From contig CAHJWM010000001.1 of assembly GCA_903642325.1 (NCBI GenBank), positions 186,001 to 250,000 on the forward strand: a DNA stretch of 64,000 nt. Reading direction: 5' to 3'. A program made the position numbers and the translations under genes. This document shows, in pieces, positions 1 through 64,000 of the stretch. Positions within the stretch are counted from its first letter, which is position 1. The number at the start of each line of letters is the position of its first letter. The notes beneath the pieces were generated by a model that was not told the origin of the DNA, did not search any database, and saw only the letters and a program-made list of their open reading frames with translations. Origin of the DNA: Myxococcales bacterium. GTDB lineage: Bacteria > Myxococcota_A > Polyangia > Polyangiales > Polyangiaceae.

Positions 1-178
1 TGTCGCCGAGGTTTTGCGTGACCTGTATCGCCTCAAGGCGAATAAGCAGCTGTCCTTCGGGGAACGCCGCATGCTCGACACGGCGCGCACGCTGATCGTG
101 AAAGAAATCGCTATCGCTCGGGCGCAAACCGAAGAGAACGTGCGCAACGAAATCGAATCGATCTTTTTCGCCAACTGA
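1..178 (+). CDS. cdnL: CarD/CdnL-type RNA polymerase-binding regulator, C-terminal part
   Basis: Only the last 58 codons are in the window (frame starts at base 2; TGA at 176-178). The visible segment LRDLYRLKANKQLSFGERRM followed by LDTARTLIVKEIA is the typical C-terminal helical domain of CarD/CdnL proteins. These bind the RNA polymerase beta subunit through their N-terminal Tudor-like domain and stabilise open complexes at rRNA and other promoters. The N-terminal domain lies outside the window, so the short CdnL form cannot be told from longer CarD forms. A hairpin with a T-rich tail follows the stop codon. Confidence 0.85.
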   Translation, partial: VAEVLRDLYRLKANKQLSFGERRMLDTARTLIVKEIAIARAQTEENVRNEIESIFFAN

Positions 179-199
179 CGCGCGGAGACGAACGGAAAT

Positions 200-233
200 A
201 CGCGCGCTCCCACGAGGGGGTGCGCGTTTCTTC
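200..233 (+). terminator. Rho-independent terminator after cdnL
   Basis: An imperfect inverted repeat, acgcgcgctccc / gggggtgcgcgt with loop acga, is followed by tttctt. It starts 22 bases after the cdnL stop codon and lies before the convergent lipoprotein gene. The hairpin is strong, with about two mismatches; the T tract is short. Confidence 0.6.
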
Positions 234-244
234 GTTTGTGTGCC

Positions 245-724
245 TCATGTCCCGCCGTCTACCCGGCGCTGGATCGGCGGCATCAGGGGCAGCTCCAAGA
301 CAACTCGCCAATGCCCGTCCTCCCGCACGCATTTCACCGTGCGCGGCGAGGTCGCGTTCGATTCCCCAAGCACGGTAACTTCCGCCCAATCGCCGTCCGC
401 GCGTGCGCTGAGCTTCTTCGGCCGATACGCCAGCGAAAAGTGCGATGGCGCTATCATCTCTTCCGGGGCGATCTCTCGGCCGGCCACCGCGCTAGCGCGC
501 TTGGCCCGTTCCGCGAGATTGCGACGCGCGTCCGCCCACAAAAGCTCATAGGCCAGGCGGGCGGCGTGGGCGTCACCATGCACGCGCTGCATACGGTCCA
601 TGAATTCTTGCACGACGCGCTCCGGGGTAGAGTCGTTTGCCTCCGCCTCGCAGGCCGCTGGTAGCAGGCAAAGCCCCAACAAGCCGGCCCACATCCCATA
701 CGTTAGCTGCCGCGCCGCGAGCAT
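245..724 (-). CDS. putative lipoprotein of unknown function
   Basis: The 159-residue product starts with a lipoprotein signal: a hydrophobic stretch ending in LLPAAC, the lipobox, around residue 25. The mature part begins with ANDSTPERVVQEFMDRMQRV, a helix-rich start often seen in small alpha+beta lipoproteins with an NTF2/DUF4878-like fold; I infer that fold weakly. The frame is open further upstream, but a longer start would overlap trpS and bury the signal. The ATG at 724 lies 11 bases after the trpS stop; another in-frame ATG at 694 also leaves a signal peptide. The gene probably forms an operon with trpS. No enzymatic motif is visible. Confidence 0.65.
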   Translation of the reverse strand: MLAARQLTYGMWAGLLGLCLLPAACEAEANDSTPERVVQEFMDRMQRVHGDAHAARLAYELLWADARRNLAERAKRASAVAGREIAPEEMIAPSHFSLAYRPKKLSARADGDWAEVTVLGESNATSPRTVKCVREDGHWRVVLELPLMPPIQRRVDGGT

Positions 725-734
725 TGCTATTAGC

Positions 735-1739
735 TCAACCGAGCGAACGGCTGGTGAGGCCCATGGCGTGGTGCACTTCACGAAGTGTGCTTCGTGCGAT
801 GCCATGCGCGCGCTCCGCGCCGTCTTGCAGAACATTCAGGACGCGCCGCGGGTCTTTACGGAGCTCGGCGGACTTCTGGCGAAATGGCGTCAGCTCCCGG
901 ACGATAGCGTCGCGCAGGCGCATCTTGCACTCCCCGCAGCCGAGCGCGCCCGAACGGCAGGTCGCGTCGATCTCCGCCAGTGCCGGGGGCGCAGTAAACG
1001 CCGTGTGCATCGTGAAAATGTTGCAAATCTCCGGTCGCCCCGGGTCGCCGAGGCGGACCTTGAGTGGGTCGGTGAACGCGCTTTTCAGCTTCTTTTCGAC
1101 CACCCTTGGTTCGTCGTCGAGCTCGATCGCATTGCCGCGCGACTTACTCATCTTGGATTTCCCATCGATGCCCAGGATCCTCGGCGTGCTCGAGAGGAGG
1201 GGCTTTGGCTCCGGAAAGACCGCCCCATAACGGGCGTTGAACTTCCGACAGATTTCGCGCGCCAGCTCCAAATGCTGCACCTGATCATCGCCGACGGGAA
1301 CGACGGTGGCTTTGTACAGGAGCACGTCCGCCGCCATCAAGATTGGATACGTGAAAATGCCGGCATTCACGTTCTGTTGGTGTTGCTCGCTCTTCTCTTT
1401 GAACTGGGTCATGCGGCCCAAGTCACCCATGGGCGTGACGGACCCAAGGTACCACGCAAGCTCCATGTGCTCGGGCACGTCGCTCTGAATGAAAATCGTG
1501 CAGCGCTCCGGGTCGAGACCCGCTGCAATATAAGCAATCGCCGTCTCCAAGATCCGCGACGGCATCTGCTTCACGTCGTACTCGATGGTCACCGCGTGAG
1601 CGTCCACCACGCAAAACAGTGCCTCATACGTGCCCTGGTCGAGCAGATTGACCCAACCCTTCAAGGCGCCGGAGTAATTGCCGACGTGCAGCCCGCCGGT
1701 CGGCTGCATCCCAGAAAAAATGCGCGCACGCTCACTCAT
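735..1739 (-). CDS. trpS: tryptophan--tRNA ligase
   Basis: This class I aminoacyl-tRNA synthetase charges tRNA-Trp. The 334-residue product has the usual size and both signature motifs: the HIGH-like PTGGLHVGNY near residue 13 and KMSKS (SKMSKSRGN) near residue 196. The segment GDDQVQHLELAREI, typical of bacterial TrpRS, is also present. The frame runs 57 bases further upstream, but the ATG at 1739, giving MSERARIFSGMQPTG, matches the family start. The gene is divergent from the methyltransferase gene, with 88 bases between them, and is followed closely by the lipoprotein gene. A long open frame on the opposite strand (600-1835) is its shadow. Confidence 0.97.
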   Translation of the reverse strand: MSERARIFSGMQPTGGLHVGNYSGALKGWVNLLDQGTYEALFCVVDAHAVTIEYDVKQMPSRILETAIAYIAAGLDPERCTIFIQSDVPEHMELAWYLGSVTPMGDLGRMTQFKEKSEQHQQNVNAGIFTYPILMAADVLLYKATVVPVGDDQVQHLELAREICRKFNARYGAVFPEPKPLLSSTPRILGIDGKSKMSKSRGNAIELDDEPRVVEKKLKSAFTDPLKVRLGDPGRPEICNIFTMHTAFTAPPALAEIDATCRSGALGCGECKMRLRDAIVRELTPFRQKSAELRKDPRRVLNVLQDGAERAHGIARSTLREVHHAMGLTSRSLG

Positions 1740-1827
1740 GACTGGTTTCACGTACCCGCCGGAGCCGGCGACGGCAAGGGCGCGAATTTGGCCCACGTGC
1801 GCGGCCCCCAGTTACGATCCGAAAACG

Positions 1828-2862
1828 ATGCATAGCGAGACGAACCGGGTGCGGCTTTCGTGGCCTGGCAAGCGTGAGCCGGCTCGGACGAGCCGCGCGA
1901 GCTTGCGCTGTGAAAAGCCGGCCGAGCAAGGCTTCGAGCTGATCTCCGGAGACAACCTATGCGCTCTTCAGGCGCTCGCTTGCCGCCCGTCACGTTTCGC
2001 GTTGGCCTACCTCGACCCGCCATTCCTAACCGGACGCGAACACGTTCAGGTCGGCCGCGAACGCAATGGCGCGGGCGACCTGGTGCGCACGATCACGCCG
2101 GCCTTCGACGACCGCTGGGACAGCCTAGAATCGTATTTGACCGCGCTCGGCGATCGCATCGCCGCCGCCCGCGAGCTCTTGACGGACGACGGCTGTCTCG
2201 TGCTCCACGTGGACCCCAAGACCAGCCACTACGCCAAGGTGTTGTGCGACGAGATCTTCGGTCAGCGCGCCTTTGCCAGCGAGATCGTTTGGCGCTATCG
2301 GCGCTGGCCAGCCAAAACCAGGAACTTTCAGCGCGTTCACGACGTTTTGCTGCGCTACCTCAAAAACCCCGCGGCGGAGCCGCGCTTTCGGCAACTTTAC
2401 GAACCGTTGGCCCCCTCGACGCTCGCCACGTGGGGCGAAAGTAAGCAACGCGCCGTGCTCGACGCCGATGGACGCAGACGCTGCTCGAGCAAATCACTGG
2501 TCAAAACCGCGGGCGCGCCCATGGGCGACGTTTGGGAAATCAGCATCGTGGCTCCGGTCGCCCGCGAGCGCACGGGGTACCCCACGCAAAAGCCCGAGGC
2601 GCTGTTGCAACGCTTGCTCGAGGCATGTACCGAGCCAGGCGACGCGATCCTCGACCCATACCTGGGCAGCGGCACCGCGCTGTCGGTCGCAGCTCGCCTG
2701 GGCCGCATCGGTACCGGCATCGACGCCAATCCCGGCGCCCTCAAAATCGCTCGCGAGCGTTTGGAGGCGCTCGGCCTGAGTCCCGGACACGCCACGGCGC
2801 ACGGCCGAAAGGAAAGGGGTCCCGCCGCCCCTCGCTCGAGCGGCAAGCTCCGCGTCGCCTGA
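1828..2862 (+). CDS. site-specific DNA methyltransferase, beta class (N4-cytosine/N6-adenine)
   Basis: The 344-residue protein has motif IV DPPF (YLDPPFLTG, residues 63-66) near the N-terminus and the AdoMet-binding motif I (DPYLGSGTALSVAARLGR) near the C-terminus. It also has the YPTQKPEALLQRLL segment usual in this family. That motif order defines beta-class amino-methyltransferases. No restriction endonuclease or specificity subunit lies nearby: trpS is on the left and a foldase gene on the right. It is therefore probably an orphan methylase, with a role in epigenetic marking rather than defence (inference). The start at ATG 1828 is chosen because upstream codons are the antisense of trpS. 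The target sequence cannot be read from the protein. Confidence 0.88.
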   Translation: MHSETNRVRLSWPGKREPARTSRASLRCEKPAEQGFELISGDNLCALQALACRPSRFALAYLDPPFLTGREHVQVGRERNGAGDLVRTITPAFDDRWDSLESYLTALGDRIAAARELLTDDGCLVLHVDPKTSHYAKVLCDEIFGQRAFASEIVWRYRRWPAKTRNFQRVHDVLLRYLKNPAAEPRFRQLYEPLAPSTLATWGESKQRAVLDADGRRRCSSKSLVKTAGAPMGDVWEISIVAPVARERTGYPTQKPEALLQRLLEACTEPGDAILDPYLGSGTALSVAARLGRIGTGIDANPGALKIARERLEALGLSPGHATAHGRKERGPAAPRSSGKLRVA

Positions 2863-2920
2863 CTCGGCGCCTTTGCCGGCTAAGCGCCGGGCGTCGAGAA
2901 AGCCACTAAGCTTGGCAACC

Positions 2921-3910
2921 ATGACGAGGCGAAACCGATGGGCAGGACCGGCCGCGGTCGTGATCGCGTTCTGCGCCCCAGCGGTCTTCGCCGCTGACGA
3001 AAAGCCCGTTGCCCGCGTGGGGGCCGAAACCGTGACCGCTCCGGCGTTGGCGCGCCGCATCGCGAGGCTGCCCGACTTTCAGCGTGATGCGCTGGCTGCG
3101 AGCCCCGACGCTCTGAAGCGCCGCGTGCTCGAGACAATGGTCGTGCCGGACTTGTTGTACGCCCAGGAGGCCGCACGCCTCAAGCTCGCTGAGCGGCCTT
3201 CGCTGCAGAGTCGACTGCGTGAGCTGTTACGGCTGGCGATGGACCACGAGCTGCGCCAAGAAAGCCGTGCTCGCGCGCCGGTCACCGCCGACGATATTCG
3301 CAGCTATTTCGAGGCCAATAAGGCGCGTTTTGACACGCCGAGGCGCCTGCACCTGTGGCGCATCCTAAGCGATGACGAGGCTTTGGCCAAAAGGATCATC
3401 GCCGATGCCAAGACCGCGGATGGCGTGCAGCGCTGGAGTCAATACGCGCGCGACAACTCGCTCGACAAGGCGACACACCTGCGCAATGGGGACCTGGGGT
3501 TCGTGCACGCAGACGGCAACACCGACACGCCGACGCTGCGCGTCGATCCGACGTTGTTCGCCGCTGCCGATGCGCTGAGCGACGGCGAGGTTTCGCAAGA
3601 GCCCATCAAAGAGGGCCTGCACTGGGCCGTGATCTGGCGGCGGGGCAGCATGAAGGCGGTCGAAAGGACGGTCGAGCAGGAGCAAGGCTCGATTCGACAG
3701 GTGCTGGAACGCGAACGATTAGAACGGGCGCGTGAGCAGCTCCTGGAGCGACTGCGCGCAAGCTACGTGAGCCGAGTCAACGAAGCCGCGCTCGAAACCC
3801 TGCGCTTCGATGCCGACGGGCGGCCAACTCACGAGATAACCGACAGGCCCGGGCACGCCGCCCCCGCCGGCTCGAGCGTGCCCGAAGCGAGTGAACGCGG
3901 CACGCGCTGA
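2921..3910 (+). CDS. periplasmic peptidyl-prolyl isomerase, SurA/parvulin-like
   Basis: The 329-residue product has a Sec signal peptide (arginines, then a hydrophobic core ending AVFA before ADEKP). A SurA/PrsA-type N-terminal region follows (VARVGAETVTAPALARRIAR) with a long helical segment. The parvulin-like domain spans about residues 120-250, including FDTPRRLHLWRIL, NGDLGFVHADG and LSDGEVSQEPIKEGLHWAVI. It probably assists folding of outer-membrane or exported proteins. The start at ATG 2921 puts the signal peptide at the N-terminus; the open frame extends 48 bases upstream. It follows the methyltransferase by 58 bases. The C-terminal 40 residues are low-complexity and poorly conserved in the family. 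Confidence 0.85.
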   Translation: MTRRNRWAGPAAVVIAFCAPAVFAADEKPVARVGAETVTAPALARRIARLPDFQRDALAASPDALKRRVLETMVVPDLLYAQEAARLKLAERPSLQSRLRELLRLAMDHELRQESRARAPVTADDIRSYFEANKARFDTPRRLHLWRILSDDEALAKRIIADAKTADGVQRWSQYARDNSLDKATHLRNGDLGFVHADGNTDTPTLRVDPTLFAAADALSDGEVSQEPIKEGLHWAVIWRRGSMKAVERTVEQEQGSIRQVLERERLERAREQLLERLRASYVSRVNEAALETLRFDADGRPTHEITDRPGHAAPAGSSVPEASERGTR

Positions 3911-3918
3911 CCCGACGC

Positions 3919-4335
3919 TCAAGGTTTGGGCTCCGGCAATGCATAACCGAATTGCTTGAGAACACCGCGAAAGGTGCGGTCCTCGTCGCGCGCGCGCTGT
4001 TGATAAACAAGAAATTTTTCTGCCTCGCCGCGTGTGGCCGCGTCGGCGGCTCGCTCGTAATTCTCGAGGACTAGGAGCAAGTGCGGATGCGCCTGGACCA
4101 CTTCTTTCGGAACCAAAATATTCTTTGCCGCATCCAAGCGCGCGTCGGCAAGCTTGTGAATCAGCTCGGCCAGCTCTTTGTCGTTGATGCGCGCGCGCAA
4201 GTAGTCCCCTTCGGTGCTCGCTTGGGCGAGCAGCAGCGCGGCGCTGTTCAAATAAGTGCCGGCCCACGCCGAGCTGACGACGAACAGCCATGCCCACGAT
4301 AGACCGAAGACCGCCCGGCGGCTCGGCATCATCAC
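3919..4335 (-). CDS. small exported protein of unknown function
   Basis: The 138-residue product has an N-terminal signal sequence (RRAVFGLSWAWLFVVSSAWAG) and a largely alpha-helical mature part (YLRARINDKELAELIHKLADARLDAAKNI...). I recognise no family. The start reads GTGATGATG; the GTG at 4335 overlaps the rnc stop codon and the ATGs at 4332 and 4329 are equally possible. The gene is therefore translationally coupled to rnc. It converges with the foldase gene, with only 8 bases between the stop codons. Confidence 0.7.
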   Translation of the reverse strand: MMMPSRRAVFGLSWAWLFVVSSAWAGTYLNSAALLLAQASTEGDYLRARINDKELAELIHKLADARLDAAKNILVPKEVVQAHPHLLLVLENYERAADAATRGEAEKFLVYQQRARDEDRTFRGVLKQFGYALPEPKP

Positions 4336-5027
4336 GGAGCCTCCGCAGCCTGAGCAAGCAGGTCGGGGCGCTCCAAGGCCGCGCTTGCCGCGGCACGCTC
4401 GGCGGCGCGCTTGGAGCGGCCGGTGCCCTCGGCCAACAGGCGTGTGCCCTGCATGACGCCGACCCGAAACCAGCGCTGATGTGCAGGCCCGCCGGCTTCG
4501 ATTAGCTCATAGGTCGGGGCATCGCTGCCAATGGCTTGCAGCCGTTCCTGAAGCTCACTCTTGGGATCGCGCGTGCCGTCCCGTTCCAACGCCTGCAACT
4601 CGTCGTCGACGACGCGCTGACAGGCCACACGCGCCCCGTCCAACCCCACATCCAAATACACAGCCGCGATCAGCGCCTCGACCGCGTCCGCTAACACATT
4701 GGTGCTCTCCCGAAGACCTGCAGCGCCCGCTCCACGCCCTAAACGAAGATCTTGCGCGAGCTCCTCTTTGCGCGCCCAGGCCGAGAGCGCCTCGGCATTG
4801 ACGAGCTGCGCACGCATTCGCGTCAGCGCGCCCTCATCCGCGTCCGGAAATCGTGCGCAAAGGAGCTCACTCACACAAAAGCCGAGGACGGAGTCGCCCA
4901 AAAATTCCAACCGTTGGTTGTGGCGCGTGCTCCGCTGCTCGTTGGCAAAGCTCGGGTGAGTGAGAGCCTCCTCTAGATGCGGCGCTTCTGCGGACAATCC
5001 GAGAAGCTCTGCGATGCGTTCGGTCAT
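4332..5027 (-). CDS. rnc: ribonuclease III
   Basis: This double-strand-specific endoribonuclease acts in rRNA maturation and mRNA turnover. The 231-residue protein has the catalytic signature NQRLEFLGDSVLG (residues 37-49) and the second acidic cluster in LADAVEALIAAVYLD (about 113-127). A C-terminal double-stranded-RNA-binding domain follows (PKSELQERLQAIG ... EGTGRSKRAAERAAASAAL). Length and domain order are standard. The usual partner era is not adjacent; instead a small exported protein gene overlaps its stop codon. Confidence 0.97.
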   Translation of the reverse strand: MTERIAELLGLSAEAPHLEEALTHPSFANEQRSTRHNQRLEFLGDSVLGFCVSELLCARFPDADEGALTRMRAQLVNAEALSAWARKEELAQDLRLGRGAGAAGLRESTNVLADAVEALIAAVYLDVGLDGARVACQRVVDDELQALERDGTRDPKSELQERLQAIGSDAPTYELIEAGGPAHQRWFRVGVMQGTRLLAEGTGRSKRAAERAAASAALERPDLLAQAAEAP

Positions 5028-5158
5028 CGGTGCGGCTATTTCGCCTGAGGCTAGCGGATGGCTCGATCGAGGAACACGTCATCCTTTGACACATTGCGTT
5101 ACCACCGGCCCTCGAGCGCCGCCGCTGCTCGTGATTTGCCATAAGCTATGATGGTCGC

Positions 5159-5824
5159 GTGCTTCGGCTCAATGCCTGCCCGTTTTGCCGTTCGCTTTAT
5201 GCGCGCGGCGAGGCCGCCCAGTGCCCCGATTGCGGCGTGAAGCTAGTACCCATGGAAAGCCTGCCGGAATCCTTGGATGTCGCCGCGGACGAGCTCGAAG
5301 CGGGTGACGTGGTTCGGCCCGAGCAGCGGCGTCTGCCCTGGAATTACTTTGGCAGGGGTCGCGGCGCGCTGCTTTTGATCGCTGTGCTGGGCATGGCCGC
5401 CTTCTTCGCGCCTTGGGTCGAGCTGCGCATGCCGGAGGAGTCAGTGCGGAGCGGTTTCGACCTAGCGCGCGGTCGCGCTGGTTGGCTCTGGGGCGGGGTC
5501 GCGGCGTGGCTCGTGATGCTGCCGCTGATCTGGACACGGCGAACGATCGAGCATTTGCGCGGGGTACGCCTCGTGAGTGCGCTATTCGCCGCGACGACCT
5601 TGATCGAGGTCAGCATGCTGCTCACCATCCCGCCGCACCCCCAACACCACATGCCGCTCGACTTCACGTGGCGGTGGGGGATTTTTGCAAGCTTGACTTT
5701 CAGCGCGCTGGGAGTGCTGAGCGCGCTCCGCCTGGGCGGGAAGCTCGCGAATTTGCCTCGGATTGTCACCGATATCGCGAGCCCGGATGTCGCCGAGACG
5801 AGCTCGGGAGAGACCTTGCACTGA
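5159..5824 (+). CDS. membrane protein with N-terminal zinc ribbon
   Basis: The 221-residue protein begins with two knuckles, CPFC and CPDCG (residues 7-10 and about 22-26), that look like a zinc ribbon. A short acidic linker follows, then about four hydrophobic segments (ALLLIAVLGMAAFFAPW; WLWGGVAAWLVMLPLIW; VSALFAATTLIEVSMLL; WGIFASLTFSALGVLSAL). It starts with GTG at 5159. Its downstream neighbour, also a membrane protein with paired cysteines near the N-terminus, is 45 bases away, so the two are likely co-transcribed and may work together. The function is unknown. Confidence 0.75.
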   Translation: MLRLNACPFCRSLYARGEAAQCPDCGVKLVPMESLPESLDVAADELEAGDVVRPEQRRLPWNYFGRGRGALLLIAVLGMAAFFAPWVELRMPEESVRSGFDLARGRAGWLWGGVAAWLVMLPLIWTRRTIEHLRGVRLVSALFAATTLIEVSMLLTIPPHPQHHMPLDFTWRWGIFASLTFSALGVLSALRLGGKLANLPRIVTDIASPDVAETSSGETLH

Positions 5825-5869
5825 GCTCGTAGTTCGCCGTGCAAGACGCGACATGCTACCCGAAGGGGC

Positions 5870-6697
5870 ATGGTGAAGCGCGCCAGCGCCGATATTCGGC
5901 CTTCAGGGCGTCCGCCGCACGACGACTCTCTATTCGATTTCGTCGAAGTACCCGCGACGGTCGTGTGCGCCACCTGTGGGGACCCCGGGTGCGCGGGCTG
6001 CGCTCCTGACGACCGCACCAATGCCTCCGGGGTCATTGCAATCATTCCGTGGGAGCGGCCTGGTCTCGGTTTCTTTCGACGGCTTTGGCAAACGTCGACC
6101 TTGGCAACGGTTCACGCGCGCACTTTTTTCGGCGCGCTTCCGGACGGCGACGTCTCTCCGGCCCTGGCTTTCGCGCTCGTGTGCGAAACCATCGCGGTGA
6201 CCGGCCTCGGGCTTGCCGGCGGACTTTTAGCGCTCGTTTTTCTGCCGAGCTTGCCTCGCCTGATGCTGCAGGACCCAGAGCTCCGCCGACTGGTGCTCCG
6301 GGGGACGGTCTCCGGCATTTTCGTATTGATGTTCGCCATGGTGAGCGTGCACGCAGCTCACGGCATTGCCCTGGACATTGCGGCGCGCCGCTTCGGAGGC
6401 CGGAGACCGGGGCGAGGTTTGCGCTTCGGACTCTACGCTTGCGGCTGGGACTTGATTACTTTGCCCTTTGGATTGCTGACCACGGCATTGGTCGAAGGCT
6501 TGGCGGCGGCGCGGCGGGCGGCTCCCCTCGGCTTGACCGCGCCGTTGCAGGCTGCCGAGGCGTACTTGATGGGATGGCACGGTTTGACGCCCGAAACGGC
6601 CCGCCTTGCCGGACGCAGAGCCGCCTATTTTACGGCAGTTCCGCTTCTGATCATCCTGTCGGCGGGCGGGCTCTTGGTTTCGCTCGCGCTGCGCTGA
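5870..6697 (+). CDS. membrane protein with N-terminal Cys cluster
   Basis: The 275-residue protein has a cytoplasmic N-terminus with CATCGDPGCAGC (residues about 33-44), a likely metal-binding knuckle. The rest carries about four hydrophobic segments (LAFALVCETIAVTGLGLAGGLLALVF; GIFVLMFAMVSVHAAHGIAL; LYACGWDLITLPFGLLTTALV; AYFTAVPLLIILSAGGLLVSLAL). The histidine- and aspartate-bearing helices recall Yip1-like membrane proteins, but I cannot confirm that. It is the second gene of a pair with the zinc-ribbon membrane protein upstream. AAGGGG precedes the ATG closely, and GTG at 5873 is an alternative start. Confidence 0.75.
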   Translation: MVKRASADIRPSGRPPHDDSLFDFVEVPATVVCATCGDPGCAGCAPDDRTNASGVIAIIPWERPGLGFFRRLWQTSTLATVHARTFFGALPDGDVSPALAFALVCETIAVTGLGLAGGLLALVFLPSLPRLMLQDPELRRLVLRGTVSGIFVLMFAMVSVHAAHGIALDIAARRFGGRRPGRGLRFGLYACGWDLITLPFGLLTTALVEGLAAARRAAPLGLTAPLQAAEAYLMGWHGLTPETARLAGRRAAYFTAVPLLIILSAGGLLVSLALR

Positions 6698-6809
6698 GCG
6701 AGGCACTCCGTCGAGGCGAGGGCCACAAGACAGTTCCCCAGGCCGGGCTGCGGACCGCTAGAATCCCGTCACTTTGCCCGACGTCGAATTTTATCTGCGC
6801 ACAAGCGCC

Positions 6810-7307
6810 GTGCTGCGGCCTTTTCACATCGTGCTCGTCGAGCCAGAAATTCCGCCGAATACCGGCAACGTAGCTCGGCTTTGCGCCGCGACTTTGTGCC
6901 CACTGCATCTGGTCGGAAAGCTCGGCTTTAGGATTGACGAGCATGCCGTGCGTCGTGCGGGCCTCGACTATTGGCACCTAGTCGAAGTCATTCGGCACGA
7001 GACACTGCTCGAAGCCGAGCAGCGCGTGGCATCTTTCGATCCCGAGCGTCCCGCGAAAACTTGGCTCTTTAGCGGACACGCGAGGCGCAGCTATCTGGAC
7101 GCGAAATTCGAGCGCGGCGACGCCCTGGTCTTCGGCAAAGAGAGCGTTGGCCTGCCGCGGTCCCTGCTGGAAGAGCGCGCTGGACAGGTGATTGGCATCC
7201 CCATGCCGGGCCACGTGCGCTCGCACAATCTTGCCAATTCGGTTTCGATAGCCTTGTATGAAGCGCTCCGCCAAATTGGCGCGCTGGCGTTGAAGTTGCC
7301 AGAATAG
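6810..7307 (+). CDS. trmL: tRNA (cytidine(34)-2'-O)-methyltransferase, TrmL-like
   Basis: This SPOUT-family methylase modifies the wobble base of certain leucine tRNAs. The 165-residue product begins MLRPFHIVLVEPEIPPNTGN, matching the TrmL/YibK start. It carries RRAGLDYW and the knot-forming motifs LVFGKESVGLP and IPMPGHVRSHNLANSVSIALYE. The start is uncertain: GTG at 6810 fits the family best, while the frame also opens at TTG 6774 (12 extra residues). It lies 112 bases after the membrane-protein pair and converges with the PATAN-J-TPR gene. Confidence 0.93.
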   Translation: MLRPFHIVLVEPEIPPNTGNVARLCAATLCPLHLVGKLGFRIDEHAVRRAGLDYWHLVEVIRHETLLEAEQRVASFDPERPAKTWLFSGHARRSYLDAKFERGDALVFGKESVGLPRSLLEERAGQVIGIPMPGHVRSHNLANSVSIALYEALRQIGALALKLPE

Positions 7308-7563
7308 CCTAGGCCTGGGGACTGAGCCCGAGTCAAAAAACGATCAACGTTGGCTCCGCCTGGCTGAAGTCTGAATGCACACTGTGGGTGCCGCCGGCCA
7401 CGACGACACCCGTGCGCGGAGCGGTGTTCCGAACGTGGCCTTGCGGAACAGCACCTGGTAGTAGCTACGAGTCGGCCCGGGCCGCCTGCCGCTCGGAGTA
7501 TGGGGCAACACGCTCGGGCGGGTCGACGTCACGCAGATGGTCGTCACGCGCGGCGGCTGAACG

Positions 7564-9306
7564 TCAACGCTTGAACCACTTGCCAAAGCGGCCGCCCTCG
7601 TTCGGCTTACTACCGCCGGGAGGAATGCTCGAGTTGGGCGCGGGCTGACCACTAGGTCGATCGCTCGGGGATCGTTGACCGGTTCGCTTTAGTTCCGCCT
7701 TACGCATGTCGTACAGTCGGATCTCGCGCTGTGCATCCACATGGCGCGGATCGTTTTCGACCACGAACCGAAAATCTCCGACCGCCTTGCCCGTTTTGCC
7801 CAGCCGCTTGAGGAGCGAGCCCCGGTACCATCGGATGCGTGTGTTGTTGGGCTCGAGGCGGAGCGCCTTTTCGATACGAGCCAAGATATCTTCCAGGTTC
7901 GCGTTCAAATGGCTCGACTCTACCCAGGCCAAAAGCGCGATGTAATCCGCTTGCGTTGGATCTAGCTCCACGGCCCGGCGCGCTTCGTCCAACGCGGCGC
8001 GGTTGTTGTTACGCCGCATCAGAACCTCGGCCTTTTGGAAAGCCGTGGCCGCGCGAACCACGCGCTGAACCTCTTCCTGCTCCCCGGCGCCGCCCCCGCC
8101 GCCCTTCCTGAGCTCGTCGTACTCATTGCGCCGCGTCGGGTCGGAAAGAATTTGATGTGCCTCGCTCATGCGCGCGAAAACCTTGGTCGCTAAATCGCGC
8201 ACGTCCACCAGGTTCGGGCTGAGTCGGTCGGGGTGCCACTTCTTCGCCAATTGGAAAAAAGAAGCTTGAATTACCGAGGGCATGGCGTCGGGAGCAACGC
8301 CGAGGAGGTCGTAATAACTAGCGCTGCCGTTCGCCGCTCGTTCGCGGATCTCCGTTTTGAATGCCATCAGCTCGGGGCTCTCGATATGCGGCGAAGAGCC
8401 CGAAGATGCCGATGGCGTAGCCGCTTGCTCCGAGAGTGCTGCGGCTGGGCTCACGGCACGCGCGGCCGGGCTCACGGCACGTGCGGCCGGCGCGGAGCCC
8501 GGCGGTCGAGGGCTTGCAGCCGTTGGCGGGGGGGTGCTGGAAGCCGCCTCCGCCCCAATCGGTTGCATGCCCGGGATACCCGTCTCGAGCTGACGCGTGA
8601 TAATCAGCACGTAAATGAGCCGGCGCACGTGCGCCTCCGCGGCCAATCCGCGGCCAAGGAGCTCATGCAAAGGCTGTGGCTTCGCACGGAGTACATCGAT
8701 GATCGACTGCTCCCGCGGCTCGAAGTCGAAACGCCGGATGGGCGCGTCCTGGTGGAGCAAAATCGGCTGATCGCCGTACCGCCCGAGCACATCCGCTACG
8801 TGCGCGGCGTTGACGTGCTCCCGCACGCCACGCCAGATCAACGCCAGCGGCCGTGCGGGCACTCCCGGGCCGCCCCAGCGTTCCAGAAAATTCAAACGAT
8901 CGTAATATCCAAAGAGTGTGCTTGCCGGCAGCTCGAACAAGCGCAGCACCTGGCGTGACAGTTGCTCTCGCAGCGCCTCACGGAGTGTGTGCTCGTCCAG
9001 CTCTCCTTCCTCGAGCAGAACTCGACCGTGAAGTACGCCCCGCAGAGCAGCCACGCTCCGAGTTCGCTCGTATACGGCCTCCGAAATGCCCTCGTTCTCC
9101 CGTAAAATTCGACCGAGAAACAAGCTTGGCTCGTGAAGCTTGGCTTTGCTCGGTGCACCAGCCTCGAAATAGATGGCGTGCCGCGACCCCGTCCCTTCCT
9201 CGAGCACGAGCGTGCCGGTGAGTGAACGATCGAGGCTGTAAACAAGCAGGTGCCCAAGCGGAGTTGCTTCTAAAGAGCCCTGCGCCGTGGGTACCACCTC
9301 CGTCAA
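7564..9306 (-). CDS. PATAN (DUF4388) - J domain - TPR fusion protein
   Basis: The 580-residue cytoplasmic protein has three parts. Residues 8-240 resemble PATAN/DUF4388 (GSLEATPLGHLLVYSLDRSLTGTLVLEE), a domain linked to gliding and two-component signalling in myxobacteria and related bacteria. An Ala/Pro/Ser linker follows at about 250-320. A J domain spans about 335-400 and keeps the HPD tripeptide (KKWHPDRLSPNL). TPR-like helices follow (AEVLMRRNNNRAALDEARRAVELDPTQADY...). The J domain suggests recruitment of a DnaK-type chaperone to a signalling complex (inference). The start is TTG at 9306. It is divergent from an NtrC-type regulator gene 200 bases away. Confidence 0.85.
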   Translation of the reverse strand: MTEVVPTAQGSLEATPLGHLLVYSLDRSLTGTLVLEEGTGSRHAIYFEAGAPSKAKLHEPSLFLGRILRENEGISEAVYERTRSVAALRGVLHGRVLLEEGELDEHTLREALREQLSRQVLRLFELPASTLFGYYDRLNFLERWGGPGVPARPLALIWRGVREHVNAAHVADVLGRYGDQPILLHQDAPIRRFDFEPREQSIIDVLRAKPQPLHELLGRGLAAEAHVRRLIYVLIITRQLETGIPGMQPIGAEAASSTPPPTAASPRPPGSAPAARAVSPAARAVSPAAALSEQAATPSASSGSSPHIESPELMAFKTEIRERAANGSASYYDLLGVAPDAMPSVIQASFFQLAKKWHPDRLSPNLVDVRDLATKVFARMSEAHQILSDPTRRNEYDELRKGGGGGAGEQEEVQRVVRAATAFQKAEVLMRRNNNRAALDEARRAVELDPTQADYIALLAWVESSHLNANLEDILARIEKALRLEPNNTRIRWYRGSLLKRLGKTGKAVGDFRFVVENDPRHVDAQREIRLYDMRKAELKRTGQRSPSDRPSGQPAPNSSIPPGGSKPNEGGRFGKWFKR

Positions 9307-9505
9307 AGCCAGCCTAGTTTAACACCCTCCATGCCGGTTCGGCACAACTTCCGAGCGGCCGGGGAGCACCCAGGCAGGGAGCGCCTCGCCAGCGTCGGTC
9401 TTGCGCAAGGGCAATTGAACGCCCAATTCCCCGTGCCCAGTCCGTTTCACCACCAACCGCGGCCGTGTCGTGGCGCGCAAGGTACACCTTCGGTAGCGTT
9501 TTCGT

Positions 9506-10888
9506 ATGACCCGCGGTCACGTCCTAGTCGTCGACGACGAAACATCCATCCTCAATACGCTGAAGAAGGCTCTATCTCTCGAGGGTTATCAAGTCGACCT
9601 AGCCGGCGGCATCGCCGTCGCAGAACAGCGCATCGCCAAGCAAGTCTACGACGCAGTGTTACTCGACGTCGCACTGCCCGATGGTGATGGGCTCGATCTG
9701 CTTGCGCGTCTGCGCAGCGCAGGCAACGAGTGCGCCGTCTTGATGATGAGTGGCCACGCGACGATCGACGCTGCGGTCCGAGCCACCAAGCTCGGCGCGC
9801 TCGACTTTCTCGAGAAGCCGTTGTCGACCGACCGACTGCTCGTGATGTTGGACAACGCCTTACGATTACTGCATGCCGAGGCCGAAGCTCGCGAACTGCA
9901 CGCCGAAGCCGGCCACTTCGACGATCTAGTCGGCAATAGCCGCGTCATGCGGGATTTGCGTGAGCGCGTGCTGCGCGCGGCACGCTCGAGCGCAAGCGTC
10001 TTGATCCGAGGCGAACGCGGCACCGGAAAAGAGCTCGTTGCGCGTGCAATTCATCGCGCCTCGCCGCGAGCCAAGGCGATTCTGGAGCGCCTGAACTGCG
10101 CCGCGGTGCCCGCCGAGCTGATCGAGAGCGAGCTCTTCGGACACGAAGCCGGCGCGTTCACCGGCGCGACCAAACAGCGGCGGGGAAAGTTCGAGCGCGC
10201 AAGCGGCGGCACGTTGTTCTTGGATGAGGTCGGCGACATGCCGCTCGCCATGCAGGCCAAGCTGTTGCGTGTGCTGCAGGAGGGGGAGATCGAGCGTGTG
10301 GGTGGCAGCGCGACGTTCACGGTCGACGTCCGCGTCGTGGCGGCCAGCAACAAAGACCTGCCGGACGCGTGCGAAAAAGGCACGTTTAGGGCGGACTTGT
10401 ACGACCGCCTGAACGTCGTGCCGATCGAGCTTCCGCCGCTTCGGGCGCGCCGGGAGGATATTCCAAAGCTCGCCGAACATTTTTTATTGAGCTCGCGCAA
10501 AGCCAACGCCCGTCCCGGAGTGGTCCTCACCCCTTCTGCCATCGAGGCCCTCACACGCCACCCGTTCCCGGGAAACGTGCGTGAGCTCCGAAATCTCATG
10601 GAGCGATTGGTGATCTTGAGCCCCGACGAAGCGCTGAACGGCGACGATGTCGAGCGCGCTGTCGGCATGAGTGGTGCGCCGCAGGCAGCCGGTCTCTATC
10701 GACCCGGCGTGCCATTCCGCGTGCTTTCGGAACAGGCAGAACGCGCGATCGTCGAAGAAGCCCTCGCGCATCATGGCGGACAAATGGCCGCGACGGCTCG
10801 CGCCCTCGGCATGGAACGCAGTCACCTCTACAAGAAAGCCCGCGCCCTCGGCTTACGCGGCGATAAAGACGAAGATTCGGCGGATTGA
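9506..10888 (+). CDS. sigma-54-dependent response regulator, NtrC family
   Basis: The 460-residue protein has a receiver domain (residues 5-120; VVDDE, phospho-acceptor Asp in LLDVALPDGDG, about residue 50). An AAA+ domain follows with Walker A GERGTGKE, the sigma-54 contact loop GAFTGA intact, and Walker B GTLFLDEVGDM. A Fis-type helix-turn-helix ends the protein (GGQMAATARALGMERSHLYKKARALG). It should activate sigma-54 promoters when phosphorylated. No histidine kinase is adjacent, so it is an orphan regulator whose partner is elsewhere. It converges with the TPR-peptidase gene, one base apart. Confidence 0.95.
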   Translation: MTRGHVLVVDDETSILNTLKKALSLEGYQVDLAGGIAVAEQRIAKQVYDAVLLDVALPDGDGLDLLARLRSAGNECAVLMMSGHATIDAAVRATKLGALDFLEKPLSTDRLLVMLDNALRLLHAEAEARELHAEAGHFDDLVGNSRVMRDLRERVLRAARSSASVLIRGERGTGKELVARAIHRASPRAKAILERLNCAAVPAELIESELFGHEAGAFTGATKQRRGKFERASGGTLFLDEVGDMPLAMQAKLLRVLQEGEIERVGGSATFTVDVRVVAASNKDLPDACEKGTFRADLYDRLNVVPIELPPLRARREDIPKLAEHFLLSSRKANARPGVVLTPSAIEALTRHPFPGNVRELRNLMERLVILSPDEALNGDDVERAVGMSGAPQAAGLYRPGVPFRVLSEQAERAIVEEALAHHGGQMAATARALGMERSHLYKKARALGLRGDKDEDSAD

Positions 10889-10889
10889 G

Positions 10890-13742
10890 TTAGCGCGGCA
10901 ACTTCGGGAGCCGGGCGTTCTTGGCATCGAGTTTGCGCGCGGTGGCAGCCTCTGCTTTGGCGCGCCCGCGCTGACCGGACTCGAGATACGACTCGGCGAG
11001 CCGAGCGTGCGCTTCGGCCAATTCCTCCGGGGTGCCGGGGCACAGGACGGCGCTTTCGAGCTCGAAGGTAGCTCGACCTGGGTGACCGGTCTTAGCAAGC
11101 GCCTCGGCGAACAACGAGTGCGTCGTCAACCCCTCGATGTCTGCGTAGATCGCCGCCTCACCCACGGTGACCGCTTCCTCGAAGGCGCCGCTCTGATTTA
11201 GGCGACCGAGCAAACGTTGATACACCTTGGGCTCGTGTTGCTCGAGAGCGCAGAGCACACGTAAAGCGCCGAGCTCAGCCGGCAGGTCACCGGCTTTTTG
11301 AGCCAGATCGGCCAATGCGTAATGAGGCGAGGCCTGGGTTGGGTCGAAGCTCGCGGCCGCTTGCAGCGCAGTCTTGGCGCCAAGCTCGTCGTTCTGCCCC
11401 AGGGCTTGCGCGAGCAGCATTTCAACCGCGTACCCGTCATGACCGTCGCCCTTCAGAACTTGCAGCGCCGTCACGACATGCACCGGATCATCGTGCAAAG
11501 CGAGCTGCGCATCGAGAAAACGCGCGTCGGCGAGCTTCGGGTCGAGCGCAAGGGCGCGCGCTAGTTCCGCCTTGGCTTTGTCGCCTGTACCGTGGCGCAA
11601 GAAGGCCAAGGCGAGCGTGGTGTGCGCGATAGCGCTGTCGGGGCTGCGCTCCACGGCCTCCTCGGCGATTGGGAGAGAGCCTCCCCGGGTCATGGGTACG
11701 AACTGGGTTTGGTAACGGGCCAGCCGTTGCTCGGCAAACGCACGAAATTCTCGGTCCAACTGCTCCGGCGTCTTACCCAACACGCTTCGCAAGACGTCCG
11801 GCGTGCGCCGGCCGGCGCCCCACTGATGTAACATCTCGCTCAGCTTGGGCATGCCGTACGTGGACGCCCACGTCGTCAAGATCTGGCTCGACGCATAGTA
11901 GGCGGTTGCGACATCGGTCAGCTCTTCAGCGCGAGTAAAGGCGCGCGTCATGTTTGCAATTGCCGGCAAACGGCCGCCACGCAGCGCTTGGTACAGCTCT
12001 GGATCTTGCTCCCGTGCCCACTCCGGCCGCCTGATGAGGGTTTCATACTCAGCGAGGCCTTCGGTAAACCAACGCGGCACGTGACTGTTGGACAGCTGAA
12101 TGTGAAACACGTGCGACAGCTCGTGCCATAAGGTCATCCCCAGGTTGAACGACTCGTTCCTTGGGCTCATGGCCGCCAACGTGCGCCCGAAGCAAACCCC
12201 CTGAATCGCGGTCTCGGGCAACCCGCCCGTCCGTACCCCGAAGTTCTGTCGCTCGGCGTAGAGCTCCACGCCAATCGGAGTTTCGGGCGTAAATCCGTAA
12301 GCTTTTGTCATCTTCGCCCAAGCCTCTTGTAAGAGGGCGGGCACGTAGCGCTCCAAGAGCGCACGTTCTTCGATTCTATAGCGAATGCGGAATGGCGGAT
12401 GCTCGACCGTTACGTACTCGCGCGCGATGGTCTTTTCGTACAGGTTCAGCGTGTTGAACACGCGCACGTTGTACGGATCGATCGCAAACGCTCTGCGCAG
12501 TGCCGAGAGGCCCCCCACGTCGTCCCCGGCACGAATTAGATTGAGGCCGAGCTCGCCGTAGGCAACGCCATCTTCGCTGTCAATGGCCACCGCATCACGC
12601 ATCATGCGCACGATTTCGTCGTAGCGGTGCTCCCAGTCGGCGAACTCTGAAACGATGGCGTACATGCGAGAAAATTGCGGATTCTTCTCGAAGACGGCGC
12701 GTTTCGCCAAATCGACGCCCGCTTGATCATCGGCTAGGAAACGTTCCGCGACGCGTTGGCTCAGAAGCTCCAAGCACGACGGCTCCGCCTCGAGCCCCTC
12801 CTTCAAGAAGCGCGCGGCCTGCTCGAGATCTTGGTCGCGAAGCGCGATGCCAACCAGAATCGCGTAAGCGCTTCCAGATTTCGGGTTCACGCTCAGCGCC
12901 AGCCGCGCCAAGCGTTCTGCCTCGTCGAAATCGAGTGCCTGGGCGAGCTTTACTCGCGCCAAAAGCACGAGGGCCTCCGGTTGCGCCGGAGCCTTGCCCA
13001 GAATTTCGTTCAGCACTTCCTCGGCATGACCGGGGTCGTATGTTTCTAGGAACAATTCGGCGCGATACAGGAGCGTCCGCACATCTCCCGGCCGAGCATG
13101 CTCAGCGGCATCGTAGGCATCGTTTGCATCTCCGGGGCTGCGCAGCAGCTGCGCCGCGCGGCCTACCATGGCAAGGCCAGCGCCGTCCGTGCCCGCGATC
13201 CGGTCGTCGTTGTAATCATTCACTAGGGTCAGCAAGACCGGCGACGCGTCGGCGCGACGCCCCTCGCGGATCAGCACCGTGCCAAGCTCCAGCGCCAGTG
13301 CGTGACTCAGCGCGCCTCTGGACGCGCGCCGCAATGTGAGCTCGGCTCCGGCGACATCACCAGCGGCCTCCTGGGCACGCGCCGTCCAGAGCGCCGCTTC
13401 TGCAGCCGAGGTCGGATCCGCCAGCAACGGTGCTACGGTGCCAATCGCCTCGTTATAACGTCCGGTCGTGACCAATACCTCCGCCAAGGCCAGCCGGGCC
13501 CTGGCCGCTTCTGGCGTGCGCATCAGGTCACGAAAGTTCGTCTCTGCCTCAACGTAGCCGCTGAGCTCCACCTGGCGCTGACCGCGAGCCAAACGCTCGC
13601 TCGGGGCCAACACCGCCCGCACGCTAGACTTCGCCCTTGGGGCCCCGCCCATCCGCATCCTCGCTGGAAGGCATGCAAGGCCAAGCGCGCCGACGAAAAT
13701 GAAGGGGACGATTCTGCGAGCCTTGAAAGTCGAAGCGCTCAT
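10890..13742 (-). CDS. TPR-repeat lipoprotein with gluzincin-type peptidase domain
   Basis: The 950-residue protein starts with a lipoprotein-like signal (RRIVPFIFVGALGLAC). TPR-type helical repeats follow over about residues 60-430. A metallopeptidase domain of the peptidase-MA type carries the zinc motif HELSH (LWHELSHVFHIQ) and a downstream WFTEGLAEYE that supplies the third, glutamate ligand. More TPR-like repeats fill the C-terminal third. Family members are uncharacterised, mostly periplasmic or outer-membrane-attached. The ATG at 13742 overlaps the TGA of the small upstream gene (ATGA), so they are translationally coupled. The frame extends 36 bases upstream, but that would place extra residues before the signal. 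Confidence 0.85.
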   Translation of the reverse strand: MSASTFKARRIVPFIFVGALGLACLPARMRMGGAPRAKSSVRAVLAPSERLARGQRQVELSGYVEAETNFRDLMRTPEAARARLALAEVLVTTGRYNEAIGTVAPLLADPTSAAEAALWTARAQEAAGDVAGAELTLRRASRGALSHALALELGTVLIREGRRADASPVLLTLVNDYNDDRIAGTDGAGLAMVGRAAQLLRSPGDANDAYDAAEHARPGDVRTLLYRAELFLETYDPGHAEEVLNEILGKAPAQPEALVLLARVKLAQALDFDEAERLARLALSVNPKSGSAYAILVGIALRDQDLEQAARFLKEGLEAEPSCLELLSQRVAERFLADDQAGVDLAKRAVFEKNPQFSRMYAIVSEFADWEHRYDEIVRMMRDAVAIDSEDGVAYGELGLNLIRAGDDVGGLSALRRAFAIDPYNVRVFNTLNLYEKTIAREYVTVEHPPFRIRYRIEERALLERYVPALLQEAWAKMTKAYGFTPETPIGVELYAERQNFGVRTGGLPETAIQGVCFGRTLAAMSPRNESFNLGMTLWHELSHVFHIQLSNSHVPRWFTEGLAEYETLIRRPEWAREQDPELYQALRGGRLPAIANMTRAFTRAEELTDVATAYYASSQILTTWASTYGMPKLSEMLHQWGAGRRTPDVLRSVLGKTPEQLDREFRAFAEQRLARYQTQFVPMTRGGSLPIAEEAVERSPDSAIAHTTLALAFLRHGTGDKAKAELARALALDPKLADARFLDAQLALHDDPVHVVTALQVLKGDGHDGYAVEMLLAQALGQNDELGAKTALQAAASFDPTQASPHYALADLAQKAGDLPAELGALRVLCALEQHEPKVYQRLLGRLNQSGAFEEAVTVGEAAIYADIEGLTTHSLFAEALAKTGHPGRATFELESAVLCPGTPEELAEAHARLAESYLESGQRGRAKAEAATARKLDAKNARLPKLPR

Positions 13743-14062
13743 GGTGCTGGCCTCCAGCGGGTCAACCGCCGCGGCCATTCCCCATTGCTACCCTTGCTGC
13801 GCAGCACGGAGCGGAGCAGCGCGTGGACGTAAGATTCGAGCCACGCTGGCGGCATCCCGCCCTCCCAGGCCGCCATGGTGAGCGCCGCGCTCGGCTGATC
13901 GATGCGGACCGCGCCGCGCAGCTCGTTCTCCGGCAAGAGCACCGTGATCGCATAGGCCGCGGTCGTGCTCGTGCCTTCTGCAAGCTTCAGTTCGATTCGG
14001 CCGCCGTGCTCGGGTCGCACAACGAGAATCTGGCTGCTTTCTCCGCCGAGCGCAATCGCCAC
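13739..14062 (-). CDS. small protein of unknown function, coupled to the TPR-peptidase gene
   Basis: The proposed 107-residue product starts at GTG 14062 and reads MAIALGGESSQILVVRPEHG. Its composition is that of a real protein: alternating beta-strand segments, then a C-terminal helix PPAWLESYVHALLRSVLRS. Residues upstream of this start in the longer frame are the antisense of the divergent gene. Its TGA overlaps the ATG of the next gene. The layout, with 45 bases between two divergent starts, supports both genes. No family is recognised. Confidence 0.55.
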   Translation of the reverse strand: MAIALGGESSQILVVRPEHGGRIELKLAEGTSTTAAYAITVLLPENELRGAVRIDQPSAALTMAAWEGGMPPAWLESYVHALLRSVLRSKGSNGEWPRRLTRWRPAP

Positions 14063-14107
14063 CGATCGCGCATTGATACGACGAGAGGCCCGTGCTGCGC
14101 TTCGCTG

Positions 14108-14554
14108 GTGAGGGTATTTGCACAGCGAGCCGAGACGGCCATCGACCTGGTGGAGATGCTGAATGCGACGCGGCGCTACTTCGACGCCAATTTGGACGTC
14201 CAATCACGGTCCGATGACGGCAAACACGTCGAGCTGATTTTGCATTGCGAAAAGCACGGCTACGAAGGTCGACTGTCGATCCGCGCGCGGGCGGTGACGC
14301 GTTTCGACGTGCTCGATGCGCGCGAGGCCGAGGAACGCGGTCAAGCATCGGGGATGGGATCACTCGCCGAGCGCTGCCACACGGTGTGGGAGGTCGAGTC
14401 GGTGGGCGCGGACTCCGAGCTGGCGCGCTTGAATCTGTGCGCGATCTTAGCCGCCGTTGGGCTCGGGCCCGTGCTCCCAGACGATGGCGCCACATTATAC
14501 GGCGTGCGGGGCTCGATGGAGCGCGTTGAGCGCTTGCTGCGCGCTCGGCGCTGA
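14108..14554 (+). CDS. small cytoplasmic protein of unknown function
   Basis: The 148-residue product, read from GTG 14108, contains AETAIDLVEMLNATRRYFDANLD followed by a mixed alpha/beta region (HVELILHCEKHGYEGRLSIRARAVTRFDVLDAREAEERG) and a C-terminal ALxxALGLGPVLP-like helix pair. The open frame extends 285 bases upstream, but those codons are antisense to the divergent small gene and look non-protein-like. The stop is 8 bases from the end of convergent rph. No family is recognised. Confidence 0.6.
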   Translation: MRVFAQRAETAIDLVEMLNATRRYFDANLDVQSRSDDGKHVELILHCEKHGYEGRLSIRARAVTRFDVLDAREAEERGQASGMGSLAERCHTVWEVESVGADSELARLNLCAILAAVGLGPVLPDDGATLYGVRGSMERVERLLRARR

Positions 14555-14562
14555 GCGCGACA

Positions 14563-15366
14563 TCAATCGACCGCGCGCTTGATGAGCAATCTGTCCAGGT
14601 CCACTCCCGCGCTTTCCAGAGTTTTTCGCGACATCGAGCAAAGCTCCGCGATGCCCTCCAACGCGAGATCGATCATTGCATCCAGGTCCCGGCGCGGCAC
14701 CGCTTCGCCTTCGGCTGTACCTTGCACCTCGACGATCGCCCCACGCGCCGTGGCGACCACGTTCAGATCGACACGCGCCGCGCTGTCCTCGGCATAACAC
14801 AGGTCGAGCGCGTACTCGCCGCCTACATGCCCGGCGCTCACCGCCGCGACTTGATCGCGCAGCACCGCCCTCTTCAGTCGGCCATTGTTCGTCAGCTTGT
14901 CGCAGGCGAGCGCCAGCGCGATGAAGCCGCTCGTGACCGACGCGGTGCGCGTTCCGCCGTCGGCTTCCAGGATATCGCAATCGATGTGGATGCTTTTTTC
15001 GCCCAGCCGATCCAGATCCACCGCCGCCCGCAGCGAGCGCCCAATCAGGCGTTGAATCTCGCGCGCGCGCCCACCCAGGGGTCTCTCGCGCCCATCGCGG
15101 TTCTCTCGGCGCTTTGGATTGGCTCGTGGGTGCATCTGATAATCAGCCGTGATCCAGCCCGTGCCTTTGCCTACCAAAAAGTCCGGGACAGACTCCTCGA
15201 TCGACGCGGTCGCCAGAACGACCGTGCCACCGACGCGGTAAAGCAGCGAACCTTCGGCCAAGCGATGGAAGCCGGGCGTGGCTTCGACAGGCCGCAGCGT
15301 TCGCAAGTCGCGGCCCGCGCGCGCGGCCAAGAGCTGCTTATTTCGCGTATCGGTAGTTTGGCTCAT
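14563..15366 (-). CDS. rph: ribonuclease PH
   Basis: This phosphate-dependent 3'-5' exoribonuclease trims tRNA precursors. The 267-residue protein shows the family signatures: RVGGTVVLATASIEESVPDF, GWITADYQMHPRA, EIQRLIGRSLRAAVDL, and CDILEADGGTRTASVTSGFIAL, with the phosphate-site region in the last of these. Length is slightly above the typical 240 owing to an N-terminal extension. It is divergent from queE and convergent with the 148-residue gene. The usual partner rdgB is not adjacent. Confidence 0.96.
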   Translation of the reverse strand: MSQTTDTRNKQLLAARAGRDLRTLRPVEATPGFHRLAEGSLLYRVGGTVVLATASIEESVPDFLVGKGTGWITADYQMHPRANPKRRENRDGRERPLGGRAREIQRLIGRSLRAAVDLDRLGEKSIHIDCDILEADGGTRTASVTSGFIALALACDKLTNNGRLKRAVLRDQVAAVSAGHVGGEYALDLCYAEDSAARVDLNVVATARGAIVEVQGTAEGEAVPRRDLDAMIDLALEGIAELCSMSRKTLESAGVDLDRLLIKRAVD

Positions 15367-15478
15367 TACCGCGCTTTACCACTCTCCGATACTCGACGGC
15401 GTCTTTCGAGAACGGACGCCAGCCGGGCGCTGAGCGGGCGATACCCGCGCCGCCTAGTAATGCGCTAAATAGCGGCGG

Positions 15479-16180
15479 ATGCAGGCCCAAGCCGTGATGT
15501 TGAAGGTCTCGGAGATCTTCGAGACCTTGCAAGGTGAGGGCGTGAGCGTTGGAGCACCAGCAATTTTCGTGCGTTTGGCCCAATGCAATTTGCACTGCGT
15601 GTGGTGCGACACCAAATACACCTGGGATTTTTCTCGATACCGCTACGACGAAGAGGTCCGCGAGCAGAGCGCGCTGGAAGTGGCGCAAATCGTCAATGCC
15701 TCCGGCACTCGGCGGCTGGTGCTGACTGGCGGCGAGCCACTTTTGCAACAGCGCGCGCTTGAAGCGCTGTTTTCGCGCCTGGCCCCTGATATTGCATTCG
15801 AAGTGGAGACCAATGGCACGATTGCGCCCGAGCCGGCGGCCCTGGCGCGCGTCAATCAATGGAACGTGTCGGCCAAGCTGAGCAGCGCGGGCGACCCCGA
15901 ACACCTTCGAATTCGGCCGCAAATCCTGACGCAATTTCGCGATTCTGGGCGCGCCTTTCTGAAGCTGGTCGTGCACGGCGAGGACGATTATGCGGAAGCC
16001 GACGCGCTAGTTCGTCTCCTGAGCTGGCCGCGCGAGCGCGTTTTGCTCATGCCCCTAGCGAACGATCGCGAAATGCTGCGAGAGCGCTCGTCTTCCGTGG
16101 CAGAGGCGGCTCGCACACGCGGCTTTAGGTTTTCTTCGCGTCTACACTTGGAACTGTGGGGCGGGCGGCGTGGCACCTGA
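15479..16180 (+). CDS. queE: 7-carboxy-7-deazaguanine synthase (radical SAM)
   Basis: It catalyses the ring contraction that makes 7-carboxy-7-deazaguanine in queuosine/preQ0 biosynthesis. The 233-residue protein has the radical-SAM cluster CNLHCVWCDT (CxxxCxxC, with a Trp after the second Cys), the glycine motif LTGGEPLLQ and the ETNGT segment. FETLQGEGVSVGAPAIFVR at the N-terminus is diagnostic of QueE. ATG at 15479 is used; a second ATG lies six codons later. No other queuosine gene (queC, queD, queF) is in the window. Confidence 0.95.
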   Translation: MQAQAVMLKVSEIFETLQGEGVSVGAPAIFVRLAQCNLHCVWCDTKYTWDFSRYRYDEEVREQSALEVAQIVNASGTRRLVLTGGEPLLQQRALEALFSRLAPDIAFEVETNGTIAPEPAALARVNQWNVSAKLSSAGDPEHLRIRPQILTQFRDSGRAFLKLVVHGEDDYAEADALVRLLSWPRERVLLMPLANDREMLRERSSSVAEAARTRGFRFSSRLHLELWGGRRGT

Positions 16181-16280
16181 AAGGTGGCCCAGTTGTGGCC
16201 GCGGTGCGCGGAGCTACGTTGGCGGACTTTTTCGCTAAGTGCAGCCCGATTGCTCAGGATCTTAGGCTCGGCTGTGTAAG

Positions 16281-18632
16281 TCAGCGCACGTCGCCCCAGA
16301 CAGTGAGCGCGGCGATGGTGTCTGGGTCGAGCACGGCTGGCACACTCTCGTTCGGCCGCACGCTTGAACGTAACGAGCTACCTTCGGCGCGGAAGGTGGA
16401 TAACCACAGCGCGCGCGCGGCGTACGAGCGCTCGTCGAAGACGTCGTTGACGCACGCTGGGTCGACGTCGACCGCACATAAACTCGGTACCTTTCCGAGC
16501 TGCCCCCGCAGCAGCCACGAGCCCAGGCGGGTCGCGTAGCGGCCGGCTCCCGTCGCCAGCGACGGCGGGGTGACGACCGAGACGTTGCCGTGGGCCGCGG
16601 CATACAAATCGACGCCCTCGAAATAGTCTGGCAACGGGATCCCGAGCGCCGTCAGAATCGTCGCAGCAACGTCTGGCGCGCTCACCGGCAATGGCTCCTC
16701 TTTGCCCATCAGATCGCCGCCGGGGAATTTCAACACCAGGGGCACGGCCAAACGGTTCTCGTCGAGCGCGCCTTGCGGATCGAACGGTAACTCCGGCGGC
16801 TCACCGGCGGACACGTCGCCGGCAAACGCGACCAAGGTTTGATCCCAAACCCCCTTCCGTTTGAGTAACAGCATCAGCTGTTCGAGAACGCTATCCTGCT
16901 TCGCGAGAGCCGCGTCCTGCAAGGCATGTAGATGAATCCAATCATCTTCCTGGAGGTGATGGGCCAACCGCTGCTTTCGCGAGCGCAGACCAGCCAGCAA
17001 AATTCCGCCGCGGCGAGCGTCCAATATCCCGGAATATTCTTCAGGCTTCAGCGATTGCACCTCCTCGCGCGAGAGGTCCCAAGGTGGGTGTGAGCCGCGG
17101 CCATGAACGACGAGCAAGCGCGGTCCGGGGTGTTCGTCGTCAATCTCTCCTTCTAGCCACTTCAGTGCGCGCGAGAACGACTCAGTCGCGGGTAAGTCTT
17201 GTACGGGCGAGATCGCGTCGAAAGTGTCCCAGCCCACGCCGAAACCGAATGCTGCGAAGGTCGTGGGTACACCGGTGAACATGGCCGTTCGACCGCCGGC
17301 CTCTTTCACCGCCTCGCTAAGCAGACGCACGGAATCGGCGATGCGCGAGCTTGGATCCTCCACCCGGTGCGTGCGCGGCGACAGTCCCGTGAGCAGTGAG
17401 GCGACGACCGATTGCACGACCACGCTGGGAGCGCGGTAGCCGCTGAAAGCCGTGCCCAAACGCCCAAGCTCGCCGAGCGCCGGCAAATTGCCAGTCGGCC
17501 CGAAGGGCGGCACGCGTCGCCGATCAATACCCGATTCTATGAGCAAGATCGAATACTTGGCCCGCGGGGAGCCGACGGGCGCGGGCGTCTTGCGCGCGAT
17601 GCTTGGGTCGCCGAACGCAACGCGTCCACCGCGCGATCCTTCGGGCGCGCGAAATTCGAGCCCAATCACTTTGCCGGCGAATGGCGCCAAATCGGCCGCT
17701 AGCGGCGTCCAAGACGCGCCATCGCCACCGTTCAAGCGTTTCGTCTGCAGAACGATGGGCTCATCGCCATCCGCCACCACCCGTACCTCGGCGCTGCCTC
17801 TTCCGGCCCCCCAGAACCCAACCGCGACTTTCAAACGTGCATCAGACGACGGCCGAAGCCAGCAGCGCACCGTGCTCGGGGGAGCCAGCACGAGCGCGCG
17901 TTTCGGCGCGCCGTTCAAGACCACATCGCCGACCAGGTCGCTCAGCGTGGGCGCGGCGTAACTGGTCACGTCTTCCGAGCGAGCTCCGATGCGCACCCAG
18001 TCAATCTCTCCTTGGATAGGTCGCAGCCCATGCGGCGCGCCAGAAAAGACCAATTTCAAGCGATGGCGCCCCCGACTCAAATTCGCTGAAAGCGGCGGCA
18101 AAGGTACGACCCGGGTCTCGTCACTGCTCGGCCGGATCGATCCGAGCTTTTTGTCGTCGATCGAAACCGCCAGCCATTTCGCAGCACCGCCGCGAACCCG
18201 CAGGCTGACGCTCGTGCCAGAGCTCTCGTCGTCCAGCCAAAAGTCGTAGCGCAGCACTCGGCCATACGCGCGCACGAAGGTCTGCCCGTCGCGTTCGACA
18301 TCCTCGCTATCGCTCGACCGCGTCGCTCCAAACCCACTGTATGCGGCAACCGCCGGGCTACCTAGGTCCAGCACGAGTCCGGCGTGATCGACCTCGCACC
18401 ATGAAAGATTCGGAATGACATCGAAGCGATCTCGCGCGCTCGCCAACGGCGGCGTTGCCTCGAGGTTTGTACTCGAGACCGGCGTAGCGAAGGTGGCCGA
18501 GACCGCCGCTGACGGCGCTGCCGAGTCGGCCCGGCTGCGGCAGGCGATCGGCATCCAAATCAACGAGGCGAGCGCGCAATTTGCCGCCAAGCTGTGGTGA
18601 CCCCGCGGTCGGGCAGCCCCGCGCAAGCTCAT
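16281..18632 (-). CDS. sulfatase-fold lipoprotein with degenerate active site
   Basis: The 783-residue protein has a lipobox (LIWMPIAC). An N-terminal beta-rich region of about 330 residues contains two jelly-roll-like stretches. The C-terminal half aligns with arylsulfatases (AKYSILLIES..., SVVASLLTGLSPRTHRV, DVAATILTALGIPLPDYFEGVDL). The catalytic features are lost: the CxPSR formylglycine motif before SLLTG reads VQSVVA, the first metal-binding Asp of the LLIxxD motif is absent, and the DHG motif reads DVS. It is likely a pseudoenzyme or binding protein at the inner face of the outer membrane. Its ATG overlaps the stop of the upstream PATAN gene. It converges with queE. Confidence 0.8.
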   Translation of the reverse strand: MSLRGAARPRGHHSLAANCALASLIWMPIACRSRADSAAPSAAVSATFATPVSSTNLEATPPLASARDRFDVIPNLSWCEVDHAGLVLDLGSPAVAAYSGFGATRSSDSEDVERDGQTFVRAYGRVLRYDFWLDDESSGTSVSLRVRGGAAKWLAVSIDDKKLGSIRPSSDETRVVPLPPLSANLSRGRHRLKLVFSGAPHGLRPIQGEIDWVRIGARSEDVTSYAAPTLSDLVGDVVLNGAPKRALVLAPPSTVRCWLRPSSDARLKVAVGFWGAGRGSAEVRVVADGDEPIVLQTKRLNGGDGASWTPLAADLAPFAGKVIGLEFRAPEGSRGGRVAFGDPSIARKTPAPVGSPRAKYSILLIESGIDRRRVPPFGPTGNLPALGELGRLGTAFSGYRAPSVVVQSVVASLLTGLSPRTHRVEDPSSRIADSVRLLSEAVKEAGGRTAMFTGVPTTFAAFGFGVGWDTFDAISPVQDLPATESFSRALKWLEGEIDDEHPGPRLLVVHGRGSHPPWDLSREEVQSLKPEEYSGILDARRGGILLAGLRSRKQRLAHHLQEDDWIHLHALQDAALAKQDSVLEQLMLLLKRKGVWDQTLVAFAGDVSAGEPPELPFDPQGALDENRLAVPLVLKFPGGDLMGKEEPLPVSAPDVAATILTALGIPLPDYFEGVDLYAAAHGNVSVVTPPSLATGAGRYATRLGSWLLRGQLGKVPSLCAVDVDPACVNDVFDERSYAARALWLSTFRAEGSSLRSSVRPNESVPAVLDPDTIAALTVWGDVR

Positions 18633-21316
18633 CGCGACGACGCGGGCAACAGGCGAGGCCGCGGAATGACGGCCGGGCTATTGCCATTCGCGCGGTAGTA
18701 ACTGACCACCGCATACGAAACCAGGAACGCGAGTAGCGCGCGTATAATCCAGCCCGCGCCGCCAGCACCTGTCGGCCGAGTCACCGCTGGGAGCGGTTGG
18801 CTCGGGGCCTCGCGGTCCTGCTCTGCCGTCACGGCCGAGACGGGCGACGCGGAGCCCGAGAGGACCTGCGTGGCGACGATGGCGGCGGGGGCGCGTGGAG
18901 ATTCGCTCGTGAGAGCGCCAGCCAGCGCATCCGGCTCTTCCACGGGCGCCGGTGCGCTCGGGGGTTGCGGCAGGGCCGCGGGCGCGTAAGAGGGCTCGAC
19001 GGGCGCGGTTGCAGCGGCGCTTACCGCAAGCGCCGGCCGGCCCATGCCCTGCAGCGTACCGTCATTGAAGACGGCCTCGGTGACCGTGTCCGACACCCGA
19101 TCGACCGGAGGCGTGACGTCCTGACTGAAGGGCAAGTCCCTCCGCATCTCCGGAGGCGGCGAGGCAATGACCGATTCGTCCGTGTTTTTGACTGTTTTTG
19201 CCGCCGTCGGTACAGACTCGATGATTCGTGGCGCGCTTGGCGGAACGAGCGACGAGGCTCGCGCTTCCGTCTCGAGCGCAACACTGTCGACGCGTTCGAC
19301 CGCACGGATGGCACCCCGGCGCGCGACATCCGAAAGCACCGCCTCGAGCAAGCGCGAAGCAACCAAGCCAGACGTGATGAGCTCACGTGGCGAAGCGCCC
19401 GCCATGATCTTTTGCAAGAGCCCGCGCGCCGGCTCCGGCGTGCATGAAAAGTAGCCTTCGATAACGGGTGCCGAGATCTCGACACGCGTCACCCCGATCA
19501 GCGCTTCCGCGGAAACCGCGTTCAGCGACCTGCGCGCGCTTTCGATTGGGCTCTTCAAGACCTGCGCCGGAGGGCCATCGAAGTCGGCGCGGCACGGCGA
19601 CGCGTCTGACTCGACCGTGAATCGGCCTGCACTGACGCCGAGCAAGGCGGACAAGACGAGCTCGCCACGCTCGGAGCTGCCGCCCGAGGAGCTGCGGGTT
19701 GCCGAACATAATCGGCCGCCACGGACCTGAACCTCATACAGGTACGCCGCATCGCGAATGCCGACGCGGACGTCACGCTCGCCGGCGCTGCAGAGCTCTA
19801 GAATCAGGCGCGGTGTCAGCCCGTCGAGCCGCCCGCGAGCGTCCAAGCCCGCGGCAAGGCGTCGCTCCACGCGCGCCCGAGGCCGAAGCACCTCACGCAG
19901 GCGCTCGGCGACCGTCGATGCCGCGGCCTCCTTGCGCAAGTAGCCGTCCGCGTCCGCTCCGAGCTCACGAACGCGCTGCAGCAGATCTTCCTTCCAAGAC
20001 AGCAGGATCACCGGCACGTCCCGCACGGCTACATCGCGTTTGATTTCATGACAAAGCGCGAAGCCGTCGAGCTTTGGCATCAGCACGTCACTCACCACCA
20101 AATCGGGCCAGGTTTCGTAGGTGAGCTCCAACGCGCGCGCGCCGTCGTGGGCCTCGAGAACCTCGACGCCGAGCGCTTCGAGCAGGCCGCTCATGAACCA
20201 AACGACGGCCGGGTCATCGTCGGCCACGACGATCCGTCGCCCTCTAAGCGTTACGTCTTCGCGCTTGCGAGGCTCCGCAGAGCCGCGCTCGCCGGCGCGA
20301 CGTTCCTCGTTGCTCCAGACGGCGATCGGCAGCGCACCTTCCGGGCCGCTTGCATCGAAACGTACGGATCCGCCTGAACGCAGCGTGACGAGCTCCCGAA
20401 GGCGGGCAACCGCACTCCAGACGGCGGCCATGACGTCGGCGCCATCACCAAAGCCAACGCTTTTGGCGCGCGCTCCCGGTTCCACGGATTCCAATAGGCC
20501 ACGCCGCATTTCGCTGAAAATGCGGTCGGTCAGCCCTTCTACGGAAAGATCCCCGAGTGGCTCTTGGCTGACCCGGGGCTCCGCGGCACGCGGACGCAGG
20601 TCTACGACCGTGCGCTGCAAGGCGTCGGCGCTGATTGGCTTCGACAACGCGCGCGCAGCACCCCATGCCACGTAGGATGAGGCCGCTTCGGGGCTGTCGA
20701 AGCTACCGATCACGATGAACGGTATCGGTTCTACCAGGGGATCCTGCGCGAAACCCTCCATTAGCTCGCGCCCGCCCGGGCAGTCGGCATCGACGATGAC
20801 CAAATCGGGGCCATACAGGCGAGCTTGCTCAAGAGCATGCGCCAGGTCTTCCGTGCGTTCGCATTCCGCGTTGGTGCCTGAGATAGCTTGAATCGCGTCC
20901 GCCACCGATTGCGCCCCAAAGATCAAAACGCTGAGCGGCCACGCGCTCGACTCCCCGTCGAGCGGGCTCTCCGCGTTTTGACCTAGCGACGCCGGCGTGC
21001 CGAGCGCCAAGGACGGCAAAAGATCGAGCGAGCGCGAGACCTCGGAAAACTCGCTGCGGCGTAGGCGCCTCTCGACCTCCGTGAGAGCTTCGGCGACGCT
21101 AGCGAAGCCGAGCACACGTGATGTCGAGTTCAGGGCATGAACCCGCCGAAGCAGCGCATGTCGAAGCGAAGAGTCGTCCGGGCTCTGCTCGACGGCGCGC
21201 AACGACACGCGCAAAGCGTCGACCCGTCCGCCAAGGCCGCTCACGAAGTTGCCGCGCGCGCCCGCGATCCGGGCAGTATCCTCGTCGCGGCCAGGAATAG
21301 GCCCGACCATGTACAT
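18629..21316 (-). CDS. HPt - REC - REC - PATAN membrane-anchored signalling protein
   Basis: From ATG 21316 the product is 895 residues. An HPt-like domain lies near residues 20-95, with phospho-acceptor candidate His 60 in RRVHALNSTSRVLGF. A first, degenerate receiver spans about 127-245 (SVLIFGAQSV ... DLVIVDADCPGG). A canonical receiver spans about 370-485 (VVADDDPAVVWFM, Asp in VSDVLMPKLDG, Lys in YLRKEAAAS). PATAN/DUF4388 follows at about 500-600. A Pro/Ala-rich linker leads to a C-terminal membrane helix (WIIRALLAFLVSYAVVSYY). No DNA-binding domain is present, so the output is probably protein-protein. It overlaps the sulfatase-like gene by four bases and follows the leuB-like gene by 49 bases. 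The frame stays open to 21397 but would overlap leuB. Confidence 0.85.
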   Translation of the reverse strand: MYMVGPIPGRDEDTARIAGARGNFVSGLGGRVDALRVSLRAVEQSPDDSSLRHALLRRVHALNSTSRVLGFASVAEALTEVERRLRRSEFSEVSRSLDLLPSLALGTPASLGQNAESPLDGESSAWPLSVLIFGAQSVADAIQAISGTNAECERTEDLAHALEQARLYGPDLVIVDADCPGGRELMEGFAQDPLVEPIPFIVIGSFDSPEAASSYVAWGAARALSKPISADALQRTVVDLRPRAAEPRVSQEPLGDLSVEGLTDRIFSEMRRGLLESVEPGARAKSVGFGDGADVMAAVWSAVARLRELVTLRSGGSVRFDASGPEGALPIAVWSNEERRAGERGSAEPRKREDVTLRGRRIVVADDDPAVVWFMSGLLEALGVEVLEAHDGARALELTYETWPDLVVSDVLMPKLDGFALCHEIKRDVAVRDVPVILLSWKEDLLQRVRELGADADGYLRKEAAASTVAERLREVLRPRARVERRLAAGLDARGRLDGLTPRLILELCSAGERDVRVGIRDAAYLYEVQVRGGRLCSATRSSSGGSSERGELVLSALLGVSAGRFTVESDASPCRADFDGPPAQVLKSPIESARRSLNAVSAEALIGVTRVEISAPVIEGYFSCTPEPARGLLQKIMAGASPRELITSGLVASRLLEAVLSDVARRGAIRAVERVDSVALETEARASSLVPPSAPRIIESVPTAAKTVKNTDESVIASPPPEMRRDLPFSQDVTPPVDRVSDTVTEAVFNDGTLQGMGRPALAVSAAATAPVEPSYAPAALPQPPSAPAPVEEPDALAGALTSESPRAPAAIVATQVLSGSASPVSAVTAEQDREAPSQPLPAVTRPTGAGGAGWIIRALLAFLVSYAVVSYYRANGNSPAVIPRPRLLPASSR

Positions 21317-21365
21317 CGAGTTACCACAGCCGCCTCTGCGAGCCGAGCCCTTGCTGCGTGGGCCC

Positions 21366-22430
21366 TCAGGCCGGCGAGAGGCGCCGGAGCACGGCATCGG
21401 TCACCCCGCGGGTGCCCAGAGTACCTCCGAGATCGGGGGTGGTTTCCTTGGCCCGTACCGCGGCTCGAATGGCGATTTCTAGCTCGCTCGCCGCGGATAG
21501 GAAGCCAAGCTCCTCGAAGAGCATCGCCACGCACAGCAGCGTGGCCACCGGATTTGCCCGGCCGAGCCCCACCAGCTTAGGCGCCGAGCCATGAACCGGC
21601 TCGAACAGCTTCACCCGATCCGGATGCTCCGGATTGAAGCTGACGCTGGCCGCAACCCCCAGCCCGCCCTGGAGCGCCGCGCCAAGATCGGTGACGATGT
21701 CACCAAACAGATTGTTGGTGACGATCACCTGAAATTGGCTCGGGTCGCGGACCAGCTCGAAGCACAAGGCGTCGATGTAAAGGTGGCTCGCGGCGACCTC
21801 TGGGTACTCGCCACGCACTTCGTGAAAGACGCGTTGCCATAGCTCGTGAGCATGGCGCATTGCGTTCGATTTGTCGGACATCAATAAGCGTGTCTTTCCA
21901 TTTCGTCTAGCGAAAGCGAACGCCGCTCGAATGATACGTTCCACGCCCTTGCGCGTGTTGATGTCCTCGTTGATCGCGATTTCGTCGGCTGTACCGCGCC
22001 TGAGCTGGCCGCCGACTCCGGCGTAAACTCCTTCGGTATTCTCTCGAAAAACGACGAAATCGACGTCCTTTGCCAAACGACCGCGGAGCGGAACCAAATC
22101 GTCCGACAGCGCTCGGACCGGCCGCACGTTGGCGTAAAGGTCGAAGCCCACGCGCATGCCGAACAAGATGTCGCGCGCATGCTCGAAGCCCGGCACGCGC
22201 GCGTCTCCGAGCGCGCCAAGCAACACCGCCGCGCAGTCATGGAAGATGGCATCACGCGCGGCCGCGGGAAACGTCGTGCCGTCGCGTAAATAGCGCTCGG
22301 CCCCCAAGTCCAAGTGCCACAAATCCAGCTCGAAGCCTCGTCGCGCCCGAAACCAGTCGAGCACGCGCACGCCCTCCGCCACCACCTCTGGCCCCACGCC
22401 ATCGCCGCCAATAATCGCGATCTTCTTCAT
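21366..22430 (-). CDS. leuB: 3-isopropylmalate/isocitrate-type dehydrogenase
   Basis: The 354-residue protein belongs to the NAD(P)-dependent beta-decarboxylating dehydrogenases: IGGDGVGPEVVAEGVRVL at the N-terminus, FRENTEGVYAGVGG, the catalytic-lysine region with SDKSNAMRHAHELW, and the nucleotide-site LFEPVHGSAPKLVGLGRANP. Leucine biosynthesis (LeuB) is the likeliest role. The RENTEG segment resembles tartrate, homoisocitrate and isocitrate dehydrogenases more than E. coli LeuB, so substrate assignment is only probable. No leuA, leuC or leuD is adjacent; it heads an operon with a signalling protein and a sulfatase-like lipoprotein, an odd grouping. Confidence 0.82.
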   Translation of the reverse strand: MKKIAIIGGDGVGPEVVAEGVRVLDWFRARRGFELDLWHLDLGAERYLRDGTTFPAAARDAIFHDCAAVLLGALGDARVPGFEHARDILFGMRVGFDLYANVRPVRALSDDLVPLRGRLAKDVDFVVFRENTEGVYAGVGGQLRRGTADEIAINEDINTRKGVERIIRAAFAFARRNGKTRLLMSDKSNAMRHAHELWQRVFHEVRGEYPEVAASHLYIDALCFELVRDPSQFQVIVTNNLFGDIVTDLGAALQGGLGVAASVSFNPEHPDRVKLFEPVHGSAPKLVGLGRANPVATLLCVAMLFEELGFLSAASELEIAIRAAVRAKETTPDLGGTLGTRGVTDAVLRRLSPA

Positions 22431-22597
22431 ACTTACGCCTCAGCTGGCCGCGGCGCGCTCCGAGCGCGAGCACGGCGAATCAGTCGAGGACTCCCATCTG
22501 TCGCACGGTCCGCGCACATCTCACGTTCGGTCAGCTGATTAGCGGCTCGTTGGAGTAACGAGTGCGCACGCGGCGCATGTCATTCATGCCTCGACAT

Positions 22598-23413
22598 TCA
22601 CTGCACCGACACCTCGCCCGAAAAGACGCGCTTGGCGGGACCACGCATGGTCACTTCCAACGTCTCCCGGGAGACCGTGATGTGCAGTGGACCGCCTGGC
22701 AGATGCACCTCGATCTCCCTGTCGTATGGCACGCGACCCTGAAGCGCCGCTGCGACCGCGACCGCGCAAGCTCCCGTCCCACAGGCCAAAGTTCGCCCTA
22801 CGCCACGCTCCCACACGATGACATCCAGCCGGAGCGGGTCGCGGGCGCTCACGAGCTCGACATTGGTTCCGGCGGGGAGCTGCGACGAAAGCGCTGGACC
22901 AAGCAGGTCCAGATCCTGCTCACCGAACCGCGTGTCGAAAATAATCGCGTGCGGATTGCCCATAGAAACGCGAGAGAAAGTTAGTTCTTCGCCGCGGAAC
23001 GCGAATGTTAGGTCCGCCTCGGGCAGACCGCGGCCCATGCTGACGGACACGAAACTGGCGTGCGCCGCGCCCTCCACGGCAACCAGCCGCGGCCCCGCAT
23101 CCGTGTCGATGATGAAGCTCGCGCTATCTCCGCCGTCCCGGTGAGCAAGGTGCAGCGCCACGCAGCGCAGCCCGTTGCCGCACATTTCGGGCCGACTACC
23201 GTCGGCATTGAGCACGACCATGGTCGCGCGCGAGCCGAGGCTCCTGGGTGCGGTGACCAGCAGTATGCCATCACCGCCTACGCCAAAATGACGATCGCAG
23301 AGCGCCGCAACCTGCGCTCCGTCGAGCCGCGCATCGGCCGCGCCGTCGACGACCAAAAAATCGTTGCCCAAGCCCTCGTACTTTGCAAAGCGGAGGTTCG
23401 TTGGTTCAATCAT
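22598..23413 (-). CDS. dapF: diaminopimelate epimerase
   Basis: It converts LL- to meso-diaminopimelate for lysine and peptidoglycan. The 271-residue protein has both catalytic cysteine motifs: NADGSRPEMCGNGLRC and ACGTGACAVAVAAAL, plus FAKYEGLGNDFLVVD at the N-terminus and GGDGILLV. The ATG at 23413 is preceded by GAGGCGG, a good ribosome-binding site; the open frame reaches 23620, but those 69 codons have no family match. It is divergent from the aroK-aroB fusion. Confidence 0.96.
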   Translation of the reverse strand: MIEPTNLRFAKYEGLGNDFLVVDGAADARLDGAQVAALCDRHFGVGGDGILLVTAPRSLGSRATMVVLNADGSRPEMCGNGLRCVALHLAHRDGGDSASFIIDTDAGPRLVAVEGAAHASFVSVSMGRGLPEADLTFAFRGEELTFSRVSMGNPHAIIFDTRFGEQDLDLLGPALSSQLPAGTNVELVSARDPLRLDVIVWERGVGRTLACGTGACAVAVAAALQGRVPYDREIEVHLPGGPLHITVSRETLEVTMRGPAKRVFSGEVSVQ

Positions 23414-23712
23414 GGCGCCGCCTCGATCCGTAGCCCGACTTTGCTCCCGAGGCTCTCGTTTCGCCAGTCTTGCGCGACCAGAAACATTCCACGCGCTCCG
23501 CCAAGCCTCGCCCTTCACCGCGCACGGTCGCCGGATCGCTACCGCGCGCCCCCTCGAGCATTTCCGCGCGTGCCGCCCTAAGCTAGACTTCACTGTCGAT
23601 TCTGCCCACTTGGACCGCAATCATTGTCATCGGGTGTCTGCGAGGCTCACCGCGCGCGCGCCCGTACGAGCGGCGGAAGCGCCCTTCACACGGAAGTTAG
23701 AGACGTAACTCG

Positions 23713-25302
23713 ATGCGACGCCCGCTGATCCTGAACGGCTTCATGGCTAGCGGCAAGTCCACGGTGGGCGCCCTCGTCGCTCAGCGCGTGGACCGCCCCT
23801 TCATCGATCTCGATCGCCTCATCGAGGCCGAAGCTGGCGAGAGCGTGGAAAGCCTGTTTACGACTCGGGGCGAGGCAGAGTTTCGCCACCTCGAGCGGGC
23901 GTGCCTAGTCCGCGTTCTAGACCAGGCCCAGGGCGCGGCGCACTCGCCCGTAATCGCCGTAGGCGGCGGCGCGCTTTTGTCCCGACAACTGCGCCTGCGC
24001 GCGCTCGACGAGTGCGTGGTGGTGACACTCGAGGGCTCACCGGCCGAGCTCGCTCGTCGCGCCTCGACTCATGGCGCGCGTCCGTTGCTCTCGGGCGGGA
24101 ACGCGGAGCAGCGCGCGGCTGAGCTGCTCGAGCTACGCGGGGTCGCCTACGCCGAAGCTCAAGCCCGAATCTCGTGCGAGGCGCCGGTCGAGACCGTGGT
24201 GGCACGGGTTTATGAAGCCTGGGCACGCGACGAGCTCGCGGTGGCGGCAGGTGTGTCGTCTTATGGCGTTCAAGTCGGGAGTAATTTTGCTAGCGGGCGC
24301 ATCGGTGCCCTGGCGGCTCAAAGCCCGGTCACCGTCCTCGTATCCGACACGACCGTGGCTGGGCTACACGCGGCCGGCATCGAGCGTTCGTTGGCGGAGG
24401 CTGGAACACGCGTCGTGCGGGTCGACCTCGAACCTGGTGAAGAGCACAAACGCATCGCCTCGATCGAGCGCATTTGGCGCGCCGCGCTGGCAGGTTCGGT
24501 GGACCGCCAAGCCACGTTCGTGGCGCTCGGCGGTGGCGTCGTGAGCGACATGACCGGGTTTGCGGCGGCGACCTGGATGCGCGGGGTGCGTTGGCTCGGC
24601 ATTCCCACCACCTTATTGGCCATGGTCGATGCCTCGGTCGGCGGCAAAACCGGTGTCGACTTAGCGTCGGCGAAGAACGCCGTGGGCGCGTTCTGGCAAC
24701 CGAGCGCGGTGCTCTGCGATGTTCACTACTTATCGACCGAACCTCAGCGCGGCTTCACCGGTGCGCTAGCGGAGGTCGTGAAAACCGCGCTGATCGGCGA
24801 CCCCGAGCTGTTCGCGCTGCTCGATGCCAACGCCGAACGCATAGCGGGTCGCGACCCCGAGCTGAGCGCCGAACTGGTCCGCCGTTCGATACGTGTGAAG
24901 GCACGCATCGTGAGCCAGGACGAGCGCGAAAGCGGGCTCCGGGCCGTTCTCAATCTTGGGCACACGGTGGGACACGCCCTGGAAGCCCAAGCTGGCTACA
25001 CGGCGTTGAGCCATGGTGAAGCGGTGAGCTTGGGTTTGGTCGCGGCCCTGCGCTTGGGTGAAAAGCTTGGCCGGACGCCGCGCGCGCTGACCGACCAAAC
25101 CCTGCAATTACTACGGCGTTTGGGCCTGCCCGCGGATCTGTCCAGACAACCCCTGGCTGCGGCGGCCACGCTGATCGGGCATGATAAGAAGCGCGCGGGC
25201 TCCTCGGTACGGTTCGTATTTGCGAGCGCGCCGGGTGCCGTCGAGACGGCGCTCGTTCCGCTCAGCGAGCTCAGAGCGCATGTGCTGGCGTTGGCGGGGT
25301 AG
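23713..25302 (+). CDS. aroKB: shikimate kinase - 3-dehydroquinate synthase fusion
   Basis: The 529-residue protein joins two shikimate-pathway enzymes. Residues 1-170 are shikimate kinase (LNGFMASGKSTVGALVAQR with the Walker A, FIDLDRLIEAEAG, AVGGGALLS, and the lid region ARPLLSGG). Residues about 180-529 are 3-dehydroquinate synthase (GEEHKRIASIERIWRAAL, ALGGGVVSDMTGFAAATWMRG, PTTLLAMVDASVGGKTGVDL, NLGHTVGHALEA, SHGEAVSLGL, HDKKR). The zinc ligands of DHQ synthase (E, H, H) appear present. The two genes are commonly adjacent as aroK-aroB in proteobacteria; here they are one frame. It is divergent from dapF across 299 bases. Confidence 0.96.
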   Translation: MRRPLILNGFMASGKSTVGALVAQRVDRPFIDLDRLIEAEAGESVESLFTTRGEAEFRHLERACLVRVLDQAQGAAHSPVIAVGGGALLSRQLRLRALDECVVVTLEGSPAELARRASTHGARPLLSGGNAEQRAAELLELRGVAYAEAQARISCEAPVETVVARVYEAWARDELAVAAGVSSYGVQVGSNFASGRIGALAAQSPVTVLVSDTTVAGLHAAGIERSLAEAGTRVVRVDLEPGEEHKRIASIERIWRAALAGSVDRQATFVALGGGVVSDMTGFAAATWMRGVRWLGIPTTLLAMVDASVGGKTGVDLASAKNAVGAFWQPSAVLCDVHYLSTEPQRGFTGALAEVVKTALIGDPELFALLDANAERIAGRDPELSAELVRRSIRVKARIVSQDERESGLRAVLNLGHTVGHALEAQAGYTALSHGEAVSLGLVAALRLGEKLGRTPRALTDQTLQLLRRLGLPADLSRQPLAAAATLIGHDKKRAGSSVRFVFASAPGAVETALVPLSELRAHVLALAG

Positions 25303-25426
25303 TGATTCCACCGCTCTCCGCCCACTTCGTTAAGTCCGACTTCGCACAATCTTGGCGTCGTGCGGCGTCGCTCGGTACACTTCGATCAAGGTGCGTTCCT
25401 CCCGCGCCTACTCCTTTGAGGTCCCT

Positions 25427-26200
25427 ATGCGCCGCTCGACCACCAAGTACTTGCTTTCCGCCAGCTTGTTAGCCCTCGGCTCGCTCACTCTGATTGCCGG
25501 CTGCGTCGACAACGACAGCTCGCTGTTCATACTGGGCGTCATTGACACCAATCAGTCCACGTGCCTCGCAAAGCCGGACACGACTAGCGCGATGTTGCCG
25601 TCCGGAACGATGGACACTGAGTTCATCAATAGCTACACCGCCGACCTCTTGGTGGGCAGTCAGCTCACGCAACAGGGCTCGCGCGAACAGCTTCGGGCGG
25701 AAACCTCGAGGATCTCGCTACGCGGCGCGGAGGTGACGCTCACTTCGCTCAACGGGCAAAAGACGTATGGCAAGTACTCGACGGTAGGCACTGGTTTCGT
25801 GGACCCCTCGTCCGGCGATGCGCCCACGTATGCGGCGATGGCCGTCAATATCATTCCTCCAGGGATTGCGGGCCTCTCGCAAACCGTGGTTCTCGCCAAA
25901 ATCCGTGTTTTTGGCAGCACCTTGGGCGGAGAATCGGTGACCTCGAGCGAGCTGGATTTTCCGATCACGGTGTGCCGGGGTTGCCTTGTGCAATATCCGG
26001 CCTCGGCGAACGATCCGGCGTCGGGCAGCAAAGGCTACCATTGTACGGACTCGGCATCGACCACCAGCGCGGCCATGGCTCCGGTTCAGCCCTGTTTGCT
26101 AGGCCAAGACCAGCCGATTTCGTGCACGCTGTGCGTGGCCCACCCGCTCTGCGAGGATCCCACGTTGAACCCATCCAACGCCGCGTCTTCGTCGCCCTGA
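25427..26200 (+). CDS. putative lipoprotein of unknown function
   Basis: The 257-residue product starts MRRSTTKYLLSASLLALGS and ends its signal at the lipobox LTLIAGC. The mature part has a beta-rich middle and a cysteine-rich C-terminal third (CRGCLVQYP, CTLCVAHPLC). The upstream in-frame ATG at 25352 would put 25 extra residues before the signal, so ATG 25427 is preferred. It is followed 46 bases later by a second exported protein. No family is recognised. Confidence 0.75.
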   Translation: MRRSTTKYLLSASLLALGSLTLIAGCVDNDSSLFILGVIDTNQSTCLAKPDTTSAMLPSGTMDTEFINSYTADLLVGSQLTQQGSREQLRAETSRISLRGAEVTLTSLNGQKTYGKYSTVGTGFVDPSSGDAPTYAAMAVNIIPPGIAGLSQTVVLAKIRVFGSTLGGESVTSSELDFPITVCRGCLVQYPASANDPASGSKGYHCTDSASTTSAAMAPVQPCLLGQDQPISCTLCVAHPLCEDPTLNPSNAASSSP

Positions 26201-26246
26201 GCGTGCGCGCGCTCAGCGGCTACTCCGCCGTTTGCCGAAGCTAACC

Positions 26247-26807
26247 ATGCGCGCGGTCTCGCTCATGACGCTCTTGGGGGTGTCATCTTGGGCGGCGTCG
26301 GTGCACGCGGAGCCCGAATGGAACATCGCGGCGCAAACGTCCCTATGCGGGCTGAACGAACACGGAAGCCTTTGGCGAAAGACCGCGTTCTGCGGCGCGC
26401 TGAGGGGCGACGTGCTGTTCGGCCGCGACCGCAATGCGGCCTTCGCGATCGGCCCGTATCTGACGCTCGGCACGGCGAATTTCTCGGACCTGCGATTTGG
26501 CGGCGGTTTGAGCCTGCTGCTTCCGGCGTTCTCCGGCGACATGCCTGTCGTCGTGTCCGCTGGCGGCCTCAGCCGAAACGGCGACGACGGGCGCCTCGCC
26601 GCGCAAGTGTTCTTTGGCTTTCGGAGTCATAATTTTCATGGCGCTTACGCCATGGCGAGCGGCATCGTCATGGGCGGCGACGCCGCAATCGGCCCGAGCC
26701 ACGCAGGCACAACCTATGTTGGCCTCCAGATCGACGGCTTATGGATCGCTCTGCCCTTTATTCTAGGCTACGAGTGGCTGCACGGGGCGCCTGATCCGGG
26801 CGACTGA
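26247..26807 (+). CDS. exported protein, possibly outer-membrane
   Basis: From ATG 26247 the product is 186 residues with a Sec signal (MRAVSLMTLLGVSSWAASVHA before EPEW). The mature part has alternating hydrophobic, glycine-rich strands (FAIGPYLTLGTANFSDLRFGGGLSLLLP), compatible with a small beta-barrel or surface protein. It has two cysteines, in SLCGLN and AFCGAL. The frame opens slightly upstream at TTG 26232, but that start lacks a signal-like arrangement. It probably forms a pair with the lipoprotein upstream. Unknown function. Confidence 0.7.
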   Translation: MRAVSLMTLLGVSSWAASVHAEPEWNIAAQTSLCGLNEHGSLWRKTAFCGALRGDVLFGRDRNAAFAIGPYLTLGTANFSDLRFGGGLSLLLPAFSGDMPVVVSAGGLSRNGDDGRLAAQVFFGFRSHNFHGAYAMASGIVMGGDAAIGPSHAGTTYVGLQIDGLWIALPFILGYEWLHGAPDPGD

Positions 26808-26832
26808 GGGCAACGGGCACACGTGCGAGAAG

Positions 26833-27213
26833 CTACGGCTCCAGCGCTGGACCAAAATCGAACTCGACCTCGGACTCATCGTTGGCGGCATTGGGGTCGC
26901 TGGGCTTCGACACGCCGAGCTCCGCTGAGTCTGCTTCCAAGGCGGCATCGATGCGCGACACCAAGCCGCTCAACATCTCACGCGCACGCTGCTCGGAGCG
27001 CAATCTTCGATTGCGTTCGTCTTCGAGATCGTGAGCAAGAGAGATCGCCGCGAGTAGCAGCGTCTGCGGCGAAACGGAGCGGCCAGGCGCGGTAAGCTGA
27101 CGCAACCGCGCGTCGACGACGTCGGCCAGGCGATGCAGGTCCGCTTCTTCCGCGGTCGAGGCGACGCGGTAGGTCTGTCCGCCAACACGGAGCTCGACCG
27201 GACCTTTGGGCAT
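26833..27213 (-). CDS. zapA: cell division protein ZapA
   Basis: The 126-residue protein matches ZapA, which binds and bundles FtsZ at the division ring: PVELRVGGQTYRVASTAEEADLHRLADVVD at the N-terminus, then PQTLLLAAISLAHDLEDERNR leading into a coiled coil. The C-terminus is an acidic tail. It faces a long gene-free stretch on its upstream side, which must hold its promoter. Confidence 0.9.
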   Translation of the reverse strand: MPKGPVELRVGGQTYRVASTAEEADLHRLADVVDARLRQLTAPGRSVSPQTLLLAAISLAHDLEDERNRRLRSEQRAREMLSGLVSRIDAALEADSAELGVSKPSDPNAANDESEVEFDFGPALEP

Positions 27214-28680
27214 GGGCGAGCGACGCTAGCACTCTCGCGAGGTGATGGAAATGATGACAAGCACTCATTCGCACGCTCACCGAGGGCCGACAGGTCCGCC
27301 ATTCACCCCCGAAAAGCGCGCAGGTTTTCCACAGTCGCCCGCCATCATGCCGAATAAGAAATAGGCACGACGTGTTAGCCGAAACGCGCAACGTGGGAGT
27401 CCGGCGCACTTGGATGTACACCGCGTTCGCAAAGACGCGCCCACCAGAGTGCTGTGCAGAATCGACTGTCGTCCAGTTTCTGCTCCGGCATTGGAGTCTT
27501 TTCAAAAAGAGCACCGGTGATCGTCTCATTCGAGAACGCCCCTGATTACCATCAAGCGGTTAGGGCGTCCGAGAAATGCTCCGCACCGTGATTGCGCTCC
27601 GGTTACAGACATAGGGACAACGCGCCGCGCATGACACTGCCAATCGACGTGCGTCATCGCCTGACGGCGTGCACTCACCCGATGCGTGTTTGGGTGCTCG
27701 AATGGCGCGATGGGACAGCGCCCATGCCAACGCAGGAGCCGTATGCGAGCAGGCCTATCTCGCTCCGGAATGAAAGCGCGATTGGTCTCAATAGAGTCAG
27801 CGAGGTGCCGGCTCAGCGGCGGGCCATCCGTTCGAGACGGGCCGCGCGCCAAGCGTCATGCGCAATGCGCAATGCGACTTCTTGATGATTCGCGCGCTCA
27901 TGCAACACCGCTAATCTAAAAAGCACGATGTTGACCGCGTCCGGCGCACTTTCACGCCGTCGGCATGAGCAATTTAGCGCGCCCTCTCATGCGCAAAGCA
28001 CCAATTCCAGTAAGGCAATGACGGTGAAGGCGCCGCGCTGGCTCCTTTGGGAGGTGAGCGCGCTCGATGTGTATTGATCGAAGTTTGAACGAAATGACGC
28101 TCTTACTCAATTTGCTCGGAGCTGTCTTAGAGCAAGCGGCAAGCGAATGTCCACTACCTTCCCCGTAGGATTGCTTAGGGGGGCGAACACCGTTACGCGG
28201 CATCAGTCCGGCTGTAACCGGTTGAATTGTTTGGATAACGGAAGCGGGGAGGGAGCTGGACGGCAGCGCCGCACCCAACGTTGAAGTAGGATTTTCGACC
28301 GTTTCACGTGCAACGACAGTGCAGTTGCCTGTGCGCATAGCGCCGCTATCCGTAGACCACGCAGCCCGTCAACGCACCAACGCCCAGCCGTTGCCAGTAG
28401 CTCATCGTCACCGTCACTCACCTCCTCCCTTCTGCCCAGGACCTGCCCACGTCGGGTACGCAATCGGCGATCAATCAGCATGGCTCTTGCGTTAGTAGGT
28501 CGCAGATTCGCATTTGCCTGCTCACGAACCGCGAGCTATGAGCGCACCGCGTCGGATTTTTATGTGTTAAAGTTCTGAGCCGAATATTTCGACTTCCGCG
28601 GCGCCTGACAACGGTCGTGGCGCCACGGAGCCCGCAAAACCTCCCCCGGCTTCGCACCGCCGCGAATAACGGGTCTGTTC
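27214..28680 (+). other. gene-poor stretch upstream of zapA
   Basis: About 1.5 kb holds no open frame that looks like a protein on either strand. Base composition is less GC-biased than the flanks, with short AT-rich patches such as 28551-28595. Visible items are one DnaA-box-like 9-mer (ttttccaca, 27325-27333), one near match on the other strand (tttggataa, 28230-28238), a 13-bp direct repeat (gtccggcgcactt at 27399-27411 and 27939-27951) and a degenerate parS-like sequence at 28300-28315. I see no tRNA, rRNA or recognised riboswitch. The function is unknown. Confidence 0.6.
28300..28315 (+). other. degenerate parS-like site
   Basis: The sequence cgtttcacgtgcaacg matches the parS consensus TGTTTCACGTGAAACA at 13 of 16 positions; the left half-site is almost perfect and the right half carries changes. 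It lies 1.05 kb from the perfect parS in bioF. ParB binding here is plausible but weaker, and chance resemblance cannot be excluded. Confidence 0.4.
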
Positions 28681-28974
28681 CGTAGCTCGGCCTCGTGGCT
28701 TTCGTAGCCTGGCCTCGTGGCTTTCGTAGCTTGGCCTCGTGGCTTTCGTAGCTTGGCCTCGTGGCTTTCGTAGCTCGGCCTCGTGGCTTTCGTAGCCTGG
28801 CCTCGTGGCTTTCGTAGCCTGGCCTCGTGGCTTCGTACCCGGCCTCGCGGCTTTCGTAGCGAATCGCGGCTTTCGTAGCTTGGCCTCGCGCTATCGTAGC
28901 CTGGCCTCGCGGCTTTGATGGCTTGGCCCGCCAGCTCCCTTAGCCCGGCTTCGCGGCTCCCTCCAGTCCGGCCT
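28681..28974 (+). repeat. 22-bp degenerate tandem repeat array
   Basis: About eleven head-to-tail copies of a 22-bp unit run from 28681 to 28916, then decay over another 60 bases. Each unit begins cgtagc, has a variable ct/tt/tc pair, and continues ggcctcgtggcttt. Units 1-6 are exactly 22 bp; later ones are 19-22 bp with cgcgg in place of cgtgg. The order of variants (ctcgg, cctgg, cttgg, cttgg, ctcgg, cctgg, cctgg) suggests a block duplication. Because 22 is not a multiple of 3, coding is unlikely. The array ends about 200 bases before bioF. Confidence 0.9.
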
Positions 28975-29178
28975 GGGCGATATGGATCGCCAGATCATCG
29001 TGAATGTCGGCGTGTAGAATCGCGGCAATCGTGCGCGCGGTTGTATTTAAATGGATTGCGAAGACCGCGTGCCGATGAAAGCGTCGCGTCGCAGCGGCGG
29101 TTGATCCGCGCGTCAGGGTCCGGAGCGTTCTCGCGGGAACGCCGTGGGAGACTCATCGTGAAAGTGATATGAAAGGCG
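28975..29178 (+). promoter_or_regulatory. leader region of bioFD
   Basis: These 204 bases separate the tandem repeat from the bioF GTG. They include an AT-rich patch (gttgtatttaaatgg, about 29040-29054) that could form part of a promoter, and gaaagg just before the start codon as ribosome-binding site. No BirA-type operator (TTGTAAACC with its inverted partner) is visible. Confidence 0.3.
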
Positions 29179-30327
29179 GTGCGCTTCGAGTCGCTGTTGA
29201 CGCAAACGCTCGAACAACTCGCAGCTGAACATTTACTGCGGGACCCCGACGATGGGAACGCGCGAGCTTCAGTGCAGGCTGCGGCAGAGCGGCGCGGCCT
29301 AAGCGCTCTTGACGCATCGTCTAATGACTACCTGGGCTTGGCCGTAACCGGTGTTTCACGTGAAACACCGGGCAACCCGGGAGCCGGCGCATCCCGGTTG
29401 ATCTACGGCACTGCACCGGAGCACCTGCTGCTCGAGTCAGCCCTCGCCGCGTGGGTGGACACCGAAAGCGCTTTGCTGTTTTCGTCTACTTATGCCGCCA
29501 ATGTAGGTCTGATTTCGTCTCTCGGCGTGCGGGAGTCGGTGATCATATCAGACGTCGGGAATCACGCGTCGTTGATCGACGGGGCGCGATTGGCAAGGGC
29601 CGAAGTCGTTGTGGTGCCGCACTTGGACCTTGAAGCAGTGAGCGCAGCCTTACAGCGACACGCGCGAGCCTGCGCATGCTGGGTGGTGACAGAGTCTTAC
29701 TTCAGCATGGACGGCGACGGACCTAATCTTGCCGAGCTCCGGGTCATTTGCGACCGGTATGACGCTTGTTTGATCGTCGATGAATCGCACGCCCTAGGTG
29801 TGTTCGGCCCCGCGGGGAGAGGTTTGTGCGCTGAGGCGGGCGTCCGGGCCGATATCTTGATCGGGGCGCTAGGCAAGGCGATCGGCACGCATGGCGGATT
29901 CGTCGCTGGCTCGCGCGCGCTGCGCTGCTTTCTTTGGAATCGCGCGCGCAGTTTTGTGTTCTCCACCGCGCCGTCGCCTCGACAAGCGGGGCTCACGTTG
30001 CAGCATCTCGAACAAGTACGGCGCGCTGATTGGCTTAGATCGCGGCTTATTGAGAACTCGACCGCGCTTCGGATACGACTGCGCGATGCCGGTTTGCATG
30101 TGAGCCCGGGTTCCTTCGGGCCAATCGTCTCGATCGTGCTGGGCGATAACCAACGAGTTCTGACATCCGCGGCGCGGCTTCGCGCGGTTGGAATTTTGGC
30201 TCAGGCGATCAGGCCGCCAACCGTACCAACCGGGGCTGCCCGCCTGCGGATCACCGTTAAAGCCAACTTCACCGCCGCCGACATCGAGCGTCTCGCGCTA
30301 GAAGTCGAGGTGTCATGCCGCGAGTAG
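29179..30327 (+). CDS. bioF: 8-amino-7-oxononanoate synthase
   Basis: This PLP enzyme condenses pimeloyl-ACP/CoA with alanine in biotin synthesis. The 382-residue protein has SSNDYLGLA, GAGASRLIYGTAPEHLLLE, the HASLIDGARL segment, DESHALGVFGPAGRG, and the PLP-lysine motif LIGALGKAIGTHGG. The start is GTG 29179. The loop between SNDYLGLA and GAGASRL is shorter than in typical BioF (about 12 instead of 18-20 residues), and a perfect parS palindrome sits exactly there. bioD overlaps its 3' end by 13 bases. bioA and bioB are absent from the window. Confidence 0.94.
   Translation: MRFESLLTQTLEQLAAEHLLRDPDDGNARASVQAAAERRGLSALDASSNDYLGLAVTGVSRETPGNPGAGASRLIYGTAPEHLLLESALAAWVDTESALLFSSTYAANVGLISSLGVRESVIISDVGNHASLIDGARLARAEVVVVPHLDLEAVSAALQRHARACACWVVTESYFSMDGDGPNLAELRVICDRYDACLIVDESHALGVFGPAGRGLCAEAGVRADILIGALGKAIGTHGGFVAGSRALRCFLWNRARSFVFSTAPSPRQAGLTLQHLEQVRRADWLRSRLIENSTALRIRLRDAGLHVSPGSFGPIVSIVLGDNQRVLTSAARLRAVGILAQAIRPPTVPTGAARLRITVKANFTAADIERLALEVEVSCRE
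29348..29371 (+). other. parS: parS chromosome-partitioning site inside bioF
   Basis: The 16-mer TGTTTCACGTGAAACA at 29352-29367 is identical to the canonical bacterial parS consensus, the ParB-binding centromere. It is extended by CCGG on the left and CCGG on the right, so 24 bases form a perfect palindrome. It lies in the bioF reading frame and encodes part of GVSRETPG. parS is commonly found within genes in the origin-proximal part of the chromosome. No parA or parB is in this window. Confidence 0.88.
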
Positions 30328-31007
30328 TGGTTCTGGGTTGTGGAACCGGTATCGGAAAAACCCGCGTCAGTCTGGGCCTACTCCGCGATTTGACGAGCCG
30401 AGCCCACGCCGCAGTGGGACTCAAGCCAATCGAGACGGGTTACGCTTTGCTTGGCACCGGCTCAGATGCACTCGCGCTCGCACAGGCCGGCTCGCTGAGG
30501 CCCAAGACTCATGCTCCTCGCTATTCGTACCATCGCCCTGTGTCGCCTCACCTCGCGGCGCGCGACGCTGACGAAGTGCTCGATTTGAACGCCATACGCC
30601 AGTGGGTTGCTGATGCCGAACGCGATGTAAAGAAAGACAAACTAGCTGCAGCCACGCTTTGGTCCGTCATTGAAACGGCGGGCGGTGTTTTCTCACCACT
30701 CACCGATACGCAAAGCAACTTCCATCTGGCGCGCGAGCTCGAGCCGTCGAGCTGGGTATTGGTGGCGGCCGACGCTTTAGGGGTTTTGCACGATGTCAGT
30801 GCGACGCTTCAAGCCATGGCGGCACGCGGCCGCCTGCCCGATCACTTGGTACTGTCCGCAGCACGTGAACCCGACGCCAGCACCGGGGGCAATGCCGCCG
30901 AGCTCGAGCGATTAGGGATTGCGAAGGTGAGCGCTGTGCTCGCCCGCGACGACGACCAAGGCATTCACGCTCTCACGCAAGCACTGCTTGAAGCGTCGCC
31001 CGTATGA
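30315..31007 (+). CDS. bioD: dethiobiotin synthetase
   Basis: This ATP-dependent carboxylase forms the ureido ring of dethiobiotin. The 230-residue protein has the P-loop VLGCGTGIGKTRVSLGLL, the substrate-lysine region VGLKPIETGY, and ETAGGVFSPLTDTQSN, which corresponds to the EGAGG(V/L).P motif. Usual BioD proteins have Gly-Thr-Asp-Thr in the P-loop; here it is Gly-Cys-Gly-Thr, a mild variant. The ATG at 30315 overlaps the end of bioF, so translation is coupled. It converges with an ABC ATPase gene. Confidence 0.92.
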   Translation: MPRVVVLGCGTGIGKTRVSLGLLRDLTSRAHAAVGLKPIETGYALLGTGSDALALAQAGSLRPKTHAPRYSYHRPVSPHLAARDADEVLDLNAIRQWVADAERDVKKDKLAAATLWSVIETAGGVFSPLTDTQSNFHLARELEPSSWVLVAADALGVLHDVSATLQAMAARGRLPDHLVLSAAREPDASTGGNAAELERLGIAKVSAVLARDDDQGIHALTQALLEASPV

Positions 31008-31042
31008 GCTTAGCCCCCCGGAGCGGCTTCGAACGTAGGTGG

Positions 31043-31675
31043 TCACTGAGCTAGCCGGCCGTTTTCGAGGCGAACGCAACGGGCGCCAAGCCGCTCTGCC
31101 AGGCCATCGGTATGGTTGACCACTATTACGAGCGCGCCGCGGGCCCGCTCTTCGAGCAGAGCGTGCTGCAGATGCTCTGCGCTTGCCCGATCCAGACCAG
31201 ACCAGGGCTCGTCCAACAACAGGAGTGAGGGGTCGTGAACGAGCGCCCGAGCCAAAGCCACGCGTTGGCGCTGCCCGCGCGATAGTGTGCCGACGCGTCG
31301 ATCCGCCAGTTGCTCCGCGCCCACGCGCTTTGCCACGCGCGCCCACGCGCCCTCGACCGCGACGCCATACACTCGCGCGGCCAGCTCTACGTTCTGCCGG
31401 GCGCTGAGCTCGCGATAACACAGCGAGTCGTGCGCCACCCAGCCGATGTGCGGTCGAATACGCTCGAGCTCCGCGCCAAGTGGGTGATAAACGACCTCGC
31501 CGCTGGTCGGGGCGAGCACCGTGCCGATGACCGCCAAGAGCGTGCTTTTTCCGGCGCCGTTCGGACCTTCCAAAAAAGTAATGCTCCCGGCGTCGAAGCG
31601 CATGCTGACGGAGCGGAGGGCCGGCGTCGCGCCAAACAGCCGAGTCACCGATCGCACCTCGATTTGCTCGATCAC
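31043..31675 (-). CDS. ABC transporter ATP-binding protein (CcmA-like), orphan
   Basis: The 210-residue ATPase has Walker A (LEGPNGAGKSTLLAVIG), the Q-loop region, the signature LSRGQRQRVALARAL, Walker B LLLLDEPWSGLD and a switch histidine (VVNHTDGL). The sequence is closest in feel to CcmA, the ATPase of the haem exporter, but no ccmB, ccmC or other permease gene is nearby. The GTG at 31675 gives a normal N-terminus; the frame is open to 31723 with unrelated residues. It converges with bioD. Confidence 0.85.
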   Translation of the reverse strand: MIEQIEVRSVTRLFGATPALRSVSMRFDAGSITFLEGPNGAGKSTLLAVIGTVLAPTSGEVVYHPLGAELERIRPHIGWVAHDSLCYRELSARQNVELAARVYGVAVEGAWARVAKRVGAEQLADRRVGTLSRGQRQRVALARALVHDPSLLLLDEPWSGLDRASAEHLQHALLEERARGALVIVVNHTDGLAERLGARCVRLENGRLAQ

Positions 31676-31859
31676 GAAAAGGCCCTTTGAGCGGCGTGCG
31701 GCCCCGCGGCACGGCGCAAGCATCCGCGCCGCCTGCGTTCGCGGTCGGACCGCGGCAAAAATCCAACGCTCATGACCACGTTCCTCGTAAACCGGCCGAA
31801 TCGAGCCATTTTCGGCTTTGATCCAGCTGAGCTTCGCCCCATGCTAACATGTCTGTCGT

Positions 31860-32825
31860 ATGAGTTCTTCCGCCCTTGCGACGCAACCCGTGCGTCTTGA
31901 GCAACTGCTCGAATTACGGCGCGCCGTGGAAGGAGCATTGGAAGGCAAGGCCGAGGTCGTCGAGCTGGCCCTGATCGCTCTCATCGCGCGCGGGCACATC
32001 TTGATCGAAGACGTGCCGGGCGTCGGCAAGACAACGCTCGCACGCGCACTGGCGCGCGCGGTTGGCGGTGAGATGCGGCGCGTTCAATTCACGAGTGATT
32101 TGCTGCCGAGTGACGTGCTGGGCGTTTCTGTATTCGACCAACGCACTTCTGAGTTCGTACTGCGCCATGGGCCCATCTTTTCGAATCTGCTGCTTGCCGA
32201 CGAGATCAATCGCGCGAGCCCGCGCACCCAGTCGGCGCTGCTCGAGGCGATGAGCGAGGAGCAGGTTTCGCTCGACGGAAAAACCCACCCGCTACCCGAA
32301 CCATTTCTGGTTATCGCCACCCAAAACCCGCAAGATTTTGCCGGCACCTTCCCGCTTCCCGAGTCGCAGCTGGATCGTTTCATGATGCGCATCCGCATCG
32401 GCTATCCGCCGCCGCAAGTCGAGTTGAGGCTGATGATGGAACCCGACCACGACCGGATTGAGAACGTGCCGGTGGTGCTCGACCCCAAAGGATTGGTGAG
32501 CTTGCAACGCGAGGTGGAACGCGTCTCGATGGACGGCTCACTCGGCACATACCTGCAGGCTTTGGTCACCGCCACCCGCAGCAGCCCCGCCCTGTCGCTC
32601 GGAGCCAGCACGCGCGCGGGCATGAATTTATCACGCGCTGCGCGCGCCCGCGCCCTGTTGAATGGTCGCGATTTCTGCATCGCCGACGATATTCACGGCT
32701 TGGCCGTTCCCGTATTCGCGCATCGCGTACGGCTGGCGGCCCACGCCGAGGGTTACGCCCCCACGCGCGAAGAAACCGAAGCCTCAATCCGCGAGGTAAT
32801 CGCGCGCGTGCCCGTACCGCTGTGA
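31860..32825 (+). CDS. MoxR-family AAA+ ATPase
   Basis: The 321-residue protein has the MoxR arrangement: Walker A (IEDVPGVGKTTLARALARAV), Walker B (NLLLADEINRASPRTQSALLEAM), sensor 1 (PFLVIATQNPQDFAGTFPLPESQLDRF) and the C-terminal lid. MoxR proteins are chaperone-like and almost always sit with DUF58 and transglutaminase-like genes, as here. It is the first gene of a three-gene operon, with 12 bases to the next start. It is divergent from the ABC ATPase. Confidence 0.95.
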   Translation: MSSSALATQPVRLEQLLELRRAVEGALEGKAEVVELALIALIARGHILIEDVPGVGKTTLARALARAVGGEMRRVQFTSDLLPSDVLGVSVFDQRTSEFVLRHGPIFSNLLLADEINRASPRTQSALLEAMSEEQVSLDGKTHPLPEPFLVIATQNPQDFAGTFPLPESQLDRFMMRIRIGYPPPQVELRLMMEPDHDRIENVPVVLDPKGLVSLQREVERVSMDGSLGTYLQALVTATRSSPALSLGASTRAGMNLSRAARARALLNGRDFCIADDIHGLAVPVFAHRVRLAAHAEGYAPTREETEASIREVIARVPVPL

Positions 32826-32837
32826 TGGAGGAAATCC

Positions 32838-33971
32838 GTGGCAAACGCTCGCCCAATGGAGGTTTCATCGGCGCCCACGGACTCTCCGCTGGCCGGCCGC
32901 GCCGCGGTCAGACCGCCGAAGCGTGGCTCGTTCGAAGACCGTTCGCGCGCCGCGCTCGCGAGGCTGCGTCGGGTCTTTCGTCCTCCACGACGTTTGAAGC
33001 TGACGCGCGAAGGTAAATACTTCATCGGCATCACGTTCGGCGTTGGCTTCGCCGCGATCAACACCGGCAATAACCTCCTGTATCTGTTGCTCGGCATGTT
33101 GCTGTCGATGATCGTAGTTTCGGGCGTGCTCAGCGAGCTCAGCCTGCGTGAGCTGACCGTCGTGCGTCGATTGCCAACGCGAGCGCAGGTCGCGCGCCCG
33201 CACTTGGTCGAGATCGAAGTCTTCAATCACAAGCGTCGAATCCCGTCCTACGCCATCGAGGTCGAGGATCTGCGTGCGGGTCAACCGGCCGACAAGCGCT
33301 GCTTTTTCTTGAAGATCAGCCCGCGCTCGGCCCAAGTCGCGGCATATCGGCGCACGCCGGCGCGCCGTGGCCGGGATCGCCACGTCGGTTTTCGCGTAGC
33401 TACTCGCTTCCCGTTTGGCCTGTTCGAAAAGTCTCGGGAGCTCAGCTCCGACGGCGACTTGATCATTTACCCGGCCGTGGACGCGATACAACTACCCAAC
33501 AATGTAGCGGGTGATCGCTTGGGTGGGAGGTCTGCGCTGAGCCGAGGGGCGGGCGAAGAAATCGTTTCGTTGCGCGCCATGCGAGAAGGCGATGATCCAC
33601 GAGACATTTATTGGCGTAAGAGTGTAGACCAAGTGATCGTTCGAGAGCGAGCGCGCGAAGTGCGCCGCGATGTCTCGTACGTGATCGATGCGGTTCACCC
33701 CGGCCTAACCCCCGATGAAGACTGGACGGCACGCTTCGAACGGCGGATCCGCGACGTCGCCTCGCGTGCGGTCGCCCACATCAAGCGCGGAGACGGCGTC
33801 ACCGTACGCGCGCGAAGCGGCGAGCGCGTACGAACGACCGTCGCCGGGGGCGCTGACCCAGTGCTCCGATTTTTAGCGCTGCTCGAGGCTTGGCCCGCGG
33901 ATTCTCTGACCCGGAGCTCGCCGACCGGAAATGCCGAGCCAGGTCCTTCACGGAGCAAGAAAGGCGCGTGA
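32838..33971 (+). CDS. DUF58 membrane protein
   Basis: The 377-residue protein has two adjacent hydrophobic segments (YFIGITFGVGFAAINTG and LLYLLLGMLLSMIVVSGVLSEL). The periplasmic or cytosolic region is followed by the DUF58 core (AGEEIVSLRAMREGDDPRDIYWRKSV), which carries a von Willebrand A-like fold in the family. It starts at GTG 32838 with GGAGG eight bases upstream. The next gene starts at a GTGA overlap with its stop codon. Such MoxR/DUF58/TgpA sets are thought to act in envelope maintenance. Confidence 0.92.
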   Translation: MANARPMEVSSAPTDSPLAGRAAVRPPKRGSFEDRSRAALARLRRVFRPPRRLKLTREGKYFIGITFGVGFAAINTGNNLLYLLLGMLLSMIVVSGVLSELSLRELTVVRRLPTRAQVARPHLVEIEVFNHKRRIPSYAIEVEDLRAGQPADKRCFFLKISPRSAQVAAYRRTPARRGRDRHVGFRVATRFPFGLFEKSRELSSDGDLIIYPAVDAIQLPNNVAGDRLGGRSALSRGAGEEIVSLRAMREGDDPRDIYWRKSVDQVIVRERAREVRRDVSYVIDAVHPGLTPDEDWTARFERRIRDVASRAVAHIKRGDGVTVRARSGERVRTTVAGGADPVLRFLALLEAWPADSLTRSSPTGNAEPGPSRSKKGA

Positions 33972-36124
33972 GGTTCGGGCTAATTCACCGGATAATGACC
34001 GATAGCCTAGCGGCGCTCGGGCTCTTGGCTCTGATCTCTAGCGGTGAGTTGAACCATTGGCTAACGATCGTGATCTTGGTCGGGCTCTCGCTCGCGGTCG
34101 TCATCCCCGAGAGTTTTCAGGACCGCCCCACCATGCGCCGAATCGGTGTGGTGCTGCCCTTGATGCTATTGGGCGTCCAGGCCGTGCGGCTGTTCATGAA
34201 CGCCAATCTGCTAGAAACCGCGGTCGAATTCGCGGCCGGTCTCCAGGTCATTCGGCTCGCGACGCGGCGCGGTGCGGCGCATGATCAGCAGGTCATCGTA
34301 CTCGCGTTGCTACACTTGATCGCGGCTACGGTGTTGGGCAGCGGTCTGGCATACGGCTTGTGCTTTTTGGGATTTTTGATCATCGCACCGGGCGCGCTGG
34401 TGCTGAGCCACTTGCGCCGCGAGGTAGAAGGCAATTATCGGCAAGGCGCTCGCGACCGAACCGGCTTACCGGTGGACGTGCCCCGGATTTTACGCAGTCG
34501 GCGGGTGATCGGGCGTTCTTTTTTGGTCTTCACGTGCTCGCTCTCGGTTCCGATCTTCTTGTTTACTTTGCTACTTTTCGTGGCCTTTCCCCGCGTTGGC
34601 TTGTCCCTGCTACTGCTGAGTCACCCGAAGGCCGAACGCATGGTCGGGTTTACCGAACATGTCGACCTGGGCGGCGTCGGGCGGCTACGGAGCGATCCCA
34701 CCATCGTGATGCGTGTCGAGGTGCCGAGCTTACCGAGGGATCCGCCGCCGCGCGTGGCCCTGTATCTCCGGGGAGCGGCGTTCGATAGTTACAAGGGCAA
34801 AGCCTGGTCGCGAAGCTCCGGCGGTGCTTTACATTCAGAGCAGCGCGGCCGCCAAGTGCACCTCTTGCGCTACCCCGACGCGCTACGCGACCGCGTGATG
34901 CGCGTCGACCTGGAGCCGATCGAGCCGCCCGTCGTATTCCTGCCGCCGGAAGCCGTGGCGCTCACTGTCGCCGTGCAGGGCTTGAATATCATCGATAACG
35001 TCCCCCAGATCAGCGGCGGGCCCGAGGGCTCCCTGACCTATAAAAGCCCTGATGATCGCGGCCTTCGCTACGAGGTTTCGTTGGCATCGGCGGATGAGCC
35101 GCCTTCCCCGCTGCTGGCCACTGCCGACCGACCGCGCTACCTCTCGGTGCCGAGTGACTTCCCGCCACGGATTGCCGAGCTGGCTCGCAGCTGGGTCGGG
35201 GACACGAAAGATCCGAGGGTCGAGGCGCGCGTGATCGAAAGCCGTTTGCGTACAGACTACCGCTACGACGTGGATTCGCCGTCGGGCTCGGCGAAGAACC
35301 CGCTCTACGACTTCTTGTTCGTATCCAAGCGCGGGCACTGCGAATTTTATTCGACCGCCATGGCACTGATGTTGCGCACCTTGGGCATACCCACGCGCAA
35401 CGTAACCGGCTTCATCGGCGGTACCTACAATCGATTCGCGCGCTCCTACGCCGTACGACAAGGCGATGCTCATTCCTGGGTGGAAGTGTACTTGGACGAT
35501 ACGGGCTGGACGCGTTTCGACCCAACCCCGCCCGCGAATGCCGCCCCTCAGAGCGACATCACCGGCTTCCTGGCGTTCGTTCGGGATTTCATGGAAGCCA
35601 CCACGCAACGTTGGAATCGACATGTCATTGGCTACGACTTGAAGCAACAGGTCGGGCTCCTGAAGTCGGTGCACCATGGCTTCGACGTGCTACGCGAGCG
35701 ACCCGGAACGATCGGTAAGCTGCTGAGCTCACCGCGCGCGACGATGTTGTCCGCCTTTGGCCTGGTGGGCGCAGGGCTCACCGCGGTTTGGCTTCGACGC
35801 CGACGCAAAGGCCGATCCCCCGCGCTGCGCGCCGCGACCGAACGTGAAGCGCTGGCGCGGGAAATCGTCGACCTTTACCGGCAATTAGACGCGGCAATGG
35901 CCGCTCGTGGAGTGCCGCGGCCAAGCGGCACGCCGCCGCTCGCCCATGCGAGCACGCTGGCAGCACTCCAGCATCCCCTCGCACCCGAAGCATTGGCGCT
36001 TACCCAGCTGTACATTGGGGGCCGCTTCGGTGGCGTTACCCTGGATGCCGAAGACCGGCGGGACTTTGCCCGTCGCGTTCGTGCGATACGCGCGCATCGT
36101 GACACCGAGCGGGACGCGGCGTGA
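33968..36124 (+). CDS. TgpA-like membrane transglutaminase
   Basis: The 718-residue protein has an N-terminal block of about five to six membrane helices, a large periplasmic region with a transglutaminase core, one membrane helix near residue 590 (ATMLSAFGLVGAGLTAVWL), and a C-terminal DUF4129-like tail. The catalytic triad is visible: Cys in RGHCEFYSTAMALMLRTLG, His in GDAHSWVEVYLDDTGW and Asp in FDPTPP. GTG 33968 overlaps the stop of the DUF58 gene; a longer open frame starts at 33890 but lies inside that gene. It is the third gene of the MoxR operon. Confidence 0.94.
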   Translation: MRFGLIHRIMTDSLAALGLLALISSGELNHWLTIVILVGLSLAVVIPESFQDRPTMRRIGVVLPLMLLGVQAVRLFMNANLLETAVEFAAGLQVIRLATRRGAAHDQQVIVLALLHLIAATVLGSGLAYGLCFLGFLIIAPGALVLSHLRREVEGNYRQGARDRTGLPVDVPRILRSRRVIGRSFLVFTCSLSVPIFLFTLLLFVAFPRVGLSLLLLSHPKAERMVGFTEHVDLGGVGRLRSDPTIVMRVEVPSLPRDPPPRVALYLRGAAFDSYKGKAWSRSSGGALHSEQRGRQVHLLRYPDALRDRVMRVDLEPIEPPVVFLPPEAVALTVAVQGLNIIDNVPQISGGPEGSLTYKSPDDRGLRYEVSLASADEPPSPLLATADRPRYLSVPSDFPPRIAELARSWVGDTKDPRVEARVIESRLRTDYRYDVDSPSGSAKNPLYDFLFVSKRGHCEFYSTAMALMLRTLGIPTRNVTGFIGGTYNRFARSYAVRQGDAHSWVEVYLDDTGWTRFDPTPPANAAPQSDITGFLAFVRDFMEATTQRWNRHVIGYDLKQQVGLLKSVHHGFDVLRERPGTIGKLLSSPRATMLSAFGLVGAGLTAVWLRRRRKGRSPALRAATEREALAREIVDLYRQLDAAMAARGVPRPSGTPPLAHASTLAALQHPLAPEALALTQLYIGGRFGGVTLDAEDRRDFARRVRAIRAHRDTERDAA

Positions 36125-36137
36125 ACCGCGCACGCGA

Positions 36138-36635
36138 CTAAGCGGTCTGGCGGCGCAGGACGATGTGCGCAGACCCGCCCGCGGCCTGGGCGAGCCCCAG
36201 GATCGCGCTCGAGCTTGGACGAGCACGCAAGGCGTCGAGCTCCAAGTCGGGGGCCCCGTGCTCGATCCACGCGACGATCAGTTGTTCCCCGGCGCTTACC
36301 TGGTCGATGTGCAAGACGTCGACATGTACGCCGCGCGCTAACTCTTCCGCGGTGACCGAGCGTTGGGCTGAGGCGAGTGGGCGGTGATTCACACCAGGCA
36401 ACTGGTCGGCCGCAATGGCGCCGCGCGCGTAGGACTGGACGATCAGACGGTAGCCCGCGCTCGTGGCGGCTGCTAGGTCCTGCGCCGACACTTGCGCTCG
36501 CATGCGCTCGACCGACACGGCCCCGAGGCTCGTAGCCGCCAACAGCGCCATCCACGACGCGCCCGCGGCCGCAGTGCTAACGACCGACGCGCGCTGCGAA
36601 TGCGTTCGCTTTACCGTGCTGTGCGTGGTCGCCAT
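36138..36635 (-). CDS. protein of unknown function with N-terminal membrane segment
   Basis: The 165-residue product has a Thr/Ser/Arg-rich N-terminus, one hydrophobic segment (SVVSTAAAGASWMALLAATSLGAVSV) that could be a signal anchor, and a soluble alpha/beta part (AAATSAGYRLIVQSYARGAIAADQL; GEQLIVAWIEHGAPDLELDALRA). It converges with the transglutaminase gene, 13 bases apart. Composition supports coding, but no family is recognised. Confidence 0.6.
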   Translation of the reverse strand: MATTHSTVKRTHSQRASVVSTAAAGASWMALLAATSLGAVSVERMRAQVSAQDLAAATSAGYRLIVQSYARGAIAADQLPGVNHRPLASAQRSVTAEELARGVHVDVLHIDQVSAGEQLIVAWIEHGAPDLELDALRARPSSSAILGLAQAAGGSAHIVLRRQTA

Positions 36636-36833
36636 GGCTTACCTTTGATTAACGTACGAGAGCCGAAGTTCGTTTCTTGAGAATGCAAAAGCACGTTCTG
36701 TGCCACGGCCACGCATGTCCAAAGTTTCCCATTGTGGGCAGTTTAGGCCGCTTCGAGATGCTGCCCGGGTCATCGCGGACCCGATTCGCCGGGTCCCGCC
36801 CGACCTCGTCCAAGGAGTCCCGGACGCCCGAAG

Positions 36834-38249
36834 TCAAGGCTTAGCCTCGTTTAGGAGCAGCGCCGCCCAGCTCAGCGCGGCGCCGCACGATCCTTCGGAC
36901 GATGCGGAGTGCGAATTGCGTCGGAAAGGACCCAGGGTGACCACTAGCTCGCGACCTCGATGACGCACGGCCATTGGGCCCCGGATGTTCCTTTCGCGAC
37001 AGACGTGTCCCGATCGCGATGCCAGCTCCGCATCGGCTGCGGACACGAAGTCCGGTAGCCGACCCCGCCCATCCAGGGTCTGATCTTCTGGCATCAAGAT
37101 GCCGCGCGCAAACCCGTGCAAGCCGTTCAGCGCGGCCGCGGCAGTGTCGAAGCGAATTCGCCAAGCGACGCTGGTGAGCTGACCATCTGAAAATGCCGTG
37201 ACGCGGTCCCCCGCCCAGGCGCTGGCGGCCTCGCGCGCCGCGCGAGCCGGCATCCACTCTTCGAACAGAATTCTGAGCGTTTCCTCGCCGTAGACATCGC
37301 TATACGTGGATTCACTCGGCCCAGACGCGTTGGGAGCGAGCGCGGGAATCGGCTCGGGAGCTTCATGAGCGTCATACTTGTCCAAGTGCAAGATTTGCTC
37401 GGTGCTAGCAGGCAGACGCCTCCAGGCCTCGTCCACGCTCGACCAGCCACCGCGTCGCCTCAGGGCGTTGACGAAAGCCAGCCCATCGACATATGGGGCC
37501 ATCACCGAGCGTTTGATGATCGCCGGCACCTGCTCTACGGCGCCAGTCGACAACGCGCTCTCCAGATCCATCACTGAATCCGGTACGTCGGGGGCGCGAA
37601 TCCCCTTCGGAGCAAACATTGCATCGATCATGGCGCTGGTCGCGTCGCCTTCAGCCAGGGCATGAACGGCGCCCTGCCAATCACCCGCATCGGCGCTGAA
37701 ATCGAGCAGCTTCTCCAACCCGTAGTGTTGGTCCTGCAGCGCGTGCACGAGCTCGTGCCACAGGGTCGCATCGAGCTCCGCGCCACGCAGGTCCCCACCC
37801 AAAAACATGGTCTTGTCGTGCGGCTCATAAAAGCCGAGCAGCTCCGCCCTCATTACATCGAGCAACCCGCGGCGATAATCGAATGAGGCGGGCACGGTAC
37901 CCAGCGCGAACAAGATCTCACCGGAAGCATTGACTACCGCGGGCGGGATTTCGGTATCCAGTTCGTGCTCCACCCGCTGGACCATCTGATCGCGCGAGAT
38001 CACTCGGCCTTTGACCGGGGCGGTGGCAGCAAGCTCGCGCAAACCCGACATATACGTGAGCGCACGGGCGACGATCCGTTCGGCGCCGTCCGCCTCACGC
38101 GGCGGTACGGCGCTCGTACCGGCCCGGGCCTGCGTAGGAGCCGGCTTGGCCGCAGTCGGCGAACGCGTGGCCCGCGCCGCAGACGAAGCCCCGGTGCACG
38201 CGAGCGCGGCAAGGCCCAAAGAGCAAGCGACGGATGCCCAGCGCATCAT
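36834..38249 (-). CDS. lipoprotein with HEXXH metallopeptidase motif
   Basis: The 471-residue protein has a lipobox (SVACSLGLAALAC) and a low-complexity linker. The metallopeptidase core carries LWHELVHALQDQHYGLEKLL (HEXXH zinc motif, about residues 166-170) and, 40 residues later, LAEGDATSAMID, which supplies a likely third ligand Glu. The spacing suits gluzincin-like peptidases. The start codon overlaps the stop codon of rpe (four bases), so it is translated after rpe. The substrate is unknown. A 198-base gap separates it from the next gene. Confidence 0.82.
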   Translation of the reverse strand: MMRWASVACSLGLAALACTGASSAARATRSPTAAKPAPTQARAGTSAVPPREADGAERIVARALTYMSGLRELAATAPVKGRVISRDQMVQRVEHELDTEIPPAVVNASGEILFALGTVPASFDYRRGLLDVMRAELLGFYEPHDKTMFLGGDLRGAELDATLWHELVHALQDQHYGLEKLLDFSADAGDWQGAVHALAEGDATSAMIDAMFAPKGIRAPDVPDSVMDLESALSTGAVEQVPAIIKRSVMAPYVDGLAFVNALRRRGGWSSVDEAWRRLPASTEQILHLDKYDAHEAPEPIPALAPNASGPSESTYSDVYGEETLRILFEEWMPARAAREAASAWAGDRVTAFSDGQLTSVAWRIRFDTAAAALNGLHGFARGILMPEDQTLDGRGRLPDFVSAADAELASRSGHVCRERNIRGPMAVRHRGRELVVTLGPFRRNSHSASSEGSCGAALSWAALLLNEAKP

Positions 38250-38929
38250 TGCCGAGCAGCGGCGCGGAGCGCGCCGATCGCGGCGCGACGATCACTTTGA
38301 CCGAAGACGGCGCTGCCCGCGACTAGCACCCGGGCGCCGGCCGCGACGACTCGTGCGGCAGTGTCCGGTGCGATCCCACCGTCCACCTCGAGCTCGATTT
38401 TCGAGCCCGATTCATCGATCAAACGGCGGACGGCGGCGATCTTCGGGAGCACGTTGGCAATAAACTTTTGCCCGCCAAACCCAGGATTGACCGTCATCAA
38501 CAGAATCAAATCGAGATCCGGCAGTACGTAGCGAAGAAAATCTTCTGATGTGTGTGGATTCAACACAACACCCGCCTGGACCTTGAGCTCCCGGATTTGA
38601 TTTAGGGTACGTTGCAGATGGGTCGAGGCTTCGACTTGGACGCTGATGGAATCGGCCCCCGCGCGCGCGAAGTCTTCTACATAACGCTCCGGCTCGACGA
38701 TCATCAAATGCACGTCTACGTGCAGCTTCGTGGCCCGTCGCACCGCATTCACGATAATCGGACCGAGCGTGATGTTCGGAACGAAGCGCCCGTCCATCAC
38801 GTCCACGTGGATCCAATCGGCTCCAGCGGCCTCCACTTCCTTGACTTCCTCGGCCAGCCGTCCGAGGTCCGCGCTCAGAATTGACGGTGCGATACGAATG
38901 CCTGTGCTGGCAGCGGGGTCGGTAGACAT
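38246..38929 (-). CDS. rpe: ribulose-phosphate 3-epimerase
   Basis: This TIM-barrel enzyme interconverts ribulose 5-phosphate and xylulose 5-phosphate. The 227-residue protein shows APSILSADLGRLAEEV, DWIHVDVMDGRFVPNITLGP, VDVHLMIVEPE, MTVNPGFGGQKFI and ELEVDGGIAPDTAARVVAAGA, all diagnostic. ATG 38929 is chosen by family alignment; the open frame extends to 39085 and would overlap the divergent GNAT gene. The lipoprotein peptidase gene is translationally coupled to it. Confidence 0.97.
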   Translation of the reverse strand: MSTDPAASTGIRIAPSILSADLGRLAEEVKEVEAAGADWIHVDVMDGRFVPNITLGPIIVNAVRRATKLHVDVHLMIVEPERYVEDFARAGADSISVQVEASTHLQRTLNQIRELKVQAGVVLNPHTSEDFLRYVLPDLDLILLMTVNPGFGGQKFIANVLPKIAAVRRLIDESGSKIELEVDGGIAPDTAARVVAAGARVLVAGSAVFGQSDRRAAIGALRAAARQ

Positions 38930-39062
38930 GCCGCACAGCTTGGACGCCCGGCGTACAACGGCCAAGCACATTTCGCCTCCCTTGTTTGCCGACGAAGCCC
39001 CGGCAAATGCGGTATTCTGACGATACCTCTGATCCAACGTTCGTCGCACTCGCACTGAGCTC

Positions 39063-39500
39063 ATGATCACTCGGCCCCTCGGCAAGCAGGACTACGATCA
39101 CATCGTTCAAATCATCGATCGCTGGTGGGGCGGCCCGACCACCGCTTTGGCCCACCCGATTTTTTTCCACGAGCTCGGCACCATGGCTAGGGTCGTGGAA
39201 CACGACGGGATCTTGGTCGGGTTTTTGCTTGGCTTTGTGGCGCCCGGCCCCCCCAAAACCGGTTACGTGCACCTCGTGGGGATTCACCCGGACTACCGCC
39301 GGCGGGGCGTCGGCAAGGTGCTGTATCAAACCTTCGAGGACGACGTGCGAGGCGCTGGCTGCACGCGGCTGAAGGCCATGACCACGAGTGGAAATGAGGG
39401 CTCGATCGCCTTTCACCGCGCGACCGGCTGGAGCGTCACGACCGTCGAAGACTACGCGGGGCCTGCCCGCCCCCGCGTAGTCTTCAACAAACACCTCTAA
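39063..39500 (+). CDS. GNAT-family N-acetyltransferase
   Basis: The 145-residue protein has the acetyl-CoA-binding motif A (LVGIHPDYRRRGVGKVLYQTF) and a C-terminal GNEGSIAFHRATGWSV segment, as in RimI-like enzymes. Substrate unknown. It is divergent from rpe, with 133 bases between starts, and is followed 62 bases later by the cyclic-nucleotide-binding gene. Confidence 0.92.
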   Translation: MITRPLGKQDYDHIVQIIDRWWGGPTTALAHPIFFHELGTMARVVEHDGILVGFLLGFVAPGPPKTGYVHLVGIHPDYRRRGVGKVLYQTFEDDVRGAGCTRLKAMTTSGNEGSIAFHRATGWSVTTVEDYAGPARPRVVFNKHL

Positions 39501-39562
39501 TTTTTCAACAATGGATTTCGAGTGCGCGCGGGCGCAACTTGAACGCACGCTCGGGAGCGGCA

Positions 39563-40072
39563 ATGACCCATCCTAACTCGGACAGCATCAGCCCAGTAGA
39601 GCTCCGGTCGATCGGTCTGTTCGGCGCGCTCGACGACGATGTCCTCACACACCTCGCCAGCACGCTCAGCGTGCATCGCTTAGAGGCCGGCGAGATCGTC
39701 TTTCGCGAAGGGGACGATGCAAACGCGATGTACGTGGTCGTGAGCGGCGAGATTGAAGTATTGAAGAAGAGCAAACGGGCCACCGAATCGCGCGTCGCGG
39801 TCCTCGGCCCGGGCGATTGGTTTGGCGAAATGAGCATCGTCGACATCCAGCCGCGCTCGGCGACGGTGCGGGCGCTTGCACCTTCGAGCTTATTGCGCAT
39901 TAGCGCGGCCGATCTCGATGCTTTGTATCGCTACGATCTGCGCTCTTACTCGCTGATCGTGTTGAATTTGGCGCGCGAGCTGAGCCGACGCCTGCGCGTC
40001 GCAGACGGCATCCTCGCGGACCTGATCGCGAACGTCATGGATAATTACTTGCGGCGCCCCGGTGCTAGCTGA
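39563..40072 (+). CDS. cyclic nucleotide-binding domain protein
   Basis: The 169-residue protein consists almost entirely of a CRP-type cyclic-nucleotide-binding domain (VFREGDDANAMYVVVSGEIEVL ... GPGDWFGEMSIVDIQPRSATVRAL), with a short helical C-terminus. It lacks a DNA-binding helix-turn-helix, so it is probably a ligand-responsive regulatory subunit rather than a transcription factor. The phosphate-cassette arginine (PRSATV) and glutamate (GEMS) are present. ATG 39563 follows GGGAG and is preferred over TTG 39539. It converges with a lipoprotein remnant, overlapping by a few bases. Confidence 0.9.
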   Translation: MTHPNSDSISPVELRSIGLFGALDDDVLTHLASTLSVHRLEAGEIVFREGDDANAMYVVVSGEIEVLKKSKRATESRVAVLGPGDWFGEMSIVDIQPRSATVRALAPSSLLRISAADLDALYRYDLRSYSLIVLNLARELSRRLRVADGILADLIANVMDNYLRRPGAS

Positions 40073-40343
40073 AGACCCGCACTTCGCCGGCGGCACCCGC
40101 TTCGGCACTTTCCCCGGCCGCGCCGCCTTCGTTGTTCGAGCCCCAAAACCCCGGTCTTGGCGGCGCCTGCCTCCGCTGAGTCATGCGGCCCGCTTCCCGC
40201 GGGGCTCCAGAGCGAGTGCCGCTGGTGCCGCCGACGCCCTTCTGCCGGCGGCCCGTTATCAGCCATACCGCCCCCGGTCGGCCGCTCATCTCGCCGGGCA
40301 AATCGGGTTGGGGTTGAGCGCAGCCGGCGAGCGAGAACGGCAA
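40065..40343 (-). pseudogene. remnant of a Q/NPQPDLP lipoprotein gene
   Basis: The 92-codon frame begins at TTG 40343 with PFSLAGCAQPQPDLPGE. The AGC lipobox and following QPQPDLPGE closely resemble the start of the next lipoprotein (ACSLNPQPDLPSE), and the DNA is also similar (ggcaaatcgggttg shared, near 40297 and 40868). But the signal peptide is only seven residues before the Cys and no ATG or GTG lies upstream in frame, so it is too short to work. It looks like a decayed paralogue. A short functional start elsewhere cannot be excluded. Confidence 0.45.
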
Positions 40344-40485
40344 GCCACGGGTTTGTGCCAGACGCGACGCCTGATCGCGGGCTATCGTCTATGTCGCTCT
40401 TTGCGCGGCTCCGGAAGCCTCTGAACGACGGAACTGGCGTTGGCACACCGTGGCACAAGCTCGGACTTCACGATCACTGCAAGGA

Positions 40486-40953
40486 TCACTGCAGGGCGGA
40501 CGTCGAACCCGCGCTGCCGGGGGCGCCGCCCTCCCCGGCCGCACCCATATCGACCTCGCCGCAAAAGCCAGCGGCACCGGCACCCGACTCGACTTGGCCG
40601 CCGGAGCCGGCATCGCCCACCGTCATTGGTCCGCCGCCGGCCCCGAATGGTCCGCCGCCGGCCCCGAATGGTCCGCCGCCGGCCCCGAAACTGCCGGCAT
40701 ACCCGGGCGGGCCCGCGTTGGCGCCTGCGCCCCCTCCGGAGGACCCGCGCCCGGAGGTACCGTCGACTCCCGTGCCGCTGGGGGCGCCTGCGCCCGCTCC
40801 GGAGGATCCGCGCCCGGAGCTACCGCTGACTCCCGTGCCGCTGGGACCGCCCGCAGGGGCCTCCGATGGCAAATCGGGTTGTGGGTTAAGTGAGCATGCG
40901 CCGACGATCGCGAGGGCAGCCAGCCACCGCCATTGGTCACATGCCAACCGCAT
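40486..40953 (-). CDS. glycine-rich lipoprotein with internal repeats
   Basis: The 155-residue product has a signal (MRLACDQWRWLAALAIVG) ending at ACS, then NPQPDLPSE. The rest is Gly/Ala/Ser-rich: two 21-residue repeats (PSGTGV.G.SGRGSSG.GAGA) and three copies of FGAGGGP. At DNA level these are a 63-bp unit twice (40723-40785, 40786-40848) and a 21-bp unit three times (40628-40690). The opposite strand is also open (Pro-rich), but the lipobox and signal support this strand. Probably surface- or periplasm-exposed; function unknown. Confidence 0.65.
   Translation of the reverse strand: MRLACDQWRWLAALAIVGACSLNPQPDLPSEAPAGGPSGTGVSGSSGRGSSGAGAGAPSGTGVDGTSGRGSSGGGAGANAGPPGYAGSFGAGGGPFGAGGGPFGAGGGPMTVGDAGSGGQVESGAGAAGFCGEVDMGAAGEGGAPGSAGSTSALQ
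40628..40690 (-). repeat. three 21-bp tandem repeats in the lipoprotein gene
   Basis: Three copies of a 21-bp unit (ggtccgccgccggccccgaa plus one base) lie head to tail; the third differs at its last base only. Each encodes FGAGGGP on the minus strand, in frame. Near-identity suggests recent expansion by slippage. Confidence 0.9.
40723..40848 (-). repeat. two 63-bp tandem repeats in the lipoprotein gene
   Basis: Two adjacent 63-bp units differ at a handful of positions and encode paired 21-residue Gly/Ser-rich segments of the lipoprotein, in frame. The differences are more numerous than in the 21-bp array, so this duplication is older. Confidence 0.85.
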
Positions 40954-41002
40954 AGTCCCCTCCTAAGCAAAAATCCAGCCAGCACCGCGCCTGCGCGTCA
41001 GT

Positions 41003-41836
41003 CTAGGACGAACGCGCGGCACGAGCACGCGCCAACAGCGCGAGCGCGGCGCCCGCGTCCACCGGCGATGCGGCGAGGCCCGCGGCGGCCGTTTGCAGCT
41101 CCAAGCCGAGCTCGTGCAGCACCACACTGATTTGATCGGCGTTGCTCTCGAAAATATCGCGCCACATGGAGGCCGCGCCCCCCGCGCTGCGCGTCATGGC
41201 CCGATACGCCGGACCTGCTCCAGGTACGGCGCCGGCGCCATCGGCCAATACCGCCAGCGCGCTGGCTACCAACTGCGGGGCGTGGCTCGTGTAGGCGAGC
41301 GCACGGTCGTGCTCTTCGAGGCTCATGCGGACGCTTTTCGCGCCCAGTAGCTCGACCAGGGCGACGACGCGGGACACGGCATCTTCATCGCTATTTTCGG
41401 GGCATAGGAGCCAAGTTTGATCTCTAAAAAGATCGGCCCGAGCAAGCTCGGCGCCGCCACCAGGACCGCCAGCCATCGGATGCCCGGGCACGAAGCGGCG
41501 GGCGCGAGGCGCATTGGCTACCGACGCATAGATAGAGCGCTTGCTGGACCCGCAGTCGGTCACTACCTGCCCGGCTTCGATAAACGTGGGCAAGGAGGCG
41601 CGTATCACGGCCACCGGGGCTGCGAGCACACACAAGTCGGCTGACCCCGCCGCCGCACGCAGCTGCGCGTGATCTGCGCTGTCGATGAACGCGTGAGCTA
41701 ACGCGCGGACCGCTGGCGAAGCCAGCACGTGGGGCAAGTCCAGCGCAATGATTTCGGTTTCAGGAGCGGCCTCGCGCAACGCGGCCGCAATCGATGCACC
41801 CACCAAGCCAAAGCCAAAGATGGCAATCTGCTTCAT
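41003..41836 (-). CDS. tyrA: prephenate dehydrogenase
   Basis: This NAD(P)-dependent oxidative decarboxylase commits prephenate to tyrosine. The 277-residue protein has the Rossmann motif IFGFGLVGASIAAAL at the N-terminus and the substrate region DCGSSKRSIYA with RRFVPGHPMAGGPGGG, where GHPMAG with the catalytic His is diagnostic. A dimerisation helical domain follows (HDRALAYTSHAPQLVASALA). No ACT domain or chorismate mutase is fused. Its ATG overlaps the stop codon of the upstream DAHP-synthase-like gene by four bases. Confidence 0.95.
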   Translation of the reverse strand: MKQIAIFGFGLVGASIAAALREAAPETEIIALDLPHVLASPAVRALAHAFIDSADHAQLRAAAGSADLCVLAAPVAVIRASLPTFIEAGQVVTDCGSSKRSIYASVANAPRARRFVPGHPMAGGPGGGAELARADLFRDQTWLLCPENSDEDAVSRVVALVELLGAKSVRMSLEEHDRALAYTSHAPQLVASALAVLADGAGAVPGAGPAYRAMTRSAGGAASMWRDIFESNADQISVVLHELGLELQTAAAGLAASPVDAGAALALLARARAARSS

Positions 41837-42726
41837 TTGCGGAGGACGGCGCCTATCTCACGCACGCGCTCGGCGAGCTCCACCGCTTCTTGCCAGCGGA
41901 GCGTCGCTGGCACGCGGGGCGTCTCCCCGTCGCGGCCGACCCAGGTCCGCAGAATGACGCCGTCCGCGCCGCCGGCGATGGCCGCACATGCCACCGCCTG
42001 CGAATACTTCGCGCGCTGCGCGATGCTCGCGACGTCCACGATGAGCGGCAGGTGAGTGCGGATCTTCGCGCGAGCAATCGCGGCAATTTCAAGGGTGCGA
42101 GCGCCGTTGGGATACTCACCACCCGCCTCCAGAAGCACGACTTGATCCGATCCGCGTTCCAGCTCGCGTTCGGCGGCGCCGATCCAGGCGTTGGCGCCCC
42201 AACTCGGCTGCCGCTCTACGAAACGCACGGGAAATGCCTGTTGCAACGGCTGGGGATGCATCGACAAGCAGACCAACGAGCCTACATTTTCGAACGCCAG
42301 GTGCGAGCGCGTCACCGCGGCGTCGAAGGGCCGACCGGCTGCGACCGCATACGGAAGCTCTGCTGATGGCGGCGACTCCTCTTCCGCGAGCCCGCGACTG
42401 CGTGCGGAGCCGAGCGGGCCGACTGGCTCGATGGCGATCCATGGGCGCTCTCCGCCGATACTGCCCCAGGCTCCCTCGACAACTGTCGACCGATTTCGAA
42501 AACGACGCGAAGCGAGCCGGAACGGCTCACTGACTCGCGTTACGTGAGCCACACCCTCGAACTCGCTCAGTACCGAGACGTCGTTCGCGTTCACGTCGCC
42601 AACGACCCCCAGAATGGAACGGAATTGCCCACTCGATCGGTGGACATCGAAGCCCGCGGACAACAAAAAGGAAATCACGCTCTCGATCGCGGCGTCTGAC
42701 GCGTCTGGCTCCATCACGACGATCAT
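41833..42726 (-). CDS. degenerate DAHP synthase homologue (likely pseudoenzyme)
   Basis: From ATG 42726 the product is 297 residues, against about 340 for AroF of the type I-beta class. The N-terminal ferredoxin-like regulatory domain is well kept (MIVVMEPDASDAAIESVISF ... HRSSGQFRSILGVVGD ... VTRVSEPFRLASRRF). In the barrel the active-site motifs are gone: GPCS is GPLG, so the metal-binding Cys is lost; KPRTS is missing; CERG reads LEAGG; DPSHS reads DVASI; EVHP reads RTWV. A shortened, inactive barrel remains. It is coupled to tyrA, so a regulatory or allosteric role is plausible (inference). The frame is open to 43170, but those codons do not look like protein. Confidence 0.8.
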   Translation of the reverse strand: MIVVMEPDASDAAIESVISFLLSAGFDVHRSSGQFRSILGVVGDVNANDVSVLSEFEGVAHVTRVSEPFRLASRRFRNRSTVVEGAWGSIGGERPWIAIEPVGPLGSARSRGLAEEESPPSAELPYAVAAGRPFDAAVTRSHLAFENVGSLVCLSMHPQPLQQAFPVRFVERQPSWGANAWIGAAERELERGSDQVVLLEAGGEYPNGARTLEIAAIARAKIRTHLPLIVDVASIAQRAKYSQAVACAAIAGGADGVILRTWVGRDGETPRVPATLRWQEAVELAERVREIGAVLRK

Positions 42727-43419
42727 TGGGCTCGTGGAGCCTATCAAGCGACGCGTTTTGTTGCCACCTGGTCGAGAGCGCTCTGGCTGCTCTGGCGAAG
42801 GAACCGAGTGGTTGCAAGCTGCATGAGGCCGGCACGGAGGCCGCATGCTGCTTGCACGCTGGCCGCGGGCCGCTACCGAATCGGCGCCGGGACGATGACG
42901 CACGCCCCTGCTCCGCGCCTGAAGCCAGGCCATCGCGGCCGGGGTGCTTACGCTCTTCGCGTTAGGCGGGGGGGCGCTTGCTAACTCGGCAAACCCAATG
43001 CCACAGCCACGAGTTGGGTCGCGGAAGCCCGCGCGGTCGTCGCGAATAAGCCCGGCAGGCGCCGCGACGGTCACGCCCACGAGCGCGGTGCGCCTGGAAG
43101 TGTCGAGCGATCCCCTCGGCGCGACGCTGCGCAAGAACGGTTCCAGGTCTGCGATGTGACCCCCTTGCATGGCGTGGCCACACCGAGTGAACGTTGGAGC
43201 TACGCGCCGTCAGAGGCGTTCTCCGAGGCGAGCAAAGATGCTCGCCCAGCGCGACCAAAAGGTCACCATCAAGCTCAGCGCGCCGAGCGTTGAGGCCGCG
43301 GAAGCGCGACGCCGTACGCATGTGCAAGGTCATGGTCGAGGGTCGGAAAATATTGCGCGCGCGCAAATAAGGCTGCGGGGTCACGTTCTGAAACGCGCTT
43401 GTGTTAGCGTTCACGACCG
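42727..43419 (+). promoter_or_regulatory. intergenic region between the tyrA operon and livK
   Basis: This 693-base stretch separates two divergent operons. Several frames are open but none has protein-like content or a recognisable family. A 14-bp perfect palindrome, ttgcgcgcgcgcaa at 43353-43366, lies 54 bases before the livK ATG and could be an operator. No clear promoter hexamers are assigned. Confidence 0.4.
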
Positions 43420-44595
43420 ATGCGAAGCCTGCGACGGACCTTTATCTCTGGAATATGCCTGGCGGCTTTCGGCGCCGTTGGCTGTAAAAAGAGCGCCACT
43501 AGCACGAGCGCGGGCGGCTCGACGGCCGCGGACCGCGCGACAGAGATCATCATCGGGCATTACGCGTCCATGACCGGCAGCACCGCGCACTTCGGCCAAG
43601 ACACGGACCGCGGCATCCGTTTGGCGCTGGTCGAAGCCAACGCCAAAGGAGGCGTACTTGGTAAGAAGTTGAGGCTCGTTACCCTGGACGACCGCGGCGA
43701 TTCCGCGGAAGCCGCCAATGCCGTCAACCGCTTGATCGACGTGGAAAAGGTCAGCGCCGTGCTGGGCGAGGTCGCTTCCAGCTTGTCCTTGGCGGGCGGA
43801 CGCGTCGCGCAGCGCCGCAAAATCCCCATGATTTCGCCGACATCCACCAACCCCAAAGTGACCGAGGTGGGCGACTACGTCTTTCGCGTGTGCTTCATCG
43901 ATCCCTTTCAGGGCAAAGTGATGGCCACGTTTGCCCATGATTACTTGAAGCTGACCAAGATAGCCATCCTTCGGGACGTGAAAAACGATTACTCGATTGG
44001 GCTGGCCGATGCATTCAAAGCGTCCTTCCTGCAGATGAGCGGCAATGTCGTCGCCGAGCAGGCGTACTCGCAGAACGACACTGATTTCAGCGCGCAGGTG
44101 ACGGCTATCCGCGGCACCGGCGCGCAAGCCATCTTCGTACCCGGGTACTACTCGGAGGTGGGCTCGATCGCCCGCACGGCGGCTCGACTGGGGCTCAAAA
44201 TTCCGCTCCTCGGCGGGGATGGTTGGGATTCTCCAGACCTGTTCACGATCGGCGGCGACGCCATCAACGGTTCGTACTTCTCCGACCATTTTGCGCCGGA
44301 CGTCGCCACCGACAAGGCAAAGCGATTCGTCGCCTCATTCACGACCGAGTACGGCCAAGCCCCGACCGGCCTGGGCGCGCTCGGCTACGAGGCAGCGGAG
44401 GTGTTGGTCGATGCCATCGCGCGGGCCGGGAAGGTCGAACCGACGGCGATTCGCGACGCCATTGCTCACACCAAAGACTTCGAAGGCGTGACCGGCAAGA
44501 TCACGATGGACGCGCACCGGAACCCCTTGAAGAGCGCGGTCGTGCTCAAGATCGAAGGCGGCAAAGCAAAGTTCGAAACATCGATTGCCCCGTGA
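43420..44595 (+). CDS. livK: branched-chain amino-acid ABC transporter, substrate-binding lipoprotein
   Basis: The 391-residue product has a lipoprotein signal (FISGICLAAFGAVGC) and the type I periplasmic-binding-protein fold of LivJ/LivK: IIIGHYASMTGSTAHFGQDTDRG, VNRLIDVEKVSAVLGEVASS, ISPTSTNPKVTEVGDYVFRVCF, and GAQAIFVPGYYSEVG. It delivers leucine, isoleucine, valine or a related solute to the membrane permease. It is the first gene of a five-gene liv operon, with livH starting 31 bases after its stop codon. Confidence 0.94.
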   Translation: MRSLRRTFISGICLAAFGAVGCKKSATSTSAGGSTAADRATEIIIGHYASMTGSTAHFGQDTDRGIRLALVEANAKGGVLGKKLRLVTLDDRGDSAEAANAVNRLIDVEKVSAVLGEVASSLSLAGGRVAQRRKIPMISPTSTNPKVTEVGDYVFRVCFIDPFQGKVMATFAHDYLKLTKIAILRDVKNDYSIGLADAFKASFLQMSGNVVAEQAYSQNDTDFSAQVTAIRGTGAQAIFVPGYYSEVGSIARTAARLGLKIPLLGGDGWDSPDLFTIGGDAINGSYFSDHFAPDVATDKAKRFVASFTTEYGQAPTGLGALGYEAAEVLVDAIARAGKVEPTAIRDAIAHTKDFEGVTGKITMDAHRNPLKSAVVLKIEGGKAKFETSIAP

Positions 44596-44597
44596 GC

Positions 44598-44655
44598 GTG
44601 ACTCAGTCTCTTCAGCGGATCAGCGCGTGACTCAGTTACTTCAGCAGATCATCAA
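44598..44655 (+). repeat. imperfect 29-bp duplication of the livH start region
   Basis: The 27-base segment at 44598-44624 and the livH start at 44627-44653 are similar: both begin gtgactcagt, continue with cttcagc and agree at about 22 of 27 bases. The first copy is a ten-codon open frame (MTQSLQRISA, TGA 44628-44630). Its stop codon overlaps the GTG of livH (GTGA). The livH start reads MTQLLQQIIN, so the two coding starts are clearly related. Confidence 0.8.
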
Positions 44656-45544
44656 CGGCTTATCGCTGGGATCGATCTATGCGCTGATCGCTTTGGGCTA
44701 CACCATGGTCTATGGCATCCTGAAGCTCATCAACTTCGCTCATGGCGAAGTCTTCATGGTCGGCGCGTACACCGGGTACTACTCGGCGGGCGCCCTCGGC
44801 ATCTCGGCTTATGAGGCGCAGCACCGTGATTTTCCCGTCTATTTGGGTCTAATCGTGCTGGTGACGGCGATGGCGACCGCGGCGTTGTTGGGCGTGCTGA
44901 TCGAGCTTCTCGCGTATCGACCCGTGCGCAATGCGCCGCGCTTGACGCCGCTGATTACGGCCATCGGCGTGAGCTTGTTCTTACAAAATGCCGGAATGTT
45001 GCTGTTTTCGCCGAACCCGCAGCGGTACCCGGCGATCCTGTCCGAGGTGCGGTTCGAGTTTTTCGGGGTGATCGTCACCAATATCAAGCTCACGATTTTC
45101 GTGGTGGCGTTGTGCTTGATGTTGGGCCTGCATCTGTTCGTGCAGAAGACGTGGACTGGACGAGCCATGCGCGCGCTCTCCTTCAACATCGACGCCGCCA
45201 AGTTGATGGGCATCGACACCGATAACGTCATCCGCTCCACGTTTGCGGTCGGGTCGGCGCTGGCCGCAGCCGGCGGCATCCTGTTCGGCCTGGATCAGAT
45301 CACCATCAACCCCTTGATGGGAGTGCTTACCGGTCTGAAAGCCTTCGTTGCCGCAGTTTTGGGCGGGATTGGCAGCATTCCGGGTGCCGTGGTCGGGGGC
45401 TTATTGATCGGGCTCGCCGAACAACTCACCGCCGGTTACCTGTCGGCGGAATACCGTGACGCGATCACGTTCGTGATCCTGATCTTGATCTTGTTGCTCA
45501 AACCCGAGGGTCTATTGGGAGTGGTCCGCGTGGAGAAAGTTTGA
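44627..45544 (+). CDS. livH: branched-chain amino-acid ABC transporter permease LivH
   Basis: The 305-residue integral membrane permease has about eight hydrophobic segments and the family signatures INGLSLGSIYALIALGYTMVYGILKLINFAHGE at the N-terminus and MGIDTDNVIRSTFAVGSALAAAGG, the EAA-like loop that contacts the ATPase. GTG 44627 overlaps the TGA of a ten-codon leader frame; a TTG at 44585 is a less likely start. It overlaps livM (TTGA). Confidence 0.93.
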   Translation: MTQLLQQIINGLSLGSIYALIALGYTMVYGILKLINFAHGEVFMVGAYTGYYSAGALGISAYEAQHRDFPVYLGLIVLVTAMATAALLGVLIELLAYRPVRNAPRLTPLITAIGVSLFLQNAGMLLFSPNPQRYPAILSEVRFEFFGVIVTNIKLTIFVVALCLMLGLHLFVQKTWTGRAMRALSFNIDAAKLMGIDTDNVIRSTFAVGSALAAAGGILFGLDQITINPLMGVLTGLKAFVAAVLGGIGSIPGAVVGGLLIGLAEQLTAGYLSAEYRDAITFVILILILLLKPEGLLGVVRVEKV

Positions 45545-46548
45545 AACGCACGTTGCTCAGAGCCGCCATTTTCGTGGCCGTGCTGCTGGTGATCTACGGG
45601 CTCGGGGTGGCCTGCGAAGCCGGCTTCACCGAGTACGTTCAGCGTATCGTGCTCCTCGCGGGCATCAACGTCATCTTGGCGGTGGGGCTGAACTTGATCA
45701 ATGGCACGACGGGCCAGTTCTCGATCGGGCACGCGGGCTTCATGGCCGTCGGTGCCTACGGCGCCGCTTACGTTGGCGTACAGCTTGCGCCCGTCGCGCA
45801 TCGCGCGCTCGGCACGGGCGCAGTCTCGAACGCGTTCTCGTTCAACCTGGCGCTGTTGGCAGGCGCGCTCTTTGCGGGGTTATCGGGCCTGATCGTCGGT
45901 TTACCCAGCCTCCGCCTGCGCGGAGATTACTTGGCGGTGGTGACTCTTGGCTTCGGAGAGATCATCCGCATCTTATTCAACAACGCAACGTTCCTCGGCG
46001 CCGCAACTGGCTACTTCGGGGATGACCCGTCGGGCTTGCCCGCGTACACGACTTTCTTTTGGGTTTACGCGTGGGTCGCGTTGATCGTGGTGTTGATCCA
46101 CAACTTGACCTTTTCGCAGACGGGCCGATCGTTGACCGCGATTCGCGAGGACGAGATTGCGGCCGAAGCCATGGCCACACCCACGACGCGGCTCAAAGTG
46201 ACGGCCTTCGCGATTAGCGCGGCCACCGCCGGGATTGCGGGAGGGCTCTTCGCGCACATGCAAGCCGGTGTGCGCCCGGAGGACTTCCGCTTCGAAAAAT
46301 CCATCGACATGATCGTGATGATCATCGTCGGTGGCTTGGGCTCGATTTCTGGCGCCATTTTGGGCGGTATCTTCGTAGCTGTGTCGCTCGAGCTGATGCG
46401 TGATCTGCAGCAATACCGGCTCGTGCTGTATGCCCTGCTGCTGATCGTAATCATGATTGTGCGACCCCAGGGGCTGCTCGGCCGACGTGAGCTGTATCAG
46501 CTTTTTCGAAAGCGTAAGGCAGGCTCGGGTCTGGAGAGCAGCCGATGA
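45541..46548 (+). CDS. livM: branched-chain amino-acid ABC transporter permease LivM
   Basis: The 335-residue permease is paired with LivH. It has about eight to ten hydrophobic segments and typical motifs: NLINGTTGQFSIGHAGFMAVGAYGAAY, PSLRLRGDYLAVVTLGFGEIIRILFNN and TRLKVTAFAISAATAGIAGGLFAHMQAG. TTG 45541 overlaps the livH stop codon, so translation is coupled. It overlaps livG by ATGA. Confidence 0.94.
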   Translation: MKRTLLRAAIFVAVLLVIYGLGVACEAGFTEYVQRIVLLAGINVILAVGLNLINGTTGQFSIGHAGFMAVGAYGAAYVGVQLAPVAHRALGTGAVSNAFSFNLALLAGALFAGLSGLIVGLPSLRLRGDYLAVVTLGFGEIIRILFNNATFLGAATGYFGDDPSGLPAYTTFFWVYAWVALIVVLIHNLTFSQTGRSLTAIREDEIAAEAMATPTTRLKVTAFAISAATAGIAGGLFAHMQAGVRPEDFRFEKSIDMIVMIIVGGLGSISGAILGGIFVAVSLELMRDLQQYRLVLYALLLIVIMIVRPQGLLGRRELYQLFRKRKAGSGLESSR

Positions 46549-47330
46549 GCCTGCTGGAGCTCAGAGGGGTCGACAAAATCTTCGGCGGCTTGCATGCCGT
46601 GCGCGGTGTATCCTTCGCCGTCGAAAAGGGTTCGATCTTCGGTTTGATCGGTCCGAATGGCGCGGGCAAGACCACCCTTTTCAACGTCATCACCGGTGTG
46701 TACCGGCCGGAGCACGGCGAGATTCTGCTTGCTGGTAAGGACTTGGCGGGCTTACGGCCCGCACGGATCGCGGCCCGCGGGGTGGCGCGAACATTCCAAA
46801 ATATCCGCATTTTTCGCAGCATGACCGTGGCCGAGAACGTAATGGTCGCAGGTCATCACCTGCATAGCGCCAGCATCGCCGATGCCATGCTGCGAACCCG
46901 CCGCTATGAACAGGACGAGCGGGCGCTCGGCAAGCGGGCGCATGAGCTACTCGAAATTTTTGGTCTCTCCCATCTTGCTCAGGAGGTCGCTGGCAGTTTG
47001 CCGTACGGCTCGCAGCGTCGTCTCGAAATTGCGCGCGCGCTGATGTTGTCGCCGGAGCTACTCTTGCTCGACGAGCCCGCAGCCGGCATGAATAGTCAGG
47101 AGGCACGGACTTTGAACGAGCAGATTCGCTTCTTGCGCGACAAGCTGGGCCTGACGGTGATCCTGGTGGAGCACAACATGGCCGTCATCATGAAGGTCTG
47201 CGAGACGATCCACGTGGTCGACCACGGCGAGACGATCGCCCAAGGCAACCCGGCCGAGATCAAGGTGAATCCCGCAGTATTGGCCGCTTATCTCGGACAG
47301 GAAGAGCCGAACAACCAGGCCCGCTCGTGA
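46545..47330 (+). CDS. livG: branched-chain amino-acid ABC transporter ATPase LivG
   Basis: The 261-residue ATPase has Walker A (GLIGPNGAGKTTLFNVITGVY), Q-loop, the LivG-specific ARTFQNIRIFRSMTVAENVMV, the signature LPYGSQRRLEIARAL, and Walker B ELLLLDEPAAGMN with VEHNMAVIM. It powers transport together with LivF. ATG 46545 overlaps the livM stop, and livF starts within its last codons. Confidence 0.96.
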   Translation: MSLLELRGVDKIFGGLHAVRGVSFAVEKGSIFGLIGPNGAGKTTLFNVITGVYRPEHGEILLAGKDLAGLRPARIAARGVARTFQNIRIFRSMTVAENVMVAGHHLHSASIADAMLRTRRYEQDERALGKRAHELLEIFGLSHLAQEVAGSLPYGSQRRLEIARALMLSPELLLLDEPAAGMNSQEARTLNEQIRFLRDKLGLTVILVEHNMAVIMKVCETIHVVDHGETIAQGNPAEIKVNPAVLAAYLGQEEPNNQARS

Positions 47331-48055
47331 GCGGTCCCGCCCTCGAGCTGAGCTCCTTGCGAGTGAGCTACGGCGGTATTGCCGCGGTCAAGGACGTCTC
47401 GCTCAGCGTGCAGCGCGGCGAGATCGTTTCGTTGATCGGCGCCAATGGGGCGGGGAAGAGCAGCGTGCTCAAGGCGATCGTGCAGCTCGTGCCGCATGCC
47501 GCGGGCAGCGTGCGAGTGCTGGGCAAAGACGTGCGTGGCTTGGCTAGTCATCGCGTGGTCGAGCTGGGTGTGGCACTGGTGCCGGAAGGGCGCGCGATCT
47601 TCGGCAACTTGAGCGTGCGCGAAAATCTACTGCTCGGCGCGTTTTTGAATCGCGACGCCGCGGCCATCGAACGAAACCGGGCGCGAAGCGTGCAGCTCTT
47701 TCCGCGCCTGGGCGAGCGCATGGACCAGAATGCCGGCACCTTATCGGGTGGCGAGCAGCAGATGTTGGCGATCGCACGAGCCCTCATGGCCGACCCAAAG
47801 CTCATTTTGCTGGACGAGCCGAGCCTGGGGCTGGCACCTAATTTGGTTACGCAAATATTCGAATCTATTGTAGAAATTGCGCAATCGGGAATCACGATTT
47901 TACTCGTCGAGCAAAACACTCGGCTCGCCCTGCAGGTCGCGCAACGCGCGTACGTTTTGGTCACGGGCGAAGTCGCACTGAGCGGCGAGTCGGCCGAGCT
48001 ACGCGATGATCCTCGGATACGTGAAGCGTACCTCGGCGAAGCGATCGAAGCCTGA
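47327..48055 (+). CDS. livF: branched-chain amino-acid ABC transporter ATPase LivF
   Basis: The 242-residue ATPase has Walker A (SLIGANGAGKSSVLKAIVQLV), LVPEGRAIFGNLSVRENLLLGAF (typical of LivF), the signature LSGGEQQMLAIARALM, and Walker B KLILLDEPSLGLAPNLV with VEQNTRLAL. GTG 47327 overlaps the livG stop codon. It is the last gene of the liv operon and converges with a cytochrome c gene. Confidence 0.96.
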   Translation: MSGPALELSSLRVSYGGIAAVKDVSLSVQRGEIVSLIGANGAGKSSVLKAIVQLVPHAAGSVRVLGKDVRGLASHRVVELGVALVPEGRAIFGNLSVRENLLLGAFLNRDAAAIERNRARSVQLFPRLGERMDQNAGTLSGGEQQMLAIARALMADPKLILLDEPSLGLAPNLVTQIFESIVEIAQSGITILLVEQNTRLALQVAQRAYVLVTGEVALSGESAELRDDPRIREAYLGEAIEA

Positions 48056-48129
48056 GGCGGCGAGAGCCAGGCGATGCTCGAGCTTTGCGCCGATGAGCGC
48101 GTGACGTGCCCGCTACCCCCCACAAATTC

Positions 48130-48663
48130 CTAGCGAAGCGCCACGCCTTTCGCGTTCGCCGCGCTCACGCCTCCGACCGGTACGGCGAGCCCGTGCCCTA
48201 TCAACAGGTAGTTGACGATCGCCCAGTAGCTGTCCCGCCCAAGGCTGCCGGCGCGCGACTTAGGCAGCGGCATGCGGGTGCTGACGTAATCATAAACGTC
48301 CGCGGCGGTACGGAACGGATAGCGCTTGGATCGGCCAGGGATGTGCGTGGCGTCGTTCTGAAGCTGGGTGCTGATGGAGTAAACGGGGCTGGACGACGCG
48401 GCGTCGTCGCGGGGGTACTCTGCGAGCGCCCCCGTGCCCATCACCGCGGGCGCCGTCGTCAAACCCTCGCCGCGCCGCCCGTGGCACGATGAGCATTCTC
48501 GGTCGAAGAGCTCGCTGCCGGCCGGCGTGGCCGTGCGCGCCCGGGCAATGCCGCTGTCAGTGGCGCCGAGCGGCGTCACGCTGCATTGGACGAGCACGAG
48601 GCCGAGCGCCATGCCGAGCGCAGCAATTACTGCCGAAGCGATCGTATGCGGGCTGAGCGCCAT
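48130..48663 (-). CDS. c-type cytochrome, membrane-anchored
   Basis: The 177-residue product has an N-terminal hydrophobic segment ending in VLVQC, which may be a lipobox or a membrane anchor. One haem-binding motif follows (CSSCHGRRGEG, about residues 57-61). The rest of the class I cytochrome fold is short, with a likely axial Met in TRMPLPKSRAGSL near the C-terminus. It probably takes part in periplasmic electron transfer or a thiol-redox reaction. No partner genes are adjacent. Confidence 0.85.
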   Translation of the reverse strand: MALSPHTIASAVIAALGMALGLVLVQCSVTPLGATDSGIARARTATPAGSELFDRECSSCHGRRGEGLTTAPAVMGTGALAEYPRDDAASSSPVYSISTQLQNDATHIPGRSKRYPFRTAADVYDYVSTRMPLPKSRAGSLGRDSYWAIVNYLLIGHGLAVPVGGVSAANAKGVALR

Positions 48664-48851
48664 GCTTTATCCTGCGCCGGCATGAGCTCAAAAGGAACGG
48701 CGGGACGTCGAGATTTGCGCGCTAACCGCATTTTTGCTCGCCGACTCGGCTAAACCGGTGGCGTGGGCGAGTCCCCTTCTGCGTCGAGCTCGTTGTGCGC
48801 CCCGGTGCGGCCGGCCTTTCGCGGAAGAGCGCGCGGCGCTATCCTCGAGGG

Positions 48852-49403
48852 GTGGCTCGGTTGCTTAGCTCATCGTGCGGTGCGCTGCTCATGACCGCGG
48901 CCGTGGCCTGCTCGCCGAGCGCCCCTCCGCACTGGGCAGAAGGCGGTGCTCTGTTGTCCATTCAGCCGGCGCATTGGCAACGCGGCGATGACGACCCGGT
49001 CGACATTCAGAGCGACGGGCGGGTGCTCGAGGGCGGGCGGTTGCGCTTCGTGCTGGACCGCGTGGGCCGGGTCACGGACGACGATTACGAGCCTTTCGCC
49101 CTGCTCATGCCAGACGGGCACCTGGTGGGCGCGGACGAACACGCTTTGGGCTACGTGGGCTTGAACAACGCAGCGCCGCCGTTTTCGGAGCAAGCATGGC
49201 TCAGCCTGGCGCCGGACGGGCGCGTGCTGTTCTTCGAGCCAAACGGCGACCGTTCCGAGCGTGGAAAATGGAGCGGCTGCCAGGGCCCGGCTCGGCGCGC
49301 GTGCACGCTCGTAACCCAGGTTATCGCCGTCGAGCATTACCGAGCGACCCCGAACAGCGGGGTCACGTTCGGCGTAGGCTTGGGAGTCGGGGTGGGATTC
49401 TGA
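48852..49403 (+). CDS. putative lipoprotein of unknown function
   Basis: From GTG 48852 the 183-residue product has a lipoprotein signal (RLLSSSCGALLMTAAVAC). The mature part is beta-rich (VDIQSDGRVLEGGRLRFVLDRVGRVTDDDYEPFALL) and ends in a glycine-valine-rich tail GVTFGVGLGVGVGF, which could insert in a membrane. The open frame extends upstream to 48795 with unlikely residues. It precedes serS by 42 bases and probably belongs to a separate unit. Confidence 0.7.
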   Translation: MARLLSSSCGALLMTAAVACSPSAPPHWAEGGALLSIQPAHWQRGDDDPVDIQSDGRVLEGGRLRFVLDRVGRVTDDDYEPFALLMPDGHLVGADEHALGYVGLNNAAPPFSEQAWLSLAPDGRVLFFEPNGDRSERGKWSGCQGPARRACTLVTQVIAVEHYRATPNSGVTFGVGLGVGVGF

Positions 49404-49445
49404 GTCGCCCCCTCGCTGCGGTTCCACGCTATAAAACGACGCGCA

Positions 49446-50750
49446 ATGCTCGACTCTCGATACGTCGCGGATCATCTGGATGAGGTGCGTGAACAGCTCG
49501 CGCGCCGCGGGGCCGAATTTGCCGATGCTTTGGACGGCGTAGCGAGTCTCGTGAGCTCGCGTCGAGAGCTGTCGCGCAAGACGGAGCTCTTGCAGGGTGA
49601 GCGCAACACCGCCAGTGACGCCATGGCGAAGCTTGCCAGGAGCGGCGACAAGCAGGGCATGGCCGCGCGCCGCGATGAGCTCAAAGCACTCTCCGAGCGA
49701 GTGAAAGGCCTGGAGACGGATCTGGCGGGCGTCGAGGCGCAGATCGAAGAAACATTGCTCATCATCCCCAATGTGCCGCATCCGTCCGTGCCGGACGGAC
49801 GAACGGAGGACGAGAATGTCGTCGTACGCGAATGGGGTACGAAGCCGAGCTTTTCCTTCGAGCCGAAGCCCCACTACGAGCTGGGCGAGCAGCTCGGCAT
49901 CTTGGACTTCGAACGCGCGGCGAAGCTGTCCGGAGCGCGCTTCTCCGTTCTTTGGGGCTTGGGAGCGCGTCTAGAGCGCGCGCTACAAACGTTCATGCTC
50001 GACCTTCACACTCGAGAGCACGGCTACACCGAAGTGCATCCGCCCTACTTGGTCAAAGCGGAGGCGCTACGGGGAACCAGCCAACTGCCGAAGTTCGAAG
50101 ACGACTTGTTCAAGACCAAGCGCAGCGATCCCGATGACCCGAGCGCGTTGTATTTGATCCCTACCGCGGAGGTGCCCGTCACCAATCTCCACGCGGATGA
50201 AATTTTGGACGCCGCGCAGTTACCACTCGCCTACACCGCATACACACCCTGCTTTCGCAGCGAGGCAGGCTCTTACGGACGAGACGTGCGCGGCCTGATT
50301 CGACAGCACCAGTTCGACAAGGTCGAAATCGTCCGCTTTGCCGCGCCCGAACAGTCGTTGGCAGAGCTCGAGCGGCTGACGCTGCACGCCGAAGAGGTAT
50401 TGAAACGGCTCGGTCTGCACTATCGCGTGGTCGAGCATTGCGCGGGCGATCTCGGTTTTGCCGCCACCAAAGGTTATGACTTGGAGGTGTGGCTGCCTTC
50501 GCAAAGGATGTACCGCGAGATCTCGAGCTGCTCCGTGTTCGGCGATTTTCAGGCTCGCCGCGCCAAAATTCGCTATCGGCCCGAGCCCAAGGGCAAGCCA
50601 CGGCTGCTGCATACCTTGAACGGCTCGGGCCTGGCCATTGGCCGAACCTGGGTAGCTATCGTCGAGCAGTATCAGCAAGCCGACGGCAGCGTGCTCGTGC
50701 CCGAGGCCCTGCGCAGCTTGATGGGCACCGACCGAATCACTTCGCGCTGA
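49446..50750 (+). CDS. serS: serine--tRNA ligase
   Basis: This class II synthetase charges tRNA-Ser. The 434-residue protein has the N-terminal coiled-coil arm that grips the long variable arm of tRNA-Ser ([24 protein letters not shown] ... [16 protein letters not shown]). The catalytic motifs are motif 2 ([27 protein letters not shown]) and motif 3 ([19 protein letters not shown]). Length and start ([14 protein letters not shown]) are standard. A tRNA-Ser gene lies 10 kb downstream. A hairpin overlapping its stop codon terminates it. Confidence 0.97.
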
Positions 50751-50774
50751 GCTTCGGGCTCAGCGCCGTTTCTT
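50744..50774 (+). terminator. hairpin overlapping the stop codons of serS and rnr
   Basis: A perfect 9-bp stem (gcgctgagc / gctcagcgc, loop ttcgg) spans 50744-50766 and is followed by cgtttctt. It contains the serS TGA (50748-50750) and the complement of the rnr TGA (50760-50762). Placed between convergent genes, it could terminate transcription from both sides; the T-tract favours the serS side. Confidence 0.75.
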
Positions 50775-53192
50775 GGCGCGGCCGCCGCCTGCGCTGCTTC
50801 TGCCACCGCTTGCGGCCCCGCCGCCGCCGCTGCGGGCCGGCTTGTGACTCTTGCCCGCGCCAGCGCTCGGTTTGGCCGAACCTTTGCGCGTGGGGGTGGG
50901 ACGGTGGCCCACTTTCAGTAGGGGCGGCGCGTTCCGGCTGCGGCTCGGGACGACGCGGGCCCCACGTTTGCCGGGCGCGCGTAGCTTCGGTTTGCCACCG
51001 TCGGGCTCGCTCGATTGATAGGTGCCCTCCTCGAGCGCCTGCAGCACGCTGTCCGGAACCACGCGCCGGGCCAGGGTTTGACGGCGCAAAATGGCGACGT
51101 CCTCGATCACGACGGCGATACGGTCACCGAGAGAGATCGTATCGCCCGAGCGCAGCCCAACGACGCTGAGCTCGTCCTCCGCCATCTCGTATTGATCTGG
51201 GCCCATGCTCTCGTAACGCATCAGCACGTCGACGAAGGGCGCGTCGAGCGTCACGAAGGCGCCGCTGCCGACCAGCGCGGTCACGACGCCTTCGCAAGTC
51301 TCGCCGATGTGATCGCGCATCAGCAAGCAGCGGTAGAGATCGACGACCTCGCGCTCGACATCCATCGCGGCGCGTTCGCGCACGCTGGCCGAAGTGGCGC
51401 TTTGCGCGAGCTCTTCCAGCGCAGGCTCGCTGCTGACGGGCTTACCGCCGCGGAGCAGATGCTTCACAGCGCGGTGCACCTGCACATCGGGGTAGCGGCG
51501 AATGGGCGAGGTGAAATGGAGGTAATTCGTGGACGCGAGCCCGAAATGACCGACGTTCTTGATGTCGTACGCGGCTTGTTTGAGCGAGCGGAGGAGGAGC
51601 ATCTCCAGCACTTGCTTCCGGGCGTGGGTCGAGATGCGCTGCAGGAACTTGGAGACCCCGAGCGATTCGCTCATTTGATCGGCATCGAACTCGACGCCCA
51701 ATTTTTCCGCTATTTTGCCCAAGCGGGCGAGCTTGACCGGGTCGGGCTTGCCGTGAATGCGATAGATCGCCGGCGATTTCTTGTGGGCGAGCCAGGTGGC
51801 GACGAGCTCGTTCGCCAATAGCATTAGCTCTTCAATCATGTTGTAGGCGCGCTTGATGCCCGGATCCGAGGTGCGCCGCGTGACGTCCGTCGGCGCCTTC
51901 GTGACGGGGTCGAGCGTGAGCTTCGCTTCGGGCAGGTCGAGGTCGAGCGAGCCGCGCGCCATGCGCGCTTTGCGCAGCTTTCGCGTCAGCTCCTCCATCA
52001 CGCGAAGCTCCTTTTTGAATGCTTCCGCGGGCGCGCTTTTCGGCGGAATGTCCGTAAATCCCAACGTCCGCGCGACACCACCGTAAGTGAGCATGGCCGC
52101 CGAGCGCATCACGCCCTCTACGATCTCGAACTTTTTTACTTTGCCGTCGCGGTCCAAGTCCGCAATCACGCACAAGCATAGCCGGTCCTTCTCGGCCAAG
52201 AGTGAGCACAGATCGGCGGCTAATGCCGCCGGCAGCATGGGAATGGCGCGATCCGGCAAATAAATCGTGCAACCGCGGCGCAGCGCTTCCTTGTCGAGCG
52301 CGCTGCCCGGTTGCACGTATTCGCTCACGTCGGCAATGGCAATCCAAGCGCGGAAGCCGTCACCCGACTTTTCGACCCAGACCGCGTCATCGTGATCGCG
52401 GGCGTCCTCGGGATCGATCGTGGGCAGCGGCACCGAGCGCAAATCGACGCGGCCTTCCAGATTGAGCGGCAAGAGCCGCACCGCCATGGCCTCGGCCTCG
52501 CGAATTGCAGCCTCGGGGTGCTGCTCGGTCACCTGCTCGCGGATCAAGATCTTGGCCACCTCGACCGCGGGGTCGCCCGGCGCCCCGAGCACCGTAATCA
52601 GATCCCCCTCCGGGTTTTCGTCGGGGAATTCGGGGAATTTGGTGATTTCGGCGACGGCCGCATCCCCGTCTTGGCCGAGCTTGAGATTGAGCGAAAGCAC
52701 GATCGGGCCACGCACTCGGGAATCGTCGGGCTCGAGCCACATGCTGCGCCCGCGTTTGCGCAGCACACCGGCGACGCGCGGGTTGCGACGCGTCACTACG
52801 TGATCGACGCGGCCCTCCGTGCCACGCCCCGAGCGGCTGACCACGATGATCTTCACCCGGTCACCGTGCATGGCGGAGCCGATGGCTTCCGGCGGGACGT
52901 ACACGTCGTCGTGGCCGACGGCATTCACGAACCCAAAACCGCGCGCATTCATGGTGAGCGCACCCTCCCAGCCCTCGCTCTCGGTGACCTCACGTAACTC
53001 GCTCGTGTAGCGTTGACCACTGAGACGCTTGATTCGGCGCTGCTCGGCGAGCTCGTCCAGAGCGCCAATCAGCCGCGGCACATTTGCCTCGCTCACGCCG
53101 AGCTTGGCCGCGAGCTCCCGAGCGTGGACGGGTTTTTTTGCTTCCGCGAGCATGCGAATCACTTCGCCCTTCGCTGGGATTCGACTAGCCAT
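50760..53192 (-). CDS. rnr: ribonuclease R
   Basis: This processive 3'-5' exoribonuclease degrades structured RNA. The 810-residue protein has an N-terminal winged-helix region (IRMLAEAKKPVHARELAAKLGVSEANVP), OB-type cold-shock domains (GALTMNARGFGFV), and the catalytic RNB domain with TIDPEDARDHDDAVWV, carrying the metal-binding aspartates. The S1 domain follows (MRDHIGETCEGVVTALVGSGAFVTLDAPFVDVLM). The tail from about residue 735 is Lys/Arg/Gly-rich, as in other RNase R proteins. Confidence 0.97.
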   Translation of the reverse strand: MASRIPAKGEVIRMLAEAKKPVHARELAAKLGVSEANVPRLIGALDELAEQRRIKRLSGQRYTSELREVTESEGWEGALTMNARGFGFVNAVGHDDVYVPPEAIGSAMHGDRVKIIVVSRSGRGTEGRVDHVVTRRNPRVAGVLRKRGRSMWLEPDDSRVRGPIVLSLNLKLGQDGDAAVAEITKFPEFPDENPEGDLITVLGAPGDPAVEVAKILIREQVTEQHPEAAIREAEAMAVRLLPLNLEGRVDLRSVPLPTIDPEDARDHDDAVWVEKSGDGFRAWIAIADVSEYVQPGSALDKEALRRGCTIYLPDRAIPMLPAALAADLCSLLAEKDRLCLCVIADLDRDGKVKKFEIVEGVMRSAAMLTYGGVARTLGFTDIPPKSAPAEAFKKELRVMEELTRKLRKARMARGSLDLDLPEAKLTLDPVTKAPTDVTRRTSDPGIKRAYNMIEELMLLANELVATWLAHKKSPAIYRIHGKPDPVKLARLGKIAEKLGVEFDADQMSESLGVSKFLQRISTHARKQVLEMLLLRSLKQAAYDIKNVGHFGLASTNYLHFTSPIRRYPDVQVHRAVKHLLRGGKPVSSEPALEELAQSATSASVRERAAMDVEREVVDLYRCLLMRDHIGETCEGVVTALVGSGAFVTLDAPFVDVLMRYESMGPDQYEMAEDELSVVGLRSGDTISLGDRIAVVIEDVAILRRQTLARRVVPDSVLQALEEGTYQSSEPDGGKPKLRAPGKRGARVVPSRSRNAPPLLKVGHRPTPTRKGSAKPSAGAGKSHKPARSGGGGAASGGRSSAGGGRAKKRR

Positions 53193-53295
53193 GGCGGCCT
53201 TCTACCATCTTCTGGCGTGTAACAGCGGGCTCGCTCGGCGGCTTCGGACTGCGGGATCGTTGGGCTTTTTACCGGGCTCGGGCTAAGGACTCGGG

Positions 53296-54402
53296 GTGCG
53301 AAGAGCGCTCGGGTTGTTCGGTGTGCGGCTGGCTGCGGTCCTGGCCCTGGCGGTGTCGGCGGCGCTTTTGGTCGATTACACCGGCGCGCCCACGTACTGC
53401 GGGCCCGGCTCGGGCTGCGCCGTAGTCCGCGGCAGCGGCTACGGCTACGTGCTCTTGGCGGGGCTGCCGCTGCCCGTACCAGCGTTGGGCATGCTCGGTT
53501 TTGCGGTCTTGCTCGGCGTCGCGCTGAGCCGTGGTTTGAGCCGCTGGGTACCACTCGTCGCCGCACTTGGCGGCGTCATAGGCCTAGGACTGTTCGGCCT
53601 GCAGTGGCTCGAGATCCGGCAACTGTGTTCGCTGTGTGTGACCGTCGACACACTGGCCGTGCTGGCCGCCGCGTGCGGCGTTCTGGTTTGGCGCAGCAGC
53701 GACCTTGGGCAAGAATTGGGGCTGCGGCGGGGCGCATGGGTAGCACTCGCCGTGCTGGCCTTGGCGGCGCCACTGCTCTGGCCTCGGGCTCGACCCGCGC
53801 CGCCCGTGCCTGTGGGCGTGCAGAAGCTCTACCAGCCGGGCAAAATCAATGTCGTGGAGTTCGCGGATTACGAGTGTCCGTTTTGCCGCATGTTGCACCC
53901 CCAATTGCAGGCGGTCGTCGCGAGCTACCCCGGCAAGGTCAACTTCACGCGCTTGAATTTGCCGCTCAAAAGCCATGAATTCGCTCGAGGTGCGGCCGAG
54001 GCCCAGGTGTGCGCCCGCAGCCAAGGCAGGGGTGATGCGATGGCCGACCAGCTGTTTGCGGCGCAAGACTTGCGGCCCGAATTGAACCGTGCGCGCGCCA
54101 AAGAGCTAGGCGTAGAGCTGGGCGCGTACGATCGCTGCATTGCATCGGGCGAAGCGGATCGAATCATCGAGTCAGAGTCGAGGATCCTGACCGAGAGCGG
54201 CTTACAAGGGCTGCCGACGACCTACGTTGGCGCCAGAACCATCATCGGCGCGCAACCCGAAGAAGTCTTCCGCGACGCGTTCGATCGCGCCGAACGCGGC
54301 GATGGAGAGCGCGGCGTACCGGCCGGCGTCTATTGGCTGATCACGTTGTCGTTGACGATCGCCGTCTGCTGGGTGGGCCGCGTGCGGCGTGCTACACTCT
54401 GA
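53296..54402 (+). CDS. vitamin K epoxide reductase - DsbA/thioredoxin fusion
   Basis: The 368-residue protein has an N-terminal VKOR domain with about four membrane segments. Its loop cysteines are in TYCGPGSGCAVVRGSGYG, and the active-site CxxC is in QLCSLCVTVDTLAV. After a further membrane segment comes a periplasmic thioredoxin-fold DsbA-like domain with CPFC in FADYECPFCRMLHP and the cis-Pro in LQGLPTTYVG. Such fusions form a complete disulfide-generating unit: the VKOR part reoxidises the DsbA-like part and passes electrons to quinones. GTG 53296 is the start. It is divergent from rnr. Adenosine deaminase follows by one base. Confidence 0.92.
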   Translation: MRRALGLFGVRLAAVLALAVSAALLVDYTGAPTYCGPGSGCAVVRGSGYGYVLLAGLPLPVPALGMLGFAVLLGVALSRGLSRWVPLVAALGGVIGLGLFGLQWLEIRQLCSLCVTVDTLAVLAAACGVLVWRSSDLGQELGLRRGAWVALAVLALAAPLLWPRARPAPPVPVGVQKLYQPGKINVVEFADYECPFCRMLHPQLQAVVASYPGKVNFTRLNLPLKSHEFARGAAEAQVCARSQGRGDAMADQLFAAQDLRPELNRARAKELGVELGAYDRCIASGEADRIIESESRILTESGLQGLPTTYVGARTIIGAQPEEVFRDAFDRAERGDGERGVPAGVYWLITLSLTIAVCWVGRVRRATL

Positions 54403-54403
54403 T

Positions 54404-55600
54404 ATGGAACACACGAACTCGAAGAATGGCGCGGCCGGGCCCGCGGACGTTGGCAACCTACCCGAGCCGCCTGGGCAAGTTCCGTTCGAAGTTTTCAAGG
54501 CGCTGCCCAAGACCGACCTCCACGTTCATCTGGACGGCTCGCTGCGCTTGGAAACCATTTTAGAGCTGGCAAAGCTGCAAAAAGTCGAGCTGCCCGCGAC
54601 GGACGTGGAGGGCCTGCGCGCAGCGATCGGCTGTGGAAACAACTTCGGTTCGCTCGTCGACTACCTGCGTGGCTTCGACATCACCCTGCGCGTGATGCAG
54701 ACCGAAGCCGCGCTCGAGCGCATCGCCTTTGAGCTCGCGGAGGACGCGCACCGCGAGAACGTGCGCTACATGGAGGTTCGATACGCGCCCATGCTGCACA
54801 CGCAGCGCGGTCTGAAGCTGACCAAGGTCGTGGAGGCAGTGCTCGACGGCCTGCGCCGCGCGCGTGAAACTTATGGCATCAAGGCCACCGTGATCGTGTG
54901 CGGGATTCGCAACATCTCCGCTGAGTCGTCCTATCAAATGGCCGAGCTTGCCGTGGCTTATAAAGGCCGCGGCGTGGTTGGATTCGATCTCGCGGGCGCC
55001 GAAGCAGATTTTCCGGCCAAGCATCACCGCGCGGCGTTTCAGCTGGTGCGGGACAACAATATCAACTGCACGATCCACGCGGGTGAAGCTTACGGTCCGG
55101 AATCGATCGCCCAGGCCATTCACGTGTGCGGTGCGCACCGGATCGGTCATGGCTGTCGCCTACGTGAAGATGGGGATTTGCTGCACTATCTGAACGATCA
55201 TCGCGTGCCGCTCGAATGCTGCCCGTCGAGCAACGTGCAAACCGGCGCAGTGAAAGACTTGGCCTCTCACCCGATCAAGCTCTACTTCGACCTCGGCCTG
55301 CGAGTGACGGTGAACACCGACAACCGCCTGATCACCGACACCAGCGTCTCGAAGGAGCTGTACCTGGTGCATACCCAAATGGGTGTGCCGTTTGCCGACA
55401 TCAAGAGCATGATATTGGCGGGTTTCAAGTCGACCTTTCAGCCGTTTCACGAGAAGCAAGCCGCGCTCCGCCGCGTGGGCGTCGAGCTCGACCGCTACGA
55501 CGACAACGGGCGGCTCCGCGCGCCGGTCGGCTCGGGTGAGCGGCCACCCTCCCGCCGTCCGCGCGACAGCGGCGTCATCTCTTCGGTGGGCGGCGAATAG
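54404..55600 (+). CDS. add: adenosine deaminase
   Basis: This TIM-barrel amidohydrolase deaminates adenosine or deoxyadenosine in purine salvage. The 398-residue protein has the metal-binding HxH in KTDLHVHLDGSLRL, the HAGE motif (CTIHAGEAYGPESIAQA), HRIGHG, and the metal-binding Asp in VNTDNRLITDT. Length is slightly above the usual, owing to N- and C-terminal low-complexity tails. ATG 54404 lies just after the VKOR stop codon; the frame extends 15 bases further upstream. Related adenine or cytokinin deaminases cannot be excluded without alignment. Confidence 0.92.
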   Translation: MEHTNSKNGAAGPADVGNLPEPPGQVPFEVFKALPKTDLHVHLDGSLRLETILELAKLQKVELPATDVEGLRAAIGCGNNFGSLVDYLRGFDITLRVMQTEAALERIAFELAEDAHRENVRYMEVRYAPMLHTQRGLKLTKVVEAVLDGLRRARETYGIKATVIVCGIRNISAESSYQMAELAVAYKGRGVVGFDLAGAEADFPAKHHRAAFQLVRDNNINCTIHAGEAYGPESIAQAIHVCGAHRIGHGCRLREDGDLLHYLNDHRVPLECCPSSNVQTGAVKDLASHPIKLYFDLGLRVTVNTDNRLITDTSVSKELYLVHTQMGVPFADIKSMILAGFKSTFQPFHEKQAALRRVGVELDRYDDNGRLRAPVGSGERPPSRRPRDSGVISSVGGE

Positions 55601-55612
55601 GCGGCGCTCGCG

Positions 55613-56563
55613 TCAGAAGTGGACGTCGGCACGCACGTCGCCGGCCATGGCATCCTCGAGCGTCTTCACCGCAGCTTCGATCTCGTCCGAGTCGATGGCG
55701 GGTAGCTTGATCTGAAAACGGATGAAGAGATCCCCGGTTTCGTTTTTGCGTTTCACGCCGCGGCCCTTCAGCCGCGCCACCTGACCGCTTTGAGCGTGCT
55801 TAGGAACGGTCAGAGTAATTGCGCCGTCCGGGGTGGGGACACGCACCTTGGCGCCGCGGTGGGCCTCGCCGGCCGTGATCGGCAAATCCAAGTACAAATC
55901 CAGCCCTGAGCGTTCGAAAAACGGGTGCTTGGTGACGCGAATGCTGAGCAACAGATCGCCTGCGGGGCCGCCGAATGACCCAGGCGCGCCTTGCCCAGCG
56001 ATCCGCACCTTGTCGCCATTGCCCGCGCCGGGAGGCACGCGCACGGTGATGTCTTCCCCGCCATCTTGCAACCGAAGCTTGAGCTCAGCGCCGCGCAGGG
56101 CAGAGATGAAATCGACGCTCACCTCACTCGCAATGTCCGAGCCCTTCATGCCCGAGCTAGCGCCACGGCGACCACCGCGGCTAAAGAGGTCACCAAACAG
56201 ATCGCCGATGCCTCCGGGGGCCTCACCGGCAGCGCCCGGGGTGCTGAACAGATCCTCGATATTGGGCGCGCGGCCGCGGCCACGCGGGCCGGCGCCTCGC
56301 CCGTCGCGATAGGCGCGCGCGGCTTGCGCGTTGAAACCTTCGCGCAGACCCTCTTCGCCAAATTCATCGTATAGGCTGCGCTTTTCCTTATCGGACAATG
56401 CCTGGTACGCGCGGTTGACGACCTTGAAGCGAGCCTCCGCTTTTTTGTCGCCGGGATTTTTGTCGGGATGCAGCTGCGCGGCGAGCTTTCGGTACGCCTT
56501 CTTGAGCTCGTCATCACTCGCGGTGCGCGACACTCCGAGCTCTTTGTAAAAATCAGCAGCCAT
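55613..56563 (-). CDS. DnaJ-class chaperone, CbpA type
   Basis: The 316-residue protein has an N-terminal J domain (FYKELGVSRTASDDELKKAY ... HPD in QLHPDKNPGD), a Gly/Arg-rich linker, and two C-terminal beta-sandwich domains. It lacks the cysteine-rich zinc finger of DnaJ, like CbpA. GGVKRKNETGDLFIRFQIKLP is the typical C-terminal segment. It stimulates DnaK. Adjacent genes are an amidohydrolase and a methyltransferase; no dnaK or grpE is nearby. Confidence 0.93.
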   Translation of the reverse strand: MAADFYKELGVSRTASDDELKKAYRKLAAQLHPDKNPGDKKAEARFKVVNRAYQALSDKEKRSLYDEFGEEGLREGFNAQAARAYRDGRGAGPRGRGRAPNIEDLFSTPGAAGEAPGGIGDLFGDLFSRGGRRGASSGMKGSDIASEVSVDFISALRGAELKLRLQDGGEDITVRVPPGAGNGDKVRIAGQGAPGSFGGPAGDLLLSIRVTKHPFFERSGLDLYLDLPITAGEAHRGAKVRVPTPDGAITLTVPKHAQSGQVARLKGRGVKRKNETGDLFIRFQIKLPAIDSDEIEAAVKTLEDAMAGDVRADVHF

Positions 56564-56605
56564 GGCTGTTCGACAAGCTAAGCGCCCAGAAGCAGCCCGG
56601 CAAGG

Positions 56606-57502
56606 TCAAGCGCGCTTCTTCGCGGGAGGGGCCGCCCTTCGTCGAACGATGGGCGACCTGCGACGCGCAGCGGGGGCGACACCGCAGCTGACGACCATGG
56701 AGTCCACCCATTGGTCAGCGGGTAAATCGGTGAAATCGGCCGTGAAAAAGATGTCTGCAAAGCCGTTGTAATGCAGCAACGCCTCGACCTCGCGCGGGAA
56801 GAACTGGCGGTGGGTGAGCGGCACCTTCCAGGGCTTACCGCCCGCCTCGGGCTCGAACTCCATCCAGATCAGAAGCAACTGGCGCAGTCGATCGTACTCG
56901 AAGCGTTCAGCGTACTTGACCAGCTCGCCCGTGCTCGGGTGTCTGATCTTCGGGGAGCCATAGGTGCGCTCGGGGTCACGTGAGAGGTCCTCGCCATGCG
57001 GCACGGAAAAATCGAACACGAAGCGGCCACCCGGCGCCAGATGGGCGCGCACACGCGCCAGGAACGCTTCCACGTCAGGCCGCGTGTAAAGATGGAGAAA
57101 GCAGTTGAACGGCGCGTACACGAGCGGCACGCGCTTTCCCAGCCGGTACTCGCGCATATCGCCTTCGGCCAGGGCCACGCGAGCGCGCACTTGTTTGGGC
57201 TCGAGCGCTAGCCGGGCCTGGAAATCGTCGAGCATGGGCCGCGAAAGGTCGACGCCGAACACCTCGACACCGGCTCGCGCGACGTGCAGCGCGATGCGCC
57301 CGTTGCCGACGCCGTACTCCAGCACAGGCCCCTTCGATTGGCGCGCCAGACGCACGTAATAGTCGACGTCGTGACGCCGATCTTTGTAGGTCTTCGTGTA
57401 GTACGCGGGGTCTTCGTAGTGACCTTTGGCGCCGTCATCGCCGGCAGCGCCAAAATCGCGAATCGTGCGCGCCGGGTCTGCGCCGCGCGCCTTGCCGCTC
57501 AA
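56606..57502 (-). CDS. class I SAM-dependent methyltransferase
   Basis: The 298-residue protein has motif [20 protein letters not shown] and acidic residues in [12 protein letters not shown], then the post-I region [35 protein letters not shown], typical of small-molecule methyltransferases. The start is TTG 57502, overlapping the rpoZ stop codon (TTGA). The Lys/Arg-rich C-terminus ([19 protein letters not shown]) is unusual and suggests RNA or nucleic-acid association. The substrate is unknown. It forms an operon with rpoZ. Confidence 0.85.
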
Positions 57503-57738
57503 AGATTTACGCGGCCGAGCTCGTTGATGTACTCGGCGACCGCTTCCACGGACGGGCGATGAAAACGCACTTTGCCAGCCGCGATTTCACGCAAGCTGAG
57601 CACGGGCGGTTTGTTCTTTGCGTTCACGAGAGCCGGGCCACCCTTCATGATCGTGCGTGTACGCTGAGCCGCTAACACCACGAGGGCGAAGCGGTTCTCT
57701 TCTTGTTCCAAACAATCTTCGACGGTAACGCGTGCCAT
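57499..57738 (-). CDS. rpoZ: RNA polymerase omega subunit
   Basis: The 79-residue protein matches omega: [29 protein letters not shown] at the N-terminus, with the beta'-contact region, and REIAAGKV...[11 protein letters not shown] at the C-terminus. It promotes RNA polymerase assembly and mediates ppGpp binding in proteobacteria. Length is normal. Its usual neighbours gmk and spoT are not adjacent; instead a methyltransferase follows. Confidence 0.93.
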
Positions 57739-58078
57739 GGTGTGGGCTCCTGACGGGGGGCGCGAATACTAGCTAATGCCGCGTGGCCGAGCAACACACG
57801 GGGAGCCGCGCTCCGCGATCGCGGGATGCTTCACGATTTCGCGTACTTGGACGCCTGGCGGTAGGTGGCGTGTGATTTGGGGGCGATCAATGAGGAACAA
57901 TCTCGCTGCGCGGGGCGCAACGCAAGCCCGGGCCTCGCTCGCGGCGCCCGGCGAAGCGCGGAAGTTTGGAAGGGAGCGGGCGGCCGGGACAATGATGGGG
58001 CGAATCGAGCCGACGTTTTGTTGGCCGGTGGCCCCGCCGCAGGCGAGGATCCACGCCTCAGCCAAAAGGAGGCGCCGC
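57739..58078 (+). other. intergenic region between rpoZ and the GAF gene
   Basis: These 340 bases lie between divergent genes. The frame of the GAF gene stays open upstream, but its codons there do not look like the family. The end holds aaaaggagg just before the GAF ATG, a strong ribosome-binding site. Promoters for both directions must lie here, but no hexamers stand out. Confidence 0.4.
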
Positions 58079-58783
58079 ATGCAGGTCGATGGATTTTTAG
58101 CCAGTGTCTTTAGACCAACCCCGCCGCCGCTTTGGTACGTCACGAACGGCGAGCTCACCGTCGGCCCGGTGGTGACAGGTCTATTGATCCGTGGCGTGGA
58201 ATGCGGCCGAGTGCCGGAATATTGCCAGGTCAGCCCATATCACGGCGATTGGCGCACGCTCAACGCGGTGCGTGAAGTCGCGGCCTTGCACAGCAAGATG
58301 AACGGGGCCGCGCCCAGCTCGCAACAACTTCTCGAGTGGACGCGCCCCATCGAACGCATCAAGGACGAGGCCGAGCTCAGCCACACCATCACCTGGCTCG
58401 CCTTGGTGGCAACTGGCGCGGAAAGTGCCATGTTTCACTACCGTGGGCGCAACGGCCGCGCCCTGATCACTCGCTCGGTGATCGGGCCGATTTCCAATGA
58501 ACGCCTGGGCTACCCAATGCCAGAGCAGGACTTGGTCCTACAGGCCGCCCGCAGGGGCCGGCCTGTGCTGGGGCCCCCGTACGGACCCACGGAGGACGCC
58601 CTGGCGATCCGCTTTGCGAGTAGCCGCGGCGGCGTGGGGGCGGCCGCCATGATCCCGCTGTTCATCGGTGAAAGCTTAACCGCAATGCTCGAGCTATCGC
58701 GTCCCGGCCACGGATTTCGCCGCAGCGATTTGCAGCGTGCGGAGCGCATCGCCCAGCGGGCGCTGCGAGCACGCTCGAACTGA
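58079..58783 (+). CDS. GYF_2-like - GAF domain protein
   Basis: From ATG 58079, with AGGAGG 6 bases upstream, the product is 234 residues. Residues about 17-65 resemble the GYF_2 domain (PPLWYVTNGELTVGPVVTGLLIRGVECGRVPEYCQV), found in bacterial membrane and signalling proteins. A GAF-like domain follows at about 90-230 (WTRPIERIKDEAELSHTITWLALVATGAESAMFHYRGRNGR ... GGVGAAAMIPLFIGESLTAMLELSRPG). No enzymatic or DNA-binding output domain is present. It converges with the serpin gene. Confidence 0.75.
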   Translation: MQVDGFLASVFRPTPPPLWYVTNGELTVGPVVTGLLIRGVECGRVPEYCQVSPYHGDWRTLNAVREVAALHSKMNGAAPSSQQLLEWTRPIERIKDEAELSHTITWLALVATGAESAMFHYRGRNGRALITRSVIGPISNERLGYPMPEQDLVLQAARRGRPVLGPPYGPTEDALAIRFASSRGGVGAAAMIPLFIGESLTAMLELSRPGHGFRRSDLQRAERIAQRALRARSN

Positions 58784-58785
58784 GC

Positions 58786-58835
58786 GCCACCCGAGCGAAA
58801 CCAGTGCCTGAGAACACAACGTCGCTCGGGTGCGG
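58786..58835 (+). terminator. inverted repeat between convergent GAF and serpin genes
   Basis: A 10-bp perfect inverted repeat, acccgagcga at 58789-58798 and tcgctcgggt at 58822-58831, with a 23-base loop, lies between the two convergent stop codons (58783 and 58857). GC pairing continues outwards with a mismatch. There is no T-tract on either side, so it may be a bidirectional pause or Rho-assisted terminator, or an mRNA stability element. Confidence 0.45.
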
Positions 58836-58856
58836 CCCGAGACTGGAGCGCTCGGC

Positions 58857-60343
58857 TCACTCCCCAGAGGCGCGCGGGTCGGCGATGTGGCCGAGCAGCA
58901 GCACCGCCCCCGTAGGCACGTCGATGAGGGCAATCAAGTATGGATGATTCACGGTCATCGAGATCGGCGCGGGCCGCTTGCGCAGCGCCGCCGCGGTAGA
59001 CATCACTACCGCCGTCGCCGCGGCCGCCTCGACCCCGGTTTCCTGCATCTCGAGCATCGTTTTTTGCAGAACGTCGCTGACGAACAGCGACGGCTCACCG
59101 GCAGGCGGCGTGCACATCGCTCCGAAGTCGGCGTGGTCGCGGTCAAATGCCTGGATCATGCCCAGCTTGCGCAGCGCCGCGCCAAGCGAAAAGGCCGACG
59201 AGGTAAACGCGGCCTTCGGCAAGGCAAGAGCGACGAGGGCGGCCTTCGCGGGGAGTGTTAGCGCCGCGGCGCCGCGGCGCAGCGTGCGCTCGTAAGCCGC
59301 GAGCGACGTTCCCGCATGTGGCAATGCGATGACGAGCGACAAGCGGCGCCCTGCGAACGGCAGCGCCACGACCTGAGCCGAACCGTCATCGACGTAGGCG
59401 AATTGAGCCTCGCGATGCATGTAAGTCGCCTGAGCTTCGCGCCGGTCAGCGAGCATGAAGGGCGCGGCGGTAGTGGCCGACGGCGCGAATGGCACCTCCC
59501 ACGGGAATTTTAGATGCAGCGCGTTGACCAACACCAGTCGCGTCGCACCCCCCAGCGCGCCTTGTGGCAATAAGTCCACAATCTTGCCGCCTGTTTGGTC
59601 ACTGACCCAGGCGTTCAGCTCCAAACGCGTCGGCTCAGCCTGCTGCCGGAAATCGCGCAACACGACGCGCGCGCCGTAGTTTGCCGCCAGCGTGCTCGTG
59701 AATGGCGCCGCCCACACGTAGCTTGCCTCACCCCAAACCGAGCTCACGATCTGCAGCACGTAGTCGCTCGCCGCCGGCGGGCGGTTCGAGACCGGCAAAC
59801 CCTGCGACGCCGAGGCAAAGCTCTCGGGCCCGCGTGCCAGCAAAGCCTGGCTCAGGGCATTTTGTCCGCCCATGAGCGCCGCTGGCGCGCGCAATCCGAA
59901 CTGGAGGGCCGCCCCCATTTCGGCCCGCGTACGACCCCGCGCTCCCGCGTAGGCCATGCTCAGCGCGAGGTGCGCACTGATTGGGGCGGCGAGAAGATTC
60001 TTACCCGCGCTGTCCGCCGCCAGCTGCGCAAAAAGCGCGGTCGCGAAGGATTATTGGCGGCCACCGCCGCTTGAAGTGATGCGGGGGCAATGCCCTGACT
60101 CGGAGCCCTCGAGTCCGCGACGGAGTCCGACGCCGCGGCGCTCGGCGCGAGCCCGCTGGTTTCGCCGCCGCCGACGGCAGGCGCAATCGCCGCCTCCCCG
60201 GCTGCGTCGCTTTTGACCGCGGCCCGCCCGCCTTCAGCGGAGGCCGCGAGCGAAGTCGCTGCGCGCGGTGCCCCGGTGTTCGGCCGCTGCTCATGACACC
60301 CCAGCACAGCGAAGAGAGCGCCGACATGAACGAGCGAGGCCAT
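58857..60343 (-). pseudogene. serpin lipoprotein gene interrupted by one frameshift
   Basis: The serpin fold is read in two frames. The 5' part (start near ATG 60343; GTG or ATG upstream possible) encodes a lipoprotein signal (MASLVHVGALFAVLGC) and a linker up to QAAVAANN. Then, near 60045-60052, the frame must shift: in the other frame FATALFAQLAADSAGKNLLA and APISAHLALSMAYAGA follow directly, the serpin start. The 3' part (58857-59957 and upstream) has the hinge ETGVEAAAATAVV and signature NHPYLIALIDVPTGAVLLLG. P1-P1' is predicted as Ala-Ala by counting from the hinge (P17 Glu), pointing to elastase-like targets. One base is missing (aat aat cc ttc) or two are extra. Confidence 0.8.
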
Positions 60344-60544
60344 CGCGGAGCGTGCAAATACAGTCACCGGGGCAAGGTACGCGGATCGCTCAGGTTTGTG
60401 TACTCCCCGCCCGTCACTCATCGAACGCGCGAGAGGCGAAGGAGTCGGCTTTTTGCCGCGCGTTCGACGGTCGCTGGTTGATAAGACGCGACTCGACTTA
60501 GAGGCTTGCCCGCTGGCCGTGCGCCTAACCGGTTCTCTAATCGG

Positions 60545-60631
60545 CGGAGGAGGAGGGATTCGAACCCACGGTACCCTTACGAGTACGCCGGTTTTCAAAA
60601 CCGGTGCCTTAAACCGCTCGGCCACTCCTCC
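60545..60631 (-). tRNA. tRNA-Ser (anticodon UGA)
   Basis: The 87-nt minus-strand gene has a GGAGGAG/CTCCTCC acceptor, a GCCGAGCGGTTTAAGGC D-arm region, and the anticodon arm CCGGT-TTTGAAA-ACCGG with anticodon TGA. The long variable arm is typical of tRNA-Ser (tactcgtaagggta), and the T arm is GTGGG-TTCGAAT-CCCTC with one mismatch. Discriminator G is followed by CCGA, so CCA is not fully encoded. It reads UCN codons, mainly UCA. The serpin gene lies downstream on the same strand. Confidence 0.95.
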
Positions 60632-60825
60632 AAGTCACGGTTACTTGGTCGGGTGTGGATAGCACGGGTTCGGGCGCGCGGCATCGGCGTGACGCATCAG
60701 ATGGAGAACGCGAGCGGATGCTAGGAACCGATCTGACGCTCGACCGGTATATGCCTTCGACGAGCCGGAAACACGAGCCACGGACGAAGCGCTCATCATC
60801 TTGAATCCTGCTCATCTGCTCTGCG

Positions 60826-61251
60826 CTAGTCCGCCGCCACGCGTCCGCGATTTTGCTTTTTCTGCGCGTGCACGCGCTTGTTTGCGACGCGCGCGGCTTT
60901 TTTTGCGCGGCTCGGTTTGGTTTTTCGCCGCCGCTTGGGCGGGACGCTCGCGGCCCGCAACAGCTCAGCGAGCTTCTGCCGCGCGTCGGCCAAGTTGTCG
61001 GATTGGTTGCGGGTCAGTTGGCTGATTATTTGGATTCGCCCTTCGCCGTCGAGGCGCGAAACGGCAGCGGCGCGTAAGCGCTCTTTGAGCTCGAAACTGA
61101 GGGCGGCGCATTGCTCGAAGTCGAAGCGGAGATCGATCTTGCTCGACACTTTATTTACATTCTGACCACCGGGGCCCGACGCGCGCACCGCCGTCCAACG
61201 AAGCGCGGCTTCGGGGATGACGAGATGGGCAATAAGCAGGGGCTCCGACAC
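60826..61251 (-). CDS. arfB: peptide chain release factor-like ribosome rescue protein (ArfB-like)
   Basis: The 141-residue protein, read from GTG 61251, has the catalytic GGQ motif in VRASGPGGQNVNKVSSKIDLRF and a C-terminal basic tail (PPKRRRKTKPSRAKKAARVANKRVHAQKKQNRGRV). The tail lies in the mRNA channel in ArfB. It lacks the codon-recognition domains of RF1/RF2, as do ArfB and ICT1. It frees stalled ribosomes by hydrolysing peptidyl-tRNA. The open frame extends to 61290; the chosen start leaves IPEAALRWTAVRASG near the N-terminus, as in the family. Confidence 0.92.
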   Translation of the reverse strand: MSEPLLIAHLVIPEAALRWTAVRASGPGGQNVNKVSSKIDLRFDFEQCAALSFELKERLRAAAVSRLDGEGRIQIISQLTRNQSDNLADARQKLAELLRAASVPPKRRRKTKPSRAKKAARVANKRVHAQKKQNRGRVAAD

Positions 61252-61391
61252 AGCGCGTACCTGATGACATCGGAGTGTGCTTCGCGCCACGAGAGACGGC
61301 TAAATCGAGACTCGGAGCCCCGGCTGCACCTGCAACATAAAGTCATGAAACGCACCTCTCGCTCGACTTTTTTTGAGCAAGAGCAAATCGC

Positions 61392-61619
61392 TTACGGTTT
61401 CGGGCTCGCGCGGGGATCGCCCGCTGCGCTGTCAGCCGGCGACTCTGCGCACGCCCAGGAGCGCGGCTCCGCCCCGGGCGCCAAGAGCGGACCTGGAGCA
61501 TGCGGACGATGGGTCGAAGCGCTGCTCGGCGCGGGCAGCACGGGTGCTTTGGGAGGCGCGGCCGCGCAACCGCTGACGGCGCTCAACCAGATAATGAGGG
61601 CTCCGTGCCGAAAGCTCAT
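61392..61619 (-). CDS. small putative lipoprotein
   Basis: The 75-residue product has a compact lipoprotein signal (RHGALIIWLSAVSGC) and a Pro/Ala/Ser-rich mature part (AAAPPKAPVLPAPSSASTHRPHAPG). It lies 44 bases downstream of the large membrane protein gene on the same strand. Coding is supported by the lipobox only; no homologue is recognised. Confidence 0.5.
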   Translation of the reverse strand: MSFRHGALIIWLSAVSGCAAAPPKAPVLPAPSSASTHRPHAPGPLLAPGAEPRSWACAESPADSAAGDPRASPKP

Positions 61620-61663
61620 GTCCGCAGGCTAGCCCGAGTCGCGATTTGTAGGGCGATTTTTGA

Positions 61664-63550
61664 TCAGCGCGTGCCCAGGTTTGGCTCGGAGGAAAATCGC
61701 GCCAGGCTCAGCGGGCCATGCGGCGTTGCCTTGAGCTGTGCCGCCAGGTCCGCCGCGAGCGTGTCGCTCGGGTCGAGCGTGTGTACAGTGGCGAGCGCGA
61801 GCGCGAGGTTCGCATGGTCATTCAGAGCCGCTGCGACCAACGCCTGGCCGCGCGTCTCCGTAAGCAACACCGAGCGGGTAGCAGCGTCGATGATCCCGTC
61901 TCGCTCCGTGGCTTCGATCACACGTCGTAGCTCTTCTGCCCCGCTCAGGGTCGCGGCGACGCGGTCCGAGCGACCGAGCGGCTGTGGCGCAAAACTCATG
62001 AAAAAAGCTCGCGGGATGAGGTGCTCGAGCTGCGCGTGATCGAACTGCGGATCGAGCTCGAGCAAAAGGGGGCGCGCATCCGCGAGTGTGGAGAGCGCGT
62101 ATTCGCTGGGCCGGCCCCTCAGTGCGACCTCACGGATCAGCGGCGCCAAGGCGGGCTCGGCGGCCAATAAGCGCGCGCGCACGTTACCGCGCTCGAGCAG
62201 AGGCATGGGTACGAGCACGATGTCTGGTCGTTCGCCGCGCACGATGCGCGAGGCCAGCAGGCGCCAGGCAACAGCCTCGGAACGCAGTAACAGCAAACCG
62301 TCCGGGGGCACGCTCGCCAAGGCTTGATCGGTCCATACCTCCGCCGCCGCTCCACCCTGCCGTTCGGCCGCGAACGCCGAATCCTCCGCGCCCGCGAAAA
62401 CCAGGGTAAAATCGAATACCACGAGCAGCACGCTCGCCGGCTCCGCAAACGGGATACGGGCGCGCGTGAGCGCAAGAGCGCCGGCTTGCACCGCCAGCGC
62501 AGCGCACACGGCCAACGCCGAGACCGACAGAAGTCTCAACGAGCCAAAGGCATCCGGGGTGAGCAGCCCGCCGCGCCCCACCGCAATGCTCAAGTCAGCG
62601 AGCACCAGCGCCAATAAAGGCGCAACTGAGCCGCGCGTTGACCGGCGCGACAAGCCAAATGCGAGGCCCCCAACCGCGAGCCCAAACGAGACCACGCCCA
62701 TGTCGATGAGCCATGCGCCGAGAGCGCTGCTCCGCCCGCCTTGAGCATCGGCCAACGCCAAGCTGGACGCGTCCAGGCCGTGACCAAAATCCAGTCCCGC
62801 GTGCCCGGCGAGCGGTCGCAACACGACGGGCAAACTCGTGAGCGCCCACAAAACTACGAAGCCGACGCCAAAACCGAAGATGGCTCGAGCGCGTGGCAAC
62901 GCCCAGTGGGCAGCCCCGAGCACGACTAGGGCGAGCAAGAGCACCAGTGCGGCGGCGTGTGCCTCCGAGAAGGTGAGCCCAACCACCGCGCCGATAACGG
63001 GGGCAAGCCTAAGATCTCTGCGCTGCTGCGTTTGGAAACCGAACGCGAGGCCGGTCAGCGCCAGCGCGGTGCTCAAGACCGCGCCGCCGGCAACCGTGCC
63101 CTCGAACTGAAAGCTTTGCGCGAGGGTCGCCGTCAGTGCCGCTGCTAGAGATAACGACGGAGTGAGGCGGGGCGTCGCCGCGCTGCGCTCCAGCACGCGC
63201 CGTGCAATTAGATAAATCAGATACGACGACAGCGACAATGCGAAGGCACCCACCCAGGAGGCACGCAGCCAACGCCCGCCGATCGGTAACAACGAGGCAA
63301 GCCCGACGAGCACGGAGGTCACTCGGCCCTCAGTGCCCGCGGGCACCAAGCCGAGGGCACGCACCAACGGCAGGTCATCGCGCCAAACCGGGGCGCCATT
63401 GGCGCGAAAGACGGTCACGAGCATAGGAATCAGAAAGGCTGCCTGGCAAAACAGGCGATCGAGCCAATGGCGCGTCGCTCGGAGCTGCGGCGTGACCCCA
63501 TTTGCCGGCTTTGGAGCTCTCTCGAGATTCACCCGATCTCGGTGCCACAA
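61664..63550 (-). CDS. multi-pass membrane protein, DUF2723-like
   Basis: The 628-residue protein has a cytoplasmic N-terminus and about ten hydrophobic segments over residues 35-400, with typical glycosyltransferase-C-like topology. The soluble C-terminal part includes WTDQALASVPPDGLLLLRSEAVAWRLLASRIVRGERPDIVLVPMPLL, seen in DUF2723 proteins of Bacteroidetes and myxobacteria, which are thought to be protein O-mannosyltransferase-like. A possible catalytic acidic residue lies in the first loop (APVWRDDLPLVRALG). It ends with TPR-like helices. Function and substrate are unknown. Confidence 0.75.
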   Translation of the reverse strand: MWHRDRVNLERAPKPANGVTPQLRATRHWLDRLFCQAAFLIPMLVTVFRANGAPVWRDDLPLVRALGLVPAGTEGRVTSVLVGLASLLPIGGRWLRASWVGAFALSLSSYLIYLIARRVLERSAATPRLTPSLSLAAALTATLAQSFQFEGTVAGGAVLSTALALTGLAFGFQTQQRRDLRLAPVIGAVVGLTFSEAHAAALVLLLALVVLGAAHWALPRARAIFGFGVGFVVLWALTSLPVVLRPLAGHAGLDFGHGLDASSLALADAQGGRSSALGAWLIDMGVVSFGLAVGGLAFGLSRRSTRGSVAPLLALVLADLSIAVGRGGLLTPDAFGSLRLLSVSALAVCAALAVQAGALALTRARIPFAEPASVLLVVFDFTLVFAGAEDSAFAAERQGGAAAEVWTDQALASVPPDGLLLLRSEAVAWRLLASRIVRGERPDIVLVPMPLLERGNVRARLLAAEPALAPLIREVALRGRPSEYALSTLADARPLLLELDPQFDHAQLEHLIPRAFFMSFAPQPLGRSDRVAATLSGAEELRRVIEATERDGIIDAATRSVLLTETRGQALVAAALNDHANLALALATVHTLDPSDTLAADLAAQLKATPHGPLSLARFSSEPNLGTR

Positions 63551-63805
63551 ACCCAGCGATCAGCCTACTTTTTGGCTGCCCGTGCGGCGCGTCGCGCTTT
63601 TGGGCTCGTTTTGTGTGCGGGAGCCCACGGCCGCAGGCGAAAGAATTGAGCAGCCCGGTTCAAAGCGCTAGAACCGGGGCGCTCATTCAGGGGGCTGCCC
63701 CCCGCCCGCCGCGCCCGTGCAGCGGGCTTCACCTCGAGCTTGGGCTCGGCTCCCATCCAATGCGAACACGCTCGGCACGCAAGCTGGGCGCAAAAGGACG
63801 ACGAC
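63551..63805 (+). promoter_or_regulatory. upstream region of aspS
   Basis: These 255 bases lie between the divergent membrane protein gene and aspS. They hold no convincing gene. A likely ribosome-binding site, AAAGGA, is at 63793-63798, eight bases before the aspS TTG. The promoter elements are not clear. Confidence 0.4.
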
Positions 63806-64000
63806 TTGGCGCGCTTCATCGACGAGCTCAAACGCACTCACGACGCCGGCGCGCTGCGCGCTTCCGACATCAACCAAGAGGTCGTGCTCTTCGGCTGGGT
63901 CGCCAGCCGTCGCGATCACGGCTCACTCGTGTTCGTCGATCTCCGCGACCGTGGAGGTGTGACTCAGATCGTGTTCGACCCCGAGACCTCGAAAGCGGCA
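63806..64000 (+). CDS. aspS: aspartate--tRNA ligase, N-terminal part
   Basis: The first 65 codons are in the window. From TTG 63806 the product reads [20 protein letters not shown] followed by [37 protein letters not shown], which is the OB-fold anticodon-binding domain of bacterial AspRS. AAAGGA precedes the TTG at good spacing and decides this start; no ATG or GTG fits. The catalytic domain lies beyond the window. Confidence 0.9.

Follow-up and report, generated by a model that had tools for sequence, protein, structure and literature searches.

The closest described system in the same phylum is the ParABS system of Myxococcus xanthus, whose ParB binds consensus parS in vitro, and whose 22 parS sites form a 3 kb cluster located about 4 kb from parA and about 35 kb from oriC (PMC3899335). 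The presence of a parS site inside an open reading frame is also already known. In Corynebacterium glutamicum, parS1 lies inside trpCF, and a single parS is enough for segregation (PMC7083940).

We analysed a 64-kb stretch of DNA (the window) from a Myxococcales bacterium, which carries a parS site within bioF. This genome resembles M. xanthus in having a ParA-ParB operon and the same parS family, but it has only two exact parS sites, both at bioF and on a different contig from parAB. As with trpCF of C. glutamicum, the site lies in coding DNA, within a biosynthetic gene. The trpCF site, however, is one of ten, nine of which are intergenic, whereas here the placement in a loop of BioF recurs in 20 loci and the whole small set lies at bioF. 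The bioF site is an exact match to the canonical parS consensus TGTTTCACGTGAAACA (Livny et al., quoted in PMC3899335), and differs only in position and gene context. In the open-access literature searched, we met no description of parS at bioF or of any Polyangiales ParB, although such an absence is weak evidence.

Exact parS sites in the window and in the genome

The bioF gene (29179..30327, plus strand), encoding 8-amino-7-oxononanoate synthase, was assigned from its open reading frame, matches to BioF structures in PDB, a structure model, and NCBIfam TIGR00858, which was the best family match (E 6e-105) with a score of 351 bits, below the family's cut-off of 426 bits. Its end is overlapped by a gene for a bioD-like AAA_26 protein (30315..31007, plus strand; open reading frame and domain search), which stands downstream of bioF in most relatives. 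Within bioF, a 24-bp palindrome, CCGGTGTTTCACGTGAAACACCGG, occupies positions 29348-29371 and is read in frame as G-V-S-R-E-T-P. It contains the exact canonical 16-mer at 29352-29367 and the 14-mer core GTTTCACGTGAAAC at 29353-29366 (no strand assigned; motif match, genome-wide search and relatives' alignment). The perfect parS site that a sequence-only reading had claimed for bioF was thus borne out. Its 24-bp perfect palindrome is also present, but the significance given to that length was overstated. Among loop sites, only that of the window has this length, and, since the loop sites of relatives conserve only the 14-mer core with varying flanks, it is not meaningful.

The same reading had proposed a genome-wide search, which revealed a site that it had overlooked. 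The exact 14-mer GTTNCACGTGNAAC occurs in two copies in the entire 5.83 Mb assembly, at 29353-29366 and at 28301-28314 of the window (no strand assigned). The latter, GTTTCACGTGCAAC, lies in the upstream region of bioF, 1.05 kb upstream of the bioF-internal site. Both sites match the core and form one small cluster in a single chromosome region. The reversed GTTNCACGTGNAAC control pattern gave no match across the 5.83 Mb genome. When up to three mismatches to the 16-mer were allowed, the window contained three matches, one of them perfect, against 0.08 expected from shuffling. At one mismatch, the genome search returned 11 forward and 10 control matches; because these counts are nearly equal, only exact parS matches are informative. 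Between the two sites, repeat detection found a tandem array of 11 copies of a 22-bp unit (28681..28916, no strand assigned). An Rfam scan of the 64-kb window found one tRNA and nothing else; this is tRNA-Ser (TGA), at 60543-60631 on the minus strand.

A single ParB with residues of the parS type

The genome encodes one full-length ParB, with ParB_N, HTH_ParB and ParB_C domains, directly downstream of ParA. The gene is on contig C5 and the parS sites are on C1; a parAB-linked cluster of the M. xanthus type, with its sites a few kb from the operon, is not seen. The solved structures nearest to this ParB bear the label ParB family protein (7bnk). In the alignment, mapped by eye, Caulobacter R173 (GKDR) is matched by Arg in this ParB, and G201 (EGHAR) by Gly. 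These two positions decide between parS and NBS preference; an Arg/Gly pair is reported to be conserved in parS-binding ParB, whereas Noc has Gln and Arg there (PMC7383237). The genome therefore holds ParA together with a cognate ParB carrying residues of parS-type specificity. These observations bear on the possibility that the palindrome serves another ParB-family protein such as Noc. The top NCBIfam match of the ParB, nucleoid_noc, speaks for it, but the score is 232 bits against a cut-off of 315, the two key residues are not those of Noc, and there is a single such protein in the genome. We regard a Noc-type site as very improbable.

Upstream of the Walker motif of the organism's own ParA, at a distance of about 200 bp, lies a one-mismatch parS, GTTGCACGTGAGAC (L003, G000:C5:33976-33989). 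This degenerate site was dropped as a candidate part of the system, as it was absent from the parAB loci of 12 relatives.

Clustering of parS at bioF among relatives

We examined 97 genomes, comprising the window's own and those of the same genus, family and order; the named bioF records are mostly from Polyangiaceae, Sorangium and Myxococcales. One strong ParB was found in 93 of the 97. Exact parS sites numbered 192 in total, against 22 for the reversed control pattern; 82 genomes had one to five, 13 had none, and two had more. For the analysis of location, bioF was found independently of parS and its flanks were then fetched; those 59 loci that are flanked by 2.5 kb or more on each side were used. 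In the corresponding genomes, 108 of the 134 genome-wide parS sites were within 2.5 kb of bioF, where chance would place about 0.1 if a mean genome of 7 Mb is assumed. At least one site lay there in 52 of the 59 genomes, and all sites did in 43. The presence of the site in close relatives, on which the earlier claim depended, was confirmed in six of six same-genus genomes in which bioF was located. Three further families of the class (G135, G168, G181) also had parS within about 3 kb of bioF, and none of 36 loci from phylum members outside the class had parS near bioF. This order-wide clustering at one locus, along with the lack of any reversed-pattern match in the window's genome, leaves a vanishingly small probability that the palindrome arose by chance, in favour of which there is nothing but the shortness of the motif.

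Counted against a centromere at bioF are the 13 relatives lacking an exact parS, and three genomes (G025, G051, G060) in which parS lies away from bioF. Six loci without the exact site at bioF had no shared alternative palindrome there. One genome with no exact parS genome-wide (G089, locus L130) carries GTGTCACGTGAAAC twice in the vicinity of bioF; this may be a variant site.

Probable dual coding of parS and BioF

In the window, parS codes for BioF residues V59-T63, which fall in a low-confidence coil of a structure modelled by AlphaFold (eight sequences, mean pLDDT 81); residues 43-76 have pLDDT below 50, so that the model does not place the loop. Altogether, 20 bioF loci from 19 genomes (G007 counted twice) carry parS in this loop, between NDYLGL and GAGASR. 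The reading frame is always V-S-R-[E/A]-T, giving VSRET in 17 loci and VSRAT in three. The BioF proteins of these loci are just 50-58% identical, and the parS core is intact while its flanks have diverged. In a quick bioF tree, 17 of the 20 loop loci fall in one group of 20 rows, drawn open with support 92; the placement at the N-terminus, described below, mostly forms a separate group. The loop label needs at least seven changes on this tree, which indicates that gains and losses of parS in the loop occurred.

Conservation of VSRET could mean that the peptide is what BioF needs and that the DNA palindrome is a by-product, and the near-identity of the peptide among loop loci fits this view. 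The codons, however, are the rare ones demanded by parS. With the peptide fixed and codon usage taken into account, the motif would be expected at a V-S-R-x-T site with a median probability of 10^-3.6 (over 23 sites, two of them at alignment position -19). Moreover, many BioF proteins of the same family lack the peptide, and the same DNA motif is found elsewhere in other readings or outside bioF. An N-terminal group reads it as F-H-V-K, with ATG-TTT-CAC-GTG-AAA-CAY in G027, G032 and G056, and in some genomes it overlaps the bioF start codon (MFHVKH); the start codons of this group were estimated from the alignment. In family f6, the site is near the C-terminus and is read V-P-R-G-T, and G003 and G007 have a second parS in bioF read L-H-V-E (LLHVER). 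The third frame, which would contain TGA, was never seen among the bioF sites examined. Selection for the peptide is accordingly a highly improbable explanation, and the 14-letter core is almost certainly a real parS written inside bioF, as judged from sequence comparison. One genome (G058, locus L105) has an 84-residue BioF loop that holds two parS in frame, and seven parS spread across about 4 kb.

The earlier reading had proposed a loop trimmed to fit the site, to be checked by asking whether palindrome and short loop co-occur in relatives. The comparison ran the other way. In the window's own family (f1) and f8, the median loop length was 15 residues with parS and 11 without it, kinship being ignored, and in other families the median was 19. 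Since parS-free loops of f1 and f8 are shorter still, parS is not the cause of shortening, and short BioF loops are, on the sequences compared, a lineage trait. The best reading is that BioF may accommodate a dual-coded parS since the site falls in a variable loop.

Gene neighbourhood and chromosome position

The surroundings of parS and bioF differ between families f1 and f8 and the others. In f1 and f8, the upstream genes are dapF (22598..23620 of the window, minus strand), a shikimate kinase/DHQ synthase fusion, and the cell division gene zapA (26833..27213, minus strand), the last being near bioF in 36 loci of these families; ABC, MoxR-type and TgpA-like genes follow downstream. Other families have uppS, dnaJ-like and peptidylprolyl isomerase genes as neighbours. 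One f2 genome (G060) bridges both types, as dapF and a dnaJ-like gene flank its four parS, and has bioF on another contig; its parS beside dapF links it to the window's neighbourhood. In G064, G078 and G090, parS is next to the dnaJ-like gene with no bioF seen within a 3 kb stretch. Assembly breaks could hide a nearby bioF copy in some of these. These four genomes, which keep parS without bioF nearby, argue for a conserved centromere neighbourhood of which bioF is the usual resident, and do not sustain the suggestion of a link between the centromere and biotin itself. From these gene orders, bioF is probably a long-term neighbour of parS rather than its functional partner.

A functional tie would be expected if parS were kept because ParB loading regulates bioF/bioD transcription, coupling biotin supply to segregation. 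Class-wide, parS is in, at the start of, or no more than about 2 kb from bioF, in some genomes over its start codon, and in Pseudomonas aeruginosa ParB at an intergenic parS represses adjacent genes (PMC7022226). On the other hand, parS occurs before bioF, within it, at its C-terminal end or after it, in no constant arrangement with a promoter, and the genomes with parS but no bioF in the fetched flanks or on the same contig do not fit. We consider such regulation unlikely. The fuller proposal, a class-wide minimal centromere at bioF with parAB opposite, at which ParB loading directly controls biotin synthesis and couples its supply with segregation, is distinctly unlikely.

In the window genome, dnaA, parB and bioF are on three different contigs. 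Five genomes that are closed or nearly so, two of them from one genus, have parS at 1.1, 1.3, 5.4, 6.3 and 9.6% of the chromosome length from dnaA. With dnaA as proxy for the origin, these relatives, in which parS and bioF are 1-10% away, would agree with the origin-proximal placement that had been predicted. Sampling of GC skew in two closed relatives (20 sparse samples of 20 kb) gave no significant origin or terminus signal (permutation p 0.08 and 0.22), and because it was uninformative dnaA is only a proxy. Unlike in M. xanthus, parAB is not linked to parS in the closed relatives; each of the five (G027, G038, G045, G071, G086) has it 40-48% of the chromosome away from dnaA. Outside the class, parS lies within a few kb of parB in four genomes. 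Family f23 (G103, G169, G172, G108), of the same phylum and outside the class, also has parS and parB unlinked; no parS was present at two bioF loci checked among these four.

Discussion

Genome-wide uniqueness, conservation at bioF, codon constraint and the type of ParB together indicate that 29353-29366 is very probably one of two parS sites that form the centromere of this chromosome, loaded by the single ParB and selected as DNA. On established ParABS biology, this ParB, encoded with ParA on another contig, would nucleate at the two parS sites and close there into a CTP-bound clamp, which would slide onto adjacent DNA, bioF included. ParA would then move the ParB-bound region, and SMC loading is possible. 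Selection at the DNA level would keep parS, while BioF would tolerate V-S-R-E-T in its variable loop. The neighbourhood of the centromere probably goes back to the ancestor of the class, individual sites having come and gone within a few kb, with parAB far off.

If this is true, certain bacterial genomes of 10-16 Mb, which are among the largest, would segregate from one to few ParB-loading sites, held at one neighbourhood class-wide, with the loader genes far from both the sites and dnaA. The locus would provide a clean case of one DNA stretch read as both protein and centromere, in which lineages solve the overlap in different frames and positions. These organisms would also become testable, as there is now one named locus at which to place a tag or a mutation.
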